Shown: one piece after another, positions 1 through 64,000 of the stretch
Position numbering within the stretch: position 1 is the first letter of the stretch
How the letters are laid out: each line of letters begins with the position of its first letter
DNA from: Halobellus inordinatus
Lineage (GTDB): Archaea > Halobacteriota > Halobacteria > Halobacteriales > Haloferacaceae
DNA: 64,000 bases
Direction of reading: 5' to 3'
NCBI RefSeq assembly: GCF_024464655.1
Contig: NZ_JANHAV010000010.1
Coordinates: 1-64,000, forward strand
The notes under the pieces: generated by a model
Databases searched by the model: none
The model's input: the letters and a program-made list of their open reading frames with translations, nothing else
Told to the model about the DNA's origin: nothing
Made by a program: the position numbers and the translations under genes

Positions 1-128
1 CGGTCCACCAGTCCGATGCTGTGGGACTACCCGTGCCCGAAAGGTCTGGGAGTCCGGTGATTGGACTCCAAACCTGAAACTCCCACCGCTCGGGATTCCT
101 CCGCGTTCACGCGGAGGAGGATGTCAAA
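1..128 (+). other. possible IS200/IS605-type 3' end remnant with hairpin
   Basis: No convincing reading frame runs through this stretch. It carries a perfect stem-loop, CCTCCGCG-TTCA-CGCGGAGG, immediately followed by GAGGATGTCAA. From memory, haloarchaeal IS200/IS605 (TnpB-type) elements end in a GC-rich hairpin followed by a similar GGAGGATGTCA tail, so this may be the right end of such an element whose transposase lies off the window. Alternatives are an ordinary terminator hairpin. The call rests on one motif only. Confidence 0.3.
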
Positions 129-297
129 TCATAGCAAATATTTTGTGGAAACGGTGGGGAACCCAGCCCTGCAATAGAACGGTGGACTGTCACACTATGC
201 TGTCCGCTCGACCCCCGCCTGTTCGCTCCTCGGTTCCGACAGAGCGTCGGAACACTCGTCACTCACGGGAAGGCGGGGGTATGCGCTCGTATCTCTA

Positions 298-3200
298 TCA
301 CCGAACCGCTAACACGTATGCGACACCAGTCAGGAGACTCCACACGAGGCCGGCAGCGAGCCCGACACTGACAAGCGTCCCAGGGCCCAGCAGGCCGCTG
401 ACGAGCCAGACGAGAACGCCGGTGGCGGCGAGACCCTGGACCTGCAGTCCACCGACCGGCGGCGACCGATTCCGGAACGTATACGCCATCCCGACGCCGC
501 CGAGGAGCAGCGCAGACAGGTACAGCAGCGATCCGAGCAGTCCCCAGAGCGACCCGAGACTGTCGAGGAGCGTCACGTCGGACGGCGTCGGGGACGGCGT
601 CCCGCCGACTGCTGTCGACGTTGCTGTCGGTGTCGTCTCCGACTGCGGTTCGACCGTGACGGCTGTCGCGTTGGCGCTGTCGATGCCGAGAGCGTCTTCG
701 ACAGCCAGTTCGATGCGGAGCCGCTCTGTGGGCATCACGAGACTCCAATTCGGTGCCGACTGGGCAGCTCGTTCAGTCCCGTTGACGACGAAGTGATAGC
801 GGTCCACAGCGAGGCGGTCGGTGCCGCTCGTCGATCCCGCACCAGAGACCCGGACCCGCTGGTCGGGGATGGCACCTGCGGGGGCGTCGATCCGGGGCGT
901 CGGCCGCGCATATCGTGTCCCAGTGGGCTCGGTTCGGAACGGCACGAAGTCGGCCCAGCCCCGTTCCGTCACGACGGCGTTTCCCTCGCCTTCGGGGAGA
1001 ATCGAGGAGTGATACGGCCCGCGGTCGGAACCCCAGTAGTTAGATTCCGCGTGCACGGTTTGGACCGGTTCGGTGACGATGCGTGCCGTCGTGTTCGCGG
1101 CGATTAGCGGCGCGATATCGACGGTCAGCCCGCGCCGCTGCCCGTACACGTCGTTTCCGACGACCCGAAACGTTTCGTTCGCCGTCCCCGTCTTCGGGAC
1201 CGCGATGCCGGTGGGGAGCGAGTCACCGACCCGCCGAATTGTCACCGCGCTCGCTTCCGCAGCGCGCGCTTCGCTCTCGCCGTCGCTCCGCAGGACGACG
1301 ACAGTGTCGTCCCAGAGCCGAGCGATCGTGAGTTCCTGATTCAACGTCGGGTTCGCGACGAGGTCCGAGAGCGATATCTCCGCGTTCGCCTGGTTCACGA
1401 CGACGCCGCTGGCGCCTTCGGCGACGTACACTCCCGTCCCCGGGGTGACTCCTCGGAGAGGGACGGCGTCGGTGAACGCATTCGTGTTGAAGACGACATC
1501 GTTGTCTCGGATGGTCGTCCGGACCAGTCCCCGGACCACGATGCCGTACGTGTTGGCCCCCACGACGTTGTCCGTGAGCGTGAGAGCGCCCCGGTGGGTG
1601 ATCGGACTCGATACGAGGAGACCGGCGCCGCCGTTGTTCGCGAGCCGATTTCCGTCGACGTCGACGTCGTGTACGAGAAGGTTACTTTGGACCGCGAGCC
1701 CGTGGCCGTCACCGTCGACGAGTGTGTTGTTGCGGACCGTGAGGTCGCGGACGGCGGCCTGGGTTCGAAGCGTGACACCGTCGCCGCCGCTCGATCTGAC
1801 GTCGTTGCGGGCGATTCGCAGATCTGCGGCGAGCGTGCCATCGAGCGCCAGTCCGTCGTCGCCGTTGGCCGCGATCCGATTGTCTAAGATGTTCCCCCGT
1901 CGGACGATCCAATTCGAGAGGTGGATCCCGTCACGACCGTTCGCGCGGACGGTGTTGTTCGCGAGGTGAAGCCGCACTTCGAGCGTTCGCGTCGTGACGT
2001 CGATGCCGTGGCGGTCGTTGTCCGTGAGGTGGTTGCGTCGAAGCGTGACGTTCGCCTCCCTGCGGATTCGCGTGCCCGACTGCCGGATTTTGATGCCGGT
2101 TTCGCTGCCGCTGATGTGGTTCTCGTAGCCCGTAACCTTCGCTCGCGATAACGTTTCGACGTAGATCCCGTCGGCGGACGCCGCAATGTCGTTGTACCAG
2201 AAGGCGCTCTCGCTGTCTTTCGCCCGGACGGCGATCCCGTCGCCGTCTACCTGTGCGACGTCGTTGTCGACGGCCCGCAGTCTCGTGACGCGATCGGCGG
2301 CGACGAACAGACCCGTGCCCGCGATATCGCGGAACTGCGACTGTCGGACGGTGAGGCGACGAACGTGCGTCGTCGCCGATCCCGAAGACCGGACGGGCGA
2401 CGTCACCCCGCCAACGACGTATGCGGCCTGCACGCCGTCCGAGAGCTGAGAGACGCCATCGTGAAAGAGCCGGACGTCGACGGGATAGATACCACGCGTC
2501 TGCGGATTCATGGCGCCGCCGTATTCGACCGTGAGACGTCCATCACTCGGGACTCGGAACGTGCGGTTGAGCGCGATCCGAACGTCGCCGCCGGTCGTCG
2601 AGACGTTCTGCACGTAGTCGATGTACGATCGATCGATCGTCCCGTTGCGGTTACGGTCGAGGCCGATTCGGTCGAGCGTCTCTCGCTCGACTCCCGCAAC
2701 GGTGTCGGCGGACGAATACTCGAGTCGGATGGTATCGAACGCGACGCCGACTCCCGGGTGGAGCGACAGCGTGTGATCCGACTGTTCCGTCCGCTCGTCC
2801 GGGACGGCAGTGAGCGAGGCGCGGTCGGTCGCGCCGAACGACGGACTGGCACTGATCGCGTGGCCCTCTACGTCCGCGAAGGTCGAACGGTGGATCGTGA
2901 CCTCCGGTGTTGCCCCTATCTCACCGACCGAAACGGCCGCCGTCTCGAAGTCCCGCATCGTCGAATCCACGATTTTGATCGATCCCGCACTGCTCGCGAC
3001 GGTGACGCCCTGCACTCCGCCAGTGAGCGTCACGTTGCGGACCACGAATCGGGAGTCGTCGCTGCCGTTGTACCGGATGCTCCCCCACCGGCGGTCGGGA
3101 GACGCCCCTTCACTTCTGGAGATGGTCACGGGACGCGCTTCCGTTCCGGTCGCGTCGAGCGACCCGCTCACGGTGAGTGTAATCTGTTCAGCGAGCTGTA

Positions 3201-3441
3201 CCCTCGTCCCCGGTTCCAGCGTCAACGTCGCGCCGGGTTCGACGCGAATATCCTGGATGATTCGGTAGGGGCCCCCCTCGGGAGTCCACGTCGTGTCCGT
3301 CGTGATCGCCGATTCGACGAACGTCACGTCTTCCTCGGGTGTTATAGCACCTACGGGTCCGACTATAAGAGAAGCGACCAGTGCCGCAGCGAGGAGAGCA
3401 GTCAGCGTCTTGTGGAGTCCGGAAGCCTTCGAGGAGTTCAT
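298..3441 (-). CDS. secreted right-handed beta-helix surface protein with C-terminal membrane segments
   Basis: This 1047-residue protein begins with a Sec-type signal peptide (about residues 8-32, rich in Ala/Leu, ending in GPVGA). The body, about residues 50-840, is a long run of NosD/parallel beta-helix coils with many N-x-V/I and G-I-x-V steps, as seen in carbohydrate-binding or polysaccharide-degrading solenoids. Around residues 860-940 there is an Ig/PKD-like stretch, then a Thr/Pro/Ser-rich linker, then about three hydrophobic membrane segments in the last 100 residues. It is therefore probably tethered to the cell surface with the solenoid outside. It is divergently transcribed from the acyl-CoA synthetase gene. 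The substrate is unknown; a structural or adhesive role is equally possible. Confidence 0.8.
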   Translation of the reverse strand: MNSSKASGLHKTLTALLAAALVASLIVGPVGAITPEEDVTFVESAITTDTTWTPEGGPYRIIQDIRVEPGATLTLEPGTRVQLAEQITLTVSGSLDATGTEARPVTISRSEGASPDRRWGSIRYNGSDDSRFVVRNVTLTGGVQGVTVASSAGSIKIVDSTMRDFETAAVSVGEIGATPEVTIHRSTFADVEGHAISASPSFGATDRASLTAVPDERTEQSDHTLSLHPGVGVAFDTIRLEYSSADTVAGVERETLDRIGLDRNRNGTIDRSYIDYVQNVSTTGGDVRIALNRTFRVPSDGRLTVEYGGAMNPQTRGIYPVDVRLFHDGVSQLSDGVQAAYVVGGVTSPVRSSGSATTHVRRLTVRQSQFRDIAGTGLFVAADRVTRLRAVDNDVAQVDGDGIAVRAKDSESAFWYNDIAASADGIYVETLSRAKVTGYENHISGSETGIKIRQSGTRIRREANVTLRRNHLTDNDRHGIDVTTRTLEVRLHLANNTVRANGRDGIHLSNWIVRRGNILDNRIAANGDDGLALDGTLAADLRIARNDVRSSGGDGVTLRTQAAVRDLTVRNNTLVDGDGHGLAVQSNLLVHDVDVDGNRLANNGGAGLLVSSPITHRGALTLTDNVVGANTYGIVVRGLVRTTIRDNDVVFNTNAFTDAVPLRGVTPGTGVYVAEGASGVVVNQANAEISLSDLVANPTLNQELTIARLWDDTVVVLRSDGESEARAAEASAVTIRRVGDSLPTGIAVPKTGTANETFRVVGNDVYGQRRGLTVDIAPLIAANTTARIVTEPVQTVHAESNYWGSDRGPYHSSILPEGEGNAVVTERGWADFVPFRTEPTGTRYARPTPRIDAPAGAIPDQRVRVSGAGSTSGTDRLAVDRYHFVVNGTERAAQSAPNWSLVMPTERLRIELAVEDALGIDSANATAVTVEPQSETTPTATSTAVGGTPSPTPSDVTLLDSLGSLWGLLGSLLYLSALLLGGVGMAYTFRNRSPPVGGLQVQGLAATGVLVWLVSGLLGPGTLVSVGLAAGLVWSLLTGVAYVLAVR

Positions 3442-3610
3442 TTCACAAATAAGAGATACCTAACCTCAGTAGCCTCTGGATAAAAAACGTATGGTGGTCG
3501 ACCGACGCGAGCTTGTTGTTGTGCTGTGACGACGTCCGATCGAAAAGTCGGCAGACCGCGCCGACGTGAAACTCCATCGAATAATCACTAAAAATCAATT
3601 ACGGTCTTTT

Positions 3611-3622
3611 CGAAATTTATAT
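3611..3622 (+). promoter_or_regulatory. BRE/TATA promoter of the acyl-CoA synthetase gene
   Basis: The sequence CGAAATTTATAT matches the haloarchaeal BRE (CGAAA) plus TATA (TTTATA) arrangement. It ends 25 nt before the ATG at 3648, so the transcript is probably leaderless or nearly so. Confidence 0.7.
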
Positions 3623-3647
3623 CTCAATCTTAGACTCGTGTGTAGGT

Positions 3648-4973
3648 ATGGGAATCTCAGACTTACTCGATCCGTCCGGCATCGCGGTCATCGGCGCGTC
3701 TGCGACGCCAGGCAAACTGGGTAACGACGCGATGGCGAACGCGAAGGAGTTCGACGGCCCGGTCTACCCCGTCAATCCGAAAGGTGAGGGTGAGGTCTAC
3801 GGGTACGAGTTCGTCGACTCGGTCGCAGATACTGATGCAGATCTGGCGCTCTGCTGTGTCCCCGCGCCCGCCACACCCGGCGTCATCGAGGACTGTGGAA
3901 AGGCGGGCGTCGGTGCCGCGGTCGTCTTCGCCGGTGGGTTCGCCGAAGCCGACGAGGACGGCAAGCAGCGACAAGAGGAGATCCGCCAGATCGCCGAGGA
4001 GTACGACATCGCGGTTCTCGGCCCCAACACGGCCGGCCACATCATTCCGCACAAGAACATCTTCAGTTCGTTCGTCCCCGGCTTCGACGAGATCGAAACG
4101 GGCGAGGTCGCCATCGTCGCCCAGAGTGGCGGCGTGGGCGTGACCTCGACGTTCCAGCTCGAGCGGGAGGGCTACGGCATCTCCGGGATGTACGGTCTCG
4201 GGAACCGCGTGAACACCGACTTCGACGACATCATCCCGATGCTCGACGAAGATCCCCAGACGAAGGCGATCGGCCTCCACATCGAGGGGACCTCCGAGAT
4301 CGATCAGTTCGAGACCGTCGTGGAAGACGCCGATACGCCGATCGTCGCGCTCAAGTCGGGCAACCGGATGCACGAGTTCGTCCAGTCGCACACGGCGGCC
4401 CCGAACCAGGACTACGAGCGTTACGAGGAGATCCTCACCAACAACGGCGGCGTGATGGCCGACTCCGTGACCGAACTCCTCGACGCGAGCCGCGTCCTCG
4501 GAAAGTCGCCCGTTCCGGACGGCCCGAACGTCGGGATCGTCACGGCGCAGGCCGGCCCCGGGATTATGATGGCCGACTACCTCGCCGACCAGGGCGTCAA
4601 CTTCCCCGAACTGACCGACGAGACCCACGAGAAACTCGACGATCTGCTCCTCGGATTCACCTACGATCAGAACCCCGTCGACACGGGGCGTCCGATGCCG
4701 CAGTTCGGCGAGGTCATCGACGCGGTCGCCCGCGACGACAACGTCGACATCGTCCTCGTATACGAGATCTTCGAGCACTCGCTCGGCTATCCGGTCGAAG
4801 AACTCGAACAGCTCAGAGAAGACCTCGACAAGCCGATCGTCTTCACGGTCGCTGGACCGTACGACGCGCTCGAACCTGACCGCAAGCGGATGGAAGACCT
4901 CGGCATCCCGACGTTCGACGCCCCCGAACGCGGTGCGTACGCCACGTCGGTCCTCGTCGACTCGATCCGCTAG
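3648..4973 (+). CDS. ADP-forming acyl-CoA synthetase alpha-type (CoA-binding) protein
   Basis: The 441-residue product resembles the alpha part of ADP-forming acetate/acyl-CoA synthetases. An N-terminal CoA-binding Rossmann domain (residues 1-125; GIAVIGAS near residue 14) is followed by succinyl-CoA-ligase-like domains (QSGGVG near 160; SGN at 238 leading to the SHT motif near residue 248). The SHT motif corresponds to the region of the phosphorylated histidine in this family, but the following residues are AAPNQD rather than the usual G-x-L-A-G. Known family members make acetate (or other acids) plus ATP from acyl-CoA, ADP and phosphate. Most haloarchaeal enzymes fuse alpha and beta, but no ATP-grasp beta gene is adjacent here. 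A strong promoter lies just upstream. Confidence 0.8.
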   Translation: MGISDLLDPSGIAVIGASATPGKLGNDAMANAKEFDGPVYPVNPKGEGEVYGYEFVDSVADTDADLALCCVPAPATPGVIEDCGKAGVGAAVVFAGGFAEADEDGKQRQEEIRQIAEEYDIAVLGPNTAGHIIPHKNIFSSFVPGFDEIETGEVAIVAQSGGVGVTSTFQLEREGYGISGMYGLGNRVNTDFDDIIPMLDEDPQTKAIGLHIEGTSEIDQFETVVEDADTPIVALKSGNRMHEFVQSHTAAPNQDYERYEEILTNNGGVMADSVTELLDASRVLGKSPVPDGPNVGIVTAQAGPGIMMADYLADQGVNFPELTDETHEKLDDLLLGFTYDQNPVDTGRPMPQFGEVIDAVARDDNVDIVLVYEIFEHSLGYPVEELEQLREDLDKPIVFTVAGPYDALEPDRKRMEDLGIPTFDAPERGAYATSVLVDSIR

Positions 4974-5320
4974 GCTCTTGGGCCCCGCGGCCACGGCCTT
5001 CTCGACGTGGTCGGTCCCCTCACCGGGGTCGGTCGACAGGGACGCACTCGTCACGTCGGTGGCGTCGGCTCACCGACTGCGGGGCGATCGACCCACGTGT
5101 CGACGTCCCGCTGAGGGACTACCTTCGCGACTGTAACGACGCTTTCCGTGTCTCCGCTTTCTCTGTTGCCGAGGCGGCTCTCCTCGTACGGCTGTCAGCC
5201 GATCTATTTATACTTCAAGCGAGTGCTTCAGAATCATATAATTAACCAGACCATTCTAGACTAGCATCAGTAGATCGTAAGTTCGATGGACTCAAATCCG
5301 TCGCGCCGCGTTCGTTCCCT
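4974..5320. other. intergenic region, no gene seen
   Basis: This 347-bp gap between two same-strand genes has no supported coding sequence. AT-rich patches near 5205-5215 (ATTTATA) and 5233-5243 (CATATAATTAA) could be promoter elements for the downstream lipoprotein gene. Confidence 0.5.
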
Positions 5321-6265
5321 ATGGTCCCTACCCGACGGACGCTCCTCCAGACCGCCGGTGCAGTTTCAGTGGGCGCCCTCGCAGGCTGTTCGACGGCAGA
5401 CTCGATCGGCGCCGACGACCCGGCACGAACGTACACGCTCGATGTCGACCGTGTCGAAGCCACCCCTACGGAATATGCGCTCTACGAGCCCGACGACGGG
5501 GCGTTGTTCGGCGATCCGGCACGGGCCGCACTAGATCGTATCCTCCCGGACGGCCGCTATACGACCTACGGGTACGAACCGCTCCCGGACGACGCCTACG
5601 TGGAGTACGACGGATCGTACTATCAGACGGAACAGGTCGTGACCGGGCGCAAAGAACTGTCCCGCCCGCTCGTGCGCGTCGAGTCCGTACCGTCCGAAGA
5701 CGTCCCCGAAAGCGCAATCCTGATCGACTCACTCGAACAGCCCAGCGCGCGGGTGCTCAAGATCCTCCACAGTTACACACAGACCGGCGGCGAGACCAGC
5801 GCGGCGGAGTTACTGCGCGACGACGCCTACGTGCTTCGCCGACCAGCCGAACTGGAGAGCCGGCTCGCGACGGGAGCGTTGGACGGCCAGGTCGTCACGA
5901 TGACCGAGAGCGGGACGTGGGCCTACCGCGTGCACGTGAGCCGTGAGCGCATTATGGAGACCGCATACACGGCGCTGGCAATCGACGTAGCCGATTCACG
6001 GGCGGCGTTTCGTGACGTCGTGTTCGGCTCCCGAATCGACGCCGAGTTGACGGAAGACGCGCTCGCTGAAGGCGTCCGAGACCTGCTCGATCAGGCAATT
6101 GAACGGGGGAGACACGAAGAGACAACTCCGCTCTCGGCGGACTTCGAGACGCTGTTGGATGCCCTCGGACTCGGGGCCGTAGACCGCGCCGCGAACGGAC
6201 AGTTGTTGTGGTACGACGAGGCGCTGTTCCGATACGGACTCTACGTCAACGAGGCAGACGAGTAG
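5321..6265 (+). CDS. Tat-exported lipoprotein of unknown function
   Basis: The 314-residue protein starts with a twin-arginine signal (TRRTLLQTAG) and a lipobox-like LAGC around residue 23, so it should be exported folded and lipid-anchored outside the cell. The mature part is acidic, with no membrane segments and no motif I can assign; it has a mixed alpha/beta look with a helical second half. The start at 5321 is chosen because it places the RR motif directly after the first residues. It stands alone between long intergenic stretches, so context gives no function. Confidence 0.75.
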   Translation: MVPTRRTLLQTAGAVSVGALAGCSTADSIGADDPARTYTLDVDRVEATPTEYALYEPDDGALFGDPARAALDRILPDGRYTTYGYEPLPDDAYVEYDGSYYQTEQVVTGRKELSRPLVRVESVPSEDVPESAILIDSLEQPSARVLKILHSYTQTGGETSAAELLRDDAYVLRRPAELESRLATGALDGQVVTMTESGTWAYRVHVSRERIMETAYTALAIDVADSRAAFRDVVFGSRIDAELTEDALAEGVRDLLDQAIERGRHEETTPLSADFETLLDALGLGAVDRAANGQLLWYDEALFRYGLYVNEADE

Positions 6266-6597
6266 ACTTAGATAATACATTTGTTATATAATAGAATGCA
6301 ATAGTATCTGTCCAAATGGGCGAAACAGCACATAAATCAGCGTCGAGACGGAGCGGCGTTTGTAACTGATAACGCTCCTCGCACGACGGTGTTGAGATGG
6401 GGGCGTGAAGTCGTGCAGACGCTACTGTATGACTCCCAGGTGGGACGTATTTCGAGAGCCTCCGACAGTTGCCGGATACGTCCGGTTCGCCAAGCGTCCG
6501 ATTGATCGAAGAGGATGTCGGAGTGGCGTAACGGACGACTACCGAGAGAACTGGAATTATAACAAGACGAGGGGTGTGCGAAGGTTCACCTATCAGT
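6266..6597. other. AT-rich intergenic region, no gene seen
   Basis: No supported gene lies in this 332-bp gap. The first 40 bases are AT-rich (TTTGTTATATAATAG near 6281-6295). A promoter for the regulator downstream probably lies near 6555-6570. Confidence 0.45.
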
Positions 6598-7239
6598 ATG
6601 GTCGTCTGTACGAGAGTGCGGGTCCCGCCCGACGAGTTCCTCCTCGCCGACGCACTGAGCGAACGGCCCGGCGTCCGAATCGAACTCGAACGGGTGGTGC
6701 CGTTTCGCGAACGGACGACGCCCACGCTTTGGATCGCTAGCCAGGACGCGCCGTGGGTAACGCAGGCCGTTGGCGGCGACGAAACCGTTGACGAAGTCGA
6801 AGTCCTCGATACAGTCGACGAGGGGTTAGTACTTCAAGTGGACTGGGCCGCGACTTCGACGCCGTTTCTCGATGTGATCGCCGAGGCGGACGCGACGTGC
6901 CTCAAGGGGATCGGCACCGCAGACGGCTGGTCGCTGACGCTCCGTTACCCGACTCACGAGGCGTTCACCGCCTCGTATCACCGCTGTAGCGACGAGGACA
7001 TCGAGTTCTCCGTCGAGAGCGTCCGGAGTTCCGCCGGCATCGCCGACTACGGCGTCGAATCGATGCTCACCGAACCACAGCGCGAGGCCCTGAACGAGGC
7101 GCTCGCCTGCGGGTACTTCGACGTCCCGCGGGGCGCGACGCTTCAGACGCTCGCGGACCGACTGGGCATCTCAGATACGGCCGCCTCCCAGCGCCTGCGG
7201 CGAGGGATACAAAAAGTGCTCTCGGAACAGCTCAGGTGA
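6598..7239 (+). CDS. Bat-type (HTH_10) transcriptional regulator
   Basis: The product has about 213 residues from the ATG at 6598. An upstream in-frame ATG at 6574 adds eight poorly conserved-looking residues, so I prefer 6598. The C-terminal 55 residues match the bacterio-opsin-activator HTH_10 domain: LTEPQREALNEALACGYFDVPRG, then LADRLGISDTAASQRLRRG. The N-terminal part (about 150 residues) resembles the sensor/regulator half of haloarchaeal Bat paralogues and has no obvious cofactor motif. Such proteins are DNA-binding regulators, often of redox or energy genes. Its target is not evident; the small gene downstream is convergent. Confidence 0.85.
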   Translation: MVVCTRVRVPPDEFLLADALSERPGVRIELERVVPFRERTTPTLWIASQDAPWVTQAVGGDETVDEVEVLDTVDEGLVLQVDWAATSTPFLDVIAEADATCLKGIGTADGWSLTLRYPTHEAFTASYHRCSDEDIEFSVESVRSSAGIADYGVESMLTEPQREALNEALACGYFDVPRGATLQTLADRLGISDTAASQRLRRGIQKVLSEQLR

Positions 7240-7281
7240 GTCGCCGTCTCATCTCCGCGGTCGGAGCTTCGGGCGGCGCGC

Positions 7282-7461
7282 TCACCGCGTGGTCGCCAAC
7301 GCGACGTAGGACCCTTCCTCGGCCGTGATCCAGGCCGTGGTCTGGCCACCTTCCGGGGGGTCGACCGGGTGGATTGTGCACTCGCTCGGCTTGTGTTCGT
7401 ATTCGACCACCGTCGCACGGAGAGGAGTGAGCCCCTCGTCGAGGTCCCCTTTCGATGACAT
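7282..7461 (-). CDS. small DUF7511-like haloarchaeal protein
   Basis: A 59-residue ORF beginning MSSKGDLDEG and ending VALATTR. The core pattern V-V-E-Y-x-x-K-P-x-E-C-T-I-H-P, followed by T-x-A-W-I-T-A-E-E-G-S-Y-V, is typical of the short haloarchaeal family I recall as DUF7511. The function is unknown. It is convergent with the Bat-type regulator, with 42 bp between stop codons. Confidence 0.7.
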   Translation of the reverse strand: MSSKGDLDEGLTPLRATVVEYEHKPSECTIHPVDPPEGGQTTAWITAEEGSYVALATTR

Positions 7462-7739
7462 CTCGTCGGTTCATCCGTGATGACAGGACCTTGTAATATG
7501 TCGCATACCATCATACGGGAACGGTTACCCGTCGGACGTGGTGCCAGCGTGCTCAGTTTTAGTTTCCTTTACAGTAGTATACTTGTAATACTGTCCGCCT
7601 ATCGAAGGAGGGACTACATCAGGTCCGTTCTCAGCTGCCTACAATCCGAATATTCTGGGTTTTCAACGCCTGATGATATCGTTTCCGGATCGCATTGGAC
7701 CCGGACGCGCCTGCGGTTGGTAAGGTCATATTACTGAAT

Positions 7740-8192
7740 TTACGTCGTTTCGTTCGTCGGCTCTTCAGCAGTTAAGCTCGTATTACTGCAGGGGACGCTT
7801 CGGTTCAGAGACACGCGCACGCCGCTCCCGGAGGCGTCGATCGCGACGGCGTCGCCGCAGGAGACGTTCGCGAACGTGTGTGAGCTGGTTTCGCCCGGGG
7901 CGAGCGAGCCGTCGCTGGCGAGGTCAACCGCGGTGCCATCGACGGTGGTCTCGACTTCCGTGAGATCAGTCCCCGCAGCGAACTGATTCGAGACTGTCAC
8001 TTCGAGATCGGCGGTGCCGTTGCTCGCGTTCGTGGTCGTGCGCTGGAGGCCGAGGTAGGCGTCCTCGTCGCCGACGACCTGGACCTGAACACCCCGGTCT
8101 GCGTGTACCGAGCTGTACGCCGCGGTGTTGGAAACGAGCGCGAGCGAGGCGAGCAGCGCGGCCACGAGCACTACCTGGCGACGGTCGATCAT
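7740..8192 (-). CDS. secreted DUF1102/TasA-like small protein
   Basis: This 150-residue protein has an N-terminal signal peptide (RRQVVLVAALLASLALVSNTAAY). It then carries the stretch SSVHADRGVQVQVVGDEDAYLGL, which resembles the start of DUF1102 proteins, a family often found with SipW-like signal peptidases and related in layout to TasA/CalY secreted fibre proteins. Two cysteines (SCGD and PCSN) could form a disulfide. The end is a Thr/Asn/Glu tail without a membrane anchor. Its start overlaps the stop of the upstream DUF7344 gene by 4 nt (ATGA), so the two are translationally coupled. Family assignment is from pattern memory. Confidence 0.65.
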   Translation of the reverse strand: MIDRRQVVLVAALLASLALVSNTAAYSSVHADRGVQVQVVGDEDAYLGLQRTTTNASNGTADLEVTVSNQFAAGTDLTEVETTVDGTAVDLASDGSLAPGETSSHTFANVSCGDAVAIDASGSGVRVSLNRSVPCSNTSLTAEEPTNETT

Positions 8193-8782
8193 TCCTCGTC
8201 CACCTCCGGCGGCTTCTCGCGCGCGCCCAGTCGCATCCGGTAGTAGTTGTCGTAGAAGTGGCCGACCGACGAGATAGTCAGCGCGGTCAGGACGAACACG
8301 CTCCAGGTGAACGGTTCGACTAGCGTGAACGGGAACAGTCCGGCCCAGTAGCCGAGCAGACAGAGCCCACAGAAAGCCGAGAGGCCCAGATAGTAGATCC
8401 CCCAGGGGATGTCGCCGCCGGTGAGCGAGTCGACGTAGAAATTCGCGTCGGCGGCCTCGTCTGTGAGCGTGACCGTCCCGCGTCGCGCATCGTACTCGAT
8501 GAACCCGTAGTCGTCCATCTTCGGCAGGTGGAACTGCCGCAGCGCGTTGCGGACGCGCTTTCGTTCCTGATGTGTGAGCGCCTCGATCTCCGTGTCGTTC
8601 TCCCAGCTCGCGACCCAGTCGGTGAGTTCGGAAACTGAGACGTGTTCTCCCTCCCGTTGTTTGAGATAGTGAATCGTGAATCGACGGCGTTGATTACTGA
8701 GCATTTCGAGCAGTTCGTCGTTCGAGAATTCCGGTCCTCCAACCGACGACAACTGCCCGTTGCTTCGTTGTGCTTTACTCAT
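8189..8782 (-). CDS. DUF7344 winged-helix membrane protein
   Basis: The 197-residue protein has an N-terminal winged-helix domain of the haloarchaeal DUF7344 type (residues 20-105): ELLEMLSNQRRRFTIHYL, then ALTHQERKRVRNALRQFHLPKMDDYGFIEYD. Two hydrophobic membrane helices follow at about 127-147 and 152-172, then a short basic/acidic tail. It is probably a membrane-tethered DNA-binding regulator. It is coupled by a 4-nt overlap to the secreted DUF1102-like gene and likely controls that operon. Three further DUF7344-type genes occur in this window (starts at 49058, 50710 and 54965). Confidence 0.8.
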   Translation of the reverse strand: MSKAQRSNGQLSSVGGPEFSNDELLEMLSNQRRRFTIHYLKQREGEHVSVSELTDWVASWENDTEIEALTHQERKRVRNALRQFHLPKMDDYGFIEYDARRGTVTLTDEAADANFYVDSLTGGDIPWGIYYLGLSAFCGLCLLGYWAGLFPFTLVEPFTWSVFVLTALTISSVGHFYDNYYRMRLGAREKPPEVDEE

Positions 8783-9211
8783 CCTTCCGTCCCGAGCCGC
8801 AACACGTATCCTCCCATTGCCGATCCACCCTTCGGGTCAACTGACTTTCACTTTAGTATAGACTCTACATACCAGAGCAAAGGCTCTATGCAGTGTCTAC
8901 TAAACTAATCATACATTCGATAGTTAATAGCGGGACAAATCCCGGAGTCGTGGCTGCGTCCCCCGTACGTCCACCATAATCGGGGGAGTTATAATAGATA
9001 CTAAATTGACATAATTAGGTGATTACACGCTCAATAGCGTTCAGCGTCGAAATCACGGCTGAACAGCCCACAAAGAGACCCCCAGAAAGTGTCAAACACT
9101 CTCCTCGAAATCCGCGGGGTCTCTTTCCCGGATCTACTGGTCGTATATTCCAAAGTGGGTAGCACCTGATGGATTGGATACGCGCCGCGGCGGACGACTG
9201 TGTGACGGGCG
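8783..9211. other. AT-rich gap upstream of a truncated gene
   Basis: This 429-bp stretch has no intact gene. Bases 8860-9030 are AT-rich. From about 9040 composition returns to normal, but all frames contain stops. The downstream DUF5305 gene lacks its N-terminal half, so this is a likely deletion scar. Confidence 0.5.
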
Positions 9212-9919
9212 GTGCCGACGTCGTCGACGGAGTCGCTCGCGCCGGGTGAACGAATGCGCGTGCCGTTCGAGTTGGATATGAACGCGACCGCGAACCGGAC
9301 CGAACAGATCACCGAACGACTCGGGAACCCGCCCGGCGAGACTCAAGTGCTCGTTCGCGCAGTCGTCGACCTCCAGGGATCGGTGAACGGCCAGCAGGTC
9401 GAGGACGTTCGGAATCACACGCTCGCAGTCGGACTCCAGGGCGGCACCTACAGACCCACCGAGATGGGGAGTATGACCAACCGGTACGAGTCGACGCAGA
9501 CAGTGACGGTCGACCGAACCTACGGGCCACTGCGGAGCTTCGGCGGCCCCGCCCTTCTCCTCGGGTCACTGGTCGCGCTGGGCGGGCTAGCGTACGTGCG
9601 AAGCCAGGATCGGATCGAACTCACCCCGGCGGAGCGAGAGCGTCTCGCCTTCGAGGACGACCGAAACGACTTCGACGAGTGGATCTCCGAGATCCAACTC
9701 CCCGCGGACGCGTTCGACCTGCCGCGAGCGGAGGCACAATCGCTGAGCGCGCTCGTGGACTTCGCCATCGACACCGACAACGGCGTCGTCGAAGATCCCG
9801 ACGAGGAGGCCTACTACGTGGTCCACGACGGCTACCTCTACACGTATCGGCCGCCGGCCGAACCCGACGGAGACCAGTCGGGCGACGGATCCGATGCAAC
9901 CGAGGAACCCGAAGAGTAA
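9212..9919 (+). pseudogene. 5'-truncated DUF5305 family gene
   Basis: The reading frame opens with GTG at 9212, directly after an in-frame TGA at 9203, and encodes about 235 residues. The sequence fits the C-terminal part of haloarchaeal DUF5305 proteins: a beta-rich extracellular segment (LAPGERMRVPFELDMNATANRTEQITERL), one membrane helix near residues 112-130 (GGPALLLGSLVALGGLAYV), then a cytoplasmic part with LTPAERERLAFEDDRNDFDEWIS and a C-terminal YYVVHDGYLYTYRPP motif. The usual N-terminal membrane helix and first extracellular segment are absent, and no signal sequence is present. It is either a decayed remnant or a rare short form. Full-length relatives are, as I recall, encoded near signal peptidase and DUF1102 genes. 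Confidence 0.6.
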
Positions 9920-10273
9920 CCAACGGCCAGCGGAGGAGCAGGGACCTCTCCGATCACCCCGAGAGTCGGCAGTCGAGGACCGAGACGCGACGCCCAAATT
10001 CTAATCGAAGCGGGTCAGGTCAAGGCGATCTCGGCCAATAGCACAGTCACGTTTTCGCGGAGGAGACAGTCGAAACCCCCGGGGGGCCTGAGAGGAAAGC
10101 ACTCGAAACTGGAAACTGGGTGTGGCTCTGTTCCTCGTAGCTCTCCGGAGGCATTCGACATCCTCACGAGCGGCTATTACGAGCGGCGCTGTGGGTGCGA
10201 CGGCAGAGGCTCCTGATGGAGACCGATCAAAAAATGGCGTCCGAAGACCGACCGGATGGTCGGTGTCTCGGCG
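9920..10273. other. intergenic region with possible terminator
   Basis: No gene is supported in this 354-bp convergent gap. A GC palindrome, CCCCCGGGGGG (about 10078-10088), could act in transcription termination of either flanking unit. Confidence 0.4.
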
Positions 10274-12694
10274 TTACGAGTCGCTGCTCTGCGTCGAGTC
10301 GCTACCGCTGGACTCACTGGAATCGTCGCCGTCCGAGCTTTCGGAGCTGCTGTCACCGGACTCACTGGAATCGTCGCCGTCCGAGCTTTCGGAGCTGCTG
10401 TCACCGGACTCACTGGAATCGTCGCCGTCCGAGCTTTCGGAGCTGCTGTCGCTGGACGTGTTGGTATCGCTGTCGTCGTCGTCCCCGGAGCTACTGTCGC
10501 TGGACGTACTGGCATCGTCGCCATCCGAGTCTTCGGAGTTGCTGTCACTGGAACTGTCGGCACCGTCGCCGTCAGATCCGGTGTTCTGCTGCTGGCTTCC
10601 GGAGGTGCTTTGCGATTGACTCTGCTCGTTGTCGTCGCCGACCTGCGTCTGACCCTGGTTCTGGACGGTGGATTGCTCTTGCTGCTGGGCGTCACCGCCG
10701 TCCGAAGAGTCACCGCTACTCTGACTCTGGTCTTGGTCTGCGCTTTGACTCTGGCTCTGCTCGTTGTTGTCGCCGACCTGGACCTGAACCTGATTCTGGA
10801 TGACGACCTGGCTCTGGGACTGCCCGCCGTCGGTCATCACCTCACCGGTCTGTTGGGTCTGCGTCTGACTGGACACTTGTGTCTGGTCCTGGAACGACTG
10901 CCCGTTCACGGTCGTCTCGACCGTCACCTGCACACCGGTGGTGATCTGACCGTCCGAGGAGGTCGTCGTGCCCTGGGATTGACCCTGTCCTTGACCGGAG
11001 CCTTCAGACACCGACTGCTCTTGGTTCTGCGACTGATCGACGGACTGCTGCTGTTCGCCGTCGCCGTCGCTCTGATCCTGTGTCTGATCCTGGTCTGCGC
11101 TCTGGCTCTGGTCTTGGTCGTTGTCGTCACCCGACTGCGCCTGTGCCTGGTCCTGATCGACCGTCTGCTGTTGACCCTGATCAGCGCCGTCACCGGACTG
11201 CGATTGAGCCTGTGACTGATCGCTGTTCTGCGTCTGGTCCTGCTCGTTGTCTTCGCCAGTCTGCTCTTGATCCTGCGACTGATCGGTGTCTTGAGACTGG
11301 CCCTGCTGGCCGTCCGCACTCGACTGGCTCTGACTCTGGCTCTGCTCTGCGTTCTGATCCTGCGTCTCCTCGTTGTCTTCACCGGACTGCGTCTGACCCT
11401 GGGACTGACCGACGTCTTGACTCTGGTCCTGATCAGCGCCGTCACCAGACTGCGTCTGGTCTTGCGTCTGCTCGCTCGTTGCGTTCTGCGCTTGAGCGTT
11501 GTCGACTCCCGACTGCGTCTGACTCTGCGACTGTGCGTCGGACTGCCGCTGTTCCTGATCGCTGTCCGCGGCGGACTGCGTCTGGTCCTGCGACTGCCCG
11601 TCCGCTTGCGACTGCGCCTGGGTGTTGTCGGTCCCAGTTTGGGCCTGCTGCTGGTCCTGGTCCGAGTTCTGACCCTGGTTCTGCTGGCTATCCGTACCGG
11701 ACTGGGCCTGTTCTGCAGCCTGCTCTGAGGTCTGGTTCTGTGCCTGGGCGTTCTCCGCACCGCCTTGGACCTGTCCCTGCCGATCGGAACTGCTCTGTTC
11801 TTCGTTCTGGCGGTTGTCTTCGCCGGCCTGATCCTGCTGCTGAGAGGCCGTCGATTCCTGGCCCTGCGCTTGGGTGTTGTTCTCGCCAGCCTGGTTCTGC
11901 GCCTGTCTCTGGCCAGCGTCTTGGCTCTGGTCTTGGTCGTTGTCCTGACCGGTCTGCTCTTGGGTCTGTCCGCGGGCGATGGCCTGATCCTGACCCTGAT
12001 CACTGTCCGTGGCGGACTGCGATTGGTCCTGTGATTGGTCGGCGGATTGACTACTCGATTGGGTGTTGTCCTCGCTCACCGGGTCGTCACCGGCGTCGAC
12101 GTTCCCATCGGCACCGTCCGCGTCGTCGACATCGTTGTCGGCGGAGTGGTGGTCGCTGGACGTGTCGTCGCCGTCGCTTTCACCGTCGTCGTCGCCGCTC
12201 TGGTTGGCGTCACTCTCGTCGTTAGCGCCGTCTTCACCATCGTTGCTGTCGCTATCGCTGTCGTCGCCGTCCGAGCTATCGTCGTTGTCGTCTGAGCTGT
12301 CGTCTGAGCTATCGTCGCCGTCCGAACTCTCCTCTTCGTCTTCGTCGTCGCCCGAGACGATCAGCGAACTGTTCTGCGTCTGCGTGCTTCCGTTCTCGCT
12401 TGCCGCGTCGGAAGCACCGTCGGACGAGTCACTGGAATCCTCGGTCGTCGACGGGCCCGACTCGCCATTTGAATTTGGCCCGGTATCACCGTCGTTCTCA
12501 CCGACTGCTGCGGAGGAGCCTCCGCCGGCGTCGGCGCCCGATCCAACTATTTCTATGCTCGACTGTTGAGTGCTGCCATCCAGGAGGGCACTCCCTGAGC
12601 CCTGCAGCGAGACCGCCATTCCCGACGTTCCGAGAACGACAGCAATCGCTATGGCAACAATTACCAGCGAGCTACGGTTGAGCTGTGTATTCAT
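10274..12694 (-). CDS. secreted curlin-like repeat protein B with acidic Ser/Asp stalks
   Basis: The product has about 806 residues from the ATG at 12694 (an upstream in-frame ATG at 12727 would put 11 residues before the signal, so I reject it). It has a hydrophobic export signal (residues 8-27), then a Ser/Asp/Gly/Asn-rich acidic linker of about 170 residues. About 17 consecutive 21-residue units follow with the pattern Q-x-G-x-D-N-x-Q-x-Q-x-Q. Near residue 600 a less biased beta-rich segment (ITTGVQVTVETTVNGQSF) is followed by two more units (VQVGDNNEQSQSQ and TQVGDDNEQSQSQ). The end is an SD-type stalk with three 16-residue repeats. The spacing Q-x4-N-x5-Q equals the curlin repeat of bacterial CsgA/CsgB. 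No enzymatic motif or membrane anchor is seen. It is the second gene of a two-gene operon, 46 bp after gene A. A secreted beta-solenoid or amyloid subunit is inferred. Confidence 0.75.
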   Translation of the reverse strand: MNTQLNRSSLVIVAIAIAVVLGTSGMAVSLQGSGSALLDGSTQQSSIEIVGSGADAGGGSSAAVGENDGDTGPNSNGESGPSTTEDSSDSSDGASDAASENGSTQTQNSSLIVSGDDEDEEESSDGDDSSDDSSDDNDDSSDGDDSDSDSNDGEDGANDESDANQSGDDDGESDGDDTSSDHHSADNDVDDADGADGNVDAGDDPVSEDNTQSSSQSADQSQDQSQSATDSDQGQDQAIARGQTQEQTGQDNDQDQSQDAGQRQAQNQAGENNTQAQGQESTASQQQDQAGEDNRQNEEQSSSDRQGQVQGGAENAQAQNQTSEQAAEQAQSGTDSQQNQGQNSDQDQQQAQTGTDNTQAQSQADGQSQDQTQSAADSDQEQRQSDAQSQSQTQSGVDNAQAQNATSEQTQDQTQSGDGADQDQSQDVGQSQGQTQSGEDNEETQDQNAEQSQSQSQSSADGQQGQSQDTDQSQDQEQTGEDNEQDQTQNSDQSQAQSQSGDGADQGQQQTVDQDQAQAQSGDDNDQDQSQSADQDQTQDQSDGDGEQQQSVDQSQNQEQSVSEGSGQGQGQSQGTTTSSDGQITTGVQVTVETTVNGQSFQDQTQVSSQTQTQQTGEVMTDGGQSQSQVVIQNQVQVQVGDNNEQSQSQSADQDQSQSSGDSSDGGDAQQQEQSTVQNQGQTQVGDDNEQSQSQSTSGSQQQNTGSDGDGADSSSDSNSEDSDGDDASTSSDSSSGDDDDSDTNTSSDSSSESSDGDDSSESGDSSSESSDGDDSSESGDSSSESSDGDDSSESSGSDSTQSSDS
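10316..10460 (-). repeat. three tandem 48-bp repeats (Ser/Asp stalk)
   Basis: Three nearly identical 48-bp units encode the 16-residue unit DGDDSSESGDSSSESS at the C-terminus of curlin-like protein B. Near identity at DNA level suggests recent expansion by slippage or recombination, while the 21-residue units upstream are diverged. Confidence 0.85.
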
Positions 12695-12740
12695 TTGGAA
12701 GAAAAAACTGCCGCCGTCAGGCGGCAAGCGCTTCGTTCAG

Positions 12741-14927
12741 TTACTGGTCCTGCGATTGGGTCTGACTGATCGTTTGGCTCTGGCTCTGGTCGTTGTCTTC
12801 ACCTGATTGTGACTGCGACTGATCCTGGTCGCTTTCTTGCGACTGCGTCTGGTCGTTGTCCTCGCCGGACTGCGACTGGGACTGACCCTGACCGGAGGCC
12901 TGAGTCTGGGACTGGGTGTTGTCCTCACCAGACTGCGTCGCGCTCTGGTCCTGATCGCTGTCCTGCGACTGGTCCTGAGTGTTGTCTTCGCCAGTCTGCG
13001 ACTGCGATTCGGACTGCGTCGAACTCTGGTCCTGGGACTGACTGCTGTCGTCTGCAGACTGCGTCGCGTCCTGGGACTGGCTGCTGTCCTGGCTGCTGTC
13101 CTGGTCGCTGTCCTCAGCGTCTTGGGTCTGTGCCTGTTCCTGGCCGGAGGTCTGCGTGCCGGACTGGTCGCTGTCGTCGCCAGTCTGCGTCTGGCTGCTG
13201 TCCTGGCTGCTCTCTTGGTCTTGGTCCTGATCGTTGTCCTCGCCAGCCTGGTCTTCACCCTGACCCTGCGTCGAGGTCTGGTCCTGCGACTGCGTGCTTT
13301 CCTCGCCGGACTGCTGTGCGTTCGTACTCTGGTCGCTGTCCTGCGTCTGCTCCTGGGAGTTATCCTCGCCAGCCTGGTTCTGGTTCTCGGTCTGGTCGCT
13401 GGATTGGTCCTGGGTCTGGACGTTGTCCTCGCCGGACTGCTCTATGTCTCCACTCTGCTCGTTAGACTGGACCTGGTCCTGCGAGTTGTCCTCGCCGAGT
13501 TGAGTCTGTCCCTGGTCTTGCGCGGCGTCCTGCGTGCGAGTCTGTTCGTTGTCCTCGCCGTCCTGCATCTGTTGACCACGCTGGTCGCTGTCCTGCATCT
13601 GCGCCTGCTCGTTCATCTCACCGTCCTGCGACTGCGACTGATCTTGGCTGGAAGACCGGTCGCGCGACTGGACGTTGTCTTCGCCGCTCTGACGCTGGTT
13701 ACCACGGTACTGACGAGCTTCCTGGGACTGCTCTTGGTCGTTTTCGTCACCGACCTGCGACTGCGACTGACCCTGGATGCTGGTCACGTAGTAATCTTGG
13801 TCGTTGTCCTCGCCGTACTGACGAACGTACAACCGCTGACGCGTCCACTGGTCTTGATCCTGCTCGCTGTCGTTCGCGAGTTGGGTCTGGGACTGACCTT
13901 GGGTCACCTCTTCGCCAAGGTCCTGATCGTTGTCCTCGCCGTACTGGCGCACGTCCGAGTGCTGACGCGCCCACTGTTCTTGGTACTGCTCGCTATCTTC
14001 GGCGTCCTGGAACTGATCCTGACCTTGGCTTATCGCTTCTTCGACGGTCTGGCTGTTGTCCTGGCCCTGCTGGTGGACGTCCGCCTGCTGGCTGGCCCAC
14101 TGGTAGTAGTCCTGGACCACGTTAGTGCCGTACTGGTACTGTTCTTGATCCTGGTCGATCTCCTGGAGGACGTCCTGGGAGCTCTCGTCTGCGTTCTGAT
14201 TGACGGTATCGTCCTGATCCGCTTCCTGGTCGCCCGTCTGATCGCTGTCGTCAGCCCACTGCTCTTGGTACTGATCCTGATCGAGGCTCTGGGTGACGTC
14301 CTGCGTGCTCTCATCTCCGTCCTGGTTGGCGGTCTGCGTCTGCTCGCCAGACTGGGAGATGTTCTGGAAGCCGTTCTCGATGGCCTGTTGCACCTGCACT
14401 TGGATCTGCGTCAGGTACTGGTAGACGGACTGTCGGCTGTCGGCTCCGTCTTGGGTCTGCATCTGGGACTGTCCCGCGTCCTGGTCGCCCTCTTGTTCGC
14501 TTTCTTCAGCGACCTGGCTGTGGTACTGGTCCTGTGCAACTTCTTGACCCTGGTTCTGTTCGTTGTCTTCACCAGCCTGAGTGGCAGACTCAGACTGTCC
14601 CGAATCTTGGTTCTGGGACTGGGCGTTCGCTTGGCCCTCCTGAATCTGCTCTTGGAGCTGTTCTAAGAACTGCTCTTGATCGGCTGTGTTGTCTTCACCA
14701 CATTGATCGCCACCGGCGACCATCACCGCGACTTGGCTCTGGCTTTGGGAATTATTATCACCGGTCTGCGATTGTGATTGATCGCGCTCGAACGCTTGGT
14801 CTTGTGTGCGGTCATTGTTCTCGTTCACAGCACAGGCGTTCGACGACTGTGCTGCGCCGATCCCGCTCAATGTGAGCGAGAGAACGACGACAATGACCAT
14901 CAACTGTGTTAACCTATGTCGTTTCAT
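12741..14927 (-). CDS. secreted curlin-like repeat protein A
   Basis: The 728-residue protein starts with a clear Sec signal peptide (basic MKRHR, hydrophobic core to about residue 24, GIGAAQSS cleavage region). Essentially the whole mature protein (residues 30-728) can be laid out in about 33 units of 21 residues, with only two units off by one residue. The unit is G/A-E-D-N/S-x-Q-x-Q-x-Q-x4-Q-x-Q-x-Q-x-Q-x, giving Q-x4-N-x5-Q across the unit boundary. Early units are richer in aromatic and aliphatic residues (for example VRQYGEDNDQDYYVTSI), and late ones are almost pure Q/S/D/T. This matches bacterial curlin repeat spacing and predicts a beta-solenoid with Gln/Asn ladders. The acidic positions suit high salt. 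It is first in the operon with gene B; a winged-helix regulator lies divergently upstream. No csgG/csgE/csgF-like secretion gene is present. Confidence 0.78.
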   Translation of the reverse strand: MKRHRLTQLMVIVVVLSLTLSGIGAAQSSNACAVNENNDRTQDQAFERDQSQSQTGDNNSQSQSQVAVMVAGGDQCGEDNTADQEQFLEQLQEQIQEGQANAQSQNQDSGQSESATQAGEDNEQNQGQEVAQDQYHSQVAEESEQEGDQDAGQSQMQTQDGADSRQSVYQYLTQIQVQVQQAIENGFQNISQSGEQTQTANQDGDESTQDVTQSLDQDQYQEQWADDSDQTGDQEADQDDTVNQNADESSQDVLQEIDQDQEQYQYGTNVVQDYYQWASQQADVHQQGQDNSQTVEEAISQGQDQFQDAEDSEQYQEQWARQHSDVRQYGEDNDQDLGEEVTQGQSQTQLANDSEQDQDQWTRQRLYVRQYGEDNDQDYYVTSIQGQSQSQVGDENDQEQSQEARQYRGNQRQSGEDNVQSRDRSSSQDQSQSQDGEMNEQAQMQDSDQRGQQMQDGEDNEQTRTQDAAQDQGQTQLGEDNSQDQVQSNEQSGDIEQSGEDNVQTQDQSSDQTENQNQAGEDNSQEQTQDSDQSTNAQQSGEESTQSQDQTSTQGQGEDQAGEDNDQDQDQESSQDSSQTQTGDDSDQSGTQTSGQEQAQTQDAEDSDQDSSQDSSQSQDATQSADDSSQSQDQSSTQSESQSQTGEDNTQDQSQDSDQDQSATQSGEDNTQSQTQASGQGQSQSQSGEDNDQTQSQESDQDQSQSQSGEDNDQSQSQTISQTQSQDQ

Positions 14928-15442
14928 TGCGGGTCTGCACCCACTATTTCTTCCCTATTGTCAGTATATTGTTATCCACACCACAGAAATTTCGTAGTAA
15001 TCTCGTATATCTCACAAAGACACCCGGTGATCTAGGTAAAAACTCTCTGTCGCTGAGTGCGAGATGCGCTCTGAGCCCCGGTTTGAGAGGTCTGAGTAGT
15101 AAAGGATGTTTGTGAGATATACAACCACAATAACGGCGCAGGTCCTCAGAGTCAACTGATCGGCGCTCGGTGGACGGTGGCTAGGGCTGTTCGCCACAAC
15201 AGAGGGTAGCGCGTCGCGTTCGATCTGGTCAGGCCTGAGACGCAAGCGCGGGATTCACTCGGTGATTCAGTATCGATACAGATAGCACCGTCGTCGAAGA
15301 GAGAGAACGGAACGGCTTTCTCACCACTGCTCGAACGTTCACTCGATAAGCGCGGACGTACCTACCGCGTCGGTTCCAATCGTGACCATACCGACGGATA
15401 GCAAGCGTATACCAAAGGTCACACTGCAGTAATCACCTCGCA
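14928..15442. promoter_or_regulatory. divergent control region of the curlin-like operon
   Basis: This 515-bp gene-free region separates the curlin-like operon (minus strand) from a winged-helix regulator gene (plus strand). It contains the motif ATAACAAT on the minus strand near 14976-14968, about 45 nt upstream of gene A. It also holds a long-spaced inverted repeat (listed separately) and, near 15405-15415, a possible TATA box for the regulator. Confidence 0.5.
15005..15122. repeat. 14-bp inverted repeat pair flanking ~90 bp
   Basis: GTATATCTCACAAA at 15005-15018 is matched exactly by its reverse complement TTTGTGAGATATAC at 15109-15122. The enclosed 90 bp have no ORF. The arrangement fits either a small non-autonomous mobile element with terminal inverted repeats or paired operator sites of a regulator of the curlin-like operon. 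Confidence 0.6.
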
Positions 15443-15724
15443 ATGTCAGAGTGGGACGCCATCGGATTCGTAATCTCCTCCAAGTACCGCATCGCCGTCT
15501 TCACAGTCCTCACTGAGGGGCCGGCGACGACGACCGAGATCGCCGAGGCCGAGGAACTCTCTCCGTCGCACGTCTCGCGGGCACTCGGTCGTCTCCGGAG
15601 CCGGTCGCTCGTCGAGTTGATCGTGCCCGAAGAACAACGGAAGAATCGGCAGTACGACCTCACCGACAAAGGGGAACAGACCTGGAGCACTATCAACACG
15701 GCCGGCCTCACGAGCGATACATAA
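15443..15724 (+). CDS. winged-helix transcriptional regulator
   Basis: A 93-residue single-domain regulator of the ArsR/MarR/DUF2250 winged-helix type. The helix-turn-helix is TTTEIAEAEELSPSHVSRALGRLRSRSLVELI and the wing is EEQRKNRQYDLTDKGEQ. It is close in layout to the regulator encoded on the minus strand at 48228-48509 (both begin with W-D-x-I-G-F-V-I-S-S-x-Y-R). It is divergent from the curlin-like operon and convergent with a GT2 gene (24 bp between stops), making it a candidate regulator of either. Confidence 0.8.
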   Translation: MSEWDAIGFVISSKYRIAVFTVLTEGPATTTEIAEAEELSPSHVSRALGRLRSRSLVELIVPEEQRKNRQYDLTDKGEQTWSTINTAGLTSDT

Positions 15725-15748
15725 ACGGCACACGCCCCAGCGGGGTCC

Positions 15749-16759
15749 TCACTGACGCTGGCGGTTCGGTTCCGGGTGCGGCTCGGACTGGTAGGTGAGC
15801 CGCGAGTTCTGCTGGATGTCCAGCACGATGGCCAGCAGGAACAGCAGGATCCCGAGCCCGCCGACTGCGGGGACAGTGGCCGGAGAAAAGACCGGAGTCT
15901 GCGTGAGTAACGCCGTGAGTCCACCGATCCCACCGAGTACGAGGCCGGTGATGCCGACCGTATAGCAGAGGACGACCGGGTGGAAGTCCCGGACTAGATA
16001 CCGTTTCTGGATCCGATAGAGGAAGTTCCAGAGCAACAGAAGCGAGACGAAGGGCACGAACGTCGTATACCGGATGTTGCTCTCCTCGTCACCGTAGACG
16101 GCGGGGTGCGGGACCTCGGCGATCGTGAATCCGTGGACGTTGAGTTCGGTGAGGATGTCGTTGAGGAACCCGTATCTGTCGTAGAGCTTCTCGATCGGAA
16201 GCTCGCGGAGCACCTGCCGCGAGATCGCCGTATAGCCGTTCTGTGAGTCGACGAGACCCCAGTATCCGCTGGAGAGGTTCGTCAGGAAGGACAGCACCAC
16301 GTTCCCGAACAGGCGCCAGCGAGACATTCCGTTCGTGTCGCCGCGGTTCTTCAGCCGGGTCCCTTTCGCGTAGTCGGCGCGGCCGTCGACGACGGGGTCG
16401 AGGATGCGATGGAGTTCGTCGGGATCCATCTGCCCGTCCCCGTCGACAACGGCAACGACGTCGAGACCGTCCGCCAGCGCGCGACGGTAGCCTTCCTTGA
16501 CACACCTGCCGCGCCCCTGGTTCTCCTCGTGACGTTCGGCGATCACGAACTCCTCGCGGCCGTCGTCGATGTGGCTCGATCGCGACGCGTTCAGGCGAGC
16601 ACGCGCCCGCTGGATCTCCGCCCACGTGCCGTCGCTCGAACAGTCGTCGAACACGTAGACCCGATCGACGATTGCCGGCATCGTCTCGAGGACGTCGCCG
16701 ACGAGCCCTTCTTCGTTGTAGGCGGGCACGACGACGCCGACGGAGTGTTGCTTGTACAT
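15749..16759 (-). CDS. GT2 glycosyltransferase with C-terminal membrane helices (DPM1/AglD-like)
   Basis: The 336-residue protein has a GT-A domain in its first 230 residues: VVVPAYNEEGLVGDVL near residue 9, DDCSSDGTW near 38, and the metal-binding VVDGDGQMD region near 105. Two hydrophobic helices follow at about 262-285 and 292-312. This layout matches dolichol-phosphate-mannose-synthase-like enzymes, which load a sugar from a nucleotide donor onto a lipid carrier at the cytoplasmic membrane face. It lies at the edge of the polysaccharide locus, downstream of the UDP-GlcNAc 2-epimerase gene but with its own 350-bp leader region. Confidence 0.88.
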   Translation of the reverse strand: MYKQHSVGVVVPAYNEEGLVGDVLETMPAIVDRVYVFDDCSSDGTWAEIQRARARLNASRSSHIDDGREEFVIAERHEENQGRGRCVKEGYRRALADGLDVVAVVDGDGQMDPDELHRILDPVVDGRADYAKGTRLKNRGDTNGMSRWRLFGNVVLSFLTNLSSGYWGLVDSQNGYTAISRQVLRELPIEKLYDRYGFLNDILTELNVHGFTIAEVPHPAVYGDEESNIRYTTFVPFVSLLLLWNFLYRIQKRYLVRDFHPVVLCYTVGITGLVLGGIGGLTALLTQTPVFSPATVPAVGGLGILLFLLAIVLDIQQNSRLTYQSEPHPEPNRQRQ

Positions 16760-17110
16760 CGTCAGACGAGCCTCGAGTCAGGACTGGTATCCACAGCGGA
16801 TTGCGCCCGCCGACCACTCGTGAGAGAGGAATAGTGTCCCATCGCAGACGGAGTCACACACCGTTCGGGTTTTGTTATGTTGAGCGTGTGCCGCTTGGGA
16901 ACACGCGAGACACCCGCGGTAACGTATAGCTACTTCCTATCGACGCTGGGAACGTGAGTATAGAGCGTCAAACACGTCAAGTTGGTTCAGACTGCTCTCG
17001 TATCTGACTGATGGAAACGTCTGCGAGGATAGAATCGCAACGAGTCTTCACACACCCGACCGAAGGCTGTCTCGCGCTCAGAGGATGTCAGTTGCAAATA
17101 CGACGATAGA
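16760..17110. promoter_or_regulatory. leader region of the GT2 gene with ATAACAAA motif
   Basis: This 351-bp gene-free gap contains CATAACAAA on the minus strand (16879-16871), about 115 nt upstream of the GT2 start codon. The same motif recurs ahead of other units of this locus. No gene is seen. Confidence 0.45.
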
Positions 17111-18226
17111 TCAGTCGGCCTCGTCGGCGACCCGAGCAGGTCGTGTCAGCGACAGCGCGTCGACGATGCGCCCGGCCGCCTGTCCGTCGCCGAAGGGGGG
17201 GTCCCAGGAGCCGACTTTCCCGTGCATCAGCGACGCGGCGTCGACGATATCGGCGGGGTCGTGACCCGCGATGACGTTGGCCCCCGCAAACGCCGTCTCG
17301 GGCCGCTCGGTGCCGTATCGGAGCGTTACGCACGGCGTCCCGAGGACGCACGTCTCCTCCTGGACACCCCCGGAGTCCGTGAATGCGAGGGCGGCGGTGC
17401 TCTCCAGACGGAGGAAATCGATGAAGCCGAGCGGATCGACCGTGCGAACGGCGTCCGGGACCGTGATACCGAACGTCTCGAGTCGGTCCCGGGCCCGTGG
17501 GTGAATCGGGTAGACGACGTCTAAGTCGAGTCGATCGGCCGCACGGGCGACACCGTCGAGGACGTTCGCGAAACTCTCGCGGTCGTCGACCGTCTCGGCG
17601 CGGTGCGCTGTCAGCAGCGCGAACCCACCCGGTTGGAGATCGAGTTCCGAGAGCACCTCGCTCGTCTCGGCTGCGACGCCGTCGTACGCCGTGATCGCGT
17701 CGACGACGGTGTTCCCGGTGACGGTGATGCGACTGTCGGGGAGCCCCTCCTTCCGCAGCAACGCGGCCATCTCCGTCGTTGGGGGGAAGAGGTGATCCGA
17801 GACGTGATCGACGACGATCCGATTCGTCTCCTCGGGCATCTCTCGATCGAAACTCCGGAGGCCGGCCTCGATGTGCCCGACCTTGAGATTCAGCTTCGCG
17901 GCGGCGAGTGCACCCGCCAGCGTCGAGTTCGTGTCCCCCTGCACCAGGACGACCGCAGGCTCGTGTTCGAGCAGTTCCGCTTCGACGGCTGCAAGCATCT
18001 CACCGGTCTGTTCGCCGTGCGTGCCGGAGCCGACAGCCAAATTCACGTCCGGGGGGTCAAGCTCCAATTGTTCGAAGAAGATCTCGTCTAGAGAGTCAGA
18101 GTAGTGCTGTCCGGTGTGGACGACGTGCGTCGACAGCCCGCGCCTGTCACACTCTTTCAGAACCGGAGCGAGTTTGATGATCTCAGGTCTGGTCCCGAGA
18201 ACGAACGCGAGTTCCGTGTCGGTCAT
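17111..18226 (-). CDS. wecB: UDP-N-acetylglucosamine 2-epimerase (non-hydrolysing)
   Basis: The 371-residue protein has the complete family signature: GTRPEIIKLAPVL (residues 11-23), HTGQHYS, the GDTNSTLAGALAA loop near 98, HIEAGLRSFDREMPEE near 120, TAHRAET near 208, and DSGGVQEE near 283 before the GTERPET motif. It converts UDP-GlcNAc to UDP-ManNAc in the cytoplasm. With the nucleotide-sugar dehydrogenase at 45327-46613 it could supply UDP-ManNAc uronic acid. The gene follows the beta-helix lipoprotein gene by 153 bp on the same strand. Confidence 0.93.
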   Translation of the reverse strand: MTDTELAFVLGTRPEIIKLAPVLKECDRRGLSTHVVHTGQHYSDSLDEIFFEQLELDPPDVNLAVGSGTHGEQTGEMLAAVEAELLEHEPAVVLVQGDTNSTLAGALAAAKLNLKVGHIEAGLRSFDREMPEETNRIVVDHVSDHLFPPTTEMAALLRKEGLPDSRITVTGNTVVDAITAYDGVAAETSEVLSELDLQPGGFALLTAHRAETVDDRESFANVLDGVARAADRLDLDVVYPIHPRARDRLETFGITVPDAVRTVDPLGFIDFLRLESTAALAFTDSGGVQEETCVLGTPCVTLRYGTERPETAFAGANVIAGHDPADIVDAASLMHGKVGSWDPPFGDGQAAGRIVDALSLTRPARVADEAD

Positions 18227-18379
18227 CGCGCCACCTCACGCCGCGTCATCGTTTGCGTCGCGCTCGTGGTCGTCCGTGCCATAGCCGACGATACCCGTGA
18301 ACCGGTTTCGTTATTGAGTCCTTGTGGCCGGAAGGGGCTTGTATACGAACCCGTCGGGTGAGAAACCACCGTCCGGACG

Positions 18380-19843
18380 CTACGAGGAGTCGCGACTCGC
18401 GACCGAACACGTGCTCAGGGACGTTCCCTTGGGGGCGTGACAGGTCGCGTCCATCGTGATGATCTCGGAGCCCATCGTCTGGATCGTACTGTTCTCGAAG
18501 AGGATCTCCTCGGTGTTCAAGAGGAGAATGCCGTGCGGGTACGGCGACCAGTCGACGTAGAGCCCCACGAACTTCGATTGGGGGCGGCCCGTCAGTTGGA
18601 TAGCCGGTTCGGCGTAGGAAGAACCGATCGCGGTGACGTTTCGAAGCGTCGCGCGCCACGGTTTTTCGGGGACTGCGCCGAGTCGGGGGTCCCGCGGATC
18701 GTCGATACGGATCGCCTGAACGCCGTCGGCCTGAATGTCGAACTCGCAATCGCGAATCTCGAACGCGCCGGCAGAGCCGTCGACCCACACGGCCGCCTTC
18801 GTCTGCTGTGGCGCGCTCCGGCAGGTGAACGAGCACTGTTCGATTCGACCGCCAGCCTGGCCGAGTTCACCGGTCTCCCAGACGATCGAGTGGGGATTGA
18901 TGAAGTCGCTGCTGTCGGGGTGAGCGTTCTCGGTATCGATGACGAACTGACAGTTGCGAACGAGTGCCCCGCTACCGCCGATACGAAGCGATGTCTGGTT
19001 GTTGTTGCGGAATGTGCTGTCGAGTATCTTCACTGGTCCGGGGGTTCGGGAGGCGTAGATGGCGTTCGTGCCAGTGTTTTCGATGTGGGAGTTCCGGATG
19101 ACGAGCTCGCCCTTATGTCGGTTCCCCAGCCAGATGCAGCTGTCGTTGGAGTTGCCGTCGAGGTGGCCGTGCGAGACGATGTCCGTCGGGCCCGTCCGGA
19201 CCAGTCCGTCCACGACGGCTTTCCCATCCGGTTTGAGAGCCATCGGTACGAGGCTGATCTTCGATCCGTCGCCGTGTTGAGGGTTGTACCCAACGTATTC
19301 GACGTCTTGCACGCGGATCTTGTCGTCCGCACGGAGCACGAGGCCCGTGCTCCCCTTCCGTTCGGCACTGTAGTCGAGGGTGATGTTCTCGACCAGTTGG
19401 CCGAGTCCCCCGTCGGTCCGGACGAGATATCGCCCCTCGCCGGGCGTCGTGACGAATCGTACGTCCCCGGGCTCGTCCCCGAGGCCGCGGATGCCCCAGT
19501 TCGTCACCGAGTCGACGCGGTGTTCCTCGGCGAAGTAGTAGGTCCCCGGTGGGAATTCGACGAGCGTGTCACCCCGATCGAGCGTCGACGCGAGGGCGTC
19601 GTCGATCGGTTCGTTACCTTCGGGGTCCATCCCGAGGTCCGCGACCGCATCGACGACGTTCCCGAACGAGATTCCATAGCGTGACGGCTCCGCCCCGTCT
19701 GGGGTCGTGGTAGTCCCGCCAGGAGTCTCTGATCCGTCGTCCGCTGGCTTCCTGTCCGATTGGCCAGCCCCGAAGTTACAGCCGGCGAGCGATCCGATGC
19801 CCGCCAGGGCCGCGCTCCGTTTGATGAGGTTACGACGGTTCAC
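18380..19843 (-). CDS. Tat-exported beta-helix lipoprotein
   Basis: I place the start at the GTG at 19843, preceded by a GGAGG ribosome site about 8 nt upstream, giving 487 residues. It begins with the Tat signal NRRNLIKRSAALAGIGSLAG followed by Cys (lipobox). A Gly/Thr-rich linker follows. From about residue 65 to the end lies a right-handed parallel beta-helix with pectate-lyase-like coils (DTLVEFPPGTYYF, WGIRGLG, DIVSHGHLDGNSND, HIENTGTNAIYASR). It is a clear paralogue of the N-terminal domain of the 782-residue protein at 29149-31497. It probably binds, cleaves or epimerises the extracellular polysaccharide, but no catalytic residues can be assigned with confidence. It lies 62 bp downstream of the membrane-protein gene. 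Confidence 0.82.
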   Translation of the reverse strand: MNRRNLIKRSAALAGIGSLAGCNFGAGQSDRKPADDGSETPGGTTTTPDGAEPSRYGISFGNVVDAVADLGMDPEGNEPIDDALASTLDRGDTLVEFPPGTYYFAEEHRVDSVTNWGIRGLGDEPGDVRFVTTPGEGRYLVRTDGGLGQLVENITLDYSAERKGSTGLVLRADDKIRVQDVEYVGYNPQHGDGSKISLVPMALKPDGKAVVDGLVRTGPTDIVSHGHLDGNSNDSCIWLGNRHKGELVIRNSHIENTGTNAIYASRTPGPVKILDSTFRNNNQTSLRIGGSGALVRNCQFVIDTENAHPDSSDFINPHSIVWETGELGQAGGRIEQCSFTCRSAPQQTKAAVWVDGSAGAFEIRDCEFDIQADGVQAIRIDDPRDPRLGAVPEKPWRATLRNVTAIGSSYAEPAIQLTGRPQSKFVGLYVDWSPYPHGILLLNTEEILFENSTIQTMGSEIITMDATCHAPKGTSLSTCSVASRDSS

Positions 19844-19905
19844 CGTACTACTTCCTCCATATTGTGATCTTAACGTTATGAGTGTCCTATCGGTCTGTGA
19901 TCGGG

Positions 19906-21702
19906 TCAATCGAGGTAGTACACGGTGACGTCACCGTTCGTCTGGATCCGGTGTGTGGTAGGGGCGGCTCCCACCTGCCGAAACTCCGTGCTGGAGTATC
20001 GGAGCCCGCGGTACACCTCCGTCTCGCTCTGTCGGTCGTACGCGCTGTACGCGAGATACCGGTCACCGTCGTAGTAGCCTCCCAACTGCCCGCCGAACAC
20101 GGTGCCGTTGGGCGAATCACCGAGTGGGACGCCGCCCTCCTCATACTGGAGCGCTTCGACGAACCGGTACGGGCCGACGCGGACGCCAAGAATCGGGACG
20201 TCGTCGTCTTGGTGTTCGATCAGCGTCTGATACCCCTCCATCTCCGTTTCGGTGACCTGGCTGTTCGGGAGGAAGATGTACGGCGACGAGAAGACGACTA
20301 ACAGCGAGAGGACCAGCGCGATGACGGTCGCCGTCCCGAGAACGGGACGAAGGTCGAACGGGACGACAGAGCCGAGGTCGTCGTTCGATAGCAAGAACAG
20401 CGCGAGTGCACCGAGGAGCGTGACGACCGCCATCGCGAACCCGACCTGTCGGAAGAGATACGCGTCGATGTCGCCGAGGAAGTGGACCGCGAGGTACGGC
20501 GAGAAGACGAGGCCGCTGTACGCGAAGTAGACGACGACGCCGTCGCCACGGCGGACTGGTTCGGTGAGGTTTCCCCAGAACCGGGTCAAGACGAGGCCGA
20601 CGGTGAGAAGCGAGTACACCAGCGAAACGCCGAACAGTTTCACGAACAGCTCGAAGAGGCTCGCGCCGACTGCCGAAGACGACTGCCCCCGCTGTTGAAC
20701 GATCTCTGCCGTCTCTCCCGTGCCGGCGATCGCATCTTGGATCCCGGTCACCATACTCTCGAAAACCCGGACAGTGTTCTCGAACTGACTGGCCCAGAAG
20801 GCGAACACGAGAGCGAGCACGAGCAGTTGTCCGTACACCCCACGGAACTCACTGATCGAGTGTTCGGGTTTCCACCGTCGGTAGACGAACCGAACGCCGA
20901 CGATCGTAGCCAAGACCAAGAGCACGTCGAATGCGGCCTGAGGGTGTAACAGGACGAGCGTCGTCGAGACCAGCGGGAGGACGAGCGCCGTCGGAGAGAG
21001 TCGATCGGGCAGGACGCTGTCGGTGTGGTGTCCCGTGATGTGAGCGAAGACCAGGTAGTAGAAGAACGGTGTGAAGAACACCGTCATCGAGAACGGATGG
21101 AAGTGTTCGTGCACACTGACCTGATTGACTGGAAGGAGCAACAGCGCCGAGATGACGCCGAAGAACACGATCCGTCGGTCACGATAGAGAACGTAGAGAC
21201 TCAGCGGGACGAACACGACGAACAGGAGCTTGAACACGAGCGTTACGAGCAGCATCGACTGCCGGATCTCGATCCCTGTCGCCGCACTCAACAGGACCGA
21301 AATCAGGTGCGACGCGGGGTACAACAGGTCGGTCGGGACTAAAAGCCCGTCGGCGATGTCTTTCGCCCACCCGAGATGGATCAGTGAGTCGCCGTGTCCG
21401 AAGAAGTAGTACCCACGGAGCGACGGCAACGCGAAGACGCTCACCATCGTGAGACTCACGAGAAACAGGGCGAATCCGCCGTACCGGTCGCGGTAGGAGA
21501 CGAGCGAGACGGCGACGCCAACGACAGTTGCGACAGCGACACCGGCCCAGAACAGCGGCGTCGTCGCCGCGTAGATCGACACTTCGTACTGGGTGGCGCG
21601 GTCCAAAGAGACACCGACGAGTGCGCCCGTGAGCCCCAGGTAGCCGATCAGTAAGGCGATCTTACGACGTATTGCCGCGTCTGGCCCTCCGCTCGTACCC
21701 AT
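19906..21702 (-). CDS. multi-pass membrane protein, possible GT-C-type glycosyltransferase or polymerase
   Basis: The 598-residue protein has roughly 13-14 membrane helices in the first 500 residues and a C-terminal extracytoplasmic domain of about 110 residues (from YIFLPNSQV). Motifs include FFGHGDSLIHLGWAKDI near residue 103 in an early extracytoplasmic loop (an acidic/His loop like those of GT-C enzymes) and VSVHEHFHPFSM near 207. The start is supported by GGAGG 5 nt upstream of the ATG. Similar proteins occur in haloarchaeal surface-glycan loci, where they may transfer sugars from lipid carriers or polymerise repeat units. I cannot name a specific family. Confidence 0.65.
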   Translation of the reverse strand: MGTSGGPDAAIRRKIALLIGYLGLTGALVGVSLDRATQYEVSIYAATTPLFWAGVAVATVVGVAVSLVSYRDRYGGFALFLVSLTMVSVFALPSLRGYYFFGHGDSLIHLGWAKDIADGLLVPTDLLYPASHLISVLLSAATGIEIRQSMLLVTLVFKLLFVVFVPLSLYVLYRDRRIVFFGVISALLLLPVNQVSVHEHFHPFSMTVFFTPFFYYLVFAHITGHHTDSVLPDRLSPTALVLPLVSTTLVLLHPQAAFDVLLVLATIVGVRFVYRRWKPEHSISEFRGVYGQLLVLALVFAFWASQFENTVRVFESMVTGIQDAIAGTGETAEIVQQRGQSSSAVGASLFELFVKLFGVSLVYSLLTVGLVLTRFWGNLTEPVRRGDGVVVYFAYSGLVFSPYLAVHFLGDIDAYLFRQVGFAMAVVTLLGALALFLLSNDDLGSVVPFDLRPVLGTATVIALVLSLLVVFSSPYIFLPNSQVTETEMEGYQTLIEHQDDDVPILGVRVGPYRFVEALQYEEGGVPLGDSPNGTVFGGQLGGYYDGDRYLAYSAYDRQSETEVYRGLRYSSTEFRQVGAAPTTHRIQTNGDVTVYYLD

Positions 21703-21918
21703 ATGCTTCCTCCGTTCCAGTTCGACGGGTTTAGTTATAACCAGGGTACTTCCGTCGTCGTCGGGGACAGAACGCTAGTAGAGGAGTGGTTACGCCTCGT
21801 CGTCCGCGACTGTCCGACGACCTGCAATCGCGTAAACGACCGCAGCAGCGACCGGACGTGAGCGGCGCGCCAGTTATCCAGTCGGTACTTAATACGGCGT
21901 GTCCGCAATCGTGGCGCG

Positions 21919-23040
21919 ATGAAACTCGGCGGCGTAGACGACGGTCGAGTGTACGTCACTGCTGGACTCGACGTCGGCCAGTGGCGTCCACAGAGTGGGT
22001 TCGACCGTCGGGGACGTGTCCCCGGAAGTCAATCTCCCGCGGAGGTACTGCTGAATGCGCGGCCGACAAGGCGACTCCTGAGTCACGTCACTGGTCACGT
22101 GACACTCGCGAATCTGTGGCCGATCGGCGCTGGTCGGTTGCTCGCCACGAATAGCGACGGCGTCTATCTGTCGACCGACCGTGGACAGTCTTGGAGTCGG
22201 GTCCACTCGTTGCCGGCCTCTGCGGGGCCGATGGGAGTGCTACCGACGTCTGTGTGCCGACACGACGGCCGCGTATATCTCGCTGAGTATCCACTCGGTG
22301 GGGAGCCTGCTCGCGTGCTGGTCAGCGAAGATGGGGCTAAATGGTCGCCGTTCGTGAGCCGAACCGACGTGCGACACTTCCACGGCGTGTTTCGTGACCC
22401 CTATTCCGGCGACCTGTGGGGGACGACCGGCGACACGGACGGCGAAAGCGCGATCGGGAGATTCGAGAGCGGAGAGTTCCGGCCCGTCGGTCGTGGGAGT
22501 CAACGGTGGCGCGCCGTCGAGCTCGCGTTCACTCCGGACGCGGTATTCTGGGGGATGGACTGTCCCTACACTGATCGCGTCGAAATCCTGCGCTTGGATC
22601 GTGACGCAATACGGGCCACAGAATCGGACGGCACACCGGAGCCAGACGTCGTGGCGACCGTCGACGCGCCGGTGTTCTACGCTGAAACCGTCGAGCGGGG
22701 TAAAGAGACCTGGGTCGTGCTCTCGACAGCAGCCACGACTGGGCTCGATAGCACCGCACCGCCGGGCGCGCGACGGCAGAATCCGAAGACCGTCGAAGTA
22801 CTCGCTGCGTCCGATCGCACGGGGTACGGACGTTGGCACCGGATCGCGCAGTTCGAGCGGTCGACGCCGATCGGTGAATACGTGTCGTCGATCCCGACGA
22901 CGAACGCCTACGTGTTCATCAGCTGGGACCCCGATCTCGGACTGTTGCTCAATCCGTTCAATACGACACGAGACCACGGAGCGATTCTCAGCATCCCGCC
23001 GTCGTGGTTCGAAACGGAGGTGACAGAGTATGCGCTCTGA
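21919..23040 (+). CDS. BNR/Asp-box beta-propeller protein
   Basis: This 373-residue protein contains at least one clear Asp box (STDRGQSWSRV near residue 85) and a second degenerate one (VSEDGAKWSPF). It also has repeated beta-strand blades, as in sialidase-fold or Vps10-like propellers. The sialidase Arg triad cannot be recognised. There is no signal peptide, so it is predicted to be cytoplasmic, unlike most BNR glycosidases. It overlaps the AAC(3)-like gene by 11 nt, implying coupled translation and joint function in sugar handling. Confidence 0.7.
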   Translation: MKLGGVDDGRVYVTAGLDVGQWRPQSGFDRRGRVPGSQSPAEVLLNARPTRRLLSHVTGHVTLANLWPIGAGRLLATNSDGVYLSTDRGQSWSRVHSLPASAGPMGVLPTSVCRHDGRVYLAEYPLGGEPARVLVSEDGAKWSPFVSRTDVRHFHGVFRDPYSGDLWGTTGDTDGESAIGRFESGEFRPVGRGSQRWRAVELAFTPDAVFWGMDCPYTDRVEILRLDRDAIRATESDGTPEPDVVATVDAPVFYAETVERGKETWVVLSTAATTGLDSTAPPGARRQNPKTVEVLAASDRTGYGRWHRIAQFERSTPIGEYVSSIPTTNAYVFISWDPDLGLLLNPFNTTRDHGAILSIPPSWFETEVTEYAL

Positions 23041-23848
23041 TCCGCTACGAACGACAAGCTGGGCTGCGAACCTCATCAAGCATCAGGTGCTGAAACAACG
23101 GAATCAGCGCCGGTCAGTCTCGACGGTGTCAGAGAGCACGTTCGAGGAGATTCTGCGGACTCACGCCAGCGGTGAGAATCAGGTCTTTCTCCACGTCGGA
23201 TTGAGCGACATCAAGAGTGCGTTCGACACGAATCCGTACGAGTTCCTTCTCTCGAAGGTCGAAGCGAATTTCGAGAGCGTCCTCGCTCCCGGGTTCACCG
23301 ACTACTTCAAAATGTCCGGGGTCTATCACAAGAAACACTCGCGGCCCAAGCACGGGATGTTCAGCAAGCTATTCTTGAGGGACGCCGAGTACCGAACGGA
23401 CGACGCCATCAAGTCGATCCTCGTCGACGGACCGTACCGGTTCGAGGAGTGCGTCCACGACGACTCGTATCATCCCGATGGGTGCTTCGCGAAGCTCGTC
23501 GACGACGACGTCCTCGTGATGGACGTCGGCGTGCCCTGGATCACGTGCTCGCATCTGCACTACTTCGAGCACGAGTTCGACGTCCCCTATATGACCGACA
23601 GAACGTACGAAGGAGTGCAGTGCGGCCCTGAGTCGGCGTGCGAGCCGATCAGCCAGACCTGTGGGCAGTACGTCTCGAAGTACTACTCGTGGAACAAACC
23701 GAAGATACAACGGGAACTGGCCGACGCCGGCGTACTGGAAGCCTACGATCTGAACGGGCTCCAGGTGCTGTTCTTCACTCTGGGGGACGTCGAAGACGTG
23801 ATCGGAGACAAACTGCGGGACGATCCGTACTATCTCGTCACACTCTGA
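23030..23848 (+). CDS. AAC(3)-like N-acyltransferase family protein
   Basis: The 272-residue protein has the layout of the Antibiotic_NAT/AAC(3) fold: FLHVGLSDIKSAFD near residue 50, HSRPKHGMFSKLFL near 104, a DGPYRFEECVHDDSYHPDGCF segment, and DVLVMDVGVPWITCSHLHYFEHEFDVPY near 165-190. The last corresponds to the family's G-V-x-x-x-x-T-x-x-H-x-x-E active-site region. Relatives in polysaccharide loci probably acylate amino sugars using acyl-CoA rather than confer drug resistance. It is translationally coupled to the BNR propeller gene. Confidence 0.6.
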   Translation: MRSDPLRTTSWAANLIKHQVLKQRNQRRSVSTVSESTFEEILRTHASGENQVFLHVGLSDIKSAFDTNPYEFLLSKVEANFESVLAPGFTDYFKMSGVYHKKHSRPKHGMFSKLFLRDAEYRTDDAIKSILVDGPYRFEECVHDDSYHPDGCFAKLVDDDVLVMDVGVPWITCSHLHYFEHEFDVPYMTDRTYEGVQCGPESACEPISQTCGQYVSKYYSWNKPKIQRELADAGVLEAYDLNGLQVLFFTLGDVEDVIGDKLRDDPYYLVTL

Positions 23849-23951
23849 TAGTGATTACTCTCACTGTGTACCGCCGAGCGCCACTCCCGGTGGCGATGGT
23901 CGGCGGTAAGAGACGAGAGTAATCATTATGAGACGGCCGATCGGGCGGCGG

Positions 23952-24941
23952 TTACGAGAGATACCCGAGGGCTCGAAGCCGATCTTCGGCTCCCTCGTCG
24001 TCTCCGTCAGTTTCAGGCGCATCCTTGGCAGTCCCGCTCGCGTCGCCGGCAACGATGTCTCGGCGCACGTCGGCTTCGACGACTAGCCACGGCACTGTGA
24101 CGAGCGCGTCGGCGTACACCCCGGGCGGGTGGCCGTACATCCGGAATGGAATCGGGAAGGGTTCGGGGACTTCCCCCACGAGATTGCCGTGATCGGCGGT
24201 CACGACCGTCCGTCCCGAGACCGCCGCGAGGAGGCGCTCGACGTGAGGGAAGGTGAGTTCGAGGTTCTCCCGATACGCGTCCCAGATGGCTGTCTCGTCG
24301 ACGACGCCGCGTTTCAGCAGATCCCAGACGTTGTAGTGGTCGCTCTCGGCGGCCTCGCCCGTCGCCTGCCGCTTCGAGAACTCGATGCCGGCTTGCTCGT
24401 CTAAGAGCGACTGACCCAGTTCGCCGACGAACGGATAATGTGGTTGAACGAAGTGGCTGATGATGCGCTTTTTCGGGTACGTCTGGTGGGCCTCGATCGT
24501 CGCCTCGACCATCGTCTCCGGTAACACGGTGTTCAGTTCGTCGTCCCACGCGCGTTGCCACACCGAAATCGTCTCGTAGAAGGGGTCGTCGAGGTTGACG
24601 TTCACCTGCGGGTTCGCGGTGACGTAGACTGTGTCCTCGAACGAGTGGCCCTCGAAGTTGCGTCGGAGGAATTCAGCCGTGTTCGAGCCTCGGGAACGGC
24701 GGGTCTGCAGATCGCCCTCCAGCGGGTTCGTCGCTGCGAACATATCGTACCGACAGGCATCGAGGATGACCAGCGTGTCCCAGTCCTCGGCCATCACGTC
24801 GGTTCCCCTGTCGTCGGCGACGTATCTGAAGTATGGCTGAACGAAGGCGGTTCGCACCGCAAAGGGGACAGCAACGTCGCGCCACCAGCCAGCGTCGTTC
24901 CAGTGCTTTCGGAGGTTCCGCAGGAGTACTGAGCGATCCAT
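23952..24941 (-). CDS. alkaline-phosphatase/sulfatase-superfamily protein (short type 1)
   Basis: The 329-residue protein has the metal-binding start DTLVILDACRYDMF (near residue 53), a GSNTAEFL segment where the nucleophile could be Thr or Ser, HFVQPHYPFVG near 163, and TVVTADHGNLVGE near 248. No C-x-P-x-R formylglycine sulfatase signature is present, so classical sulfatase activity is doubtful; a phosphodiesterase or phospho-transferase is possible. There is no signal peptide. It is the last gene of a tight operon with the toroid and DUF354 genes, 1 nt after the former. It is paralogous to the protein at 31553-32512. Confidence 0.75.
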   Translation of the reverse strand: MDRSVLLRNLRKHWNDAGWWRDVAVPFAVRTAFVQPYFRYVADDRGTDVMAEDWDTLVILDACRYDMFAATNPLEGDLQTRRSRGSNTAEFLRRNFEGHSFEDTVYVTANPQVNVNLDDPFYETISVWQRAWDDELNTVLPETMVEATIEAHQTYPKKRIISHFVQPHYPFVGELGQSLLDEQAGIEFSKRQATGEAAESDHYNVWDLLKRGVVDETAIWDAYRENLELTFPHVERLLAAVSGRTVVTADHGNLVGEVPEPFPIPFRMYGHPPGVYADALVTVPWLVVEADVRRDIVAGDASGTAKDAPETDGDDEGAEDRLRALGYLS

Positions 24942-24942
24942 A

Positions 24943-26172
24943 TTACGTCCCCCCTCCGCCGTATCGCTCCTCGAAGTACACAGACAGCGCGTACGCCATC
25001 CACGCTTGACACCACCGCATCAGCGTGAAGCGCTTGGTGTAGAAGCGCCGCTGCTGGTAGTAAAACTGCCCCTCACCGGCGTACAGGTTCGCGAGCACCC
25101 AGTCGACGATTCGGCGGACGAACTCGAAGTCGCCGGCCTTCGAGAAGACGATGATCCCCTGCGTCGCGGCGTGAATATCCCGCGGATAGGAGCTCCGCTC
25201 GTCCCAGTTCGGCGCGCCGTCGGCCTCGAACAGCTGGTCGCTGTAGAAAGACAGTGCGCGGTCGAGCGTCTCCTCGTACCGTTGGTCGCCAGCGACTTCG
25301 TGATACCGCTGGTAGGACTCGACGATGAAGCCGTTGTGGTGGTTGTCCATCGAGAGATGCGACGCGGACGGGGGGTCGCGATAGGCCCAGCCGCCGACAG
25401 CGGCCTGCTTTGTCGCGATGTAGTCCAGTAACTGGCGCGCCCGATCGAGGTGTCGGTCCGCCCCGAAGTGGTCGTACAGATCCACGAGCAAGCGAGCACC
25501 CACCGCCCCCCCGTTGAGCGTGTAGAAGTCGCCGTCGAACAGCGGTTGGTAGACGATCCGCGCCCCGCCGTCGAGTTCCGTGTAGTCCAGTTCGTCTACC
25601 ACAAAGCGTTCGGCGGTGTGTGCGGTCTCACCGTAGTCGTCGTCGTAGGTCGCCATCCGGAGCAACGACTTCACGCCGTAGGAGGTAGGGACTACGTTCG
25701 GCGTGTTCGCCGGACGCAGTTCCCGGAGCTGTTGCATCTGGTGGCGGTGCCCGCCGCAGAACCCGGCGAAGTCCTCGCTTTGCTCGTCGACGAGCCAGTC
25801 GGCGAGGTGACGGGCCTGATCGAGATACGTCCGGTCTCCGGTGAGCTGGTAGGCGGTCTCGTTGGCCATCGTAAACAACGCAGACCCCTTGAAATTGCGA
25901 CGCTGTTCGACGAGGAACAGCGGCCGAACGTTTACTGGGGCGCGTTTGATGCTCTCTTGGACGGCGATGTTGAGCCACTTGTTCTCGACAGGAAGCGCCC
26001 GGAGAAGGCGGCTGCTCATCCCGTCGAAGTAGTCGTAGCCGGTGTAGTTGCGCTGGCGGGCATACGAGAGTGCGTCGAGCATCACCTGTTGGAGATACGC
26101 GTCCCGGTCAGAGAGGTCCCCTTCGGCCGGCCGAGCCTCGATCCGCGAGTCCGCGTGCAATGGTTCGCTCAT
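24943..26172 (-). CDS. alpha/alpha-toroid protein, probable glycan-processing enzyme
   Basis: The 409-residue soluble protein consists of repeated helical hairpins typical of an (alpha/alpha)6 toroid, with motifs ALFTMANETAYQLTGDRTYLDQARHLADWL, TSYGVKSLLRM, DNHHNGFIVESYQRYHEV and LMRWCQAWMAYALSVYFEE. Such folds occur in glycoside hydrolases, uronate epimerases and lyases. In haloarchaeal genomes homologues have, as I recall, been mislabelled as ABC transporter permeases although no membrane helices exist. The start codon overlaps the stop of the DUF354 gene by one base (TGATG). A role in modifying a uronic-acid-containing glycan is inference. Confidence 0.65.
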   Translation of the reverse strand: MSEPLHADSRIEARPAEGDLSDRDAYLQQVMLDALSYARQRNYTGYDYFDGMSSRLLRALPVENKWLNIAVQESIKRAPVNVRPLFLVEQRRNFKGSALFTMANETAYQLTGDRTYLDQARHLADWLVDEQSEDFAGFCGGHRHQMQQLRELRPANTPNVVPTSYGVKSLLRMATYDDDYGETAHTAERFVVDELDYTELDGGARIVYQPLFDGDFYTLNGGAVGARLLVDLYDHFGADRHLDRARQLLDYIATKQAAVGGWAYRDPPSASHLSMDNHHNGFIVESYQRYHEVAGDQRYEETLDRALSFYSDQLFEADGAPNWDERSSYPRDIHAATQGIIVFSKAGDFEFVRRIVDWVLANLYAGEGQFYYQQRRFYTKRFTLMRWCQAWMAYALSVYFEERYGGGGT

Positions 26173-27257
26173 CAGGCGTCGACCTCCGAGTTAATGAGCC
26201 GAGCCGTCAGTCGGGCGACCTCCTCTTGAACGCGCTCGGCGCGGCTCGTATCGGGCACCGCGTCGGCGGCGTCGAGGCCGGTGACGTACGCGACGATGTC
26301 GTCGGGGTGCCGCGAGTGGAAGATCCGGCCCTCTTCGACGAGGTGGCGGTCGACAGAGAGCAGTTCGTTCGGGAAGAACGAGACCGCCGGCGTGCCGAGA
26401 CTGGCGGCCTCGCGGGCCATCGTGCCGGAGCCGGTCAGCATACACCGAGCGTTCCAGGCCAGATCGAGGCCGTTGAGCGGATTCTCGGGGACGAACACCT
26501 CGCTTCGGTCGTAGGGGTCCGCGAATTCCTCGTCGCCGCGGCCGCGCGGGAGATAGACGACCGGGATGTCACGGTCTACGAACCCCTCTAGCAGTTTGGG
26601 AACGAGCGACGCTTCGACGTCGACGTACGCGGCCGTGAGAGCCTCGGGCCTGATCACGACGAACGTCTCGAACGGGAATCTGTCAGTGAAATCCGGCTCT
26701 GGTTCGAAGTCGGCGACGTAGACGTCCTCTTTGATCCCGTCGTAGGTGTGTACGGCCCCGCTCGCAGGCCACCGTTCGAGTTCGTCGCGTTCGAACGCGG
26801 CCGGTACGACGTTGTGGGTCGCCAGCGCCTCCAGGCGGTTGTAGAGCTGTTCGGCCCACAGGCCGTCGACGTAGGCGGTGATGTCGTTGTCGGTGTAGTG
26901 GATGCTCGGGATGCCGTTGGCCCTGGCAGCGAGCACGGACATCGCGTTCCGAGCCGAAAGCGCGACGGCGGCGTCAGGGGCTTCGAGGCCGAGTTGTCCC
27001 GTTCGAAGCGGAATCCCGACCTTTCGCAGGGTCTCGTGGTCGAAATCTCGACCGACGACCCGGAAGTCGAATCCGACCTCCCGGGCCAGCGGGACCGTCT
27101 CGCCCTTCTCACGAACGGTGACGTCGAGAGCGACGCCGTCGAGGCGATCCATCAGCGCGGCGAAGAAGAAGGGGTGCGAAGGGCTCACCAGATCGACCCA
27201 GACGGGAACCGTGGCGCGCGTTCGATCCAGGCTCTCGGGGCGACTGATCGTGTTCAT
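26172..27257 (-). CDS. DUF354 family GT-B-type protein
   Basis: The 361-residue protein matches the DUF354 family: VPVWVDLVSPSHPFFFAALMDRLDG at the N-terminus (residues 17-41), SIHYTDND near 120, VIRPEALTAAYVDVE near 205, and the donor-side loop MLTGSGTMAREAASLGTPAVSFFP near 275. DUF354 proteins have a GT-B architecture like UDP-GlcNAc 2-epimerases and glycosyltransferases and are common in archaeal glycan loci. It leads an operon with the toroid and short sulfatase-like genes. The motif GCATAACAAA lies about 38 nt upstream. Confidence 0.82.
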   Translation of the reverse strand: MNTISRPESLDRTRATVPVWVDLVSPSHPFFFAALMDRLDGVALDVTVREKGETVPLAREVGFDFRVVGRDFDHETLRKVGIPLRTGQLGLEAPDAAVALSARNAMSVLAARANGIPSIHYTDNDITAYVDGLWAEQLYNRLEALATHNVVPAAFERDELERWPASGAVHTYDGIKEDVYVADFEPEPDFTDRFPFETFVVIRPEALTAAYVDVEASLVPKLLEGFVDRDIPVVYLPRGRGDEEFADPYDRSEVFVPENPLNGLDLAWNARCMLTGSGTMAREAASLGTPAVSFFPNELLSVDRHLVEEGRIFHSRHPDDIVAYVTGLDAADAVPDTSRAERVQEEVARLTARLINSEVDA

Positions 27258-27421
27258 TACAGGTGAATCGATACAGCCCAGCGTATCGACTTTGTTATGC
27301 CGAGATTACCCGGCAGCGGCCAAATCAGCGGTCGATACCGGCGAATAGTAGCCTCTGTAATCGGGCGCAATCGGGGGTAATTGATAATGAATTAACCGTA
27401 TAGATCGCGTGCGCCCACACG

Positions 27422-28810
27422 ATGCCGCGCCGGGATATCATCTGGATCACCTTGGAGAGTGTCCGTCAGGATCACACCTCCCTCAGCGGCCACGAGCGCG
27501 ACACGACGCCGAACGTGCGCCGGCTCGCAGCGCGGAGCGACAGTGCGGCGTTCTCGAACTGCTTCGCTCACGGGATCTGGACGCGAACGTCCAGCGCATC
27601 GATGCTCACTGGCAGCGCACCCGCCAGCCACGGCGTGCTGTCGTTCGACTCGAAGCTACCAGCGGACATCGAGACCGTCCCCGAACAGCTTTCCGAACGA
27701 GGGTACCGGACGGCAGCCGTGTCGCCGATCGCGCAGGTGAGCGAGGCGACCGGTCTCGACCGCGGGTTCGACGACTTCCACTACCTCACGCGGGGCACGC
27801 TACTCGAAGAAGCGGGACTGCGGTCGATGGTCCGGTATCTGCGACAGATTCGTCACCACTCCGCCGGCCTGACGATGGACACCAAAAAGCACAGTATCGG
27901 GTATCTCGTCGCCGAGATCGCGACCCGACACATACGACAGCGGGCTGACGAGGATGACCCCCTCTTTCTGTACGTGCACATCGGAGACAGCCACCATCCC
28001 TACTATCCGCCGAAAGGGTGGCGGGAAGCGTTCGTCGACGACCTCCAGTTAGATCTCGCTGCGGCCCTGTCGGTCGCGATGGAGATGTCGGACCGGCTGA
28101 TCGAACAGATGGCGGCCGGACTGCCGTTCTCCGACGCCGAGTGGAATGCGATCGAAGTCCTCTACGACACCGCGATCCGGTACGTAGACTCCCTCGCTGG
28201 CACGATCGTCGACACCGCGCGATCGTATCTCGACGATCCCATCGTCGTCGTCACGGCCGACCACGGCGAGTTGCTCGGGGAAGAAGGGTGTCTCGCACAT
28301 ATGCTCGTCGCGAACACTGCCGTGACGAACGTTCCGCTGGTAATTTCCGGCATCGAGGGGCTCGACGGTGGGAACTGCCTCGTACAGCCCGCCGACGTTC
28401 TGAAGACGATTTCGAATCGGTGTGAACTCTCGCTTTCCGTGCCGGCAGGACAGGACGTTTCGGCTGGCGAACGGGCCGTCGCCGTCACCCAGCGCGGCGG
28501 GAAGCGGGCCCGGAAGAAGATCGACCAGATCCGGGATCACGATCCCGAGAGTGGATCGCACTTCTGTCCGGGCAACCTCACGAGCGTTCGGACGGCCGAC
28601 TATCGATATCAGCGGTGCAACGGTCAGGAAGACCTGTTCGTCCTCCCTGACGAGACTGTCGATCGTGCAGAGAGCGAACCGGCGATCACCGAGCGCTTCC
28701 GTCGGGTGACAGACGAGTGGCTCGCCGAACACGCGCGTGAGGAGAGTACAGACCGCGCAGAGTTCTCAGCGCAGATGCGACGGCAACTGGAAGATCTCGG
28801 ATACTTCTAG
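27422..28810 (+). CDS. sulfatase-superfamily protein lacking the formylglycine cysteine
   Basis: The 462-residue protein has the sulfatase fold: IIWITLESVRQDHTSLSGH (residues 5-23), TPNVRRLAARS, then IWTRTSSASMLTGSAPASHGV near 57, FLYVHIGDSHHPYYPP near 180, and VVVTADHGELLGEEG near 278. At the position where sulfatases carry C-x-P-x-R it has T-R-T-S-S, so no formylglycine can form and Thr may be the nucleophile, as in phosphoglycerol or phosphoethanolamine transferase relatives. No signal peptide is visible. It is divergent from the DUF354 operon. Confidence 0.8.
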   Translation: MPRRDIIWITLESVRQDHTSLSGHERDTTPNVRRLAARSDSAAFSNCFAHGIWTRTSSASMLTGSAPASHGVLSFDSKLPADIETVPEQLSERGYRTAAVSPIAQVSEATGLDRGFDDFHYLTRGTLLEEAGLRSMVRYLRQIRHHSAGLTMDTKKHSIGYLVAEIATRHIRQRADEDDPLFLYVHIGDSHHPYYPPKGWREAFVDDLQLDLAAALSVAMEMSDRLIEQMAAGLPFSDAEWNAIEVLYDTAIRYVDSLAGTIVDTARSYLDDPIVVVTADHGELLGEEGCLAHMLVANTAVTNVPLVISGIEGLDGGNCLVQPADVLKTISNRCELSLSVPAGQDVSAGERAVAVTQRGGKRARKKIDQIRDHDPESGSHFCPGNLTSVRTADYRYQRCNGQEDLFVLPDETVDRAESEPAITERFRRVTDEWLAEHAREESTDRAEFSAQMRRQLEDLGYF

Positions 28811-29148
28811 CCGTTCGAGCGGGGGAAGTACCGAAGCGTAGCGGCCCGATAGGTCTCGACATCCAGTCGGAACGTCTGTTTTCTCCCACATCAGTTAGTA
28901 ATACTACACTACTACTAGCAGGATTGTACTACAATCGTAGCCGACATAGTAGGTAACTATTACCACACCTGCTAAGAGTGGCGCGCAGGCCAGCAAAACG
29001 CCTCATTTCTGGCTGAGATCTCTTGGTGTATACTCAAAACGTAACCAAACAAAGTGAGACCTAGGTAAAGAACAATCATACGGTTGCTAAGAGAATCCTA
29101 CTGGTCGGTACGGTTAATTAGATATCTCCTACTGATCCCGACGAAGCA
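28811..29148. promoter_or_regulatory. control region upstream of the large beta-helix gene
   Basis: This 338-bp gene-free region is AT-rich. It contains the palindrome GATTGTA-C-TACAATC (28923-28937), nested inside weaker repeats (GTAATA at 28899-28904 and TATTAC at 28959-28964, plus several TACTAC/GTAGTA copies). These look like operator sites for the downstream secreted protein, but no regulator can be assigned. Confidence 0.45.
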
Positions 29149-31497
29149 ATGGACGACACTAGTGGTGAGAAGGAAGATCCTACTGTGGCATCTACGAGTG
29201 AATTTGCGGAGCAGGAAGAATCGGCCGGCTCAGATGACGAAACGCCGAGTATGGGGTCTGAAACCTCTAGTAAGGGACTCCTTAATCGGCGTAATTGCCT
29301 CAAAGCGGGGGCGGCGATGCTCGCCGCGGGGTCGTCGGCGTTCGTTGGCGGCGCGGCAGCAGCGACGGAACGGTACGGGATCCAATTCAGTACTGTCGTC
29401 GATGCAGTCGACGACCTCGGCCTGGATCCGAACGGCAACGATCCGATCGACTCGACGTTGGAAGACGCGCTGGCGAGCGGCGACACGCTCGTGGAGTTCC
29501 CGGCTGGGACCTACTACTTCGACGGCCAGCTGGACTTCGGCTCGCCGGACAACTGGGGCATCCGTGGTCTGGGAAGCAGTCCCTCGGACGTGCGGTTCGT
29601 GACGACGCCTGGTGAAGGACGGTATCTGACAAAGACCAACGGCGGCTCCGGACAGCTCGTCGAGAACGTCACCTTCGACTACAGCGCTGAAGACGACGGC
29701 GGGCTCGGAATCGTCCTCCGTGGCGAGGACAAGATCCGCGTCCAGGACGTAGAGTTCGTCGGGTTCAACCCCGTTCACGCGGATGGCTCGAAGATCAACG
29801 TCGTGCCGATGGCGCTGGATCCGAACGGCCGCGCGGTCATCGATGGTCTGGTGCGAACGGGCCCGACGGACATCGTCTCGCACGGCCACCTCGACGGCAA
29901 CTCCAACGATAGCTGTATCTGGCTCGGCGACCGTCACGAAGGCGAGCTCGTCATCCGGAACTCCCACATCGAAAACACCGGCACGAACGCCGTATACGCC
30001 TCCCGGACTTCCGGGACGGTCCACTACGAGAACTGTCTGTTCAGGAATAACAATCAGACGTCGATCCGGATCGGCGGCGGCGACGGGAACCAAAACACCA
30101 TTCAGAACTGTACGTTCGTCGTCGACACCGAGAACGCGGACCCGGACAACGGGGGCGAGTTCATCAACCCCCACGGCGTGGTCTGTGAGACGAACGAGAC
30201 GACGCCCGGGCCGATTCGCATCGAGGACTGTGAGTTTATGTACAAGTCCGGCCCCGACCGCGGTCGGCTCCTGTTTGCCGACGGCAACGCCGGACCGATC
30301 GAAATCGTCAACAGCCGGTTCCGCTCGGAGAATAGCGAAGTCGAGCCCATCTTCGCACGCGGCGAACCCCGCTGGTGGAAGGCCGCACCCGACCAGTCGA
30401 TCGACATCCGCAAGAGCCAGTTCTCCGGCAGCGGCGAGGTTACGGTCAACGACCGGCCGGCCACGATGCAAAGCGGCTGTATCTCCAGTCCCGTCTCCGG
30501 CGTCGACGTCGACGAGAGCGTCTCCCGGGACAGCTGTACGATCCCCGACACCGACGCACCGGCGGAGTCGACCGAAGAAGAGGAAACGGAGAGCGACACG
30601 ACCACCACGACGCTGACGAACGAGCTGACCGTCACCGGGACCGGCACGAAGACGAACTACGAGTTCGCCGTCGGCGGCCAACTCGAAGCGACGGACGACG
30701 TCGAAGCGTGGGATGAAGTCTCCGAGTCCTCCGTCAATGGCTGGATCACCTCCGAAGGAGTAGCAGACACCTACCAGTTCTCCGGGCCGCTCCAGCGCAT
30801 CGAGTTCCTCGAAGGAGAGGCAAAAGTGTCTGTCAACGGTCAGCAGATCGATCCTGCGACGCTGAGCACGAGCGGCGAGTTCCCCTCGACCCTACAGATT
30901 CCGGGCAACGGGAGCACGAAGAACTACCGGGTCAGCGTGACCGGCGAAATCGCCGACCACCCCGCCCTCGGGACGTCGCTGAGCGAGTACGACACCGTCT
31001 CCGACGGGACGCTCGAAGGGTGGGCCACAGACGAGATGGACGCCATCCAGTTCTCTGGATCGGTCGAATCGATCGAGCTGCTCGAAGGCGACGGCTCGAT
31101 GTACCTCAACGGGAAGCAGATCGATCCGGCGACCTACGATCCGGCGACCGAGCAGACCGACGGGGAAACGGACGAGCAGACAGACGAGGAAACGGACGAA
31201 CAAACCGACGAGTCGACCGACGACGCCACGAAGCTCCCGAACACGATCACGATCGACGGGGACGGCGCCGGGGTGACCACCTACAGTTTCAGCGTCTCGG
31301 GCGACGTGGTTCGGAGCGACCAGCTGAGTTCGGGAACGGGTTCGACCACGATCGACTCGCTGACCGACTCGACCTCCGATGGAACGGTCAACGGATACAT
31401 CTCCCAGGGCGTCGACGGCTATCGGTACTCCGGGGAGATCACTAGCCTATCGATCAACGGCGACGCGTCGGTCTCCATCTCGGACAACGACGGATAG
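29149..31497 (+). CDS. Tat-exported beta-helix protein with three C-terminal repeat domains
   Basis: The 782-residue protein has an acidic, Ser/Glu-rich N-terminal extension of about 40 residues, then a Tat signal (NRRNCLKAGAAMLAAGSSAFVGGAAAA, residues 48-74). A beta-helix domain (about 80-465) is strongly similar to the lipoprotein at 18380-19843 (shared TLVEFPxGTYYF, WGIRGLG, RTGPTDIVSHGHLDGNSND, IRNSHIENTGTNA). After a Thr/Glu linker come three copies of a roughly 90-residue domain with the pattern NxxTxxGxG-x-x-x-Y-x-F-x-V-x-G ... QFSGxLxxIxxLEGxAxVxVNGxQIDPAT; copies two and three are separated by a Glu/Thr-rich linker. It lacks a lipobox, so it should be released or surface-associated. 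Polysaccharide binding or cleavage is likely. Confidence 0.85.
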   Translation: MDDTSGEKEDPTVASTSEFAEQEESAGSDDETPSMGSETSSKGLLNRRNCLKAGAAMLAAGSSAFVGGAAAATERYGIQFSTVVDAVDDLGLDPNGNDPIDSTLEDALASGDTLVEFPAGTYYFDGQLDFGSPDNWGIRGLGSSPSDVRFVTTPGEGRYLTKTNGGSGQLVENVTFDYSAEDDGGLGIVLRGEDKIRVQDVEFVGFNPVHADGSKINVVPMALDPNGRAVIDGLVRTGPTDIVSHGHLDGNSNDSCIWLGDRHEGELVIRNSHIENTGTNAVYASRTSGTVHYENCLFRNNNQTSIRIGGGDGNQNTIQNCTFVVDTENADPDNGGEFINPHGVVCETNETTPGPIRIEDCEFMYKSGPDRGRLLFADGNAGPIEIVNSRFRSENSEVEPIFARGEPRWWKAAPDQSIDIRKSQFSGSGEVTVNDRPATMQSGCISSPVSGVDVDESVSRDSCTIPDTDAPAESTEEEETESDTTTTTLTNELTVTGTGTKTNYEFAVGGQLEATDDVEAWDEVSESSVNGWITSEGVADTYQFSGPLQRIEFLEGEAKVSVNGQQIDPATLSTSGEFPSTLQIPGNGSTKNYRVSVTGEIADHPALGTSLSEYDTVSDGTLEGWATDEMDAIQFSGSVESIELLEGDGSMYLNGKQIDPATYDPATEQTDGETDEQTDEETDEQTDESTDDATKLPNTITIDGDGAGVTTYSFSVSGDVVRSDQLSSGTGSTTIDSLTDSTSDGTVNGYISQGVDGYRYSGEITSLSINGDASVSISDNDG

Positions 31498-31527
31498 TCC
31501 GACGGTCGCGGTGCGCGCCCGCTACTG

Positions 31528-31608
31528 ATACTGTCGGACAGAAGTTCGTGAATCATTCTGGCACCCACGGGGTGCCGATACTTTTCACATCGCTCTGTCC
31601 GACAGTAT
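31528..31608. repeat. 81-bp palindromic element, family 1 copy A
   Basis: Terminal inverted repeats of 15 bp start ATACTGTCGGACAGA; an internal perfect hairpin is GGCACCC-ACG-GGGTGCC. Copy B (45229-45309) is nearly collinear, and copy C (35618-35697) shares only the ends. The element overlaps the 3' end of the sulfatase-like gene and encodes its last 18 residues and stop codon. No coding capacity of its own. Confidence 0.8.
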
Positions 31609-32512
31609 GAACGTATCCGAGACTCTCCAGTCGGTCCCGGACGACCTCTTCGCTAACGTCTGCGTCGGCTGCGGTAGCGCCACCGTCAACGATCGTCTTC
31701 CGCTCGCCGTTGTCGGAGACGAGCCAGGGTACGCGCACGAGTTCGTCCGTGTAGATGCCCGGCGGGTGCCCGTACTCGCGGATCGGCAGGGGTGAGGCTC
31801 GCTCGCCGATCATCTGTCCGTGGTCCGCGGTCACGACCGTTCGACCGGAGAGATCTTCGAGGAGTCGTCGGACGTGCGGAAGGGCGACGTCTAGGTTTTC
31901 TCGAAACGCCTCCCAGAGGACGTCGTCAGAGACACCGAACGTGCCGCGCTTGACGTCACTCCAGGCGAAATTCAGTTTATCGAGGTCGAAGTGTTTGCGT
32001 CCTGTCGGCCCGATGAATGGATAGTGCGGCTGGAGAAAATGCGCGACGATTCGTTTGTTCGGGTACGTCTCGGCGGCCTGGACGGTGTAGTCGGCCATCG
32101 TCTCCGGGAGCACCGTTCGAAAGTCCTCGTGCCAGCCGACGTCGCGCCAGACGTTCACCACGTCGTGAAATCTCGTCTGGAGCGTGTCCCGCTTGCGGTA
32201 ATACATCGGGCTCGCGGTCACGTAGACCGTGTCTCGAAGGTCCCGCCCGGCGAAGTTGGCTGCCAGAAACTCGCTCGTGTGAGAGCCCTTCGAGATCCGC
32301 GATTCGAGGCGACCCGGGAGTGAACACTGAGCGAAAATGTCGTAGCGGCACGCGTCGAGAATGACGAGACTATCCCAGTCTTCCTCGAAGATATCGACGC
32401 CTCCAGGCGGTCCTCGCCGCCGCCCCAAACGAGTGTGATACAGCCGGTTTGCCTCACGGGCGGCGAGCGACGGCTCCCGAACCACCTGGCGGACCTGGTG
32501 CAGTCCGTACAT
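31553..32512 (-). CDS. alkaline-phosphatase/sulfatase-superfamily protein (short type 2)
   Basis: The 319-residue paralogue of the protein at 23952-24941 shares DSLVILDACRYDIF, GSHTSEFLAANF, HFLQPHYPFIG and TVVTADHGQMIGE. As there, no C-x-P-x-R sulfatase motif is seen. The last 18 residues, HTVGQSDVKSIGTPWVPE, are encoded entirely within the family-1 palindromic element, whereas the paralogue ends right after the equivalent LGYL. The original stop has therefore probably been replaced by an insertion. The ATATAACAAT-type motif lies about 29 nt upstream (GTATAACAAT on the minus strand). Divergent from the AsnB-like gene. Confidence 0.78.
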   Translation of the reverse strand: MYGLHQVRQVVREPSLAAREANRLYHTRLGRRRGPPGGVDIFEEDWDSLVILDACRYDIFAQCSLPGRLESRISKGSHTSEFLAANFAGRDLRDTVYVTASPMYYRKRDTLQTRFHDVVNVWRDVGWHEDFRTVLPETMADYTVQAAETYPNKRIVAHFLQPHYPFIGPTGRKHFDLDKLNFAWSDVKRGTFGVSDDVLWEAFRENLDVALPHVRRLLEDLSGRTVVTADHGQMIGERASPLPIREYGHPPGIYTDELVRVPWLVSDNGERKTIVDGGATAADADVSEEVVRDRLESLGYVHTVGQSDVKSIGTPWVPE

Positions 32513-32536
32513 ACCCGCTTGTGGTGTCTGCTGGAT

Positions 32537-32546
32537 ATTGTTATAC
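32537..32546 (-). promoter_or_regulatory. ATAACAAT promoter motif ahead of sulfatase-like gene
   Basis: On the minus strand the sequence is GTATAACAAT, about 29 nt from the start codon at 32512, a TATA-box distance for a leaderless transcript. A second copy for the divergent gene lies at 32594-32602. Confidence 0.5.
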
Positions 32547-32593
32547 CCACGGTAGTGGGGACCGCTGTGGGAGGAGACAGAATGTAGCCAGGA

Positions 32594-32602
32594 TATAACA
32601 AT
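32594..32602 (+). promoter_or_regulatory. ATAACAAT promoter motif ahead of AsnB-like gene
   Basis: TATAACAAT lies about 84 nt upstream of the ATG at 32682. It is paired back to back with the copy at 32537-32546. Confidence 0.45.
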
Positions 32603-32681
32603 CCACGTCGGTCGGCTTTAGAGACACAGCTATGGGTATCGTGCCGGACAGTTTGCAGTGTGTACCCGCAGAGGGGGATCG

Positions 32682-34445
32682 ATGACCGGGATCGTCGGGG
32701 TCGGTCCGGATGGCCCGTCGCTCTCAGCGCTTCTCGCACCGGTTCACCAGGAGCCGTGGTACGAGACGGACCGAGCGGAAGCCGGAGACTACGGGCTCGC
32801 GATCGTCCATCACGGCACGAAGGACCCCGGCGGCTGGCACTGCTGGCAGGACGGTCGACGCGCTGGCGTGATCCACGGTGCGATCACGAACCTGGATGCG
32901 TTCGACGGCCGGTACGAACGCCTGTTCGCGCGCGTGTTCGAGGCGCCCGCCGAAACGCTCCGTCGACTCGACGGGCCGTTCCTGCTGGCCGCCGTCGACG
33001 ACGGAGCAGAGCGATTACTCGTCGCGACCGACAAGCTCGGGGCGCGGCCCTGCTATTACGCAGTCGAAGACGGCTTCGCGTTCGGATCGAACGCCGCATC
33101 CCCGCTCGCTGGCGTTGAAGATCCGACGGTAGACGTCCAAGGCGTGAGCGATATGGTGATGCTGGGCCAGGTCTGGGGCGAGAAGACGCTCGTCGAGGAA
33201 GTCTCAACACTCCCGCCGGCGACGGTCCTCGAGTCCCAGGAAGGGAGCGTCTCCACCGAAGCGTACTGGCAGTTGGACGTCGACGTCAGCCCGAAGAAGG
33301 ACCCGTTCACGCCGATCGTGAACGCCTACCGGCGAGCGATGGCAGACACGGCGGCCACGATGGACGGGTCCGTCGGGCTCTGGTTGTCAGGCGGACTCGA
33401 CAGTCGGACGATGGCGAGCGAACTCTCGCGGAACCTCAGTTCACTGGTCACCTACACCTACGACGCGAACCCCGCCGGCGGCGGCAACATCGAAATCGCG
33501 AAACGGATCGCCGAGCGGGTCGGCGCCGAGAACGAGCTCGTCCTGCTCACTCCGGATCGGTTCGTCGACGTGTTCGAGACGGCCGTCTCGCTGACGGGCG
33601 GGATGCTCACGTGGCGGACGTTTCTCAACCTGACGGCCGTGTTCAACATCGACGAGCCGACGGATCTGATCCTCGAAGGCTGCGGCCAAGGGACGCTGAT
33701 GGGTGCCGGGATCGGCCAGACGCTCCTCGGACAGCACGAGATGCCCGAGGAGGTGCTCTACCACGCGAAGCACCAGACGGACCGGGCGACAGTACAGTCG
33801 GTGATCGCACCCGACGTCGATCCGATGGCGACCTACCGCACGGTCGTCTCGGACGCGCCGTCGACCGACCCAGCCGAGACAGCGCTCACTGCGTACTACC
33901 GTAACTACGTCGCTCGTGGGGAATTCGCGAGCAACCGCATCGCCCGGAGCCAAGTGGGAAGTCGCGTCCCGCTGGTCGACGGTGAGTTCCTGACGGCAGC
34001 GACGGACCTCCCGCTGTCGTACCGGGAGCGGGCGATCCCCTTCACCGGCGGGAAGATTCCGGCAGGGGCGGCGAAGGGGAAGTTCGAGTTCACGCGGGCG
34101 CTTGACGACGGCCTTTCGGACATCCCCTACGAGCGGACGAAGTTCCCGCCGTCGTATCCACACTGGCTGCACACCGTGGGATTCGTCGCCGACACGGGGT
34201 CAAAACGGCTCCTCGGTAAGACGGCCTACGGGGGGCGACGGATGCAGAGCCGCTGGTACGAGAGCAACGATCGGCTACGGGCCCTCGTCGACGGACTCTT
34301 AGACGACGCCGCGACACGGCCGGTTTTCGACGCCGACACTCTCCAGACGCTGCGACGAGCCCACGACGCTGGAGAAGCCAACAACCTCGGCCCACTCGCG
34401 GCTGTGAGCACTGTGGAGTCCTGGCTACAGCAACACCTCGAATAG
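32682..34445 (+). CDS. asparagine-synthetase-like amidotransferase lacking the N-terminal cysteine
   Basis: From the ATG at 32682 (preceded by a GAGGGGG ribosome site) the product has about 587 residues. The N-terminal 190 residues follow the class II glutaminase fold but begin MTGIVGVG, so the nucleophilic Cys2 of true glutaminases (M-C-G-I) is replaced by Thr. The C-terminal part is an AsnB-type synthetase domain with the PP-loop LWLSGGLDSRTMASEL near residue 228. Such proteins in glycan loci amidate sugar uronic acids or transfer amino groups; here ammonia, not glutamine, would have to be the donor. It lies among glycosyltransferase and dehydrogenase genes, consistent with amidation of a hexuronic acid (inference). 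Confidence 0.82.
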   Translation: MTGIVGVGPDGPSLSALLAPVHQEPWYETDRAEAGDYGLAIVHHGTKDPGGWHCWQDGRRAGVIHGAITNLDAFDGRYERLFARVFEAPAETLRRLDGPFLLAAVDDGAERLLVATDKLGARPCYYAVEDGFAFGSNAASPLAGVEDPTVDVQGVSDMVMLGQVWGEKTLVEEVSTLPPATVLESQEGSVSTEAYWQLDVDVSPKKDPFTPIVNAYRRAMADTAATMDGSVGLWLSGGLDSRTMASELSRNLSSLVTYTYDANPAGGGNIEIAKRIAERVGAENELVLLTPDRFVDVFETAVSLTGGMLTWRTFLNLTAVFNIDEPTDLILEGCGQGTLMGAGIGQTLLGQHEMPEEVLYHAKHQTDRATVQSVIAPDVDPMATYRTVVSDAPSTDPAETALTAYYRNYVARGEFASNRIARSQVGSRVPLVDGEFLTAATDLPLSYRERAIPFTGGKIPAGAAKGKFEFTRALDDGLSDIPYERTKFPPSYPHWLHTVGFVADTGSKRLLGKTAYGGRRMQSRWYESNDRLRALVDGLLDDAATRPVFDADTLQTLRRAHDAGEANNLGPLAAVSTVESWLQQHLE

Positions 34446-34448
34446 CGG

Positions 34449-35411
34449 CTACGTCCGGGAGTTACGAACGGCTCGCCGAACGTGCCGCGCCGGTTTGTAC
34501 GTCATCGGCCCACCCAGTGCGACGAGCAGATACAGATACGACGTCGCATCGGTCGGGTCGCGTCCGAGCGCCGCGAGGAAGTGTTTGAGAGCGGATCTGT
34601 AGTAGCCGTTTCGGAGCGCAGAGAAGCCCAGGGTACGGGTGAGCGACGCGACGAACCGCCGTTCGGTATCGCGCCCATACTCCGCTGCGAGATCACGGTG
34701 TTTCCGGAGGAGGAGTGGTACCGAAACGTCACGCTTGGCTTCGTAGTCGTCGGTGATCTGATCGTGTGACGTGTACCGACGAGTGACGAGCGGCTCGGGG
34801 ACTGACGCGTAGCGGCACTGCGTCGACAATCGGATGTGCCACTCTTTGTCCTGTAAACTCGGGAGCCGGTCGTCGGGGACCCCGGCCGCATCGACTATCG
34901 AGCGCCGGACGACGAACCGCGAGAACGACCCCGCCTGAACCGTCCCCCGGAGGATCGCTTCGGTCACGCGACCGTCGGCGGCCGGCGTGACTGATCCAAT
35001 TCGCTCACCGTCGTCGTCGACGACGCGGGCCCCGACGAGTACGACACCGACGTCGGAGCCGCCCTCTTCGAACCTGTCTGCGACCCGTTCGAGGTATCTC
35101 GGATCCCAGAGGTCGTCGTCGTCGAGGAACGCGACGAACTCGCCCACAGACCGGGAGATTCCGGTACATCGGGCGGCGTTCGCACCCCTGTTTTCCTCGT
35201 GGCGAACGACCTCCGCACGCGCGAGCCCGTCGACGTCGACATCGGCCACGGCGGGTTCGATCGGCTCCGGGGAGTGATCGTCGACGACCACCAGTTCGAC
35301 GCGTTCGTGCGTCTGTTCGGCGACGCATCGAACGGCCTCGGGGAGGTAGTCGGGGCGACCGTACGTCGGAATGACGACGCTCACCAGCGGGGTCGTTTCA
35401 GCGGGGACCAT
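34449..35411 (-). CDS. GT2 glycosyltransferase
   Basis: About 320 residues from the ATG at 35411; the frame is open further upstream, but the conserved N-terminus PLVSVVIPTYGRPDYLPEAVRCV begins right after this Met. GT-A motifs include VVVDDHSPEP (near residue 46), NRGANAARCTGISRSVGEFVAFLDDDDLWDP (near 78-110, containing the DxD-like DDDD), and a C-terminal helical tail (TLGFSALRNGYYRSALKHFLAALGRDP). It is a cytoplasmic, inverting-type enzyme of undefined specificity. CTTTGTTATAC on the plus strand (TATAACAAAG for this gene) lies about 30 nt upstream. Convergent with the AsnB-like gene, 3 bp apart. Confidence 0.88.
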   Translation of the reverse strand: MVPAETTPLVSVVIPTYGRPDYLPEAVRCVAEQTHERVELVVVDDHSPEPIEPAVADVDVDGLARAEVVRHEENRGANAARCTGISRSVGEFVAFLDDDDLWDPRYLERVADRFEEGGSDVGVVLVGARVVDDDGERIGSVTPAADGRVTEAILRGTVQAGSFSRFVVRRSIVDAAGVPDDRLPSLQDKEWHIRLSTQCRYASVPEPLVTRRYTSHDQITDDYEAKRDVSVPLLLRKHRDLAAEYGRDTERRFVASLTRTLGFSALRNGYYRSALKHFLAALGRDPTDATSYLYLLVALGGPMTYKPARHVRRAVRNSRT

Positions 35412-35435
35412 CGTCGGCTTCTCGGCCAGAACTGT

Positions 35436-35446
35436 CTTTGTTATAC
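35436..35446 (-). promoter_or_regulatory. TATAACAAAG promoter motif of the GT2 gene
   Basis: Minus-strand GTATAACAAAG, centred about 30 nt from the start codon at 35411. It faces a divergent copy (TATAACAAT) at 35548-35556 ahead of the DUF1616 gene. Confidence 0.5.
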
Positions 35447-35617
35447 ATCGTATTTCGGGAGTCGAGGGCGGCGAAAACGGCGATAACGACACAAGAGGAT
35501 CTGACGGCGACGCCGCGTGCGGCGTGGGTAGACCACCGTAGGAGAGCTATAACAATACACGTACGCGGGCAAGAGCCCGCGAGTCGATGGTCGATCTACT
35601 TCGATCCGATGGGAGGC

Positions 35618-35697
35618 ATACTGTCGGACGTCGCTCTGTGCCGATATTCGGCACTCACGGGGGCCGAGATCAGGCCCGAACGTACGTCCGACGGTAT
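35618..35697. repeat. 80-bp palindromic element, family 1 copy C
   Basis: The ends ATACTGTCGGACGT and ACGTCCGACGGTAT match copies A and B, but the interior differs and holds another perfect hairpin, GTGCCGA-TAT-TCGGCAC. It lies between the TATAACAAT motif at 35548 and the DUF1616 start at 35721, so it sits in the transcribed leader or has displaced the promoter. Confidence 0.65.
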
Positions 35698-35720
35698 CAG
35701 AACACGAAGGGGGAACGGCG

Positions 35721-36767
35721 ATGAACACGGAGCGACGATCCGGCACCCGACAGCTCGTCGACGTCTACGTAGCGCTCGCGCTGCTCGTCGTCGCGGGCGT
35801 GGGTGTCGTCGCGCCCGTCCCTGATCGAATCCGGCTGCTCATCGCGTTGCCGACGCTGTTTCTGCTCCCGGGGTACGCGCTTACGACGCTGCTGTTTCCG
35901 ACACGTTCCGAACCGCGGTCGGGACCCACAACGCAACTCTCGGCGGACAACGGCACCGGTGAGCACGACGGGACCAGCGGTATCGGTCACTGGGAGCGGG
36001 CCGGGTTGTCGTTCGGCGTGAGCATAACGCTCTTGCCCCTCCTCGGGCTGCTGCTGTCGTCACTCGGGGTCGAAATCACTGCCGTGACGGCTCTCGGTGC
36101 CGTCGCCGTCCTCACATTGGTTACCCTCGGTGCCGGTGTCGGACGGCGGTGGCAGTACCCACAATCGGTCCGATACCAGCCGCCAATACCCTCGGTGGCG
36201 GCGTTCGTCGACGGGGGACGGAACACTGGTACACAGTCGACGAGAAGCGTTGCGCTCTCAGCGGCGTTGGTCATCGTGGTCGCTGCCGCAGTGGGCAGTT
36301 TCGCGCTGGCTGTAACGGCGCCGAGTGCTGAGTCCGAATCGACGGAAGCGTCGCTACTCACGCGGGCACCGTCGGGAGAGTTAGTCGCGAGCGGCTATCC
36401 GGCGACGATCGAGCCAGGACAGCGAGAACAGTTGGTACTCTCCGTGAGCAACGACGAGGAGGCGACCGTCGAGTACTCCGTCGTCGTGCAGTTACAGCGG
36501 CTCACCGCCGGCGACGACCCGTCCGTCCTGGCTCGCGAGCAGCATCTGACCGCACAGGAGCAACTGTCCGACGGCGAGACGTGGGAGTACGAGCACGAGA
36601 TAGCCCCGCCGCCAGGGTACGCCGGCGAGCGGACGCGAGTCGTCTACCTCATCTACCGCGGCGAACCACCGGCACAGCCGAGAATGGACAACGCGTACCG
36701 ATATCTGACGCTCTCACTCGGCGGGGAGCGGGCGGGCGCGACCGTGACACCGGTCGCACAGGAGTAG
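35721..36767 (+). CDS. DUF1616 family membrane protein
   Basis: The 348-residue protein has four membrane helices in its first 200 residues (about 15-32, 36-56, 95-113, 117-135) and a fifth near 175-195. An extracytoplasmic C-terminal domain of about 150 residues carries the DUF1616 pattern (GYPATIEPGQREQLVLSVSNDEEATVEYSVVVQLQRL and GYAGERTRVVYLIYRGEPP). The N-terminal PDRIRLLIALPTLFLLPGYALTTLLFP is the family hallmark. These proteins sit in archaeal glycan loci, but their biochemical role is unknown. Confidence 0.85.
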   Translation: MNTERRSGTRQLVDVYVALALLVVAGVGVVAPVPDRIRLLIALPTLFLLPGYALTTLLFPTRSEPRSGPTTQLSADNGTGEHDGTSGIGHWERAGLSFGVSITLLPLLGLLLSSLGVEITAVTALGAVAVLTLVTLGAGVGRRWQYPQSVRYQPPIPSVAAFVDGGRNTGTQSTRSVALSAALVIVVAAAVGSFALAVTAPSAESESTEASLLTRAPSGELVASGYPATIEPGQREQLVLSVSNDEEATVEYSVVVQLQRLTAGDDPSVLAREQHLTAQEQLSDGETWEYEHEIAPPPGYAGERTRVVYLIYRGEPPAQPRMDNAYRYLTLSLGGERAGATVTPVAQE

Positions 36768-36774
36768 CGTGGTA

Positions 36775-36864
36775 AGTCGGCGAGGCGTGAGTAGTCGGCG
36801 AGGCATAGTTACTCGGCGAGTGGGATACGTTGGAGAACCGTGGTTAGTCGGCGAACGGAGCGGT
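36775..36864. repeat. 18-bp direct repeats (five units, one degenerate)
   Basis: The core AGTCGGCGA or ACTCGGCGA recurs at 36775, 36793, 36811 and 36846, i.e. at 18-bp steps with one decayed unit between the third and last. It lies in the 135-bp gap between the convergent DUF1616 and deacetylase genes. Function unknown. Confidence 0.6.
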
Positions 36865-36902
36865 CGCAACGTGATCGTGCGGTGCGGCTTCCAGCGGCGA
36901 CG

Positions 36903-38222
36903 TCACCCGTTCTCGGCCGCCGCAACGAGTTCGTCCACGCGGACCACCTCGATCTCACCGGCCTGCTCTCGCCGGTGAACCTCGTCGACGACGCCCTGGA
37001 ACTCGTCGAGCCCCGCGTCAGTCGAGAGCCCGTGGAAAAACAGCGAGAGAACGCCACCGTACGCAATCGTCTGATCTAAGAGCTGCCGGGCTTCTGTCGG
37101 AGTCGGCTCACCCTCACCGGGGATCAACTGCGGGTTCGACGGGCGCGCGATGGGCTGCCACCCGCCGACCCGTCCGCTGTCGTGGACCGTAGAGACTATT
37201 TCGAGCGCCTGTTCGTCGACGCCGCCGTAGGGGTACGCGAAGTGTCGAGCGCCTTCGGTGAACCCCCGTTCGAGGAGCCACTGCTTCGCGCTCCGGACCT
37301 GCGCTTCGACCTCTGCCGGATCGGATAGCTCACGGAGGTTCAGGTGGTCCGTCGTGTGCGAACCGACGAGCCACCCCTCTGCCTGTAGTTCTCGTAGCTG
37401 TGATTCGGTCAGTTTACCTTCGGTTCCGATCGTGCTGGGATTGACGTACGTGATCGCCGGGTAGTCGTGCTGTGCGAGATACGGAAGCGCTTTCGTGTAG
37501 TCGGTTTCGTTGCCGTCGTCGAACATAAACGCGACCTTTGGAGTCTCCGGGGCGGAGACGCGGACCGGACAGTCGAGAAAGAGCTTCTCGGTTCCGGACT
37601 CATCGCCCGGTGCCATTCGAAACGAGACACGGGTAATGTGCGCCAGATCGACGGGGGCGTCGTCGACCTGCGGATCCAACAGCCCGAAGTCGAGCCGAAC
37701 CAACGCGCCGCGACTGCGAGAGACGGCGCGCGTCCGGAGGCGGTTGCCCTCGCGGTCCTGAAGGTCGATGTACGGATACGTCCCCGGAGCGCTGCCGTCG
37801 ATCGCGACGTAGCACGCGGGGCGAGCGTTGCGAAAGTCCATCGGTTCGTCCAGTGGAACGTGGAGCCAGGACCCGTCCGCTCCAGTGTGGAGTTCGGCAC
37901 ACTGTGTGCCCGTAACGTGCCGCTCGCTGTTGGCGTACAGTTCGCCGTCGGTGACCTCGAGGTCGGACAGCCGCTCGAAAGAGCCGGAGCCGAGTCCCAC
38001 GCGGGAAGGTTTCGGCGTCAGAGTCGAGTCCGACGCGTCGGCACCGTCGTGGTCCGCGCCGCGCTCTACCTGGGGTGACTCTCTGCGGCCGACACACCCG
38101 GCAGCCCCGAGCAGCGAACTCCCGGCGACCGTCGTGAGAAGCGCGCGGCGAGAGATGGTCCCGCGCGACCGCTCCAACTGTGCCCCCGCACGGCGCACCC
38201 GCTCTTTCGTCTCGTCTGTCAT
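36903..38222 (-). CDS. Tat-exported polysaccharide deacetylase lipoprotein
   Basis: The 439-residue protein begins with a Tat signal (SRRALLTTVAGSSLLGAAG) and a lipobox Cys at about residue 43. Residues 75-225 form a beta-rich, carbohydrate-binding-like domain. The NodB deacetylase domain starts with VAFMFDDGNETDYTKALPYL (near 232) and contains GSHTTDHLNL (near 285), i.e. the D-D and H-x3-H metal ligands, then HFAYPYGGVDEQALEIV near 325. It should remove N- or O-acetyl groups from surface glycan outside the cell. It is divergent from the GT4 gene. Confidence 0.9.
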   Translation of the reverse strand: MTDETKERVRRAGAQLERSRGTISRRALLTTVAGSSLLGAAGCVGRRESPQVERGADHDGADASDSTLTPKPSRVGLGSGSFERLSDLEVTDGELYANSERHVTGTQCAELHTGADGSWLHVPLDEPMDFRNARPACYVAIDGSAPGTYPYIDLQDREGNRLRTRAVSRSRGALVRLDFGLLDPQVDDAPVDLAHITRVSFRMAPGDESGTEKLFLDCPVRVSAPETPKVAFMFDDGNETDYTKALPYLAQHDYPAITYVNPSTIGTEGKLTESQLRELQAEGWLVGSHTTDHLNLRELSDPAEVEAQVRSAKQWLLERGFTEGARHFAYPYGGVDEQALEIVSTVHDSGRVGGWQPIARPSNPQLIPGEGEPTPTEARQLLDQTIAYGGVLSLFFHGLSTDAGLDEFQGVVDEVHRREQAGEIEVVRVDELVAAAENG

Positions 38223-38455
38223 TTTGTTGTCGTCTTATCAGTAGCATCGGTGATTGTAATACTGCGCCTTCTCACGGCGATGGGGGTATATACTACCGGG
38301 AAGTGCAAAGCGAGACAATGTCGAAATCCGGTTTGTCGGTCTCGGGCGGCCGGTCGTGAAAGCGGCGCGACAGTGGCGCGAACAGGCAGCATCAGCAGAC
38401 GCGTCCGCCGGTACGACCCTGCTAACAATGCGTCCTCAAAAGATAGAAGCGCACG

Positions 38456-39616
38456 ATGAGTGACGCAGTGTCAACTACTCTCCTCGTCGTCGGGGCCTGC
38501 AGTCGGGATACCGGCGGCATCGCTCAGTACATCCGGGGGCAGTCCCAGCACATCGCTGACTCGGTCGACGTCACGACGCACAGCACGAGTTCGCCGCCAG
38601 GGAAGGCGGCGCTCTCGGAGGGTGGCGTCGCCAAGTACCGCTGGCTGCTCCTCGCGGTGCTTTCGGCCGTCAGGAGGGTACTGGAGTTTCCGTTCTACGA
38701 GCGGCCCGATGTCGTCCACGTACACGCGTCGTCGTACCTCTCGTTTTACCGAGAATCGGTGTTCGTCGTCTTCGGCGCGCTGGTCTGGAGGCGACCGATC
38801 GTGGTCCACATTCACGGCTCCGACTTCGACGAGTTCCTCCGCACGTCTGGTCTGCTCCGCTCGTGGTACGTCGGGTGGGTGCTGAATCTGTCCGCGGAAG
38901 TGATCGTCCTCTCCTCGTACTGGGAACAGGTGCTCTGTGCGGAGACCGACTTGGACGAGGCGATGGTGCTGCCAAATCCCATCGACGTGTCGTCGTTCTC
39001 CGAGGACGGGCGCGCAGAAGATCCACACATCGTCTACGTCTCCAACCACATCGAGCGGAAGGGCGTCGCCGAGTTCGCCGACGCGATCCGACGCTTAAGC
39101 GCACGCGACGGACCCGAGTTTCGAGTGAGTGTCGCTGGGGACGGCCCGAAATCCGAGCAGATACGGGCACTCGCGGCCGAGTACGAATTCGTGGAGTACT
39201 ACGGGTACGTCTCGGAGAGTCGGAAGTACGAGCTGTTGACCGACGGGTCGATCTACGTGCTGCCCACGTACGCTGAAGGGTTACCGATCTCGCTCTTGGA
39301 AGGGATGGCCGGCGGCAACGCCGTCGTGTCGACGGAGGTCGGGGCGATCCCGGAGGTTGTCGGCTCCGAGAACGGCATCCTGGTCCCGCCGGTCGACGTC
39401 GATGCGCTCGTCGACGCGCTGGATACGCTTCGCACTGACGGCCAGTTGCGGCGGGAGATGGGCGAGACGAACCGTGAGCTCGTACGCGAGCAGTACACGT
39501 GGTCGCGGATCAGCCGCGAACTCCAGGAGTTGTACGAGCGGCTTCGGCCACGGTCACAACCCGGAGCGGGTCGAACCGGCGGGTCGCCGTCGCCGACTGT
39601 CACCAGCCCGAAGTAG
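38456..39616 (+). CDS. GT4 glycosyltransferase
   Basis: The 386-residue GT-B enzyme shows DTGGIAQYIRGQSQHI at the N-terminus, DVVHVHASSYLSFYRE near 82, HIHGSDFDEF near 117, IVYVSNHIERKGVAEFADAI near 195, and the retaining-type E-x7-E donor motif in EGLPISLLEGMAGGNAVVSTEVGAIPEVV near 272. The tail is Pro/Ser-rich. It is cytoplasmic or peripheral on the membrane. It precedes the flippase gene by 115 bp on the same strand, a common arrangement in polysaccharide loci. Confidence 0.9.
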   Translation: MSDAVSTTLLVVGACSRDTGGIAQYIRGQSQHIADSVDVTTHSTSSPPGKAALSEGGVAKYRWLLLAVLSAVRRVLEFPFYERPDVVHVHASSYLSFYRESVFVVFGALVWRRPIVVHIHGSDFDEFLRTSGLLRSWYVGWVLNLSAEVIVLSSYWEQVLCAETDLDEAMVLPNPIDVSSFSEDGRAEDPHIVYVSNHIERKGVAEFADAIRRLSARDGPEFRVSVAGDGPKSEQIRALAAEYEFVEYYGYVSESRKYELLTDGSIYVLPTYAEGLPISLLEGMAGGNAVVSTEVGAIPEVVGSENGILVPPVDVDALVDALDTLRTDGQLRREMGETNRELVREQYTWSRISRELQELYERLRPRSQPGAGRTGGSPSPTVTSPK

Positions 39617-39731
39617 ACAGTTCTTACGGTCACGCAGTCACGCGCGTAGTACTCACATAACTAAACCAAAGAGAGACATACCGGATCGTGTGTCCGTTTT
39701 CGTACACTGGGCGCACTCTCGATAGCGCACG

Positions 39732-41231
39732 ATGGACCTAGATAGACTCAAACGAGCGGTTCAGCGGATGACCCCGACAGGCGGAACGACAGAGCGCATC
39801 GTCAAGAGCGTCATCTGGGTGACCGGCCAGAACGTGATCGGCCGCCTCATCCAGCTCGCAATGTTACTCGTGTTGGCTCGGCTGATCGGGCCCCGCGAGA
39901 TCGGGTTGGTTGGAATCGCACTGTTGGCGTTGAGCGCGTCACGGAAGTTCACGAACATCGGTCTGAACGCGGCGATCGTCCAGCGGAAGGAGTCGAACGT
40001 CGACGGCTACCTCAACACGAACTGGCTGCTCGAGATCGGACGCGGCGCCCTCATCACGGTCGTGCTGTTCGCCAGCGCGCCGCTGATCGCGTCGCTATTC
40101 GATACACCGCGGGCAGAGCCCTTACTACAGGCGATCGGGTTCTCGCCACTCATTCTGGGACTGCGGAACCCGGGCGTCGTCTACTTCCAGAAGAACCTGG
40201 AGTTTCACAAGCAGTTCGTCTACCGAATCTCCGGCTCGATCGGAGCATTTATCGTCGCCGTCGGGTACGCACTCGTCTGGCCGACCGCGTGGGCCTACGT
40301 CGCGGGGTTTCTGACCGCAGACGTCATTCGACTCGTCGTCTCGTATGTGATCCACGACTACCGACCGCGACCGCAGTTCGATCGTGAGGTCGCCGGCGAG
40401 CTCATCAACTACGGGAAGTGGATAACTGGTTCGTCGATTCTGTACTTCATCTACAGCGAGGGCGACGACGCGTTCGTCGGCTGGCTGCTCGGCCCCGTCG
40501 CGCTCGGGTGGTACCAGTACGCCTACCGATTCTCGAACGCGCCGGCGACAGAGATCTCGCAGGTCGTCTCCTCAGTGATGTTTCCGGCTTTCTCGGAGTA
40601 TCAGGACAATCCCGAACGCTTGCGGAGCAGTTTCCTCAAGACGGTGCAACTGGTCTCGCTCGTGACGTTCCCGATGGCGATCGGGATCGCGGTCGTCACT
40701 CCGACCTTCGTTCGGGGCTTCCTTGGCAGCGACTGGACGGGTATGATAACGGCGATGCAGATACTCACGCTGTTCGGCCTGTTTCGCTCGCTTGGGAAGG
40801 TGTTCGGCGCCTTCTGGAAGGCGATCGGGCGCCCCGACTACATCACGAAACTCTCGGTGCTCCGCGTCGCGTTGCTCGCTCTTCTCATTTATCCGGCGAC
40901 GTCGACGCTGGGGATCACCGGAACGGCGCTTCTCACCACCGGCATCTTCGTCTTCCCGATGATGCCGATCGACCTCTACATCATCACCCGGTCGGTTGGA
41001 ACGAGCTACTCCGCGCTCCTCTCCGAGTTGGTCTACCCGCTGGCCGCCAGCGCGATAATGGGTGCGATCGTCTGGTACGTGAATCTCGTGCTCGAGATAC
41101 CGCCGATCGCCGAGTTCGTCGTGCTCGTCAGTCTCGGCGCGATAATCTACGGAGTCGTGACGCTCATCTTCACCCAGCAGTTCGGCTGGGACATCGATAA
41201 GAACGTGCGAGAACTGATGTCGACGCTCTGA
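39732..41231 (+). CDS. Wzx-type oligosaccharide flippase
   Basis: The 499-residue protein has about 12-14 membrane helices spaced over its whole length and matches the polysaccharide biosynthesis/export (PST, MATE-like) superfamily: KSVIWVTGQNVIGRLIQLAMLLVLARLIGPREIGLVGIALL near the N-terminus, then GVVYFQKNLEFHKQFVYRISGSIGAF and GWYQYAYRFSNAPATEISQVVSSVMFPAFSEYQDNPERLRS. It should flip lipid-linked glycan units to the outer face of the membrane. It is the only flippase in the window and thus the central export step for the locus. Confidence 0.9.
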   Translation: MDLDRLKRAVQRMTPTGGTTERIVKSVIWVTGQNVIGRLIQLAMLLVLARLIGPREIGLVGIALLALSASRKFTNIGLNAAIVQRKESNVDGYLNTNWLLEIGRGALITVVLFASAPLIASLFDTPRAEPLLQAIGFSPLILGLRNPGVVYFQKNLEFHKQFVYRISGSIGAFIVAVGYALVWPTAWAYVAGFLTADVIRLVVSYVIHDYRPRPQFDREVAGELINYGKWITGSSILYFIYSEGDDAFVGWLLGPVALGWYQYAYRFSNAPATEISQVVSSVMFPAFSEYQDNPERLRSSFLKTVQLVSLVTFPMAIGIAVVTPTFVRGFLGSDWTGMITAMQILTLFGLFRSLGKVFGAFWKAIGRPDYITKLSVLRVALLALLIYPATSTLGITGTALLTTGIFVFPMMPIDLYIITRSVGTSYSALLSELVYPLAASAIMGAIVWYVNLVLEIPPIAEFVVLVSLGAIIYGVVTLIFTQQFGWDIDKNVRELMSTL

Positions 41232-41264
41232 GTGCGGCGTTGGCGATCGGAACAGGAAAAACGA

Positions 41265-42425
41265 CTACTCGGCCTCGACCCCAACGTCGTACACGCCCGC
41301 TTCGACCATCGCTTCGAGCGGATTGTCGTCGATGTCCAGCGGGAGGTCGACGCGTCCCTGTCGACGGGCCGACTCCCACGACGCGAAGGCCAGTTCCGTC
41401 GCTCTGAGCGAGACGGCACCTCGGATCGACGGCTCCCTGCCTTCGAGAAGGGACTCGATCACCTCGTCGATCGACCGCTCGTGGAAACTGGGTTTGTCGA
41501 GTCGACTCTCGTCGACGACCGGTACCCGCTCGAAGAGTTTCTGCACGCCAGCCCTCGCAAGCCCGGTCTGGGGGCCGTAGATCGTCTCGGAGGTGTCGAC
41601 GGTTTTCCACGCCGAGTCGCCGGTCCGGTACCGCAAGTCGGGCCCGTCTTCGACGCCGAGTTCGATGACGCCGTCACTCCCAACGAGACGGAGGTAGCAC
41701 CCGACGACGTCGGCACCGAGCCCGTCGGCTTCGCCCGTGATAGCGAGTCCGGTAACGCCGTCCTCGTACTGCCACTGCGCGAGCCCCTGGTTCTCGTTGT
41801 GCGTCCCGAACCACAGGTTCTCCTCGCGGTAATCGACGTTGGCTAGGACCCACTTCACGGGCGTCCCGTCGGTGTAGAAGCCACAGAGGTCGAACAGGTG
41901 CACGCCGGCGTCGAGGAGGTTCGCTTCGCCCCACTCCAACCGTTCGAGGTCGCCGATCTCACCGCGGTCGAGCAGTGCCTTCGCTTTCAGGAACGGCCCC
42001 CCGAACCGACGCTGGTGGTTGATCGTGAACTGAACGTCGTTTCGGTCACAGGCCTCGACCATCCGCTGGCAGTCGCCCCAGGTCGTTGCCATCGGCTTCT
42101 CGCAGTGGACGGCGTCCGGCGTCCCGCTCTCGGCGCAGCCGACGACGATGTCGGCGTGTACTGAGGGGGGCGTACAGACGCTCACGACGTCGATTTCGAG
42201 TTCTTCCAGCATCGTCTCGTAGTCCTCGTAGACGTTGCCTTTCGGAACGTCGAACCGATTGGCGAACGCCAGGGCATTCTCTGGGACGATGTCCGCACAG
42301 GCCACGAGTTCGACGTCGTCGCGTCGCTCGTATCCAGGCGCGTGTCGATACGCCATCGCGTACCCGGTCCGATCCCGCTGTTCGGGGTCCTCGCCGGTCC
42401 CGATGACGGCGGCGTTGAGTACCAT
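41265..42425 (-). CDS. Gfo/Idh/MocA family sugar oxidoreductase
   Basis: The 386-residue protein has an N-terminal NAD(P)-binding Rossmann domain (LNAAVIGTGED at residues 3-13; the V-S-V-C-T-P-P motif near 86; HCEKPMATT near 110, the conserved E-K-P lysine). A C-terminal alpha/beta substrate domain follows (NHQRRFGGPFLKAKALL near 141; DAGVHLFDLCGFY near 178). Family members oxidise nucleotide-linked or free sugars at C3 or similar positions. It probably makes a modified sugar for the glycan. It is convergent with the flippase gene. Confidence 0.88.
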   Translation of the reverse strand: MVLNAAVIGTGEDPEQRDRTGYAMAYRHAPGYERRDDVELVACADIVPENALAFANRFDVPKGNVYEDYETMLEELEIDVVSVCTPPSVHADIVVGCAESGTPDAVHCEKPMATTWGDCQRMVEACDRNDVQFTINHQRRFGGPFLKAKALLDRGEIGDLERLEWGEANLLDAGVHLFDLCGFYTDGTPVKWVLANVDYREENLWFGTHNENQGLAQWQYEDGVTGLAITGEADGLGADVVGCYLRLVGSDGVIELGVEDGPDLRYRTGDSAWKTVDTSETIYGPQTGLARAGVQKLFERVPVVDESRLDKPSFHERSIDEVIESLLEGREPSIRGAVSLRATELAFASWESARRQGRVDLPLDIDDNPLEAMVEAGVYDVGVEAE

Positions 42426-42623
42426 ACGAGATGGGATTTCGCTGGCCGCGTCAATACTATACTCTCCGTACCGTGCGTTATGAGTCGCCTACGGTCGTTC
42501 GAGTACGAGGACCGGACCTGGCCCATCGGTTACCGCGACACCTGATGGTCCATCGTCGACTTGTACAGTAGATTTGCAAGTCATCACGCACCCGATCACA
42601 CGCTGTCGTACGATCGAGTGTGC

Positions 42624-42711
42624 ACTCAGAGGGATTATCGTAACTGTTCGGAGATTCTCGCCGTACCGTCCGGCGAGACATCTATGCGGACTTACGATAA
42701 CCCCTATCAGT
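42624..42711. repeat. 88-bp palindromic element, family 2 copy 1
   Basis: Terminal inverted repeats close to ATAGGGATTATCGT enclose an internal 8-bp hairpin (TCTCGCCG / CGGCGAGA). The same 88-bp element occurs at 54128-54215 and 61615-61702. Here its ACTGATAG end provides the stop codon (TGA, 42709-42707) of the GT4 gene on the minus strand. Confidence 0.85.
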
Positions 42712-43864
42712 TGCAAATGCTACTGTAGAGCCGCCGGGTACGCAACGACAGTTCGGACCAATCGAGCCGCGTGCTCGCCTCGTAATTCCCTTCGCCCATC
42801 GTTCGGAGATCGGCATCCAGAGCGTCAGCGAGTGCCGCCCGCAACTCATCGGTTTCGTCGGGATCGTAGCGGACGTTCCACCGCGGGTCGAGTCGCTCGC
42901 CGACGCAACCGCGGTTCGGTGCGACGACCGGGTTTCCGAACGACATCGCGAGGATGGCCGCCCCGGAGGTGAGCACCTCTTCGTAGGGGAGAACCACGGC
43001 GTCCGCCGCGTTCATATACAGTTGGATCTCGTCGTCGGGGACGAATTCCAGAACCGCACGTGCCCGGTCGTCGGCCGCGACGCGGTCGCGGACCGTGGCA
43101 GCCAGCTCGTCACTCCAGGGATTGCCGACCACTAACAGCCGGGCGTCCGGGGCGTCGAGTTCGCGGAACGTATCGACGAGTTCCGGGACGTTCTTGTACG
43201 GCCGGATGAGCCCGAAGTACAGGAAGACCGTTTCCTCGGGTCCATAGCCGAGATCTGCTCGCGCGGACGCGCGGTCTATCTCGTTCGGGTAACTGTCGAG
43301 GTAATTGCCGTGTGGGACCGTCCGGACGTCCGGCCGGTCGTCGGCCGAGAGGTCGAACAATTCCATCACGGTGTCACGGGCGGCGTCACAGTGGACGATG
43401 ATTCCATCGATGAGCCGCGTGGCAAGTCGTTTCGTGAGTAGTTCGACGCGGGGCGAGCGTCGGGCGTGTTCGCCTAGATTGTGGACTGTCCACACTACCC
43501 GGACGCCCGACAGCCGAAGGACGAGGAGTTCGACGAGGAGCCGCAGGCCCAACAGCGCGGTGAGCCAGGACTGCTCCGTCACGAACGACTTGCTCAGCCA
43601 GTGAAGATGAACGACGTCGGGGCGACCGTGTTCGTGTACCGCCGGGAGAAGCGAGACATAGCGCCCGTAGCCCGACATCTCGACAGCGACATTGTGGGAC
43701 TGGAGGCCGTCACGTAACTCCCGTTGGTATGGGTTCGAATCGGTCGAATCGGGATACATCAACACCGACAACTCGGAACGATTCTCGTCTGCGAGCGCAT
43801 CTGTGTCAGCACTCGAACGGGCCGACGCGATGGGCGACTCTCCAGGGGGTTCACGTTTGGCCAT
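42707..43864 (-). CDS. GT4 glycosyltransferase
   Basis: The 385-residue GT-B protein has an acidic N-terminal 30 residues, then LSVLMYPDSTDSNPYQRELRDGL, PDVVHLHWLSKSFVTEQSWLTALLG near 77, VRVVWTVHNLGEHARRSPRVE near 120, ETVFLYFGLIRPYKNVPELVDTF near 211, and LYMNAADAVVLPYEEVLTSGAAILAMSFGNPVVAPNRGC near 280 (donor-binding loop). The C-terminus ends at ...YSSICN, where a family-2 repeat element supplies the stop. It is predicted to add a sugar to the growing lipid-linked glycan. Confidence 0.88.
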   Translation of the reverse strand: MAKREPPGESPIASARSSADTDALADENRSELSVLMYPDSTDSNPYQRELRDGLQSHNVAVEMSGYGRYVSLLPAVHEHGRPDVVHLHWLSKSFVTEQSWLTALLGLRLLVELLVLRLSGVRVVWTVHNLGEHARRSPRVELLTKRLATRLIDGIIVHCDAARDTVMELFDLSADDRPDVRTVPHGNYLDSYPNEIDRASARADLGYGPEETVFLYFGLIRPYKNVPELVDTFRELDAPDARLLVVGNPWSDELAATVRDRVAADDRARAVLEFVPDDEIQLYMNAADAVVLPYEEVLTSGAAILAMSFGNPVVAPNRGCVGERLDPRWNVRYDPDETDELRAALADALDADLRTMGEGNYEASTRLDWSELSLRTRRLYSSICN

Positions 43865-44029
43865 ATTAGCCTTTCACAGACTCCTATGACGGACAATGTC
43901 CGCCGTCGGGTAAAGTAGTTCTCCGCTTACTGTCGACAGCGATGGGACGGGCACAGCTCAGTCCCCCTCGTCGCCGTTCACAGATAGTATCGCGGATATA
44001 ACGAAGTACTTTCGAAGGGCGTCTCTGGT

Positions 44030-45229
44030 ATGGGCTTCCACCATCAGACGATCGACGCCGACCCGCCGTGCGGCCGCCTGGGATCGTGTGAAGTAACAGA
44101 TCTCACAGGAAACGGTCGTCCGGACGTGGTCGTGACCGGAATGGGCGCGGTTCCGACCATATCTATCGCTGACAAAGAGATCAACGTCCGGAAACTGCCG
44201 GTGCTCGGTGAATTGTACGCGCGCACAGAGACGTACGCGTTCTGGTACGAGAACCCGGGATGGGAGCGCCACGACATCACCTCGGAGTCGAATCTCCACC
44301 TAGACGTGGGGGCGACGCTCTACGATATCGACGGCGACGGTCGGACGGACCTCCTTGCGGGTCAGGGGTACGCACACAACGACGTTTACTGGTTTCAACA
44401 GCCCGCCGACCCCCGAGACGAGTGGACGAAACGCCTCGTCACGGATCGTTTCCAGAAGTACCACGACCTCGCTGTCGGCGACCTAGACAACGACGGAGAA
44501 CCGGAAGTCGTCGGGCTCTCACAGAGATCCGCGTCGGTGTTCTACTACGACATCCCGGACGATCCGACGGTCGAGCCGTGGCCGGACGACCACTGTACGG
44601 TCGTCGACGACGACAACGCGGTCGAAGGGATCTACATCGGCGACGTCGACGGTGACGGCGCGAACGAACTCCTCGCTGGAACCTCGCTCTATCGGCTAGA
44701 AGACGGACGCTGGACGCGCGAACAGTTCGCCGCCGGCTGGGACGACGTGCGCGTCGCCGTCGGCGACATCGACGGCGACGGACGTCCGGAGGTCGTCCTC
44801 AGCGAGGGCGACTCGCCGAAGTACGGGACCCACCCTGGGCGTGTGGGGTGGTTCGACCCGCACACCTGGGAGGAGCACGTCGTCGCCGAGGGGCTCTACT
44901 GCCCGCACAGTCTTCAGCTCGCAGACTTTACCGGTGACGGCACCCAGGATATTTTCGTCGGCGAGATGGGCCTCGACGAGAACGACTTGCCGACGCATTA
45001 CGTGTTCAGCCACGTCGGCGACGGGAGGTTCGAGAGCCAGACTGTTTCCCAGGGGATTCCGACCCACGAGGCGAAGGCCGTCGACCTCGACGGCGACGGA
45101 CGGGTGGACGTCGTCGGGAAGTCCTACGAACCGAACGCTCGGGTCGACGCGTGGCTGAATCCGGTCGAAGCGGACGTCGAGGAGACAGAGCGAGCAGATT
45201 CGACGTCTCGGCAGTCGGCGACGGACTGA
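44030..45229 (+). CDS. FG-GAP/VCBS beta-propeller protein
   Basis: The 399-residue protein consists of about seven FG-GAP/VCBS repeats, each with a calcium-loop-like D-x-D-x-D-G motif: DLTGNGRPDVV (near 26), DIDGDGRTDLL (near 100), DLDNDGEPEVV, DVDGDGANELL, DIDGDGRPEVV, DFTGDGTQDIF, DLDGDGRVDVV. It should fold as a Ca-binding seven-bladed propeller. Unusually, no signal peptide is present at the chosen start, so export is uncertain. GATATAACGAAG about 30 nt upstream is a variant of the locus promoter motif. The stop codon abuts a family-1 palindromic element. Confidence 0.82.
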   Translation: MGFHHQTIDADPPCGRLGSCEVTDLTGNGRPDVVVTGMGAVPTISIADKEINVRKLPVLGELYARTETYAFWYENPGWERHDITSESNLHLDVGATLYDIDGDGRTDLLAGQGYAHNDVYWFQQPADPRDEWTKRLVTDRFQKYHDLAVGDLDNDGEPEVVGLSQRSASVFYYDIPDDPTVEPWPDDHCTVVDDDNAVEGIYIGDVDGDGANELLAGTSLYRLEDGRWTREQFAAGWDDVRVAVGDIDGDGRPEVVLSEGDSPKYGTHPGRVGWFDPHTWEEHVVAEGLYCPHSLQLADFTGDGTQDIFVGEMGLDENDLPTHYVFSHVGDGRFESQTVSQGIPTHEAKAVDLDGDGRVDVVGKSYEPNARVDAWLNPVEADVEETERADSTSRQSATD

Positions 45230-45309
45230 TACTGTCGGGCGACAGTTCGTGAATGATGTTGGCATCCACGGGGTGCCGATGCGTTGCACATCGTTCTGTC
45301 CGACAATAC
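45229..45309. repeat. 81-bp palindromic element, family 1 copy B
   Basis: Collinear with copy A at 31528-31608, including the internal hairpin GGCATCC-ACG-GGGTGCC, in which one pair has become G-T. It fills the gap between the convergent FG-GAP and dehydrogenase genes; its first two bases are part of the TGA stop of the former. Confidence 0.8.
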
Positions 45310-45326
45310 GAGATCGAATCCGCGCG

Positions 45327-46613
45327 CTAGAGTCCGACGACCTCGAACCCGGCGTCGGCCCACCGATCGGCGTCCAGCAGAGCGAGCGGATCAACGACGA
45401 GCCGTTTTTCGAGGAGCTCCCCGACTCGTTGGGGATCGAGGTCGGTGAACTGGTCGTGTGATGCTGCGATCACCGCGGCGTCAGCGCCGTCGAGTGCCTC
45501 CGTCTGTGACTGCAGCGCGAGCGTCGGGTCCGTCGCGACCGGGTCGTGGAGGCGTACGTCGAGGTTGTCGCCGCCGTCCGGGAGAGGCCGCTCCGAGCGC
45601 GTGTGGCCGGCGAGTCGGCGAGCGATGGCCAGCCCCGGGCTGTTTCGCGTGTCACTGACGTTCCCCTTGTACGTCACCCCCAAGACGGCGATCGTCGCTC
45701 CCCGGACGGTGCCGAGTGCGTCTTCCAGACGAGTGATGACGTAGTCGGGCATCCGGTCGTTGACGCGTCGGGCGCAGTCGATGAGCGTCGTCTCCTCTGA
45801 GTCCTGCCCGAGGAAGAGCGGATCGACCGGGAGACAGTGCCCGCCGACGCCGGGGCCGGGGTCGAGGATGTCGACGCGGGGGTGGTTGTTCGAGAGGTCG
45901 ATCGCGGTCCGCACGTCGACGCCGTAGTCCGCGGCGACGAGCGCGAGCATATTGGCGTAGGCGATGTTCACGTCCCGGTGGGCGTTCTGTACGAGTTTGA
46001 CGAACTCCGCGGTCGTGGCGTCCGGTGCGGTGTGGACCGCACCGTCGATGATGTCCTCGTACAGTGCAGCGATAGTGGCGGTCGAGTCGTCGTCGACGCC
46101 GCCGACGATACGGTCGTTCGTCCGAATCTCCGTCACCGTGTTCCCCGGCATCACAGTCTCCGGCGTGTACCCGAGGTCGAAGTCGACCCCGGGAGAGAGA
46201 TCCGAGTCAGAGAGGATCGGGGCAAGCGTCTTCTGGGTCGTCCCCGGCGGGACGGTCGATTCGAGTACGACGACGTCGTCGGGTTCGAGCACGTCCGCGA
46301 TCGCCGCGCTGGCCTGCTCGACGTACGTCAGGTTCGCCCGGTCCGCCTCGTAGTCGTAGGGGGTCGGCACACAAATGAAGTGAACGTCCGCAGAGACCGG
46401 CCGGTCGCTGGCCGTCAGGCCGGACGAGAGGGCGTCCAGCACATACGTCTCGAACTCGGGGTCCGATATCGACGGCTCGCCGGTTCGAATCGCCTCGATG
46501 ACGCCGTCGTCGACGTCGTAGCCAGTCACGTCGTGTCCGTTGTTCGCAAAGAGAGAAGCCGTCGCCAAACCGACGTAGCCGAGACCGTGTACACAGAGAT
46601 GCATACTCCCCAC
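45327..46613 (-). CDS. nucleotide-sugar dehydrogenase (UDP-Glc/UDP-ManNAc type)
   Basis: The 428-residue protein has the NAD-binding start MHLCVHGLGYVGLATASLFANNGHDVTGYDVD, the V-P-T-P motif (CVPTPYDYEAD near 108), LESTVPPGTTQK near 142, TAEFVKLVQNAHRDVNIAYANMLA near 213, and the catalytic-cysteine motif GPGVGGHCLPVDPLFL near 268. C-terminal UDP-binding domain: LGVTYKGNVSDTRNSPGLAIARRL. It oxidises a UDP-sugar C6 alcohol to the uronic acid. With the 2-epimerase gene in the same locus, UDP-ManNAc is a plausible substrate, but UDP-glucose cannot be excluded. GCATAACAAAG lies about 20 nt upstream. Confidence 0.92.
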   Translation of the reverse strand: MGSMHLCVHGLGYVGLATASLFANNGHDVTGYDVDDGVIEAIRTGEPSISDPEFETYVLDALSSGLTASDRPVSADVHFICVPTPYDYEADRANLTYVEQASAAIADVLEPDDVVVLESTVPPGTTQKTLAPILSDSDLSPGVDFDLGYTPETVMPGNTVTEIRTNDRIVGGVDDDSTATIAALYEDIIDGAVHTAPDATTAEFVKLVQNAHRDVNIAYANMLALVAADYGVDVRTAIDLSNNHPRVDILDPGPGVGGHCLPVDPLFLGQDSEETTLIDCARRVNDRMPDYVITRLEDALGTVRGATIAVLGVTYKGNVSDTRNSPGLAIARRLAGHTRSERPLPDGGDNLDVRLHDPVATDPTLALQSQTEALDGADAAVIAASHDQFTDLDPQRVGELLEKRLVVDPLALLDADRWADAGFEVVGL

Positions 46614-46628
46614 CTGTGCGGATACGGG

Positions 46629-46639
46629 CTTTGTTATGC
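46629..46639 (-). promoter_or_regulatory. GCATAACAAAG promoter motif of the dehydrogenase gene
   Basis: Minus-strand GCATAACAAAG about 20 nt from the start codon at 46613. It faces an identical GCATAACAAAA at 46801-46811 ahead of the divergent nucleotidyltransferase gene. Confidence 0.5.
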
Positions 46640-46800
46640 AGAACTTGCAGGTCGAACACAGGACAGAGCGCCTGCAGAACGTGGAAGGCAGTCACTGCTC
46701 CCGCTCAGGCGGGTGCGCGCTCCCCACCATACGGCGGCTGTGGGACGTGCCGCACGCGACGTCCAGAGCGTCGCCGGGGGCCACCAGAACCGAAACCGGA

Positions 46801-46811
46801 GCATAACAAAA
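46801..46811 (+). promoter_or_regulatory. GCATAACAAAA promoter motif of the nucleotidyltransferase gene
   Basis: Located about 30 nt before the ATG at 46836, consistent with a TATA box of a near-leaderless transcript. Confidence 0.5.
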
Positions 46812-46835
46812 GGACGTCAGAGCCCCGAATCAGGT

Positions 46836-47573
46836 ATGCAAGCAGTCGTGCTCGCTGCCGGAAGGGGGACCCGCCTCCGTCCACTGACGGAGAACAAACC
46901 GAAAGGACTCGTCGAAGTCGACGGGAAACCGATTCTGACCCACTGTTTCGAACAGCTGACCGACCTGGGCGCAAAGGAACTGCTCGTCGTGGTCGGCTAT
47001 CGCGCCGAGGACATCGTCGACTACTACGGCGAGGAGTTCGCCGACGTGCCGATCCAGTACGCACACCAAGAGCAACAGCTCGGACTCGCGCACGCGCTCA
47101 ATACGGTCGAAGACCAGATCACGGACGACTTTATGCTGATGCTCGGTGACAACGTCTTTCGAGCCAACCTCGAAGACGTGGTTCGCCGGCAGCGTGAGAG
47201 CCGCGTCGACGCCGCCTTCCTCGTCGAAGAAGTGCCCCAAGAGGAGGCATCCCGCTACGGCGTCTGCAACACGAACGACTACGGAAAGATCGTCGAGGTC
47301 GTCGAGAAACCGGACGATCCGCCGACGAACCTGGTAATGACAGGTTTCTATACCTTCTCGCCGGCGATCTTCCACGCGACGCGACTCGTCCAGCCCTCCG
47401 ATCGCGGCGAGTACGAACTCTCGGACGCGATCGACTTGCTCATACAGTCCGGACGGACGATCGACGCGGTCGAACTCGAAGGATGGCGGATCGACGTCGG
47501 CTACCCCGAAGATCGGGCTGAAGCCGAACGGCGGCTACAAAACGCGGAGGAGGAAGCTGCGTCACACGTGTGA
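46836..47573 (+). CDS. sugar-1-phosphate nucleotidyltransferase (AglF/RmlA/UgpA-like)
   Basis: The 245-residue protein starts MQAVVLAAGRGTRLRPLTENKPKGLVEV, the classical nucleotide-binding signature (G-x-G-T-R-L-R-P-L-T and the Lys of K-P-K). It has LGDNVF near residue 105 for metal binding, EVVEKPDDP near 157 and WRIDVGYPEDRAEAERRL at the C-terminus. It forms NDP-sugar from NTP and a sugar-1-phosphate. The frame is open far upstream (to 45837), but that part is antisense to the dehydrogenase gene; the motif-bearing start at 46836 with a promoter 30 nt upstream is clearly right. Confidence 0.92.
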   Translation: MQAVVLAAGRGTRLRPLTENKPKGLVEVDGKPILTHCFEQLTDLGAKELLVVVGYRAEDIVDYYGEEFADVPIQYAHQEQQLGLAHALNTVEDQITDDFMLMLGDNVFRANLEDVVRRQRESRVDAAFLVEEVPQEEASRYGVCNTNDYGKIVEVVEKPDDPPTNLVMTGFYTFSPAIFHATRLVQPSDRGEYELSDAIDLLIQSGRTIDAVELEGWRIDVGYPEDRAEAERRLQNAEEEAASHV

Positions 47574-47590
47574 CACGAATCGCGGAATAA

Positions 47591-47605
47591 CGGGAAATAT
47601 ATAAA
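47591..47605 (+). promoter_or_regulatory. promoter of the HalOD1 gene
   Basis: CGGGAAATATATAAA resembles a BRE plus TATA box, ending about 31 nt before the ATG at 47636. Confidence 0.55.
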
Positions 47606-47635
47606 CTAGGTCGCGCAAGCATCGATGACGATTGG

Positions 47636-47929
47636 ATGAAACGAGCACAACCAGACGGTATTTCTGACTCTGCGACGGCGAGTAGCGGTACGACGTTCGA
47701 TTTCGATCCAGGACGGGGAACCATCGTCGTCGACGTCGTCGAGGCGGTTTCGGCGATTGCAGGTGTAGAGGCACAACAGTTCGAACCGCGATTGTACGAG
47801 GCAATCGACCCCGACGCTCTTACACGATTAATCCAATCAGGCGACGACGGGGTAAGCGTGTCGTTCGAGTTAGGTGAGTATCAGGTGACTGTCCGAGGGC
47901 GCGGGGAGATCGAAGTCGCAGACCTGTAA
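47636..47929 (+). CDS. HalOD1 output-domain protein
   Basis: The 97-residue protein is a single haloarchaeal output domain (HalOD1). It shows the family pattern IVVDVVEAVSAIAGVEAQQFEPRLYEAIDPDALTRLI followed by VSFELGEYQVTVRGRGEIEV. HalOD1 occurs alone or fused to response regulators and its ligand is unknown. A BRE/TATA-like promoter lies about 31 nt upstream. A second HalOD1 gene is on the minus strand at 54223-54501. Confidence 0.85.
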   Translation: MKRAQPDGISDSATASSGTTFDFDPGRGTIVVDVVEAVSAIAGVEAQQFEPRLYEAIDPDALTRLIQSGDDGVSVSFELGEYQVTVRGRGEIEVADL

Positions 47930-47937
47930 CCAGCGGT

Positions 47938-47947
47938 ATATTTATTA
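47938..47947 (+). promoter_or_regulatory. TATA box of the 45-residue protein gene
   Basis: TATATTTATT lies about 27-35 nt before the ATG at 47973, supporting expression of the small gene. Confidence 0.5.
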
Positions 47948-47972
47948 CCACCTTCTTGCAACGTAGTTACGA

Positions 47973-48110
47973 ATGTCAGACTGGTTTACTGAAGAGGAGA
48001 TGGACCGGATGGCTCGATTCGCACAGTCGTCGGGCTACGCTCGTGATCCGACAATGCTGCTCCCAGAAGAGGCTGAATCGGACGAGGACGGCGAACAACA
48101 AGAGCAGTGA
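47973..48110 (+). CDS. small acidic protein, 45 residues
   Basis: A short ORF encoding MSDWFTEEEMDRMARFAQSS, then GYARDPTMLLPEEAESDEDGEQQEQ. The N-terminal amphipathic helix and very acidic tail are typical of haloarchaeal small proteins. A TATA box sits about 30 nt upstream, in line with leaderless expression. No family can be named. Confidence 0.65.
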   Translation: MSDWFTEEEMDRMARFAQSSGYARDPTMLLPEEAESDEDGEQQEQ

Positions 48111-48227
48111 GCCATCGGGGTCACGGTCACGACACGAACGCGGCAAGCGAGTAACGAGGGCATTCCTCGGCTCGGCTGAGAATATTTCTCACCACGCGCG
48201 TCGAAGCCCCCGGTCCGCACGCGTTGG

Positions 48228-48509
48228 CTACTCGTCGAGCAGCCCCTGCGCTTCGATCTCGTCCCAGAGTGCCTGGCCGTCGTCGGTAATACCGTACACG
48301 CGCCCTTTGCGGCGCTCTTCGGAGACTAAAAGATCGACGAAACCGCGCTCACGAAGACTCGTCAGTGCGTGGGAGACCGAAGCGATACCGATGTCCTCGT
48401 CGTCGGCGATCTGTGAAGGCGTCGCTGGCCCCTCGGCGAGCCGGGACAGCACCGCGACGCGGTACTGTGAACTGATCACGAATCCGATGTGGTCCCACGT
48501 GTCTGTCAT
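48228..48509 (-). CDS. winged-helix transcriptional regulator
   Basis: A 93-residue paralogue of the regulator at 15443-15724: both start with W-D-x-I-G-F-V-I-S-S-x-Y-R and have the helix-turn-helix TPSQIADDEDIGIASVSHALTSLRERGFVDLLV, then the wing EERRKGRVYGITDDGQALWDEI. It lies 6 bp downstream of a DUF7344 gene on the same strand, so the two are co-transcribed. Confidence 0.82.
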   Translation of the reverse strand: MTDTWDHIGFVISSQYRVAVLSRLAEGPATPSQIADDEDIGIASVSHALTSLRERGFVDLLVSEERRKGRVYGITDDGQALWDEIEAQGLLDE

Positions 48510-48515
48510 CGTTGC

Positions 48516-49058
48516 TCATTCATATTCGACCGGGATGCGCGCGCCGTTGGTCATCGCTCGCTCGTTGTACACGTAGTGGACCCCGCTGACGGCCACGAGA
48601 CCGATCAGGATGGCAATGCCGACGTACTGCGGTGACAAGAAGGGAATGTCGACAGCGATCGAGAGAAGGTATACCAAAAGCCCTACCGAGGCAGCGCCCG
48701 CATACACGAGTTGCCACGGGAATGGTTCGCTTCCTTCCTCGAAGTACTGTGCAAGTTCGTCGACGTGCCGTGTGGGCGAGACGATGCCCGTTTCCGAGTC
48801 GTACTCTACGACACCGGCCTCCGAGAGTTTCGGGACATGTGTCTGGTACAATGAAACGTAGGTTCGCTTTCGCTGCTGTGCGGACAACTCGTCGGGTCGG
48901 ACCTCGTTTTCCTCGGCGGCGAGTTCTTCGGCGAGGTCGCTCAGCTCGATTCCCTCGCGATCGCTCTGGAGCCGGCGAAGCACGAACCGCCGGCGGGCGT
49001 TGCTCAGCAGGTCGAATGCGGTGTCCTGCGACAGCGTATGGGGTTCGTTGGGTGACAT
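48516..49058 (-). CDS. DUF7344 winged-helix membrane protein
   Basis: The 180-residue protein has the DUF7344 winged helix (AFDLLSNARRRFVLRRLQSDREGIELSDLAEELAAEEN, then LSAQQRKRTYVSLYQTHVPKLSEAGVVEYDSETGIV). Two membrane helices follow at about 117-135 and 140-160. It is first in a two-gene operon with the winged-helix regulator downstream. A motif variant CCTAACAAAGC lies about 50 nt upstream. Confidence 0.83.
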   Translation of the reverse strand: MSPNEPHTLSQDTAFDLLSNARRRFVLRRLQSDREGIELSDLAEELAAEENEVRPDELSAQQRKRTYVSLYQTHVPKLSEAGVVEYDSETGIVSPTRHVDELAQYFEEGSEPFPWQLVYAGAASVGLLVYLLSIAVDIPFLSPQYVGIAILIGLVAVSGVHYVYNERAMTNGARIPVEYE

Positions 49059-49395
49059 CAGAATCTCGCGACGACGGGGAGGTGGTATTTCTTTCCGGAG
49101 GTATCTGCTTTGTTAGGTGTATGTTATGCGACGGTTGGATGATCCTACCCCTCGTAGTCTGGATATTACTTTGCTCGTGTGTGGGCCACCTTCACCGAAT
49201 GCAACAGGGGTGCCACCAACTGGTCGCTCGTCCGCGCTGGCGGGCGAATCCGTGGCGAGGAGTCGAACCGACTCATCGACGACGAGTCGAATCCTGTTCG
49301 GAGGACGACTCTCGGCACTGTGCGAAGAACAACCAGAGCAGCGGGCAGCGGAACCGGGACTGGAAGGTCAGGGACCGACGGGAGCAGACGTAACG
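49059..49395. other. divergent intergenic region, no gene seen
   Basis: This 337-bp stretch separates the DUF7344 gene from the membrane hydrolase gene. An open frame extends upstream of 49396 but its sequence is unlike a real N-terminus, so I leave it out. A CTTTGTTAGG sequence near 49108 is a variant of the locus promoter motif. Confidence 0.45.
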
Positions 49396-49974
49396 ATGTG
49401 GCCGTGGGAACACGCCGCCGTCGGCTATCTCGTCTACTCGATCGTGGTTCACGTCCTCCGCGGCCGTTCACCGACGGGACGCGAAGCGATGGCCGTCGCG
49501 CTCGCGTCGCAGTTTCCCGACGTCGTCGACAAGCCGCTCAGTTGGGAGCTCGGCATCGTGAGCACCGGCTACGGCGCTGCCCACTCGGTTCTCTTCGCGG
49601 TTCCGTTGTCGATTGGCGCCGTCTACGTGGCCCACGTCTACGACCGCGGCCATCTCGGGGCGGCGTTCGCGATCGGTTATCTGTGTCACCTGCCGGGGGA
49701 TCTCCTCCTCGGGTACCTGAACCAGGGACGGGTTCCGATCGAGAACGTTCTCTGGCCGGCTCGGATCGCTGATCCGGTGGGGGAGACTCCGGAAGGCGGA
49801 TTCATCACGACGTTCCAGGAGTATCTCAGCGGCTACGTCGGCGAGATTCTCGCTGGAACTCCCGAAACGGCGACGCTCATCGGATTCGTCACTCTCACAG
49901 GGTGTTTCGTCGTCTGGCTCCTCGACGGGGCACCTGGCGTCCGCGAAGTGTTCGGTGCACTGACGTCACACTGA
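49396..49974 (+). CDS. membrane-bound metal-dependent hydrolase (YdjM/LexA-binding type)
   Basis: From the ATG at 49396 the protein has 192 residues, starting MWPWEHAAVGYLVYSIVVH with the His typical of this membrane hydrolase family. It contains ALASQFPDVVDKPLSWEL (D-x-x-D metal-like motif), GAAHSVLFAVPLSIGAVYV, and AIGYLCHLPGDLLLGYL. About five membrane helices are predicted. Substrate unknown; family members are phospholipase/phosphatase-like hydrolases by annotation only. Confidence 0.8.
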   Translation: MWPWEHAAVGYLVYSIVVHVLRGRSPTGREAMAVALASQFPDVVDKPLSWELGIVSTGYGAAHSVLFAVPLSIGAVYVAHVYDRGHLGAAFAIGYLCHLPGDLLLGYLNQGRVPIENVLWPARIADPVGETPEGGFITTFQEYLSGYVGEILAGTPETATLIGFVTLTGCFVVWLLDGAPGVREVFGALTSH

Positions 49975-50709
49975 TTTGGACGCCGTCGATCCGCTCGGGG
50001 CTGCGTTGAAACCGGTGGCGTCCGCAACCGCGCCTGACTAACTGCCGGTTTCGACAGCGCAGAGAGTTTTTGTCCGGACGTATCTCGATGTGAGAGAGGT
50101 AACGCAGCACCGATCCAGGGTCACGGCTACGGTGGGGCCGCGTGGCCGGTAGGCAAGTACGTATCATCGGTGCGCGATCGACGGGATCGTTTGCCGACTC
50201 GAACAACGCGGGTCATACCGATCAGTTCCGCAGAATACCCTAATTGCCACACTGAGGGAAGTTTATGAAACCCTATAGCAGTCTTAGGAACGTCATAATA
50301 CAGGATTATTCGCCAAAAGCGTCGTATGGTTTTAATATCCTCCTTCTAAATTATGAGCCTGTCATACGACAAACAGCAACTGATTGTGACCGGATGAGTC
50401 GGGGCCTACCGCCCGCGGCATCCGGTCACAAATAAGACATACCGAGGCTATGCAAGGATTTACCAGGGGAGACAGGGCGCGCTCGTGCGGTGATGAGCTA
50501 CTAGCGCGAGGAACGCCAGTCGTGACGCAGTGCAGTTCCCGAATCTGGGGTGGCCCGCCAAGGGACGCTGGCCCGAATAAAGACAACCCGTATCGCAGCG
50601 AGGCAGTTACGCCGAGCTTGAACGAGACAACATCCGAAGATACCAGATCTGACAGCGCCACAGAGTGCGATGCGCTCTCTGGGCATCCGTCGCGACTACC
50701 GAACAAACC
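49975..50709. other. 735-bp gene-free region
   Basis: No coding sequence is convincing here. The stretch 50230-50360 is AT-rich. The most notable structure is the 13-bp inverted repeat at 50384-50431 (listed separately). The last 260 bp have balanced composition and no recognisable RNA gene. Confidence 0.5.
50384..50431. repeat. perfect 13-bp stem-loop
   Basis: TTGTGACCGGATG (50384-50396) pairs perfectly with CATCCGGTCACAA (50419-50431) around a 22-nt GC-rich loop. It lies inside the largest gene-poor gap of this part of the window, 280 bp upstream of a DUF7344 gene. It could be part of an untranslated RNA, a terminator, or a solo palindromic element. Confidence 0.65.
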
Positions 50710-51276
50710 ATGAGCGTGTCCAAACAAGACCACAAAGAGCAATCGAGTTCCGATACAGAATCGCCTCAGACCACCGACGCAGAGGAGTCCCAGCCGCCCG
50801 AACCATCGCTCGACGTCGTCTTCGACGTGCTCCGGAATCGTCGCCGACGGCTCGTGATGAAAGCACTCGAGGAACGCGACGGCTCGACGACTCTCAGCGA
50901 TCTCGCTGAACACATCGGGGGCATCGAGAACGACAAGCCGCCGCAGGCACTCAACGCCCAGGAACGAAAACGCGTCTACGTCGGCCTGTATCAGTGCCAC
51001 CTCCCCAAGATGGACGACGCCGACGCGATCGAGTTCGACAAGAACCGCGGAACGGTCGAACGTGGCGAGATGGCGGACAGATATCACGAGTACCTGCAAC
51101 GGGACGTCGACGCCAAGTCCGGCTGGCCGATTTACTACGGTGGCGTCTCCGCGGTGGCAGCCGTTTCCTACGCCGCTGTCGTCATCCTTGCCGGCCCGCA
51201 ACCGATCGTCGCGATGGGGGCGCTGGTGCTCATCGGTGCACTCGCAGCGTACCACTGGTCGGGTTCCTCCGAGTGA
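50710..51276 (+). CDS. DUF7344 winged-helix membrane protein
   Basis: About 188 residues from the ATG at 50710, where the acidic N-terminus MSVSKQDHKEQSSSDTESPQ begins. The DUF7344 winged helix spans about 38-115 (VVFDVLRNRRRRLVMKALEERDGSTTLSDLAEHI, then LNAQERKRVYVGLYQCHLPKMDDADAIEFD), with two membrane helices at about 141-160 and 164-182. It is a probable membrane-tethered regulator, lying just upstream of glmS on the same strand. Confidence 0.83.
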   Translation: MSVSKQDHKEQSSSDTESPQTTDAEESQPPEPSLDVVFDVLRNRRRRLVMKALEERDGSTTLSDLAEHIGGIENDKPPQALNAQERKRVYVGLYQCHLPKMDDADAIEFDKNRGTVERGEMADRYHEYLQRDVDAKSGWPIYYGGVSAVAAVSYAAVVILAGPQPIVAMGALVLIGALAAYHWSGSSE

Positions 51277-51388
51277 CACTCGATCGCAGCGCGTTAGGCG
51301 CCTTCTGCCGCCGGAGCCCGGGACGTACGGAAGAATATCGAATCCTGCGCTGCCAGCCGTTAGTCAGCTTCTGCAACGGTTGTGTCAT

Positions 51389-51399
51389 CATAACAAAGC
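51389..51399 (+). promoter_or_regulatory. CATAACAAAGC motif upstream of glmS
   Basis: Same ATAACAAAG core as ahead of the dehydrogenase and nucleotidyltransferase genes. It is about 140 nt upstream of the glmS start, so the transcript would carry a leader. Confidence 0.45.
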
Positions 51400-51534
51400 A
51401 CATAAGAGTGTGAGATAGGGCAGGTCGTTCCGGCCCCGCTCGGGACGGCTCCGATCACTTATGACCCGACGAAATAGATCCGAGGAGCCGCGATCGTACC
51501 GCGTCGATATACCCGATCGAGCGAGGCAGTAGCG

Positions 51535-53394
51535 ATGTGTGGGATCATCGCCCGCGCCGGCTTCGGTGACGCCATCGACGAGCTCGTTTCCGGCCTCCAG
51601 AATCTGGAATACCGGGGGTACGACTCCGCGGGTGTCGCCGTCCGAGACGAGAGCGGCAGGATCTCCGTGTGCAAGCGCGAAGGCGAGACTGACGCCCTGG
51701 AAGCCGCCCTCGAGGATCGTCGACTTGGCGGCGCTATCGGCATCGGTCACACGCGCTGGAGTACCCACGGTGCGCCGTCCGATGCCAACGCGCACCCGCA
51801 CACCGACGACACGAGTCGCGTCGCAGTCGTCCACAACGGCATCATTCGGAACCACGATGCCCTCCGAAGCGAACTCCGCGATGCCGGACACAAGTTCACG
51901 AGCGAGACCGATACAGAGGTCATTCCCCACCTCGTCGCAGCGGCGCTCGAAGACGGTGCCGATCCGGAAGCGGCGTTCCACGAGACGACGGAGCGGCTGG
52001 CGGGAAGCTACGCGATCGCAATGGTCGTCGACGGCGAGAACACTATCTATGCGACCCGCAACGGGTCCCCGCTCGTTCTCGGCATCGGCGAGAACGCGAA
52101 CTACCTCGCCAGCGACGTCCCCGCGTTCCTCGAATACACCGACCGCGTGGTCTACTTGGAAGACGACGACGTGGTCTCGCTCGACGCCGACGGCTATCGG
52201 ATCACCGACCAGGACGGAACGCCCATCGATCGAACGGTCGAGACTGTCGAGTGGAGCGCCGGCGACGCTCGTAAAGGCGTGTACAGTCACTTTATGCGAA
52301 AGGAGATCGACGAGCAGCCGGTCTCGCTCCGACAGACTGTCGACGGGCGGATCGAAGACGGCCGGAGCGTACTCGAAGAGTTCCCGCCGGAGTACCTCGA
52401 CGACGTATCCGACGTCGTCTTCGTTGCCTGCGGAACCTCCTATCACGCCGCGATGTACGGGAGCACGCTGCTTCGCCGGCGCGGAATCCAGGCGACCGCG
52501 CTGCGCGCCAACGAGTTCGCCCACGATCCGATGCCAGTGACAGATCGGACGCTCGTGGTCGCCGTGACCCAGAGCGGTGAGACGGCGGACACGCTGGCGT
52601 CGTTGCGTACGGCGGAGGAGTCGCCGGCGCGGACGCTCGCGGTCACGAACGTCGTCGGATCGAGCGCTGCACGCGAGGCCGACGACGCGCTGTTCATCCG
52701 GGCCGGTCCGGAGATCGGCGTTGCCGCGACCAAGACGTTCTCCTCGCAGGTCGCTGCACTCGCACTCCTCGCCGATCACCTCCAGGTTGGTCGAGCGTCC
52801 CAGTCAGAGGACCGCGAGATGTGGCCGGATACGACCGAAGCGACGGCTGACGGCGGCGTGGAGGGAACTCAAATCGACGAACTCGGGACGCTCCCGGATG
52901 CAGTCGAGACCGTCGTCAGCGACGGAAGTGCAGCCCGGTTGGCTACCCAGTACGCGGAGGCGGAGTCGTACTTCTTCATCGGTCGCGGTGTCGGCTACCC
53001 CGTCGCGCTCGAAGGCGCACTCAAGTTCAAAGAGATCACCTACGAGCACGCCGAGGGGTTCGCGGCGGGCGAACTGAAACACGGCCCGCTCGCGCTCGTG
53101 ACGCCGGCGACCGTCATCGTGGCCGTGTTCACCGGCCGGAACGACGAGCGAACGCTACACAACATCCGGGAGGCCCAGAGCCGCGGCGCGCCGGTCATCG
53201 GAGTCGGCCCCGCGTCGGCGACCGAGGTGCGACAGTCCGTCGACGACTACCTCGAGTTCCCCGACGTGAAACCGAACCTCGCCGGCGTCCTGGCGAACGT
53301 GCACCTCCAATTGCTCGCCTATCACGCCGCCGAGATCCGTGATCGGGCGATCGACAAACCACGGAACCTGGCCAAGAGCGTCACCGTAGAGTAA
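51535..53394 (+). CDS. glmS: glutamine-fructose-6-phosphate aminotransferase (isomerising)
   Basis: The 619-residue enzyme starts MCGIIARAGFGDAIDEL with the catalytic Cys2 of class II glutaminases. It also has NLEYRGYDSAGVAV, HTRWSTHGAPSDANAHPHTD near 80, and two SIS isomerase domains (VVFVACGTSYHAAMYGSTLLRR near 293; FFIGRGVGYPVALEGALKFKEITYEHAEGFAAGELKHGPLAL near 480). It makes glucosamine-6-phosphate from fructose-6-phosphate and glutamine, feeding UDP-GlcNAc. A length near 600 is normal. It lies at the edge of the glycan locus. Confidence 0.96.
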   Translation: MCGIIARAGFGDAIDELVSGLQNLEYRGYDSAGVAVRDESGRISVCKREGETDALEAALEDRRLGGAIGIGHTRWSTHGAPSDANAHPHTDDTSRVAVVHNGIIRNHDALRSELRDAGHKFTSETDTEVIPHLVAAALEDGADPEAAFHETTERLAGSYAIAMVVDGENTIYATRNGSPLVLGIGENANYLASDVPAFLEYTDRVVYLEDDDVVSLDADGYRITDQDGTPIDRTVETVEWSAGDARKGVYSHFMRKEIDEQPVSLRQTVDGRIEDGRSVLEEFPPEYLDDVSDVVFVACGTSYHAAMYGSTLLRRRGIQATALRANEFAHDPMPVTDRTLVVAVTQSGETADTLASLRTAEESPARTLAVTNVVGSSAAREADDALFIRAGPEIGVAATKTFSSQVAALALLADHLQVGRASQSEDREMWPDTTEATADGGVEGTQIDELGTLPDAVETVVSDGSAARLATQYAEAESYFFIGRGVGYPVALEGALKFKEITYEHAEGFAAGELKHGPLALVTPATVIVAVFTGRNDERTLHNIREAQSRGAPVIGVGPASATEVRQSVDDYLEFPDVKPNLAGVLANVHLQLLAYHAAEIRDRAIDKPRNLAKSVTVE

Positions 53395-53478
53395 CAGACC
53401 GAATCTGTCGGTCGGGTGGGATCCATTCAACGCGTGCTGTTTCTATACGAGAGTAGGGTCGCAACTGAATACAGAGCT

Positions 53479-53500
53479 GATCGCACAGCGGTGTGCGATC
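53479..53500 (+). terminator. possible terminator hairpin after glmS
   Basis: GATCGCACA-GCGG-TGTGCGATC is a perfect 9-bp stem with a 4-nt loop, 85 nt past the glmS stop. There is no clear poly-T tract directly after it, so a regulatory or processing role is also possible. Confidence 0.45.
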
Positions 53501-53641
53501 ACGTGTGTGAAAACTCACGAGCGGTGCGTAGTTGCTGTCGCTGGACGTGGATCAGTGAGCGGAAAAAGGGAGGACAAGCGTCGGTGCCTGCGGGCGTGTT
53601 GCGCTGGAGGGCCGAATAGCGGACGTGTGTGCAGCGGGAAG

Positions 53642-53866
53642 TTAGGGCGACCCGCCCGCAGGCCACTTGACCCGAGTGGCGCCGGTCCCGTCGCTCCCCT
53701 CGCGCAGCGCCGCCTCGCCGACGGCCAACTGCGTCCGCGTGAGGCAGTTCAGACACCCGTGAACGGTGTTATCGAGACCGAACACGCGCACGAACTGTTT
53801 GCTGACAGCCGCACCGCAGCGTTCACAGCGTCGATTCGAGTTCGTCGAACTGGTCCGTTCTGACAT
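53642..53866 (-). CDS. small DUF7563-like zinc-finger protein
   Basis: The 74-residue protein has two Cys pairs, CERCGAAVSKQFVRVFGLDN and VHGCLNCLTRTQLAVG, spaced as in a zinc ribbon and matching what I recall of the haloarchaeal DUF7563 family (R-V-F-G-x-D ... V-x-G-C-x-x-C). Probably a DNA- or protein-binding adaptor; function unknown. Confidence 0.75.
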   Translation of the reverse strand: MSERTSSTNSNRRCERCGAAVSKQFVRVFGLDNTVHGCLNCLTRTQLAVGEAALREGSDGTGATRVKWPAGGSP

Positions 53867-54127
53867 ACAGGCTGGGATTGCCTAACATCATCTTGGTTAT
53901 ATGGGGAATAATCACTCGGGACCGGACAGTATGTCAGGCCAATATGCACGTCGATGTCGTCGTGGGGTGTAGTCAACGACAAACCCGCGCTAACAGGATC
54001 ATAACGAAGGGGTTGGCGGGTCCTCCTCTAAGTGCCCGGACACCCGACGGTTGCCCCCACCCCCTTCACTGGCCCCCACACAGACGTCGGGTCTCGGGCG
54101 ATTTTTACACGCTTGAGCGGCCAGTAC

Positions 54128-54215
54128 ACTCATAGGGATTATCGTACGTCCGCATAGATGTCTCGCCGGACAGTACGGCGAGAATCTCCGAACAGTGACG
54201 ATAATCCCTATCAGT
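54128..54215. repeat. 88-bp palindromic element, family 2 copy 2
   Basis: ACTCATAGGGATTATCGT at one end and ACGATAATCCCTATCAGT at the other form near-perfect terminal inverted repeats. The internal hairpin is TCTCGCCG / CGGCGAGA with a 7-nt loop. It ends 8 bp beyond the stop codon of the minus-strand HalOD1 gene. Confidence 0.88.
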
Positions 54216-54222
54216 TAGCCGG

Positions 54223-54501
54223 TTACACCGAGTCGCGGGTCAGTCGATCGACGGTTACGGTGCCGTCGCTGCTGACAGTCACTGGATGTCCGGCGTAGGT
54301 GAACGAGATGCGGATCGGCTGGCCAGAGCCCGGTCCCGAAAAGAGTCGGTCGAGAGCGTCGGCGTCGACCGCCTCCCCTAGTGCGGGGAGATCTGTCGGT
54401 TCGCAGCGGATGGCATCGCTGAGAGATTCCACGACGGCGATAGACGGCGAAACGTGGCTCCACTCGTGCTGGTAGACGGCCCGCTCCTGATCGTCGGTCA
54501 T
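54223..54501 (-). CDS. HalOD1 output-domain protein
   Basis: From the ATG at 54501 (GAGGTGG ribosome site a few bases upstream) this is a 92-residue single HalOD1 domain: SPSIAVVESLSDAIRCEPTDLPALGEAVDADALDRLF followed by IRISFTYAGHPVTVSSDGTVTVDRL. The open frame continues upstream, but that part lacks family features. Its 3' end lies next to a family-2 palindromic element. Confidence 0.85.
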   Translation of the reverse strand: MTDDQERAVYQHEWSHVSPSIAVVESLSDAIRCEPTDLPALGEAVDADALDRLFSGPGSGQPIRISFTYAGHPVTVSSDGTVTVDRLTRDSV

Positions 54502-54964
54502 CGGGACCACCTCTCTGAGGGGCGGTAGTGAGTCGTGCGGTGGCCGGAGGAGTTGGCGAGGTAGAGCATCATCTCGGCCGTTCGTCGTTCTCGTTGTTTG
54601 CAGTTGCGGTTTTGAGCCGAATAAATGGTCACAAAACCAAAATATGAGACAGCCGCAGCGTGGAATCCGCGGTGTCGTATCGGAAAGCCACAGTAGCCGT
54701 CTCCGCCAACTGCAGCAACGCCGTGAAAACATACGATCCGGTCATAAAAGTACCTACGCGGTGTTAATCTCCCATATGAGTCGGCTTGGAGAGAGTTTGT
54801 TGCGCGTAGATTGCGCCTACTAATGACGTTCAATCGAAAAGAACGTAGCGAGGATATGTACCCGACAACGTGTTCCCAAGATCGAATCGACGGCACCCGA
54901 CAGCTCGAATTGAAAGGCACAGTGCCCGGGGGCAACTTCGGGTCCGGCCACGGTGGGACCGAGA

Positions 54965-55348
54965 ATGAACCCTGACGGTGACGGGGGCGAGTTAACGGCC
55001 ACCGAAGCCCTCAAACTGCTGGCAGGCGACGAACAACGACACATCCTCAAGGAACTCCTAGAACGTGGTCCCGGCGAGAGAGTGGACCTCCTGGAAGCGG
55101 AGACGCTTCGTGAGATTGCCGAGCAGACGAGCAGAGAGACAGCAGACACCGGCGCGAACGCCAACGTCGATATCGAGCGACTGGAAGTCGAGTTACGACA
55201 CAATCACCTTCCTCGATTAGCGGAGCAAAACATCATCGAGTGGGACGAAAAGTCCGGGTCGATCACACGGGGATCAAACTTCGAGAGAGTCAGACCATTC
55301 ATCGAGCGACTCGGCGAATACAGCGACGAGCTCCCCGACGACTGGTGA
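54965..55348 (+). CDS. soluble DUF7344-like winged-helix protein
   Basis: About 127 residues from the ATG at 54965. It has ATEALKLLAGDEQRHILKELLERG, then a long acidic/helical insert, then IERLEVELRHNHLPRLAEQNIIEWDEKSGSI, the DUF7344-type recognition region. Unlike the three other family members in the window it has no membrane helices. Probably a small DNA-binding regulator. A complex palindrome follows 28 bp after its stop. Confidence 0.72.
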   Translation: MNPDGDGGELTATEALKLLAGDEQRHILKELLERGPGERVDLLEAETLREIAEQTSRETADTGANANVDIERLEVELRHNHLPRLAEQNIIEWDEKSGSITRGSNFERVRPFIERLGEYSDELPDDW

Positions 55349-55375
55349 TCTCGAAGAACGGGAGTCCACGCGAAA

Positions 55376-55456
55376 GCCTCGGGGTCGTTCGGAAGACCGA
55401 AGGTCTTCCGTGATGACGAGACGGCTCCGCCGTCTCGAACCACTTGACCCCGAGGC
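55376..55456. repeat. nested palindrome forming a two-hairpin junction
   Basis: An outer 11-bp inverted repeat (GCCTCGGGGTC at 55376-55386, GACCCCGAGGC at 55446-55456) plus GTTC/GAAC encloses two perfect hairpins: GGAAGACC-GAA-GGTCTTCC (55391-55409) and CGAGACGGC-TCC-GCCGTCTCG (55417-55437). The fold is a three-way junction. From memory, similar GACCCCGAGGC-bounded structures recur in haloarchaeal genomes, possibly as ends of IS elements. Confidence 0.7.
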
Positions 55457-55539
55457 GATTTACGCACTCAATCGAACGACGCCGTGCGATCGCCGCGCGA
55501 TCAGTTGCATACGCTACGATAGTCGTCTCACACTCGGCG

Positions 55540-56195
55540 AGTGGTAACTATCTGTACGAGTTATTCGATACCTTATGTTATAAAAGAAATTACTATAAAA
55601 ATATATAATTAATATAATAATAGATTTATTTTGTTATAAAAGATTCTGAAGAAGGATATTGTATATAACTTGATCAAATAATGTTTTGTGCACTTTGGGG
55701 TCGCAATCGACTTCTCTCACAATATTTTAGCAGTATATACAAATATATTATGCCGGTAGTGACAGCAATTTTATTAATTTTATAATTGTTGTATTTTTGT
55801 ATTTTACGCCAATAAGTATTTTAGTTGATGCAATTTGCGAGACGGGGGAGAAACCGCCCGAGCGGTCTGGCCAAAGCAGAATAACGACCGTACGACTGTT
55901 ATACAGACCGCATATTCATTAAAAAAGAATCGAATAAGCGAACTCCGGTCGCGAAGTTGCCGTAGGACTGCGGTTTGCACGCCGTCACCTCGGAGAAGTC
56001 GAGTGAGCAAATATACAAGATATTTTCAAAAATCGGTGAAATTAGCACACATACTCAAATAATATTCCATTATAGGCCAATAGCGGCGGTTGGCGCGACA
56101 GACGGCGATTTCGGTCGGATCTGGAACGCGACTGGCGAACACAGAACGTTCGATTGTGCCAAACTATTAAGAAGTCGTCGTGAGAAATGTAACCA
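55540..56195. other. AT-rich gene-free island
   Basis: About 650 bp without any supported gene. Bases 55555-55830 are strikingly AT-rich (runs such as TATAATTAATATAATAATAG) in a genome that is otherwise clearly GC-rich, and 55980-56080 is again AT-rich. Short frames here look random. It could be an insertion scar, a nucleoid/protein-binding region or an origin-like duplex-unwinding region; I saw no origin-recognition box. Confidence 0.6.
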
Positions 56196-56990
56196 ATGTC
56201 ACAGCGCGACCACCCAACAGTGCAGACGACGCAGACGTCGTTAGACATCCTCTCGACGATCCAGGAGTTGGACGGGGCGCGAACGACCGACATCGTCGCT
56301 GAACACGACGTTGCCAAGAGTACGGCACACAAACACCTGACCACATTAGAGCGCGCCGGCTATCTCCGCAAGGACGGCGAGATCTATCACATCGGATTCA
56401 AGTTCCTGAACCTCGGCGAGTACGCCCGCGAGCGGTGGTCGTGGTTCGCGCCGGTCAAAGCAGCCGTCGAGGAGTTGGCAGATCGGACCGAAGAGGAGTG
56501 TGACTTCGTCGTCGACGATCACGGGCGCGTCATCACGATCTCGGAGTCCTACCACAAGTGGGCGAAATACGGGGCCGGGGACGGATCGAAACGCTACCGG
56601 GCGAACATCGGCACGTACTATCCGATGCACGCGACCGGATCAGGGCTCGCGATCCTCGCCTCCTACCCGCGGGAGCGAGTTGAGGCGATCATCGACGAGT
56701 GGGGTTTGTCGGCACCCACAGAGCATACGATCACCTCCCGACACGAACTGTTCGCCGAACTCGACCGGATCCAAGAGCGCGGCTACTCGATCGGGGATCG
56801 GTACTACGCCGAGGGGCTCAGAAGCGTCGGGAAGGCAGTCACCGGTGCAGACGGCACCGTGTTGGGCGCACTCAGCGTGTCGGGCCCGACGTATCGGATC
56901 GATGGCTCGGTACTCGATACGGAGATTCCCCGCGCACTCGCGACCGTCGTGGACTCTCTCGAATCGGAACTGGCGGAAACGGTCCCCTAA
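56196..56990 (+). CDS. IclR family transcriptional regulator
   Basis: The 264-residue protein has an N-terminal winged helix (TTQTSLDILSTIQELDGARTTDIVAEHDVAKSTAHKHLTTLERAGYLRKDGEIYHIG, residues 7-65) and a C-terminal IclR effector domain (VEELADRTEEECDFVVDDHGRVITI, then GTYYPMHATGSGLAILASYP, and SIGDRYYAEGLRSVGKAVTGADGTVLGALSVSGPTYRI). In haloarchaea IclR proteins often control sugar-oxidation genes. It precedes the aldehyde dehydrogenase and SDR genes by 303 bp on the same strand, so these are its likely targets. Confidence 0.92.
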   Translation: MSQRDHPTVQTTQTSLDILSTIQELDGARTTDIVAEHDVAKSTAHKHLTTLERAGYLRKDGEIYHIGFKFLNLGEYARERWSWFAPVKAAVEELADRTEEECDFVVDDHGRVITISESYHKWAKYGAGDGSKRYRANIGTYYPMHATGSGLAILASYPRERVEAIIDEWGLSAPTEHTITSRHELFAELDRIQERGYSIGDRYYAEGLRSVGKAVTGADGTVLGALSVSGPTYRIDGSVLDTEIPRALATVVDSLESELAETVP

Positions 56991-57293
56991 CATACCGCGC
57001 ACGGAAATCATCGGGGAGAGGCGGACCGGAACGAGTCGGCCGAAAGCTTTTGGTATGCGATCACACACGTTCGATCGTATGTATGTAGCTGTACGTGCAC
57101 AATCCGGAGATCGATGCAGCATCGAGAGCATCGAGCGGCCGAAAGCCGATTTGACTCACACGGTCACGTGTCGGCAAAAGGGACCGAAATCGACGGAGAC
57201 GCCGCAACGATCGAGGGTACCTATGTTGCGGGCGGACTGTCAGCGGCCCGCGCTCCGACGCCGAGTGTCCCTCGCCCGTGCGCTCTCGTGAGT
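56991..57293. promoter_or_regulatory. region between iclR-type and aldehyde dehydrogenase genes
   Basis: No gene is seen in these 303 bp. An open frame reaching back to 57114 in frame with the dehydrogenase lacks family features. The region probably holds the promoter and the IclR operator, but no clear palindrome stood out. Confidence 0.4.
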
Positions 57294-58808
57294 ATGTCTG
57301 AAAGTGAAGAACGGCGCGCCATCCGACAGCGACACCGGGCGGCGCACACCGAAGCGCTCCTCACGGTCGAAATCGGGCCGTGGGTCGACGGGGAGACGAG
57401 AGAACGCGACGAGCGCGTGGCGACGCGCGATCCGGTGATCGACGAGGCGATCGTCGACGTGCCGGCCTGTGATGCGGAGACCGTCGACCACGCGGTCGCC
57501 GCGGCGTGGCAGGCCTACGAACGCGAGTGGAGTGAGAGCACACCTTCGGAGCGCTCTCGGCGACTCTCCGAGTGGGCCGGCGTGCTAGACGACCGACTCG
57601 ACGAACTGACGCGGCTCGAATCGCTCGATACGGGAAAGCCGCTGGCCGACGCGAGAAGCGAAGTCGAGGGCGCCATAGCCACGATACGATACTACGCCTC
57701 CGTCGTTAGGGCTCAGACCGGCGAGCAGATCCCCGTCGATAGACAGTTACACCTGTACACTCGCAGCGAACCGTACGGGGTCGTCGGGCAGGTGACGCCG
57801 TGGAACTTCCCGTCGTGGGCCGCGGCCTGGAAACTCGCCCCGGCGCTCGCTGCGGGCAACTGTGCCGTTCTCAAACCATCGGTGCACGCCCCGCTGAGCA
57901 CCCTTCGAATGGTGCAACTCTCGAAGGGAATTCTCCCCGACGGGGTCGTGAACGTCGTCACCGGGCGGGGGTCGACGACCGGTTCTCACCTCGTCGAGCA
58001 CGGCGACGTTCGAAAGGTCTCTTTCACGGGGAGCGAAGGGGTCGGAGCCGAGGTGATGCGTGCTGCCGCCGGACGGATCGCGCCGGTGACTCTCGAACTC
58101 GGCGGAAAGTCGCCGCTCGTCGTCTTCCCCGACGCCGACCTCGAAACGGCCGTCGACGCCGCCGCCGACGGCGTCTACTACAGTAGCGGCGAGATCTGTG
58201 ACGCGCTCTCGCGGGTGCTCGTCCACGAGGAGATCCACGACGAGTTCGTCGGCCGGTTCGTCGAGCGATCGCAGGATTACGTTCTGGGCGATCCCTTAGA
58301 GGAGTCCACGACGATGGGGCCACTGACGACCGCCGAGCAGTTCGAGACAGTTGTGGAGTACATCGAGACGGGAAAAACCGAAGGCGCATCCCTCGCGGTC
58401 GGTGGTGGACAGCCCGACGACCCGGCGCTCGGGGACGGGCACTACGTCGAACCGACGGCGTTCACCGACGTCGACAACGGGATGCAAATCGCACGCGAGG
58501 AGATTTTCGGCCCCGTCCAGACCGTCCAGTCGTTCGAGACCTACGAGGAGGCGATCGAACTCGCCAACGACACCGAGTATGGACTCGCCGCCGGAATCGC
58601 AACGGAGTCGACCGACCGCGTCCACGCGGCGGCCGCAGACGTCGATGCGGGCGTCGTCTACGTCAACGGCTACGGTCCGATCCGACCCGAGGGACCCTAC
58701 GGCGGGTTCAAGCGGTCCGGAATCGGCAGAGACCTGGGGGAAGAGGCGATCGAACACTACCGGCAGACCAAGACGGTGTACGTCAATCTCGACGACCCGT
58801 CGCGGTGA
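57294..58808 (+). CDS. NAD(P)-dependent aldehyde dehydrogenase
   Basis: About 504 residues from the ATG at 57294. Motifs are PWNFPSWAAAWKLAPALAAGNCAVLKPS near 167, FTGSEGVGAEVMRAA near 243, the catalytic Glu in TLELGGKSPLVVFPDADL near 265, and the catalytic Cys in YYSSGEICDALSRVLVHEEIHDEFV near 302. EIFGPVQTVQSFETYEEAIELANDTEYGLAAGI near 402 and the C-terminal GPYGGFKRSGIGRDLGEEAIEHYRQTKTVYVNL complete the family pattern. It oxidises an aldehyde (for example a sugar-derived one) to the acid. The SDR gene follows by 22 bp. Confidence 0.93.
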   Translation: MSESEERRAIRQRHRAAHTEALLTVEIGPWVDGETRERDERVATRDPVIDEAIVDVPACDAETVDHAVAAAWQAYEREWSESTPSERSRRLSEWAGVLDDRLDELTRLESLDTGKPLADARSEVEGAIATIRYYASVVRAQTGEQIPVDRQLHLYTRSEPYGVVGQVTPWNFPSWAAAWKLAPALAAGNCAVLKPSVHAPLSTLRMVQLSKGILPDGVVNVVTGRGSTTGSHLVEHGDVRKVSFTGSEGVGAEVMRAAAGRIAPVTLELGGKSPLVVFPDADLETAVDAAADGVYYSSGEICDALSRVLVHEEIHDEFVGRFVERSQDYVLGDPLEESTTMGPLTTAEQFETVVEYIETGKTEGASLAVGGGQPDDPALGDGHYVEPTAFTDVDNGMQIAREEIFGPVQTVQSFETYEEAIELANDTEYGLAAGIATESTDRVHAAAADVDAGVVYVNGYGPIRPEGPYGGFKRSGIGRDLGEEAIEHYRQTKTVYVNLDDPSR

Positions 58809-58830
58809 CCGCCGAAACAAGATACCAACA

Positions 58831-59649
58831 ATGCTAGACTACGATTTCAGCGGACAGGTTGCGTTCGTCACGGGTGCGGCCCGTGGACAGGGACGCTCAC
58901 ACGCAGTCGCGTACGCAGAACACGGCGCAGACGTCGTCGTCACGGACATTTGTGAAACCCTCGAAACATCAGACTACGAACTCGCGTCAAGAGGCGATCT
59001 CGACAAGACGGCCGAATTGGTCGAAGAGACTGGACAGGACGCGCTCAGAATCGAGATGGACGTCCGCGACGAGGCGCAGGTACAGGCCGCCGTCGAACAG
59101 ACCCTCGAGGAGTTCGGCCGGATCGACATCCTCGCGAACAACGCGGGGATCTGGAATCTCGAATATCTCCACGAGATGAGCGAACAGACGTGGGACGAGA
59201 TGATCGATACGGATCTGAAAGGCGTCTGGCTCTGCTCGAAGCACGTCGCCCAGCATATGATCGAGCGTGGCGAGGGCGGGAAGATCGTAAGTACCGCCTC
59301 GACGGCTGGACACGGCGCGAGCTATCGCGGCGGTCACTACACGGCCGCGAAACACGGTGTAGTCGGCCTGACACGGTCGTTCGCTATCGAACTCGGCGAG
59401 TACGGCATCAACGTCAACTGCGTCTCACCGACCGGGATCGACTCCCCGATGACGAACGGCCTGATCGAGAAGTACGGCGAGGAAGCGATCGGAGAGTTGA
59501 ACGAGTACACCGGCAGTTGGAACGTGATGGACGACGGGCCGGTCACGCCCCAAGACGTGACCGAAGCCTATCTGTGGCTCTCTAGCGACGCCGCACGCTA
59601 CGTCACGGGGACGGCGCTGGCGGTCGACGCTGGTCTGATGGCAAAGTAA
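58831..59649 (+). CDS. short-chain dehydrogenase/reductase
   Basis: The 272-residue classical SDR has TGAARGQGRSHAVAYAEHGADVVVTDI (cofactor motif T-G-x3-G-x-G, Asp after the second strand favouring NAD), NNAGI near 104, the catalytic Ser in VSTASTAGH near 155, and YTAAKHGVVGLTRSFAIELGEYGINVNCVSPTGIDSPM (Y-x3-K) near 170. The GxGRSHA and Cys-containing insert resemble mycofactocin-coupled SDRs in sequence, though no mycofactocin genes are present. It is in an operon with the aldehyde dehydrogenase gene, likely the preceding alcohol or sugar oxidation step. Confidence 0.92.
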   Translation: MLDYDFSGQVAFVTGAARGQGRSHAVAYAEHGADVVVTDICETLETSDYELASRGDLDKTAELVEETGQDALRIEMDVRDEAQVQAAVEQTLEEFGRIDILANNAGIWNLEYLHEMSEQTWDEMIDTDLKGVWLCSKHVAQHMIERGEGGKIVSTASTAGHGASYRGGHYTAAKHGVVGLTRSFAIELGEYGINVNCVSPTGIDSPMTNGLIEKYGEEAIGELNEYTGSWNVMDDGPVTPQDVTEAYLWLSSDAARYVTGTALAVDAGLMAK

Positions 59650-59715
59650 CGAGGCCTGTCGCAACGAAGCGGTCAAATCCCCAGCAATTTTTTCTGTGAG
59701 AAGCGAGATAGTTCG

Positions 59716-60747
59716 ATGGGATCGACAATGAGTGTCATTAACACGCTCAAAGAGAAGCTCAATCAAGAGACATCCACAGACGAGGACGCTGGAATGGAAA
59801 AGCCGCAGGGTGTGACCAGGCTGTTCTTCGCGACAGACGTCCACGGATCGACCGCGTGCTGGAAGAAATTCATCAACAGCGCGGATTTTTACGACGCGGA
59901 CGTGCTGGTCCTTGGTGGCGACACGACCGGGAAGGCGATTTTCCCGATCGTCGACGAGGGCGACCGCTACACCTACACGCGACAGGGTGACGAGCACACG
60001 ATCACCGAGGAGAGCGAACTCGAGGATCTGTTGGAATCGCTTGAGAACACGGGCTATTATCCGTACGTGATGGATCAAGCGGAGTATGAACAGCTCCAGA
60101 GCGCCGACGATGATGAGCGGCAAAACGAGATCTTCCTCTCGGAGATGAAAGCGCGAATCGAAGAGTGGATCGACTTCGCGGAGGCACGATTGGACGACAC
60201 ACCGGTGTACGCCTGCCCGGGCAACGACGACCCCATCGAGATTGATCAAGTGTGGGAATCCGCGGGCTGTATCGAACTCGTCGAGGGCGACGTCGTCGAG
60301 ATCGGGGACCGATACGAGATGGCCAGTTCCGGGTGGACCCATCCGACGCCCTGGGACACCGACCGAGAGGAATCCGAAGACGAACTCCGCGAGCGCTTAG
60401 AGGCCGTCGTGGGGAAGGTCGACGACTACGAGCACGCGATTTTCAACTTCCACGAGCCCCCGTACGATTCACAGTTAGACGAGGCACCAGAGTTAGACGA
60501 GGACCTCCGGCCGAAGTTCGGTGCACAGTCGACCGAGCCGGTCGGGAGCGAAGCCGTCCGCGAAGTCATCGAGGAGTACCAGCCGCCGCTGTCGCTACAC
60601 GGGCACATCCACGAGTCACGCGGACAGACCGAAATCGGCGAGACGACGGCGATCAACCCGGGGAGCGTCTACTCCGAAGGCTCGCTCCAGGGGGCCGTCG
60701 TCGATTTGGGTTCGAACGTCGACGTCGTCGGGCTCGTTCGGGGATAA
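59716..60747 (+). CDS. metallophosphoesterase
   Basis: The 343-residue protein (start 59716; an ATG at 59728 is an alternative) has FATDVHGSTACWKKFI (D-x-H) near residue 38, LGGDTTGKAIFP (G-D) near 64, YACPGNDDPIEI (G-N-D) near 165, NFHEPPYDS near 240 and LHGHIHESRGQTEIGETTAINPGS (G-H-x-H) near 292. This is the full calcineurin-like phosphoesterase set. Its substrate is unknown; a cytoplasmic phosphodiesterase is likely. The nucleotidyltransferase-like gene starts 14 bp downstream. Confidence 0.9.
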   Translation: MGSTMSVINTLKEKLNQETSTDEDAGMEKPQGVTRLFFATDVHGSTACWKKFINSADFYDADVLVLGGDTTGKAIFPIVDEGDRYTYTRQGDEHTITEESELEDLLESLENTGYYPYVMDQAEYEQLQSADDDERQNEIFLSEMKARIEEWIDFAEARLDDTPVYACPGNDDPIEIDQVWESAGCIELVEGDVVEIGDRYEMASSGWTHPTPWDTDREESEDELRERLEAVVGKVDDYEHAIFNFHEPPYDSQLDEAPELDEDLRPKFGAQSTEPVGSEAVREVIEEYQPPLSLHGHIHESRGQTEIGETTAINPGSVYSEGSLQGAVVDLGSNVDVVGLVRG

Positions 60748-60761
60748 GTTTACGTTGCTTG

Positions 60762-61544
60762 ATGAGTGTTATCACACCGAGAGGTGAAAGCCCCGTGAAC
60801 GAGCCCGAACCGCGGCCCGATCCGATCGAGGAGGGAAAGCGCGTCGTCGAAGCGGCCGACGAGCGGGACCTGACGGTCAGGTTGATCGGCGGAACGGCGA
60901 TCAATCGCCACGCCGAAACCGCACGTGAGGAGCCGTTCAAGCGGGGATACAGGGACGTCGACTTCGTCGGAACGCGCGAGGAGGAACCGGAGATCGTCGA
61001 GATGATGCTCGGTCTCGGCTACGAGGCGAACGAGCGCTTCAACACGATGCGGCGGTTCCGGCTCGAGTTCTTCGATCCTGTCAACGAGCGCAAGGCGGAT
61101 TACATCATCGACAAATTCGACTTCTGTCACGCCTGGAGCCTCCGCGACCGGATCGATCAGGACTACCCGACGGTTCCAATCGAAGACCTCCTGCTTTCGA
61201 AGCTCCAGATCGTCGAAGTGAGCGACCGCGACGTCCGTGACATCCTCGCGATGCTCACAGATCACCCGGTCGATTCGACCGGGGACAACGAAGCTATCGA
61301 CCCGACCTACGTCGCTGAACTCTGCAGCAGCGACTGGGGACTGTGGCGTACGGTGACGCTGAGCCTCGATCGGGTCAGCGAATACGTCGAGACAAACGAC
61401 CTGCCGATCGACGAACGCGAAGTGCTCTCGCGGGTCGAAGCACTGCGAGACGCGATCGACGACCGGCCGAAGACGCTTCGATGGAAGCTCCGTTCGGTCG
61501 TCGGCGAACACAAGCAGTGGTACAAGCGCCCAGAGCTCGGGTGA
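60762..61544 (+). CDS. nucleotidyltransferase-like protein (AbiEii/DUF1814 type)
   Basis: A 260-residue protein if the ATG at 60762 is used. An in-frame GTG at 60795, preceded by GAGGTGA, is an alternative start 11 codons later. The core LTVRLIGGTAINRHAETAREEPFKRGYRDVDFVGTREEE contains G-G-x-A and a downstream D-x-D, typical of the minimal nucleotidyltransferase fold of AbiEii toxins and related proteins. IEDLLLSKLQIVEVSDRDVRDILAML is the matching C-terminal signature of that family. No AbiEi antitoxin partner is next to it; the gene is coupled to the phosphoesterase gene instead. Function uncertain. Confidence 0.75.
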   Translation: MSVITPRGESPVNEPEPRPDPIEEGKRVVEAADERDLTVRLIGGTAINRHAETAREEPFKRGYRDVDFVGTREEEPEIVEMMLGLGYEANERFNTMRRFRLEFFDPVNERKADYIIDKFDFCHAWSLRDRIDQDYPTVPIEDLLLSKLQIVEVSDRDVRDILAMLTDHPVDSTGDNEAIDPTYVAELCSSDWGLWRTVTLSLDRVSEYVETNDLPIDEREVLSRVEALRDAIDDRPKTLRWKLRSVVGEHKQWYKRPELG

Positions 61545-61614
61545 CCGGCACGATTCGAGAAACGCCGGTCACCGTGAGGCGTCGTCAAAAAAAGAAGACA
61601 CGAGTTTTCAGTGG

Positions 61615-61702
61615 CGTCATAGGGATTATCGTAAGCCCTGCTAGATGCCTCGCCGGACGGTACGGCGAGGATCTCCGAACAGTGACGATAATCCCTATCA
61701 GT
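61615..61702. repeat. 88-bp palindromic element, family 2 copy 3
   Basis: Same element as at 42624 and 54128, with ATAGGGATTATCGT / ACGATAATCCCTAT ends. Its hairpin reads CCTCGCCG / CGGCGAGG: both members of the first base pair changed relative to the other copies, preserving pairing. Its ACTGATAG end supplies the stop codon of the permease gene (61700-61698). Confidence 0.88.
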
Positions 61703-63287
61703 CTTTGGGGATTTCCGCGTGGAGGGTGTCGAGGTCGACGCCCTCCTGTGCGCGGTAGTACTTCATCCCGACGTAGAGGATCGCAGAGAGCAGATAAAGC
61801 ACGCCGAGGAAGCCCATCGATCGTAGATTGTTGAGGCCGTAGACGCTCTCGGTCGCCCAGAGGTAGAACACCGACAACAGGATGGCCGCATACACGCCGG
61901 CGACGATCGAGATGACTGGAACGCCGGCGACCTCGTACTTCGAGACGGGGTTTTTCGAGAACAGCTCGGGTCGACGCCACGGGAATAGCATACACGCGAT
62001 CGTCGTCCCGAAGAAGGTGACGGCGATCGCGAAGGTGGCCGCGAGTGTCAGCGTCTGGAAGCCGGGCGCGAAGAAGTAAATCACCGTGAGGATCGCGGCG
62101 GGGATCGCCATCAGCAGGATGGCGTTGAGCGGCGTGTTGTAGCGCCCTCGGACTTCGGAGAACACCTCGGGGATCGTCCGGTCGAACGCCGTCGCGAAGA
62201 TGACCCGCGTCGACGAGAGGAAGACCGTTCCGGACCACGCGAAGAACCAGCCGCCCATCAGAATCGCCATCAGTTTCGCGAGGACGCCGTTGCCCATCGC
62301 GATCGCCGCGATCGTCGTCGGGGCGGACAGCCACTGCTGTGCGCCGGCGCCGACGAAGTAGTTGTAATTCAGCGCCTGATAGAACGTGTAGCCGACGGCC
62401 GCGTCGAACAGCGGCCAGAGGACGATCGCGAGGCCAGCGGCGGCGAGGAGCGCGCCCTCGAAAACGCCGAACATCTTCTTGACCTCACCGGCTTCGCGCA
62501 CCTCACCGAACAGCGTGGAGCCCCACACCGTCCACATAATCCAGAACAGTAACATCGGGAAGAGCTTGTACGATGCCCCCCAGTTGAGATTCCACAGCGG
62601 GGCAAAGCTCACAGAGGTCCCCTGGATGATGCCGTTGTAACTGGTGCCTGCCATTCCCCACGCGTCCATCTGGGTGTTGAATGCAGTCTGGAACTGCGAG
62701 GGCGACGTGGTGAGTAACCCGCCGATGAAGATGAGCAACCCGAGGACGCCGACGTAGAACAGCGCCTGTTGGATGCGCGCGTACCACTTCATTCCGAGGC
62801 TGACGTAGACGAACACGAACGCGACGACGACCATCGAGGAGACGAACAGACCGAGACTGGAGTTCCAGAAGTTCGCCAGTTCGACGAATCCGAACAGCGC
62901 CGAAACCGGACCCAACACGAGCCACGAGAGGATCGATCCGTAGATCGGGACCCACAGCCACAGAATGAATACCCAGCCGGGCCACGAGAGGAAGAACCCC
63001 CAAAAACCGCTCAACAGCCGGCTCTGCCAGACGTAGTCGCCCCCGACACGGGGCATCGACGCGACGAGTGTCGCGTACACGAGGTTCTGAAGCGTGAGCG
63101 CGACGACAGCGATGAGCGTCGCCAGTATCGGGCTTCCCTGGGGAATGAACGCGTTGAACGTCCAGATGTAGAAGCCCAACGTGACGATGTTCACTGACAG
63201 GAACGCGTAGATTCCTGCGTCGTACGATGACCAGTCTCTGACCAATCCTGTCGCTTCTCGGACGAATAGGGTATCGTCCCCTGACAT
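61698..63287 (-). CDS. APC family amino acid permease
   Basis: About 529 residues from the ATG at 63287, which has a GGAGGT ribosome site 7 nt upstream (the open frame begins further out at 63344). About 12 membrane helices are visible. Family features are ATLVASMPRVGGDYVWQSRLLSGFWGFFLSWPG near residue 65 and, in the second half, ILMGGWFFAWSGTVFLSSTRVIFATAFDRTIPEVFSEV. It should import an amino acid or related compound by cation symport. The stop codon lies in the palindromic element at 61615-61702. Confidence 0.9.
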   Translation of the reverse strand: MSGDDTLFVREATGLVRDWSSYDAGIYAFLSVNIVTLGFYIWTFNAFIPQGSPILATLIAVVALTLQNLVYATLVASMPRVGGDYVWQSRLLSGFWGFFLSWPGWVFILWLWVPIYGSILSWLVLGPVSALFGFVELANFWNSSLGLFVSSMVVVAFVFVYVSLGMKWYARIQQALFYVGVLGLLIFIGGLLTTSPSQFQTAFNTQMDAWGMAGTSYNGIIQGTSVSFAPLWNLNWGASYKLFPMLLFWIMWTVWGSTLFGEVREAGEVKKMFGVFEGALLAAAGLAIVLWPLFDAAVGYTFYQALNYNYFVGAGAQQWLSAPTTIAAIAMGNGVLAKLMAILMGGWFFAWSGTVFLSSTRVIFATAFDRTIPEVFSEVRGRYNTPLNAILLMAIPAAILTVIYFFAPGFQTLTLAATFAIAVTFFGTTIACMLFPWRRPELFSKNPVSKYEVAGVPVISIVAGVYAAILLSVFYLWATESVYGLNNLRSMGFLGVLYLLSAILYVGMKYYRAQEGVDLDTLHAEIPKD

Positions 63288-63791
63288 TTCTCGTACCTCC
63301 GTGCTACAACTACTCACGGCAATACTTAACATTAAGGGAGTCATTTATATAATTGAAGCTGCTTGCGGGCGCTCGACCGGAACCGCACACCTTGCAATAA
63401 CACGCCCAAGCCGAAGCGAAGTGGTCGAACGCGGCAGTGGTGTGGCATCTGAGCGGAGTCGGGGCTGCAGTACGCCAACTTATCGGCCTTCAATATTACC
63501 TAATATTATGATATTATTTTCCGTTCGAACTTGAGTTTTCAGGTCGCAGTTAATGTACAGTCAGCGCTAGCACCGTACTATCTACGCTAGAGGCTAGTTG
63601 TGGGACTCAAATTTCACCAAACTCTACGTATTCTAATAGTAGAACTCACATTTTAGAAATCAAGTCTAGGTATTCATAGCTGTTCTGAGTAATATCTGAT
63701 ACGCAAGAGCTCTTTCGCCTCGGCGGACGCATACATTGAACGGCGACAGGCGATTCCCACCGCTTATATCAGCTCAGGAGAATGATGCGGT
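63288..63791. other. 504-bp intergenic region, no gene seen
   Basis: The first 60 bp contain the promoter of the permease gene (AT-rich TTATATAATT near 63350). Bases 63480-63700 are AT-rich with stops in all frames. No RNA gene or repeat was recognised. Confidence 0.45.
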
Positions 63792-64000
63792 ATGGTACAT
63801 CGCTGGCGGTGTCCACACTGCGACTTCTCGTCGTGGGCAGCGAGTCGGGAGCAAGCGGCCGAGTCAGTCAAATCACATCTCCTCAGCCACTACCACGGGA
63901 ACATCGGGCAGGAGGATTTCAGTTACAGATGGTCGTGTCCGTACTGTGAGGGGGAAAATCACCATCACGAACGCGATGAAGCAGTAACCGAATTCAAAGA
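63792..64000 (+). CDS. zinc-ribbon protein, 3' end beyond the window
   Basis: The first 69 codons begin MVHRWRCPHCDFSSWAASRE and include SHLLSHYHGNIGQEDFSYRW and then CPYCEGENHHHERDEAVTEF. Two C-P-x-C pairs plus several His residues indicate a zinc-binding domain. The frame is open to the window edge. Likely a small haloarchaeal zinc-finger protein of unknown function. Confidence 0.6.
   Translation, partial: MVHRWRCPHCDFSSWAASREQAAESVKSHLLSHYHGNIGQEDFSYRWSCPYCEGENHHHERDEAVTEFK

Follow-up and report, generated by a model that had tools for sequence, protein, structure and literature searches.

The repeat of bacterial curlins has been reduced by Sleutel and colleagues to a kernel, N-x-psi-x-psi-x-Q-x-G-x-x-N-x-psi-x-psi-x-Q, which is followed by 4-5 residues, and in the form used as a membership test the first position is N or S (PMC10192328). 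Archaeal curlins seem to be little described; a 2012 survey mentions one archaeal protein in which curli-like repeats are regularly spaced (PMC3521004). The first-pass annotation of the DNA analyzed here, which knew of no described archaeal curli system, needs correcting on account of that survey and of the Pfam-positive curlin repeats that were found in the haloarchaeal genus g68 (see below). Biofilms of Haloferax volcanii are known to stain with Congo red and ThT, and the causative gene was not demonstrated in that study (PMC4180959).

The window, that is, the whole stretch of DNA analyzed in this study, comprises 64,000 nucleotides of Halobellus inordinatus (contig NZ_JANHAV010000010.1). 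Two neighbouring genes, A and B, lie on its minus strand with 46 bases between them. As judged from their sequences, the two products are best regarded as a curlin-related variant with a core of glutamine. The annotated features are as follows:

12741-14927, minus strand: gene A (ATG start, 728 aa), an exported glutamine-core repeat protein and proposed polymer subunit with homologues in Haloferax, Halogranum and Halomarina
14850-14927, minus strand: N-terminal export signal of gene A, MKRHRLTQLMVIVVVLSLTLSGIGAA, with a basic start, a hydrophobic core and an A-x-A-like end, read from the sequence
12747-14831, minus strand: repeat region of gene A, residues 33-727, about 32 units of 21 residues, located with a position-specific matrix
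13695-14198, minus strand: residues 244-411 of gene A, the eight units used for AlphaFold2 (pLDDT 79.5 and pTM 0.68 on an alignment of in-register repeats)
10274-12694, minus strand: gene B (ATG start, 806 aa), a stalked glutamine-core repeat protein and proposed cell-tethered partner
12605-12694, minus strand: N-terminal hydrophobic segment of gene B, a signal peptide or uncleaved signal anchor, read from the sequence
12095-12517, minus strand: Ser/Asp-rich stalk of gene B, approximately residues 60-200, conserved in type in Haloferax
11012-12082, minus strand: main repeat block of gene B, residues 205-561, 17 contiguous units, located with the position-specific matrix
10583-10912, minus strand: second repeat block of gene B, residues 595-704, degenerate and regular units, located with the position-specific matrix
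10277-10582, minus strand: Ser/Asp-rich C-terminal tail of gene B, whose 3' part holds a tandem array of 48-base DNA units
15749-42425: surface-polysaccharide genes (GT2, UDP-GlcNAc 2-epimerase, beta-helix proteins, DUF354, sulfatase, polysaccharide deacetylase, GT4 and flippase)

Both proteins had been annotated as exported and as lacking an enzymatic motif, and both statements agree with our observations, as the N-termini read as export signals and no enzyme domain was found in A or B. A hydrophobic segment like that of gene B is found in homologues, where it is preceded by a short cytosolic tail in Halogranum and Halomarina. Searches of Pfam, NCBIfam and PHROGs with A and B gave no match. 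Glutamine makes up 26% of A and 21% of B. The tandem array at the 3' end of gene B (window 10308-10552) consists of five 48-base copies with 82% matches that code for the Ser/Asp tail, and its length is likely to vary between strains.

The A/B pair adjoins the cluster for surface-polysaccharide synthesis. Three right-handed beta-helix proteins, one of them NosD-like, were observed in or beside this cluster (window 298-3441, 18380-19909 and 29149-31497). Overlapping minus-strand genes at window 7740-8782 encode a DUF7344 protein, which resembles a winged helix and has two membrane segments, and a DUF7261-like protein that is weakly similar to the TafC/TafE fimbrial proteins.

Repeat units were counted from the matches to a position-specific matrix trained on A and B of the window. 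A total of 32 units were found in A, close to the roughly 33 claimed in the first-pass annotation, whereas the 21 found in B (17 of them contiguous) exceed the 17-19 claimed. The consensus of the unit is Q1-x-G3-E4-D5-N6-x-Q8-x-Q10-x-Q12-x-S/A14-x-Q16-x-Q18-x-Q20-x. Inward-facing columns are 57-99% Q/N and the outward strand positions are mainly D/E/S/T. Compared with shuffles, the autocorrelation of residues at lag 21 is strong in both proteins (z = 18.5 for A and 12.6 for B), and in A it is outscored by lag 42 (z = 23.4); in practice the long proteins thus repeat a 42-residue pair in which two unit types alternate. QxG[ED]DNxQxQ occurs nine times in A and three times in B against 0.003 per shuffled protein, and [NSQ]x5-QxGxxN-x5-Q occurs 13 and seven times respectively against about 0.1 expected. 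The Q-x4-N-x5-Q register that had been reported is real. The full motif is Q-x5-Q-x4-N-x5-Q and not the curli-type S-x5-Q-x4-N-x5-Q, a form that is absent from A and occurs once in B. The power of the Q/N pattern is at its maximum at period 2.1, which corresponds to beta alternation, and it is not significant at 3.5-3.6, so that a coiled coil, a structural alternative raised earlier, or a helix is unlikely.

The register was fixed on the window proteins, and two independent orthologue pairs from Haloferax, one for each gene, served as the test. For gene A, dN/dS was 0.05 in the core columns, 0.24 in the turns and 0.43 in the outward columns. For gene B, no core amino-acid change was found in 168 codons (pS 0.29), and outward dN/dS was 0.20. 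The core columns of the repeat are under strong purifying selection, and the difference between core and outward columns rules out low-complexity drift. Neighbouring units share a DNA identity of only 0.52-0.55 and their glutamine codons agree no more often than expected by chance, which indicates that the pattern is kept by selection and not by fresh duplication; the units are old. The same values exclude recent DNA duplication or slippage as the source of the pattern, and the near-exact array is confined to the 3' tail of gene B. A phage or plasmid gene was also rejected, given the absence of a PHROGs match and the failure to find gene A on plasmids. Over one stretch, the window shares 84% identity with a plasmid of Halobellus limi.

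The repeat is rare and patchily distributed. With a unit-pair profile it was found in five of 381 sampled Halobacteria genomes (that of the window, two from genus g6 and one each from g14 and g65), and a second profile for shorter, divergent units recovered the identical five. When about 85,000 species with named records were scanned for the pattern, Haloferax profundi, Halogranum amylolyticum and Halomarina halobia were the only ones with repeat proteins. Most of the 36 pattern stretches in the genome collection are single motifs, taken as chance hits, and the repeats among them occur in haloarchaea only; within the Haloarculaceae, matches were limited to three Halomarina genomes. The repeat was not found in the other genomes searched from the window's own genus, and the A/B pair is absent from a relative that retains several of the flanking genes. 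One same-genus relative has near the equivalent site a protein with 30% Gln and QPQQ-type repeats that lacks the QxGxxN register (L149:11883-13046) and appears, from its sequence, to be unrelated to A/B.

A conserved gene pair, which the first-pass annotation had proposed to look for in other haloarchaea, does recur. In Haloferax, Halogranum and Halomarina a long secreted protein adjoins a stalked B-type partner, which brings the genera with the pair to four, and the 21-residue register and its Q positions are kept in these homologues. The order of the genes differs, being A then B in Haloferax, B then A in the Halogranum-like G379, and stalked B-type, A-type and a third protein in Halomarina; beyond the pair, no neighbours are common between genera. 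The family is real, rare and under selection. The middle segment of the third protein type (FGFGGFQLG...) is not repetitive, and its gene follows the A-type gene in three Halomarina genomes (L050:4616-5641, L153:3819-4961 and L152:6646-7662). Halogranum and Halomarina also contain curli-sized versions of 134-221 aa with 4-9 units, several of which are lysine-rich whereas the long versions are acidic. Basic composition is unusual among exported haloarchaeal proteins. Basic members of 145-190 aa with 11-14% K/R (L051:7474-7920, L051:8440-8877 and L053:6378-6950) might pair with the acidic long ones. In another member, from Halomarina sp. (L151:5316-5804, K/R 26% overall), the N-terminal half of the mature protein is a Lys/His-rich tract (KKDHKKDYKKD...) that is followed by 3-4 repeats.

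The reading that we prefer, at somewhat better than even odds, is that A and B are secreted matrix proteins of cross-beta structure, with glutamine in the core and acidic residues at the surface, A being the polymer and B its tethered partner, and that their repeats have an ancestor in common with curlin repeats. Both proteins would be exported through their N-terminal signals to the cell surface or the biofilm matrix. Each 21-residue unit would form extended beta structure, in which N6, Q8, Q10, Q12, Q16, Q18, Q20 and Q1 point inward and build hydrogen-bonded glutamine ladders in a core common to the units, the D/E/S/T residues that alternate with them point toward the brine and x-G-E-D serves as the turn. 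Stacking of the units would give a long cross-beta rod, and end-to-end joining of such rods would probably produce fibres, which may be amyloid. Gene A, with a cleavable-looking signal and little besides repeats, may be the secreted polymer, whereas gene B, in which a hydrophobic N-terminus and a Ser/Asp stalk precede the repeats and a Ser/Asp tail follows them, is more likely to tether the fibre to the cell or to start it there. Common ancestry of the repeats with those of bacterial and haloarchaeal curlins is most likely, in which case the hydrophobic core would have changed to glutamine and one arc would have been shortened.

Structure prediction did not yield the stacked beta-solenoid that had been expected. 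AlphaFold2 modelled the whole of gene A with five homologues at low confidence (35, up to 58 in the middle of the protein), and a curlin-type left-handed beta-solenoid of two-strand rungs was not predicted for A, a result that concerns prediction only. For the eight units of gene A, an alignment of 45 in-register rows led to a model of eight strands, each 14-18 residues long, one per unit and broken at the GED turn, at the confidence listed above. Such a model would be an up-and-down antiparallel sheet and not a solenoid, where each unit supplies one strand of about 18 residues and a single GED turn; one face of the sheet would be Gln and the other acidic, and the Gln faces would pair with each other. 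Several observations are consistent with this arrangement. The best, non-significant Foldseek matches of the eight-unit model are antiparallel barrels and meanders (no match at E <= 0.001, and 8c50 is absent among the 50 matches listed). In-out parity is continuous from position 6 to 22, which leaves one obvious turn per unit. The turns of such a sheet would alternate between two edges and thereby create a 42-residue period, and period 42 does exceed 21 in the long A-type proteins; in those of Halomarina and Halogranum, the two unit types differ most at turn columns 4-5. However, the alignment used was assembled from in-register repeats, which may mislead AlphaFold2, and the five eight-unit models ranged from 47 to 80; the antiparallel topology itself is deduced from secondary structure and Foldseek matches, strand-pairing covariation did not separate parallel from antiparallel pairing, and the short relatives and B have no clear preference for 42. 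We regard the sheet as possible but on balance doubtful. Solenoid and sheet alike would bury identical Gln columns.

The cross-beta proteins of our preferred reading could also have arisen independently of curlin, as glutamine-core matrix fibres in which QxGxxN-x5-Q was selected because any tight beta-arch or hairpin favours it. The kernel of A/B is Q-x-Q-x-Q-x-Q-x-G-x-D-N-x-Q-x-Q-x-Q followed by three residues, and in it Q, G, N and Q are spaced exactly as in the curlin kernel. The psi positions, A/V/I/L in curlin, and the first N are occupied by Gln, seven of the eight core positions being glutamine, and the second arc has three residues against 4-5; the Gln core and the short arc both fit an independent origin. 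In a profile comparison the 18-column kernel aligns with R15.5 and with the g68 curlin at shift 0. The kernel match is significant under column permutation (p <= 0.0002 for the long proteins, <= 5e-5 for A and about 0.001 for B of the window), and p rises to 0.002-0.06 when strand and turn columns are permuted only within their own class; alternation and the Gly turn thus account for most of the match, while the residual favours curlin.

Direct searches gave little. The curlin model proposed in the first-pass annotation, Curlin_rpt (PF07012), does not recognize A (E <= 10), full-length B (E <= 1) or the short relatives, another point in favour of convergence. Gene A compares weakly with R15.5 (25 bits, p 0.005) and with the g68 curlin (p 0.08 from column permutations), and in the PDB profile search the best entry for A2 was 8c50 (E 0.62, not significant) and A1 had no entry. 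Since neither a match to the model nor the predicted fold was obtained, A and B are not assigned to PF07012. CsgG (PF03783) was absent from the seven haloarchaeal genomes tested and was detected in four of 14 controls; it would not be expected where there is no outer membrane.

An indirect chain does, however, reach the bona fide curlin family. Genus g68 encodes a secreted curlin of 207-245 aa with 19-residue repeats (L005-L008) that matches PF07012 at E 1e-36 to 2e-45, the R15.5 structure 8c50 at 2e-16, an Aeromonas curlin at 3e-10 and E. coli CsgB at 7e-7. It is single-copy, with the repeat NxAxVxQxNxAxVxQxGxx and one loop per repeat (L005:1300-2037, L006:994-1617 and L007:1357-2037), and a curlin of this type was not found in the genome of the window. 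The Halogranum protein L120, with the unit QKGYKNDADQEQKNDQYQESE, aligns to the g68 curlin from residue 1, signal peptide included, and its mature part scores 81 bits against a column-permuted maximum of 37 (0/200 as good). A second Halogranum protein, Hgr190, scores 44 bits against a permuted maximum of 25 (0/200 as good). Gene A in turn scores 45 bits against Hgr190 (0/150 column permutations as good) and 49.7 bits against L120 (p 0.013). These intermediates link gene A to the g68 curlin far above both null models, which makes curlin ancestry likely and an independent origin unlikely; of the earlier suggestion of convergent low complexity, drift has fallen to codon selection, and convergence on a beta-arch is the part that may still hold. 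Shared ancestry of the A/B repeats with bacterial and haloarchaeal curlin repeats is likely on this evidence but not proven. The more specific scenario in which a curlin branch rebuilt its amyloid core almost entirely of glutamine, changed on the loss of an arc from a two-strand solenoid to an up-and-down sheet, Gln on one face and acidic residues on the other, and polymerises outside the archaeal cell without a CsgG-type machine is decidedly unlikely. It is very unlikely that A and B are instead disordered, highly hydrated Gln/Ser-rich acidic proteins that form a water- and ion-binding, mucin-like coat, with the repeat an unfolded spacer, since the strict alternation and the near-zero dN/dS at fixed core columns beside variable outward ones are unexpected of a spacer, even though full-length A is predicted at low confidence, the repeat proteins are 22% acidic and 11-15% hydrophobic, and B has long Ser/Asp tracts.

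As putative matrix proteins of probable curlin ancestry, A and B compare most closely with the curli subunits CsgA/CsgB (PF07012), including the centrosymmetric R15.5 of Pontibacter korlensis (PDB 8c50). Common to both are tandem repeats (about 22 residues in curli and 21 in A/B), the Q-x-G-x-x-N-x5-Q register and alternating inward and outward residues; like CsgA and CsgB, A and B are two related, apparently secreted proteins encoded side by side, and their predicted acidic surface resembles that of R15.5. They differ from curli in the Gln at the psi positions and at the N/S of the first motif, in the shorter second arc, in having 21-32 units in 728-806 aa with a 42-residue super-period, and in lacking CsgG, a Pfam match and a predicted solenoid. 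The g68 curlin shares with A/B secretion, the curlin register, unbroken alternation and one x-G-x-x turn per repeat, whereas its A/V core, 19-residue unit, single gene and Pfam match set it apart. The putative biofilm amyloid of Haloferax volcanii likewise belongs to a haloarchaeal matrix and is known by dye staining (PMC4180959), whereas the sampled carriers of A and B are other species, Haloferax profundi among them. The amyloid-like sheath protein of the methanogen Methanospirillum (PMC10593813) is similar in being an archaeal extracellular amyloid-like beta protein. A and B would make candidate amyloid matrix fibres in archaea. Archaeal biofilms stain amyloid-like, and a defined pair in culturable haloarchaea, linked to curli by sequence, makes the question of the genes behind this staining testable. 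If the core is truly all glutamine, these proteins would be a natural, selected counterpart, working in brine, of the polyglutamine cross-beta structures of disease.
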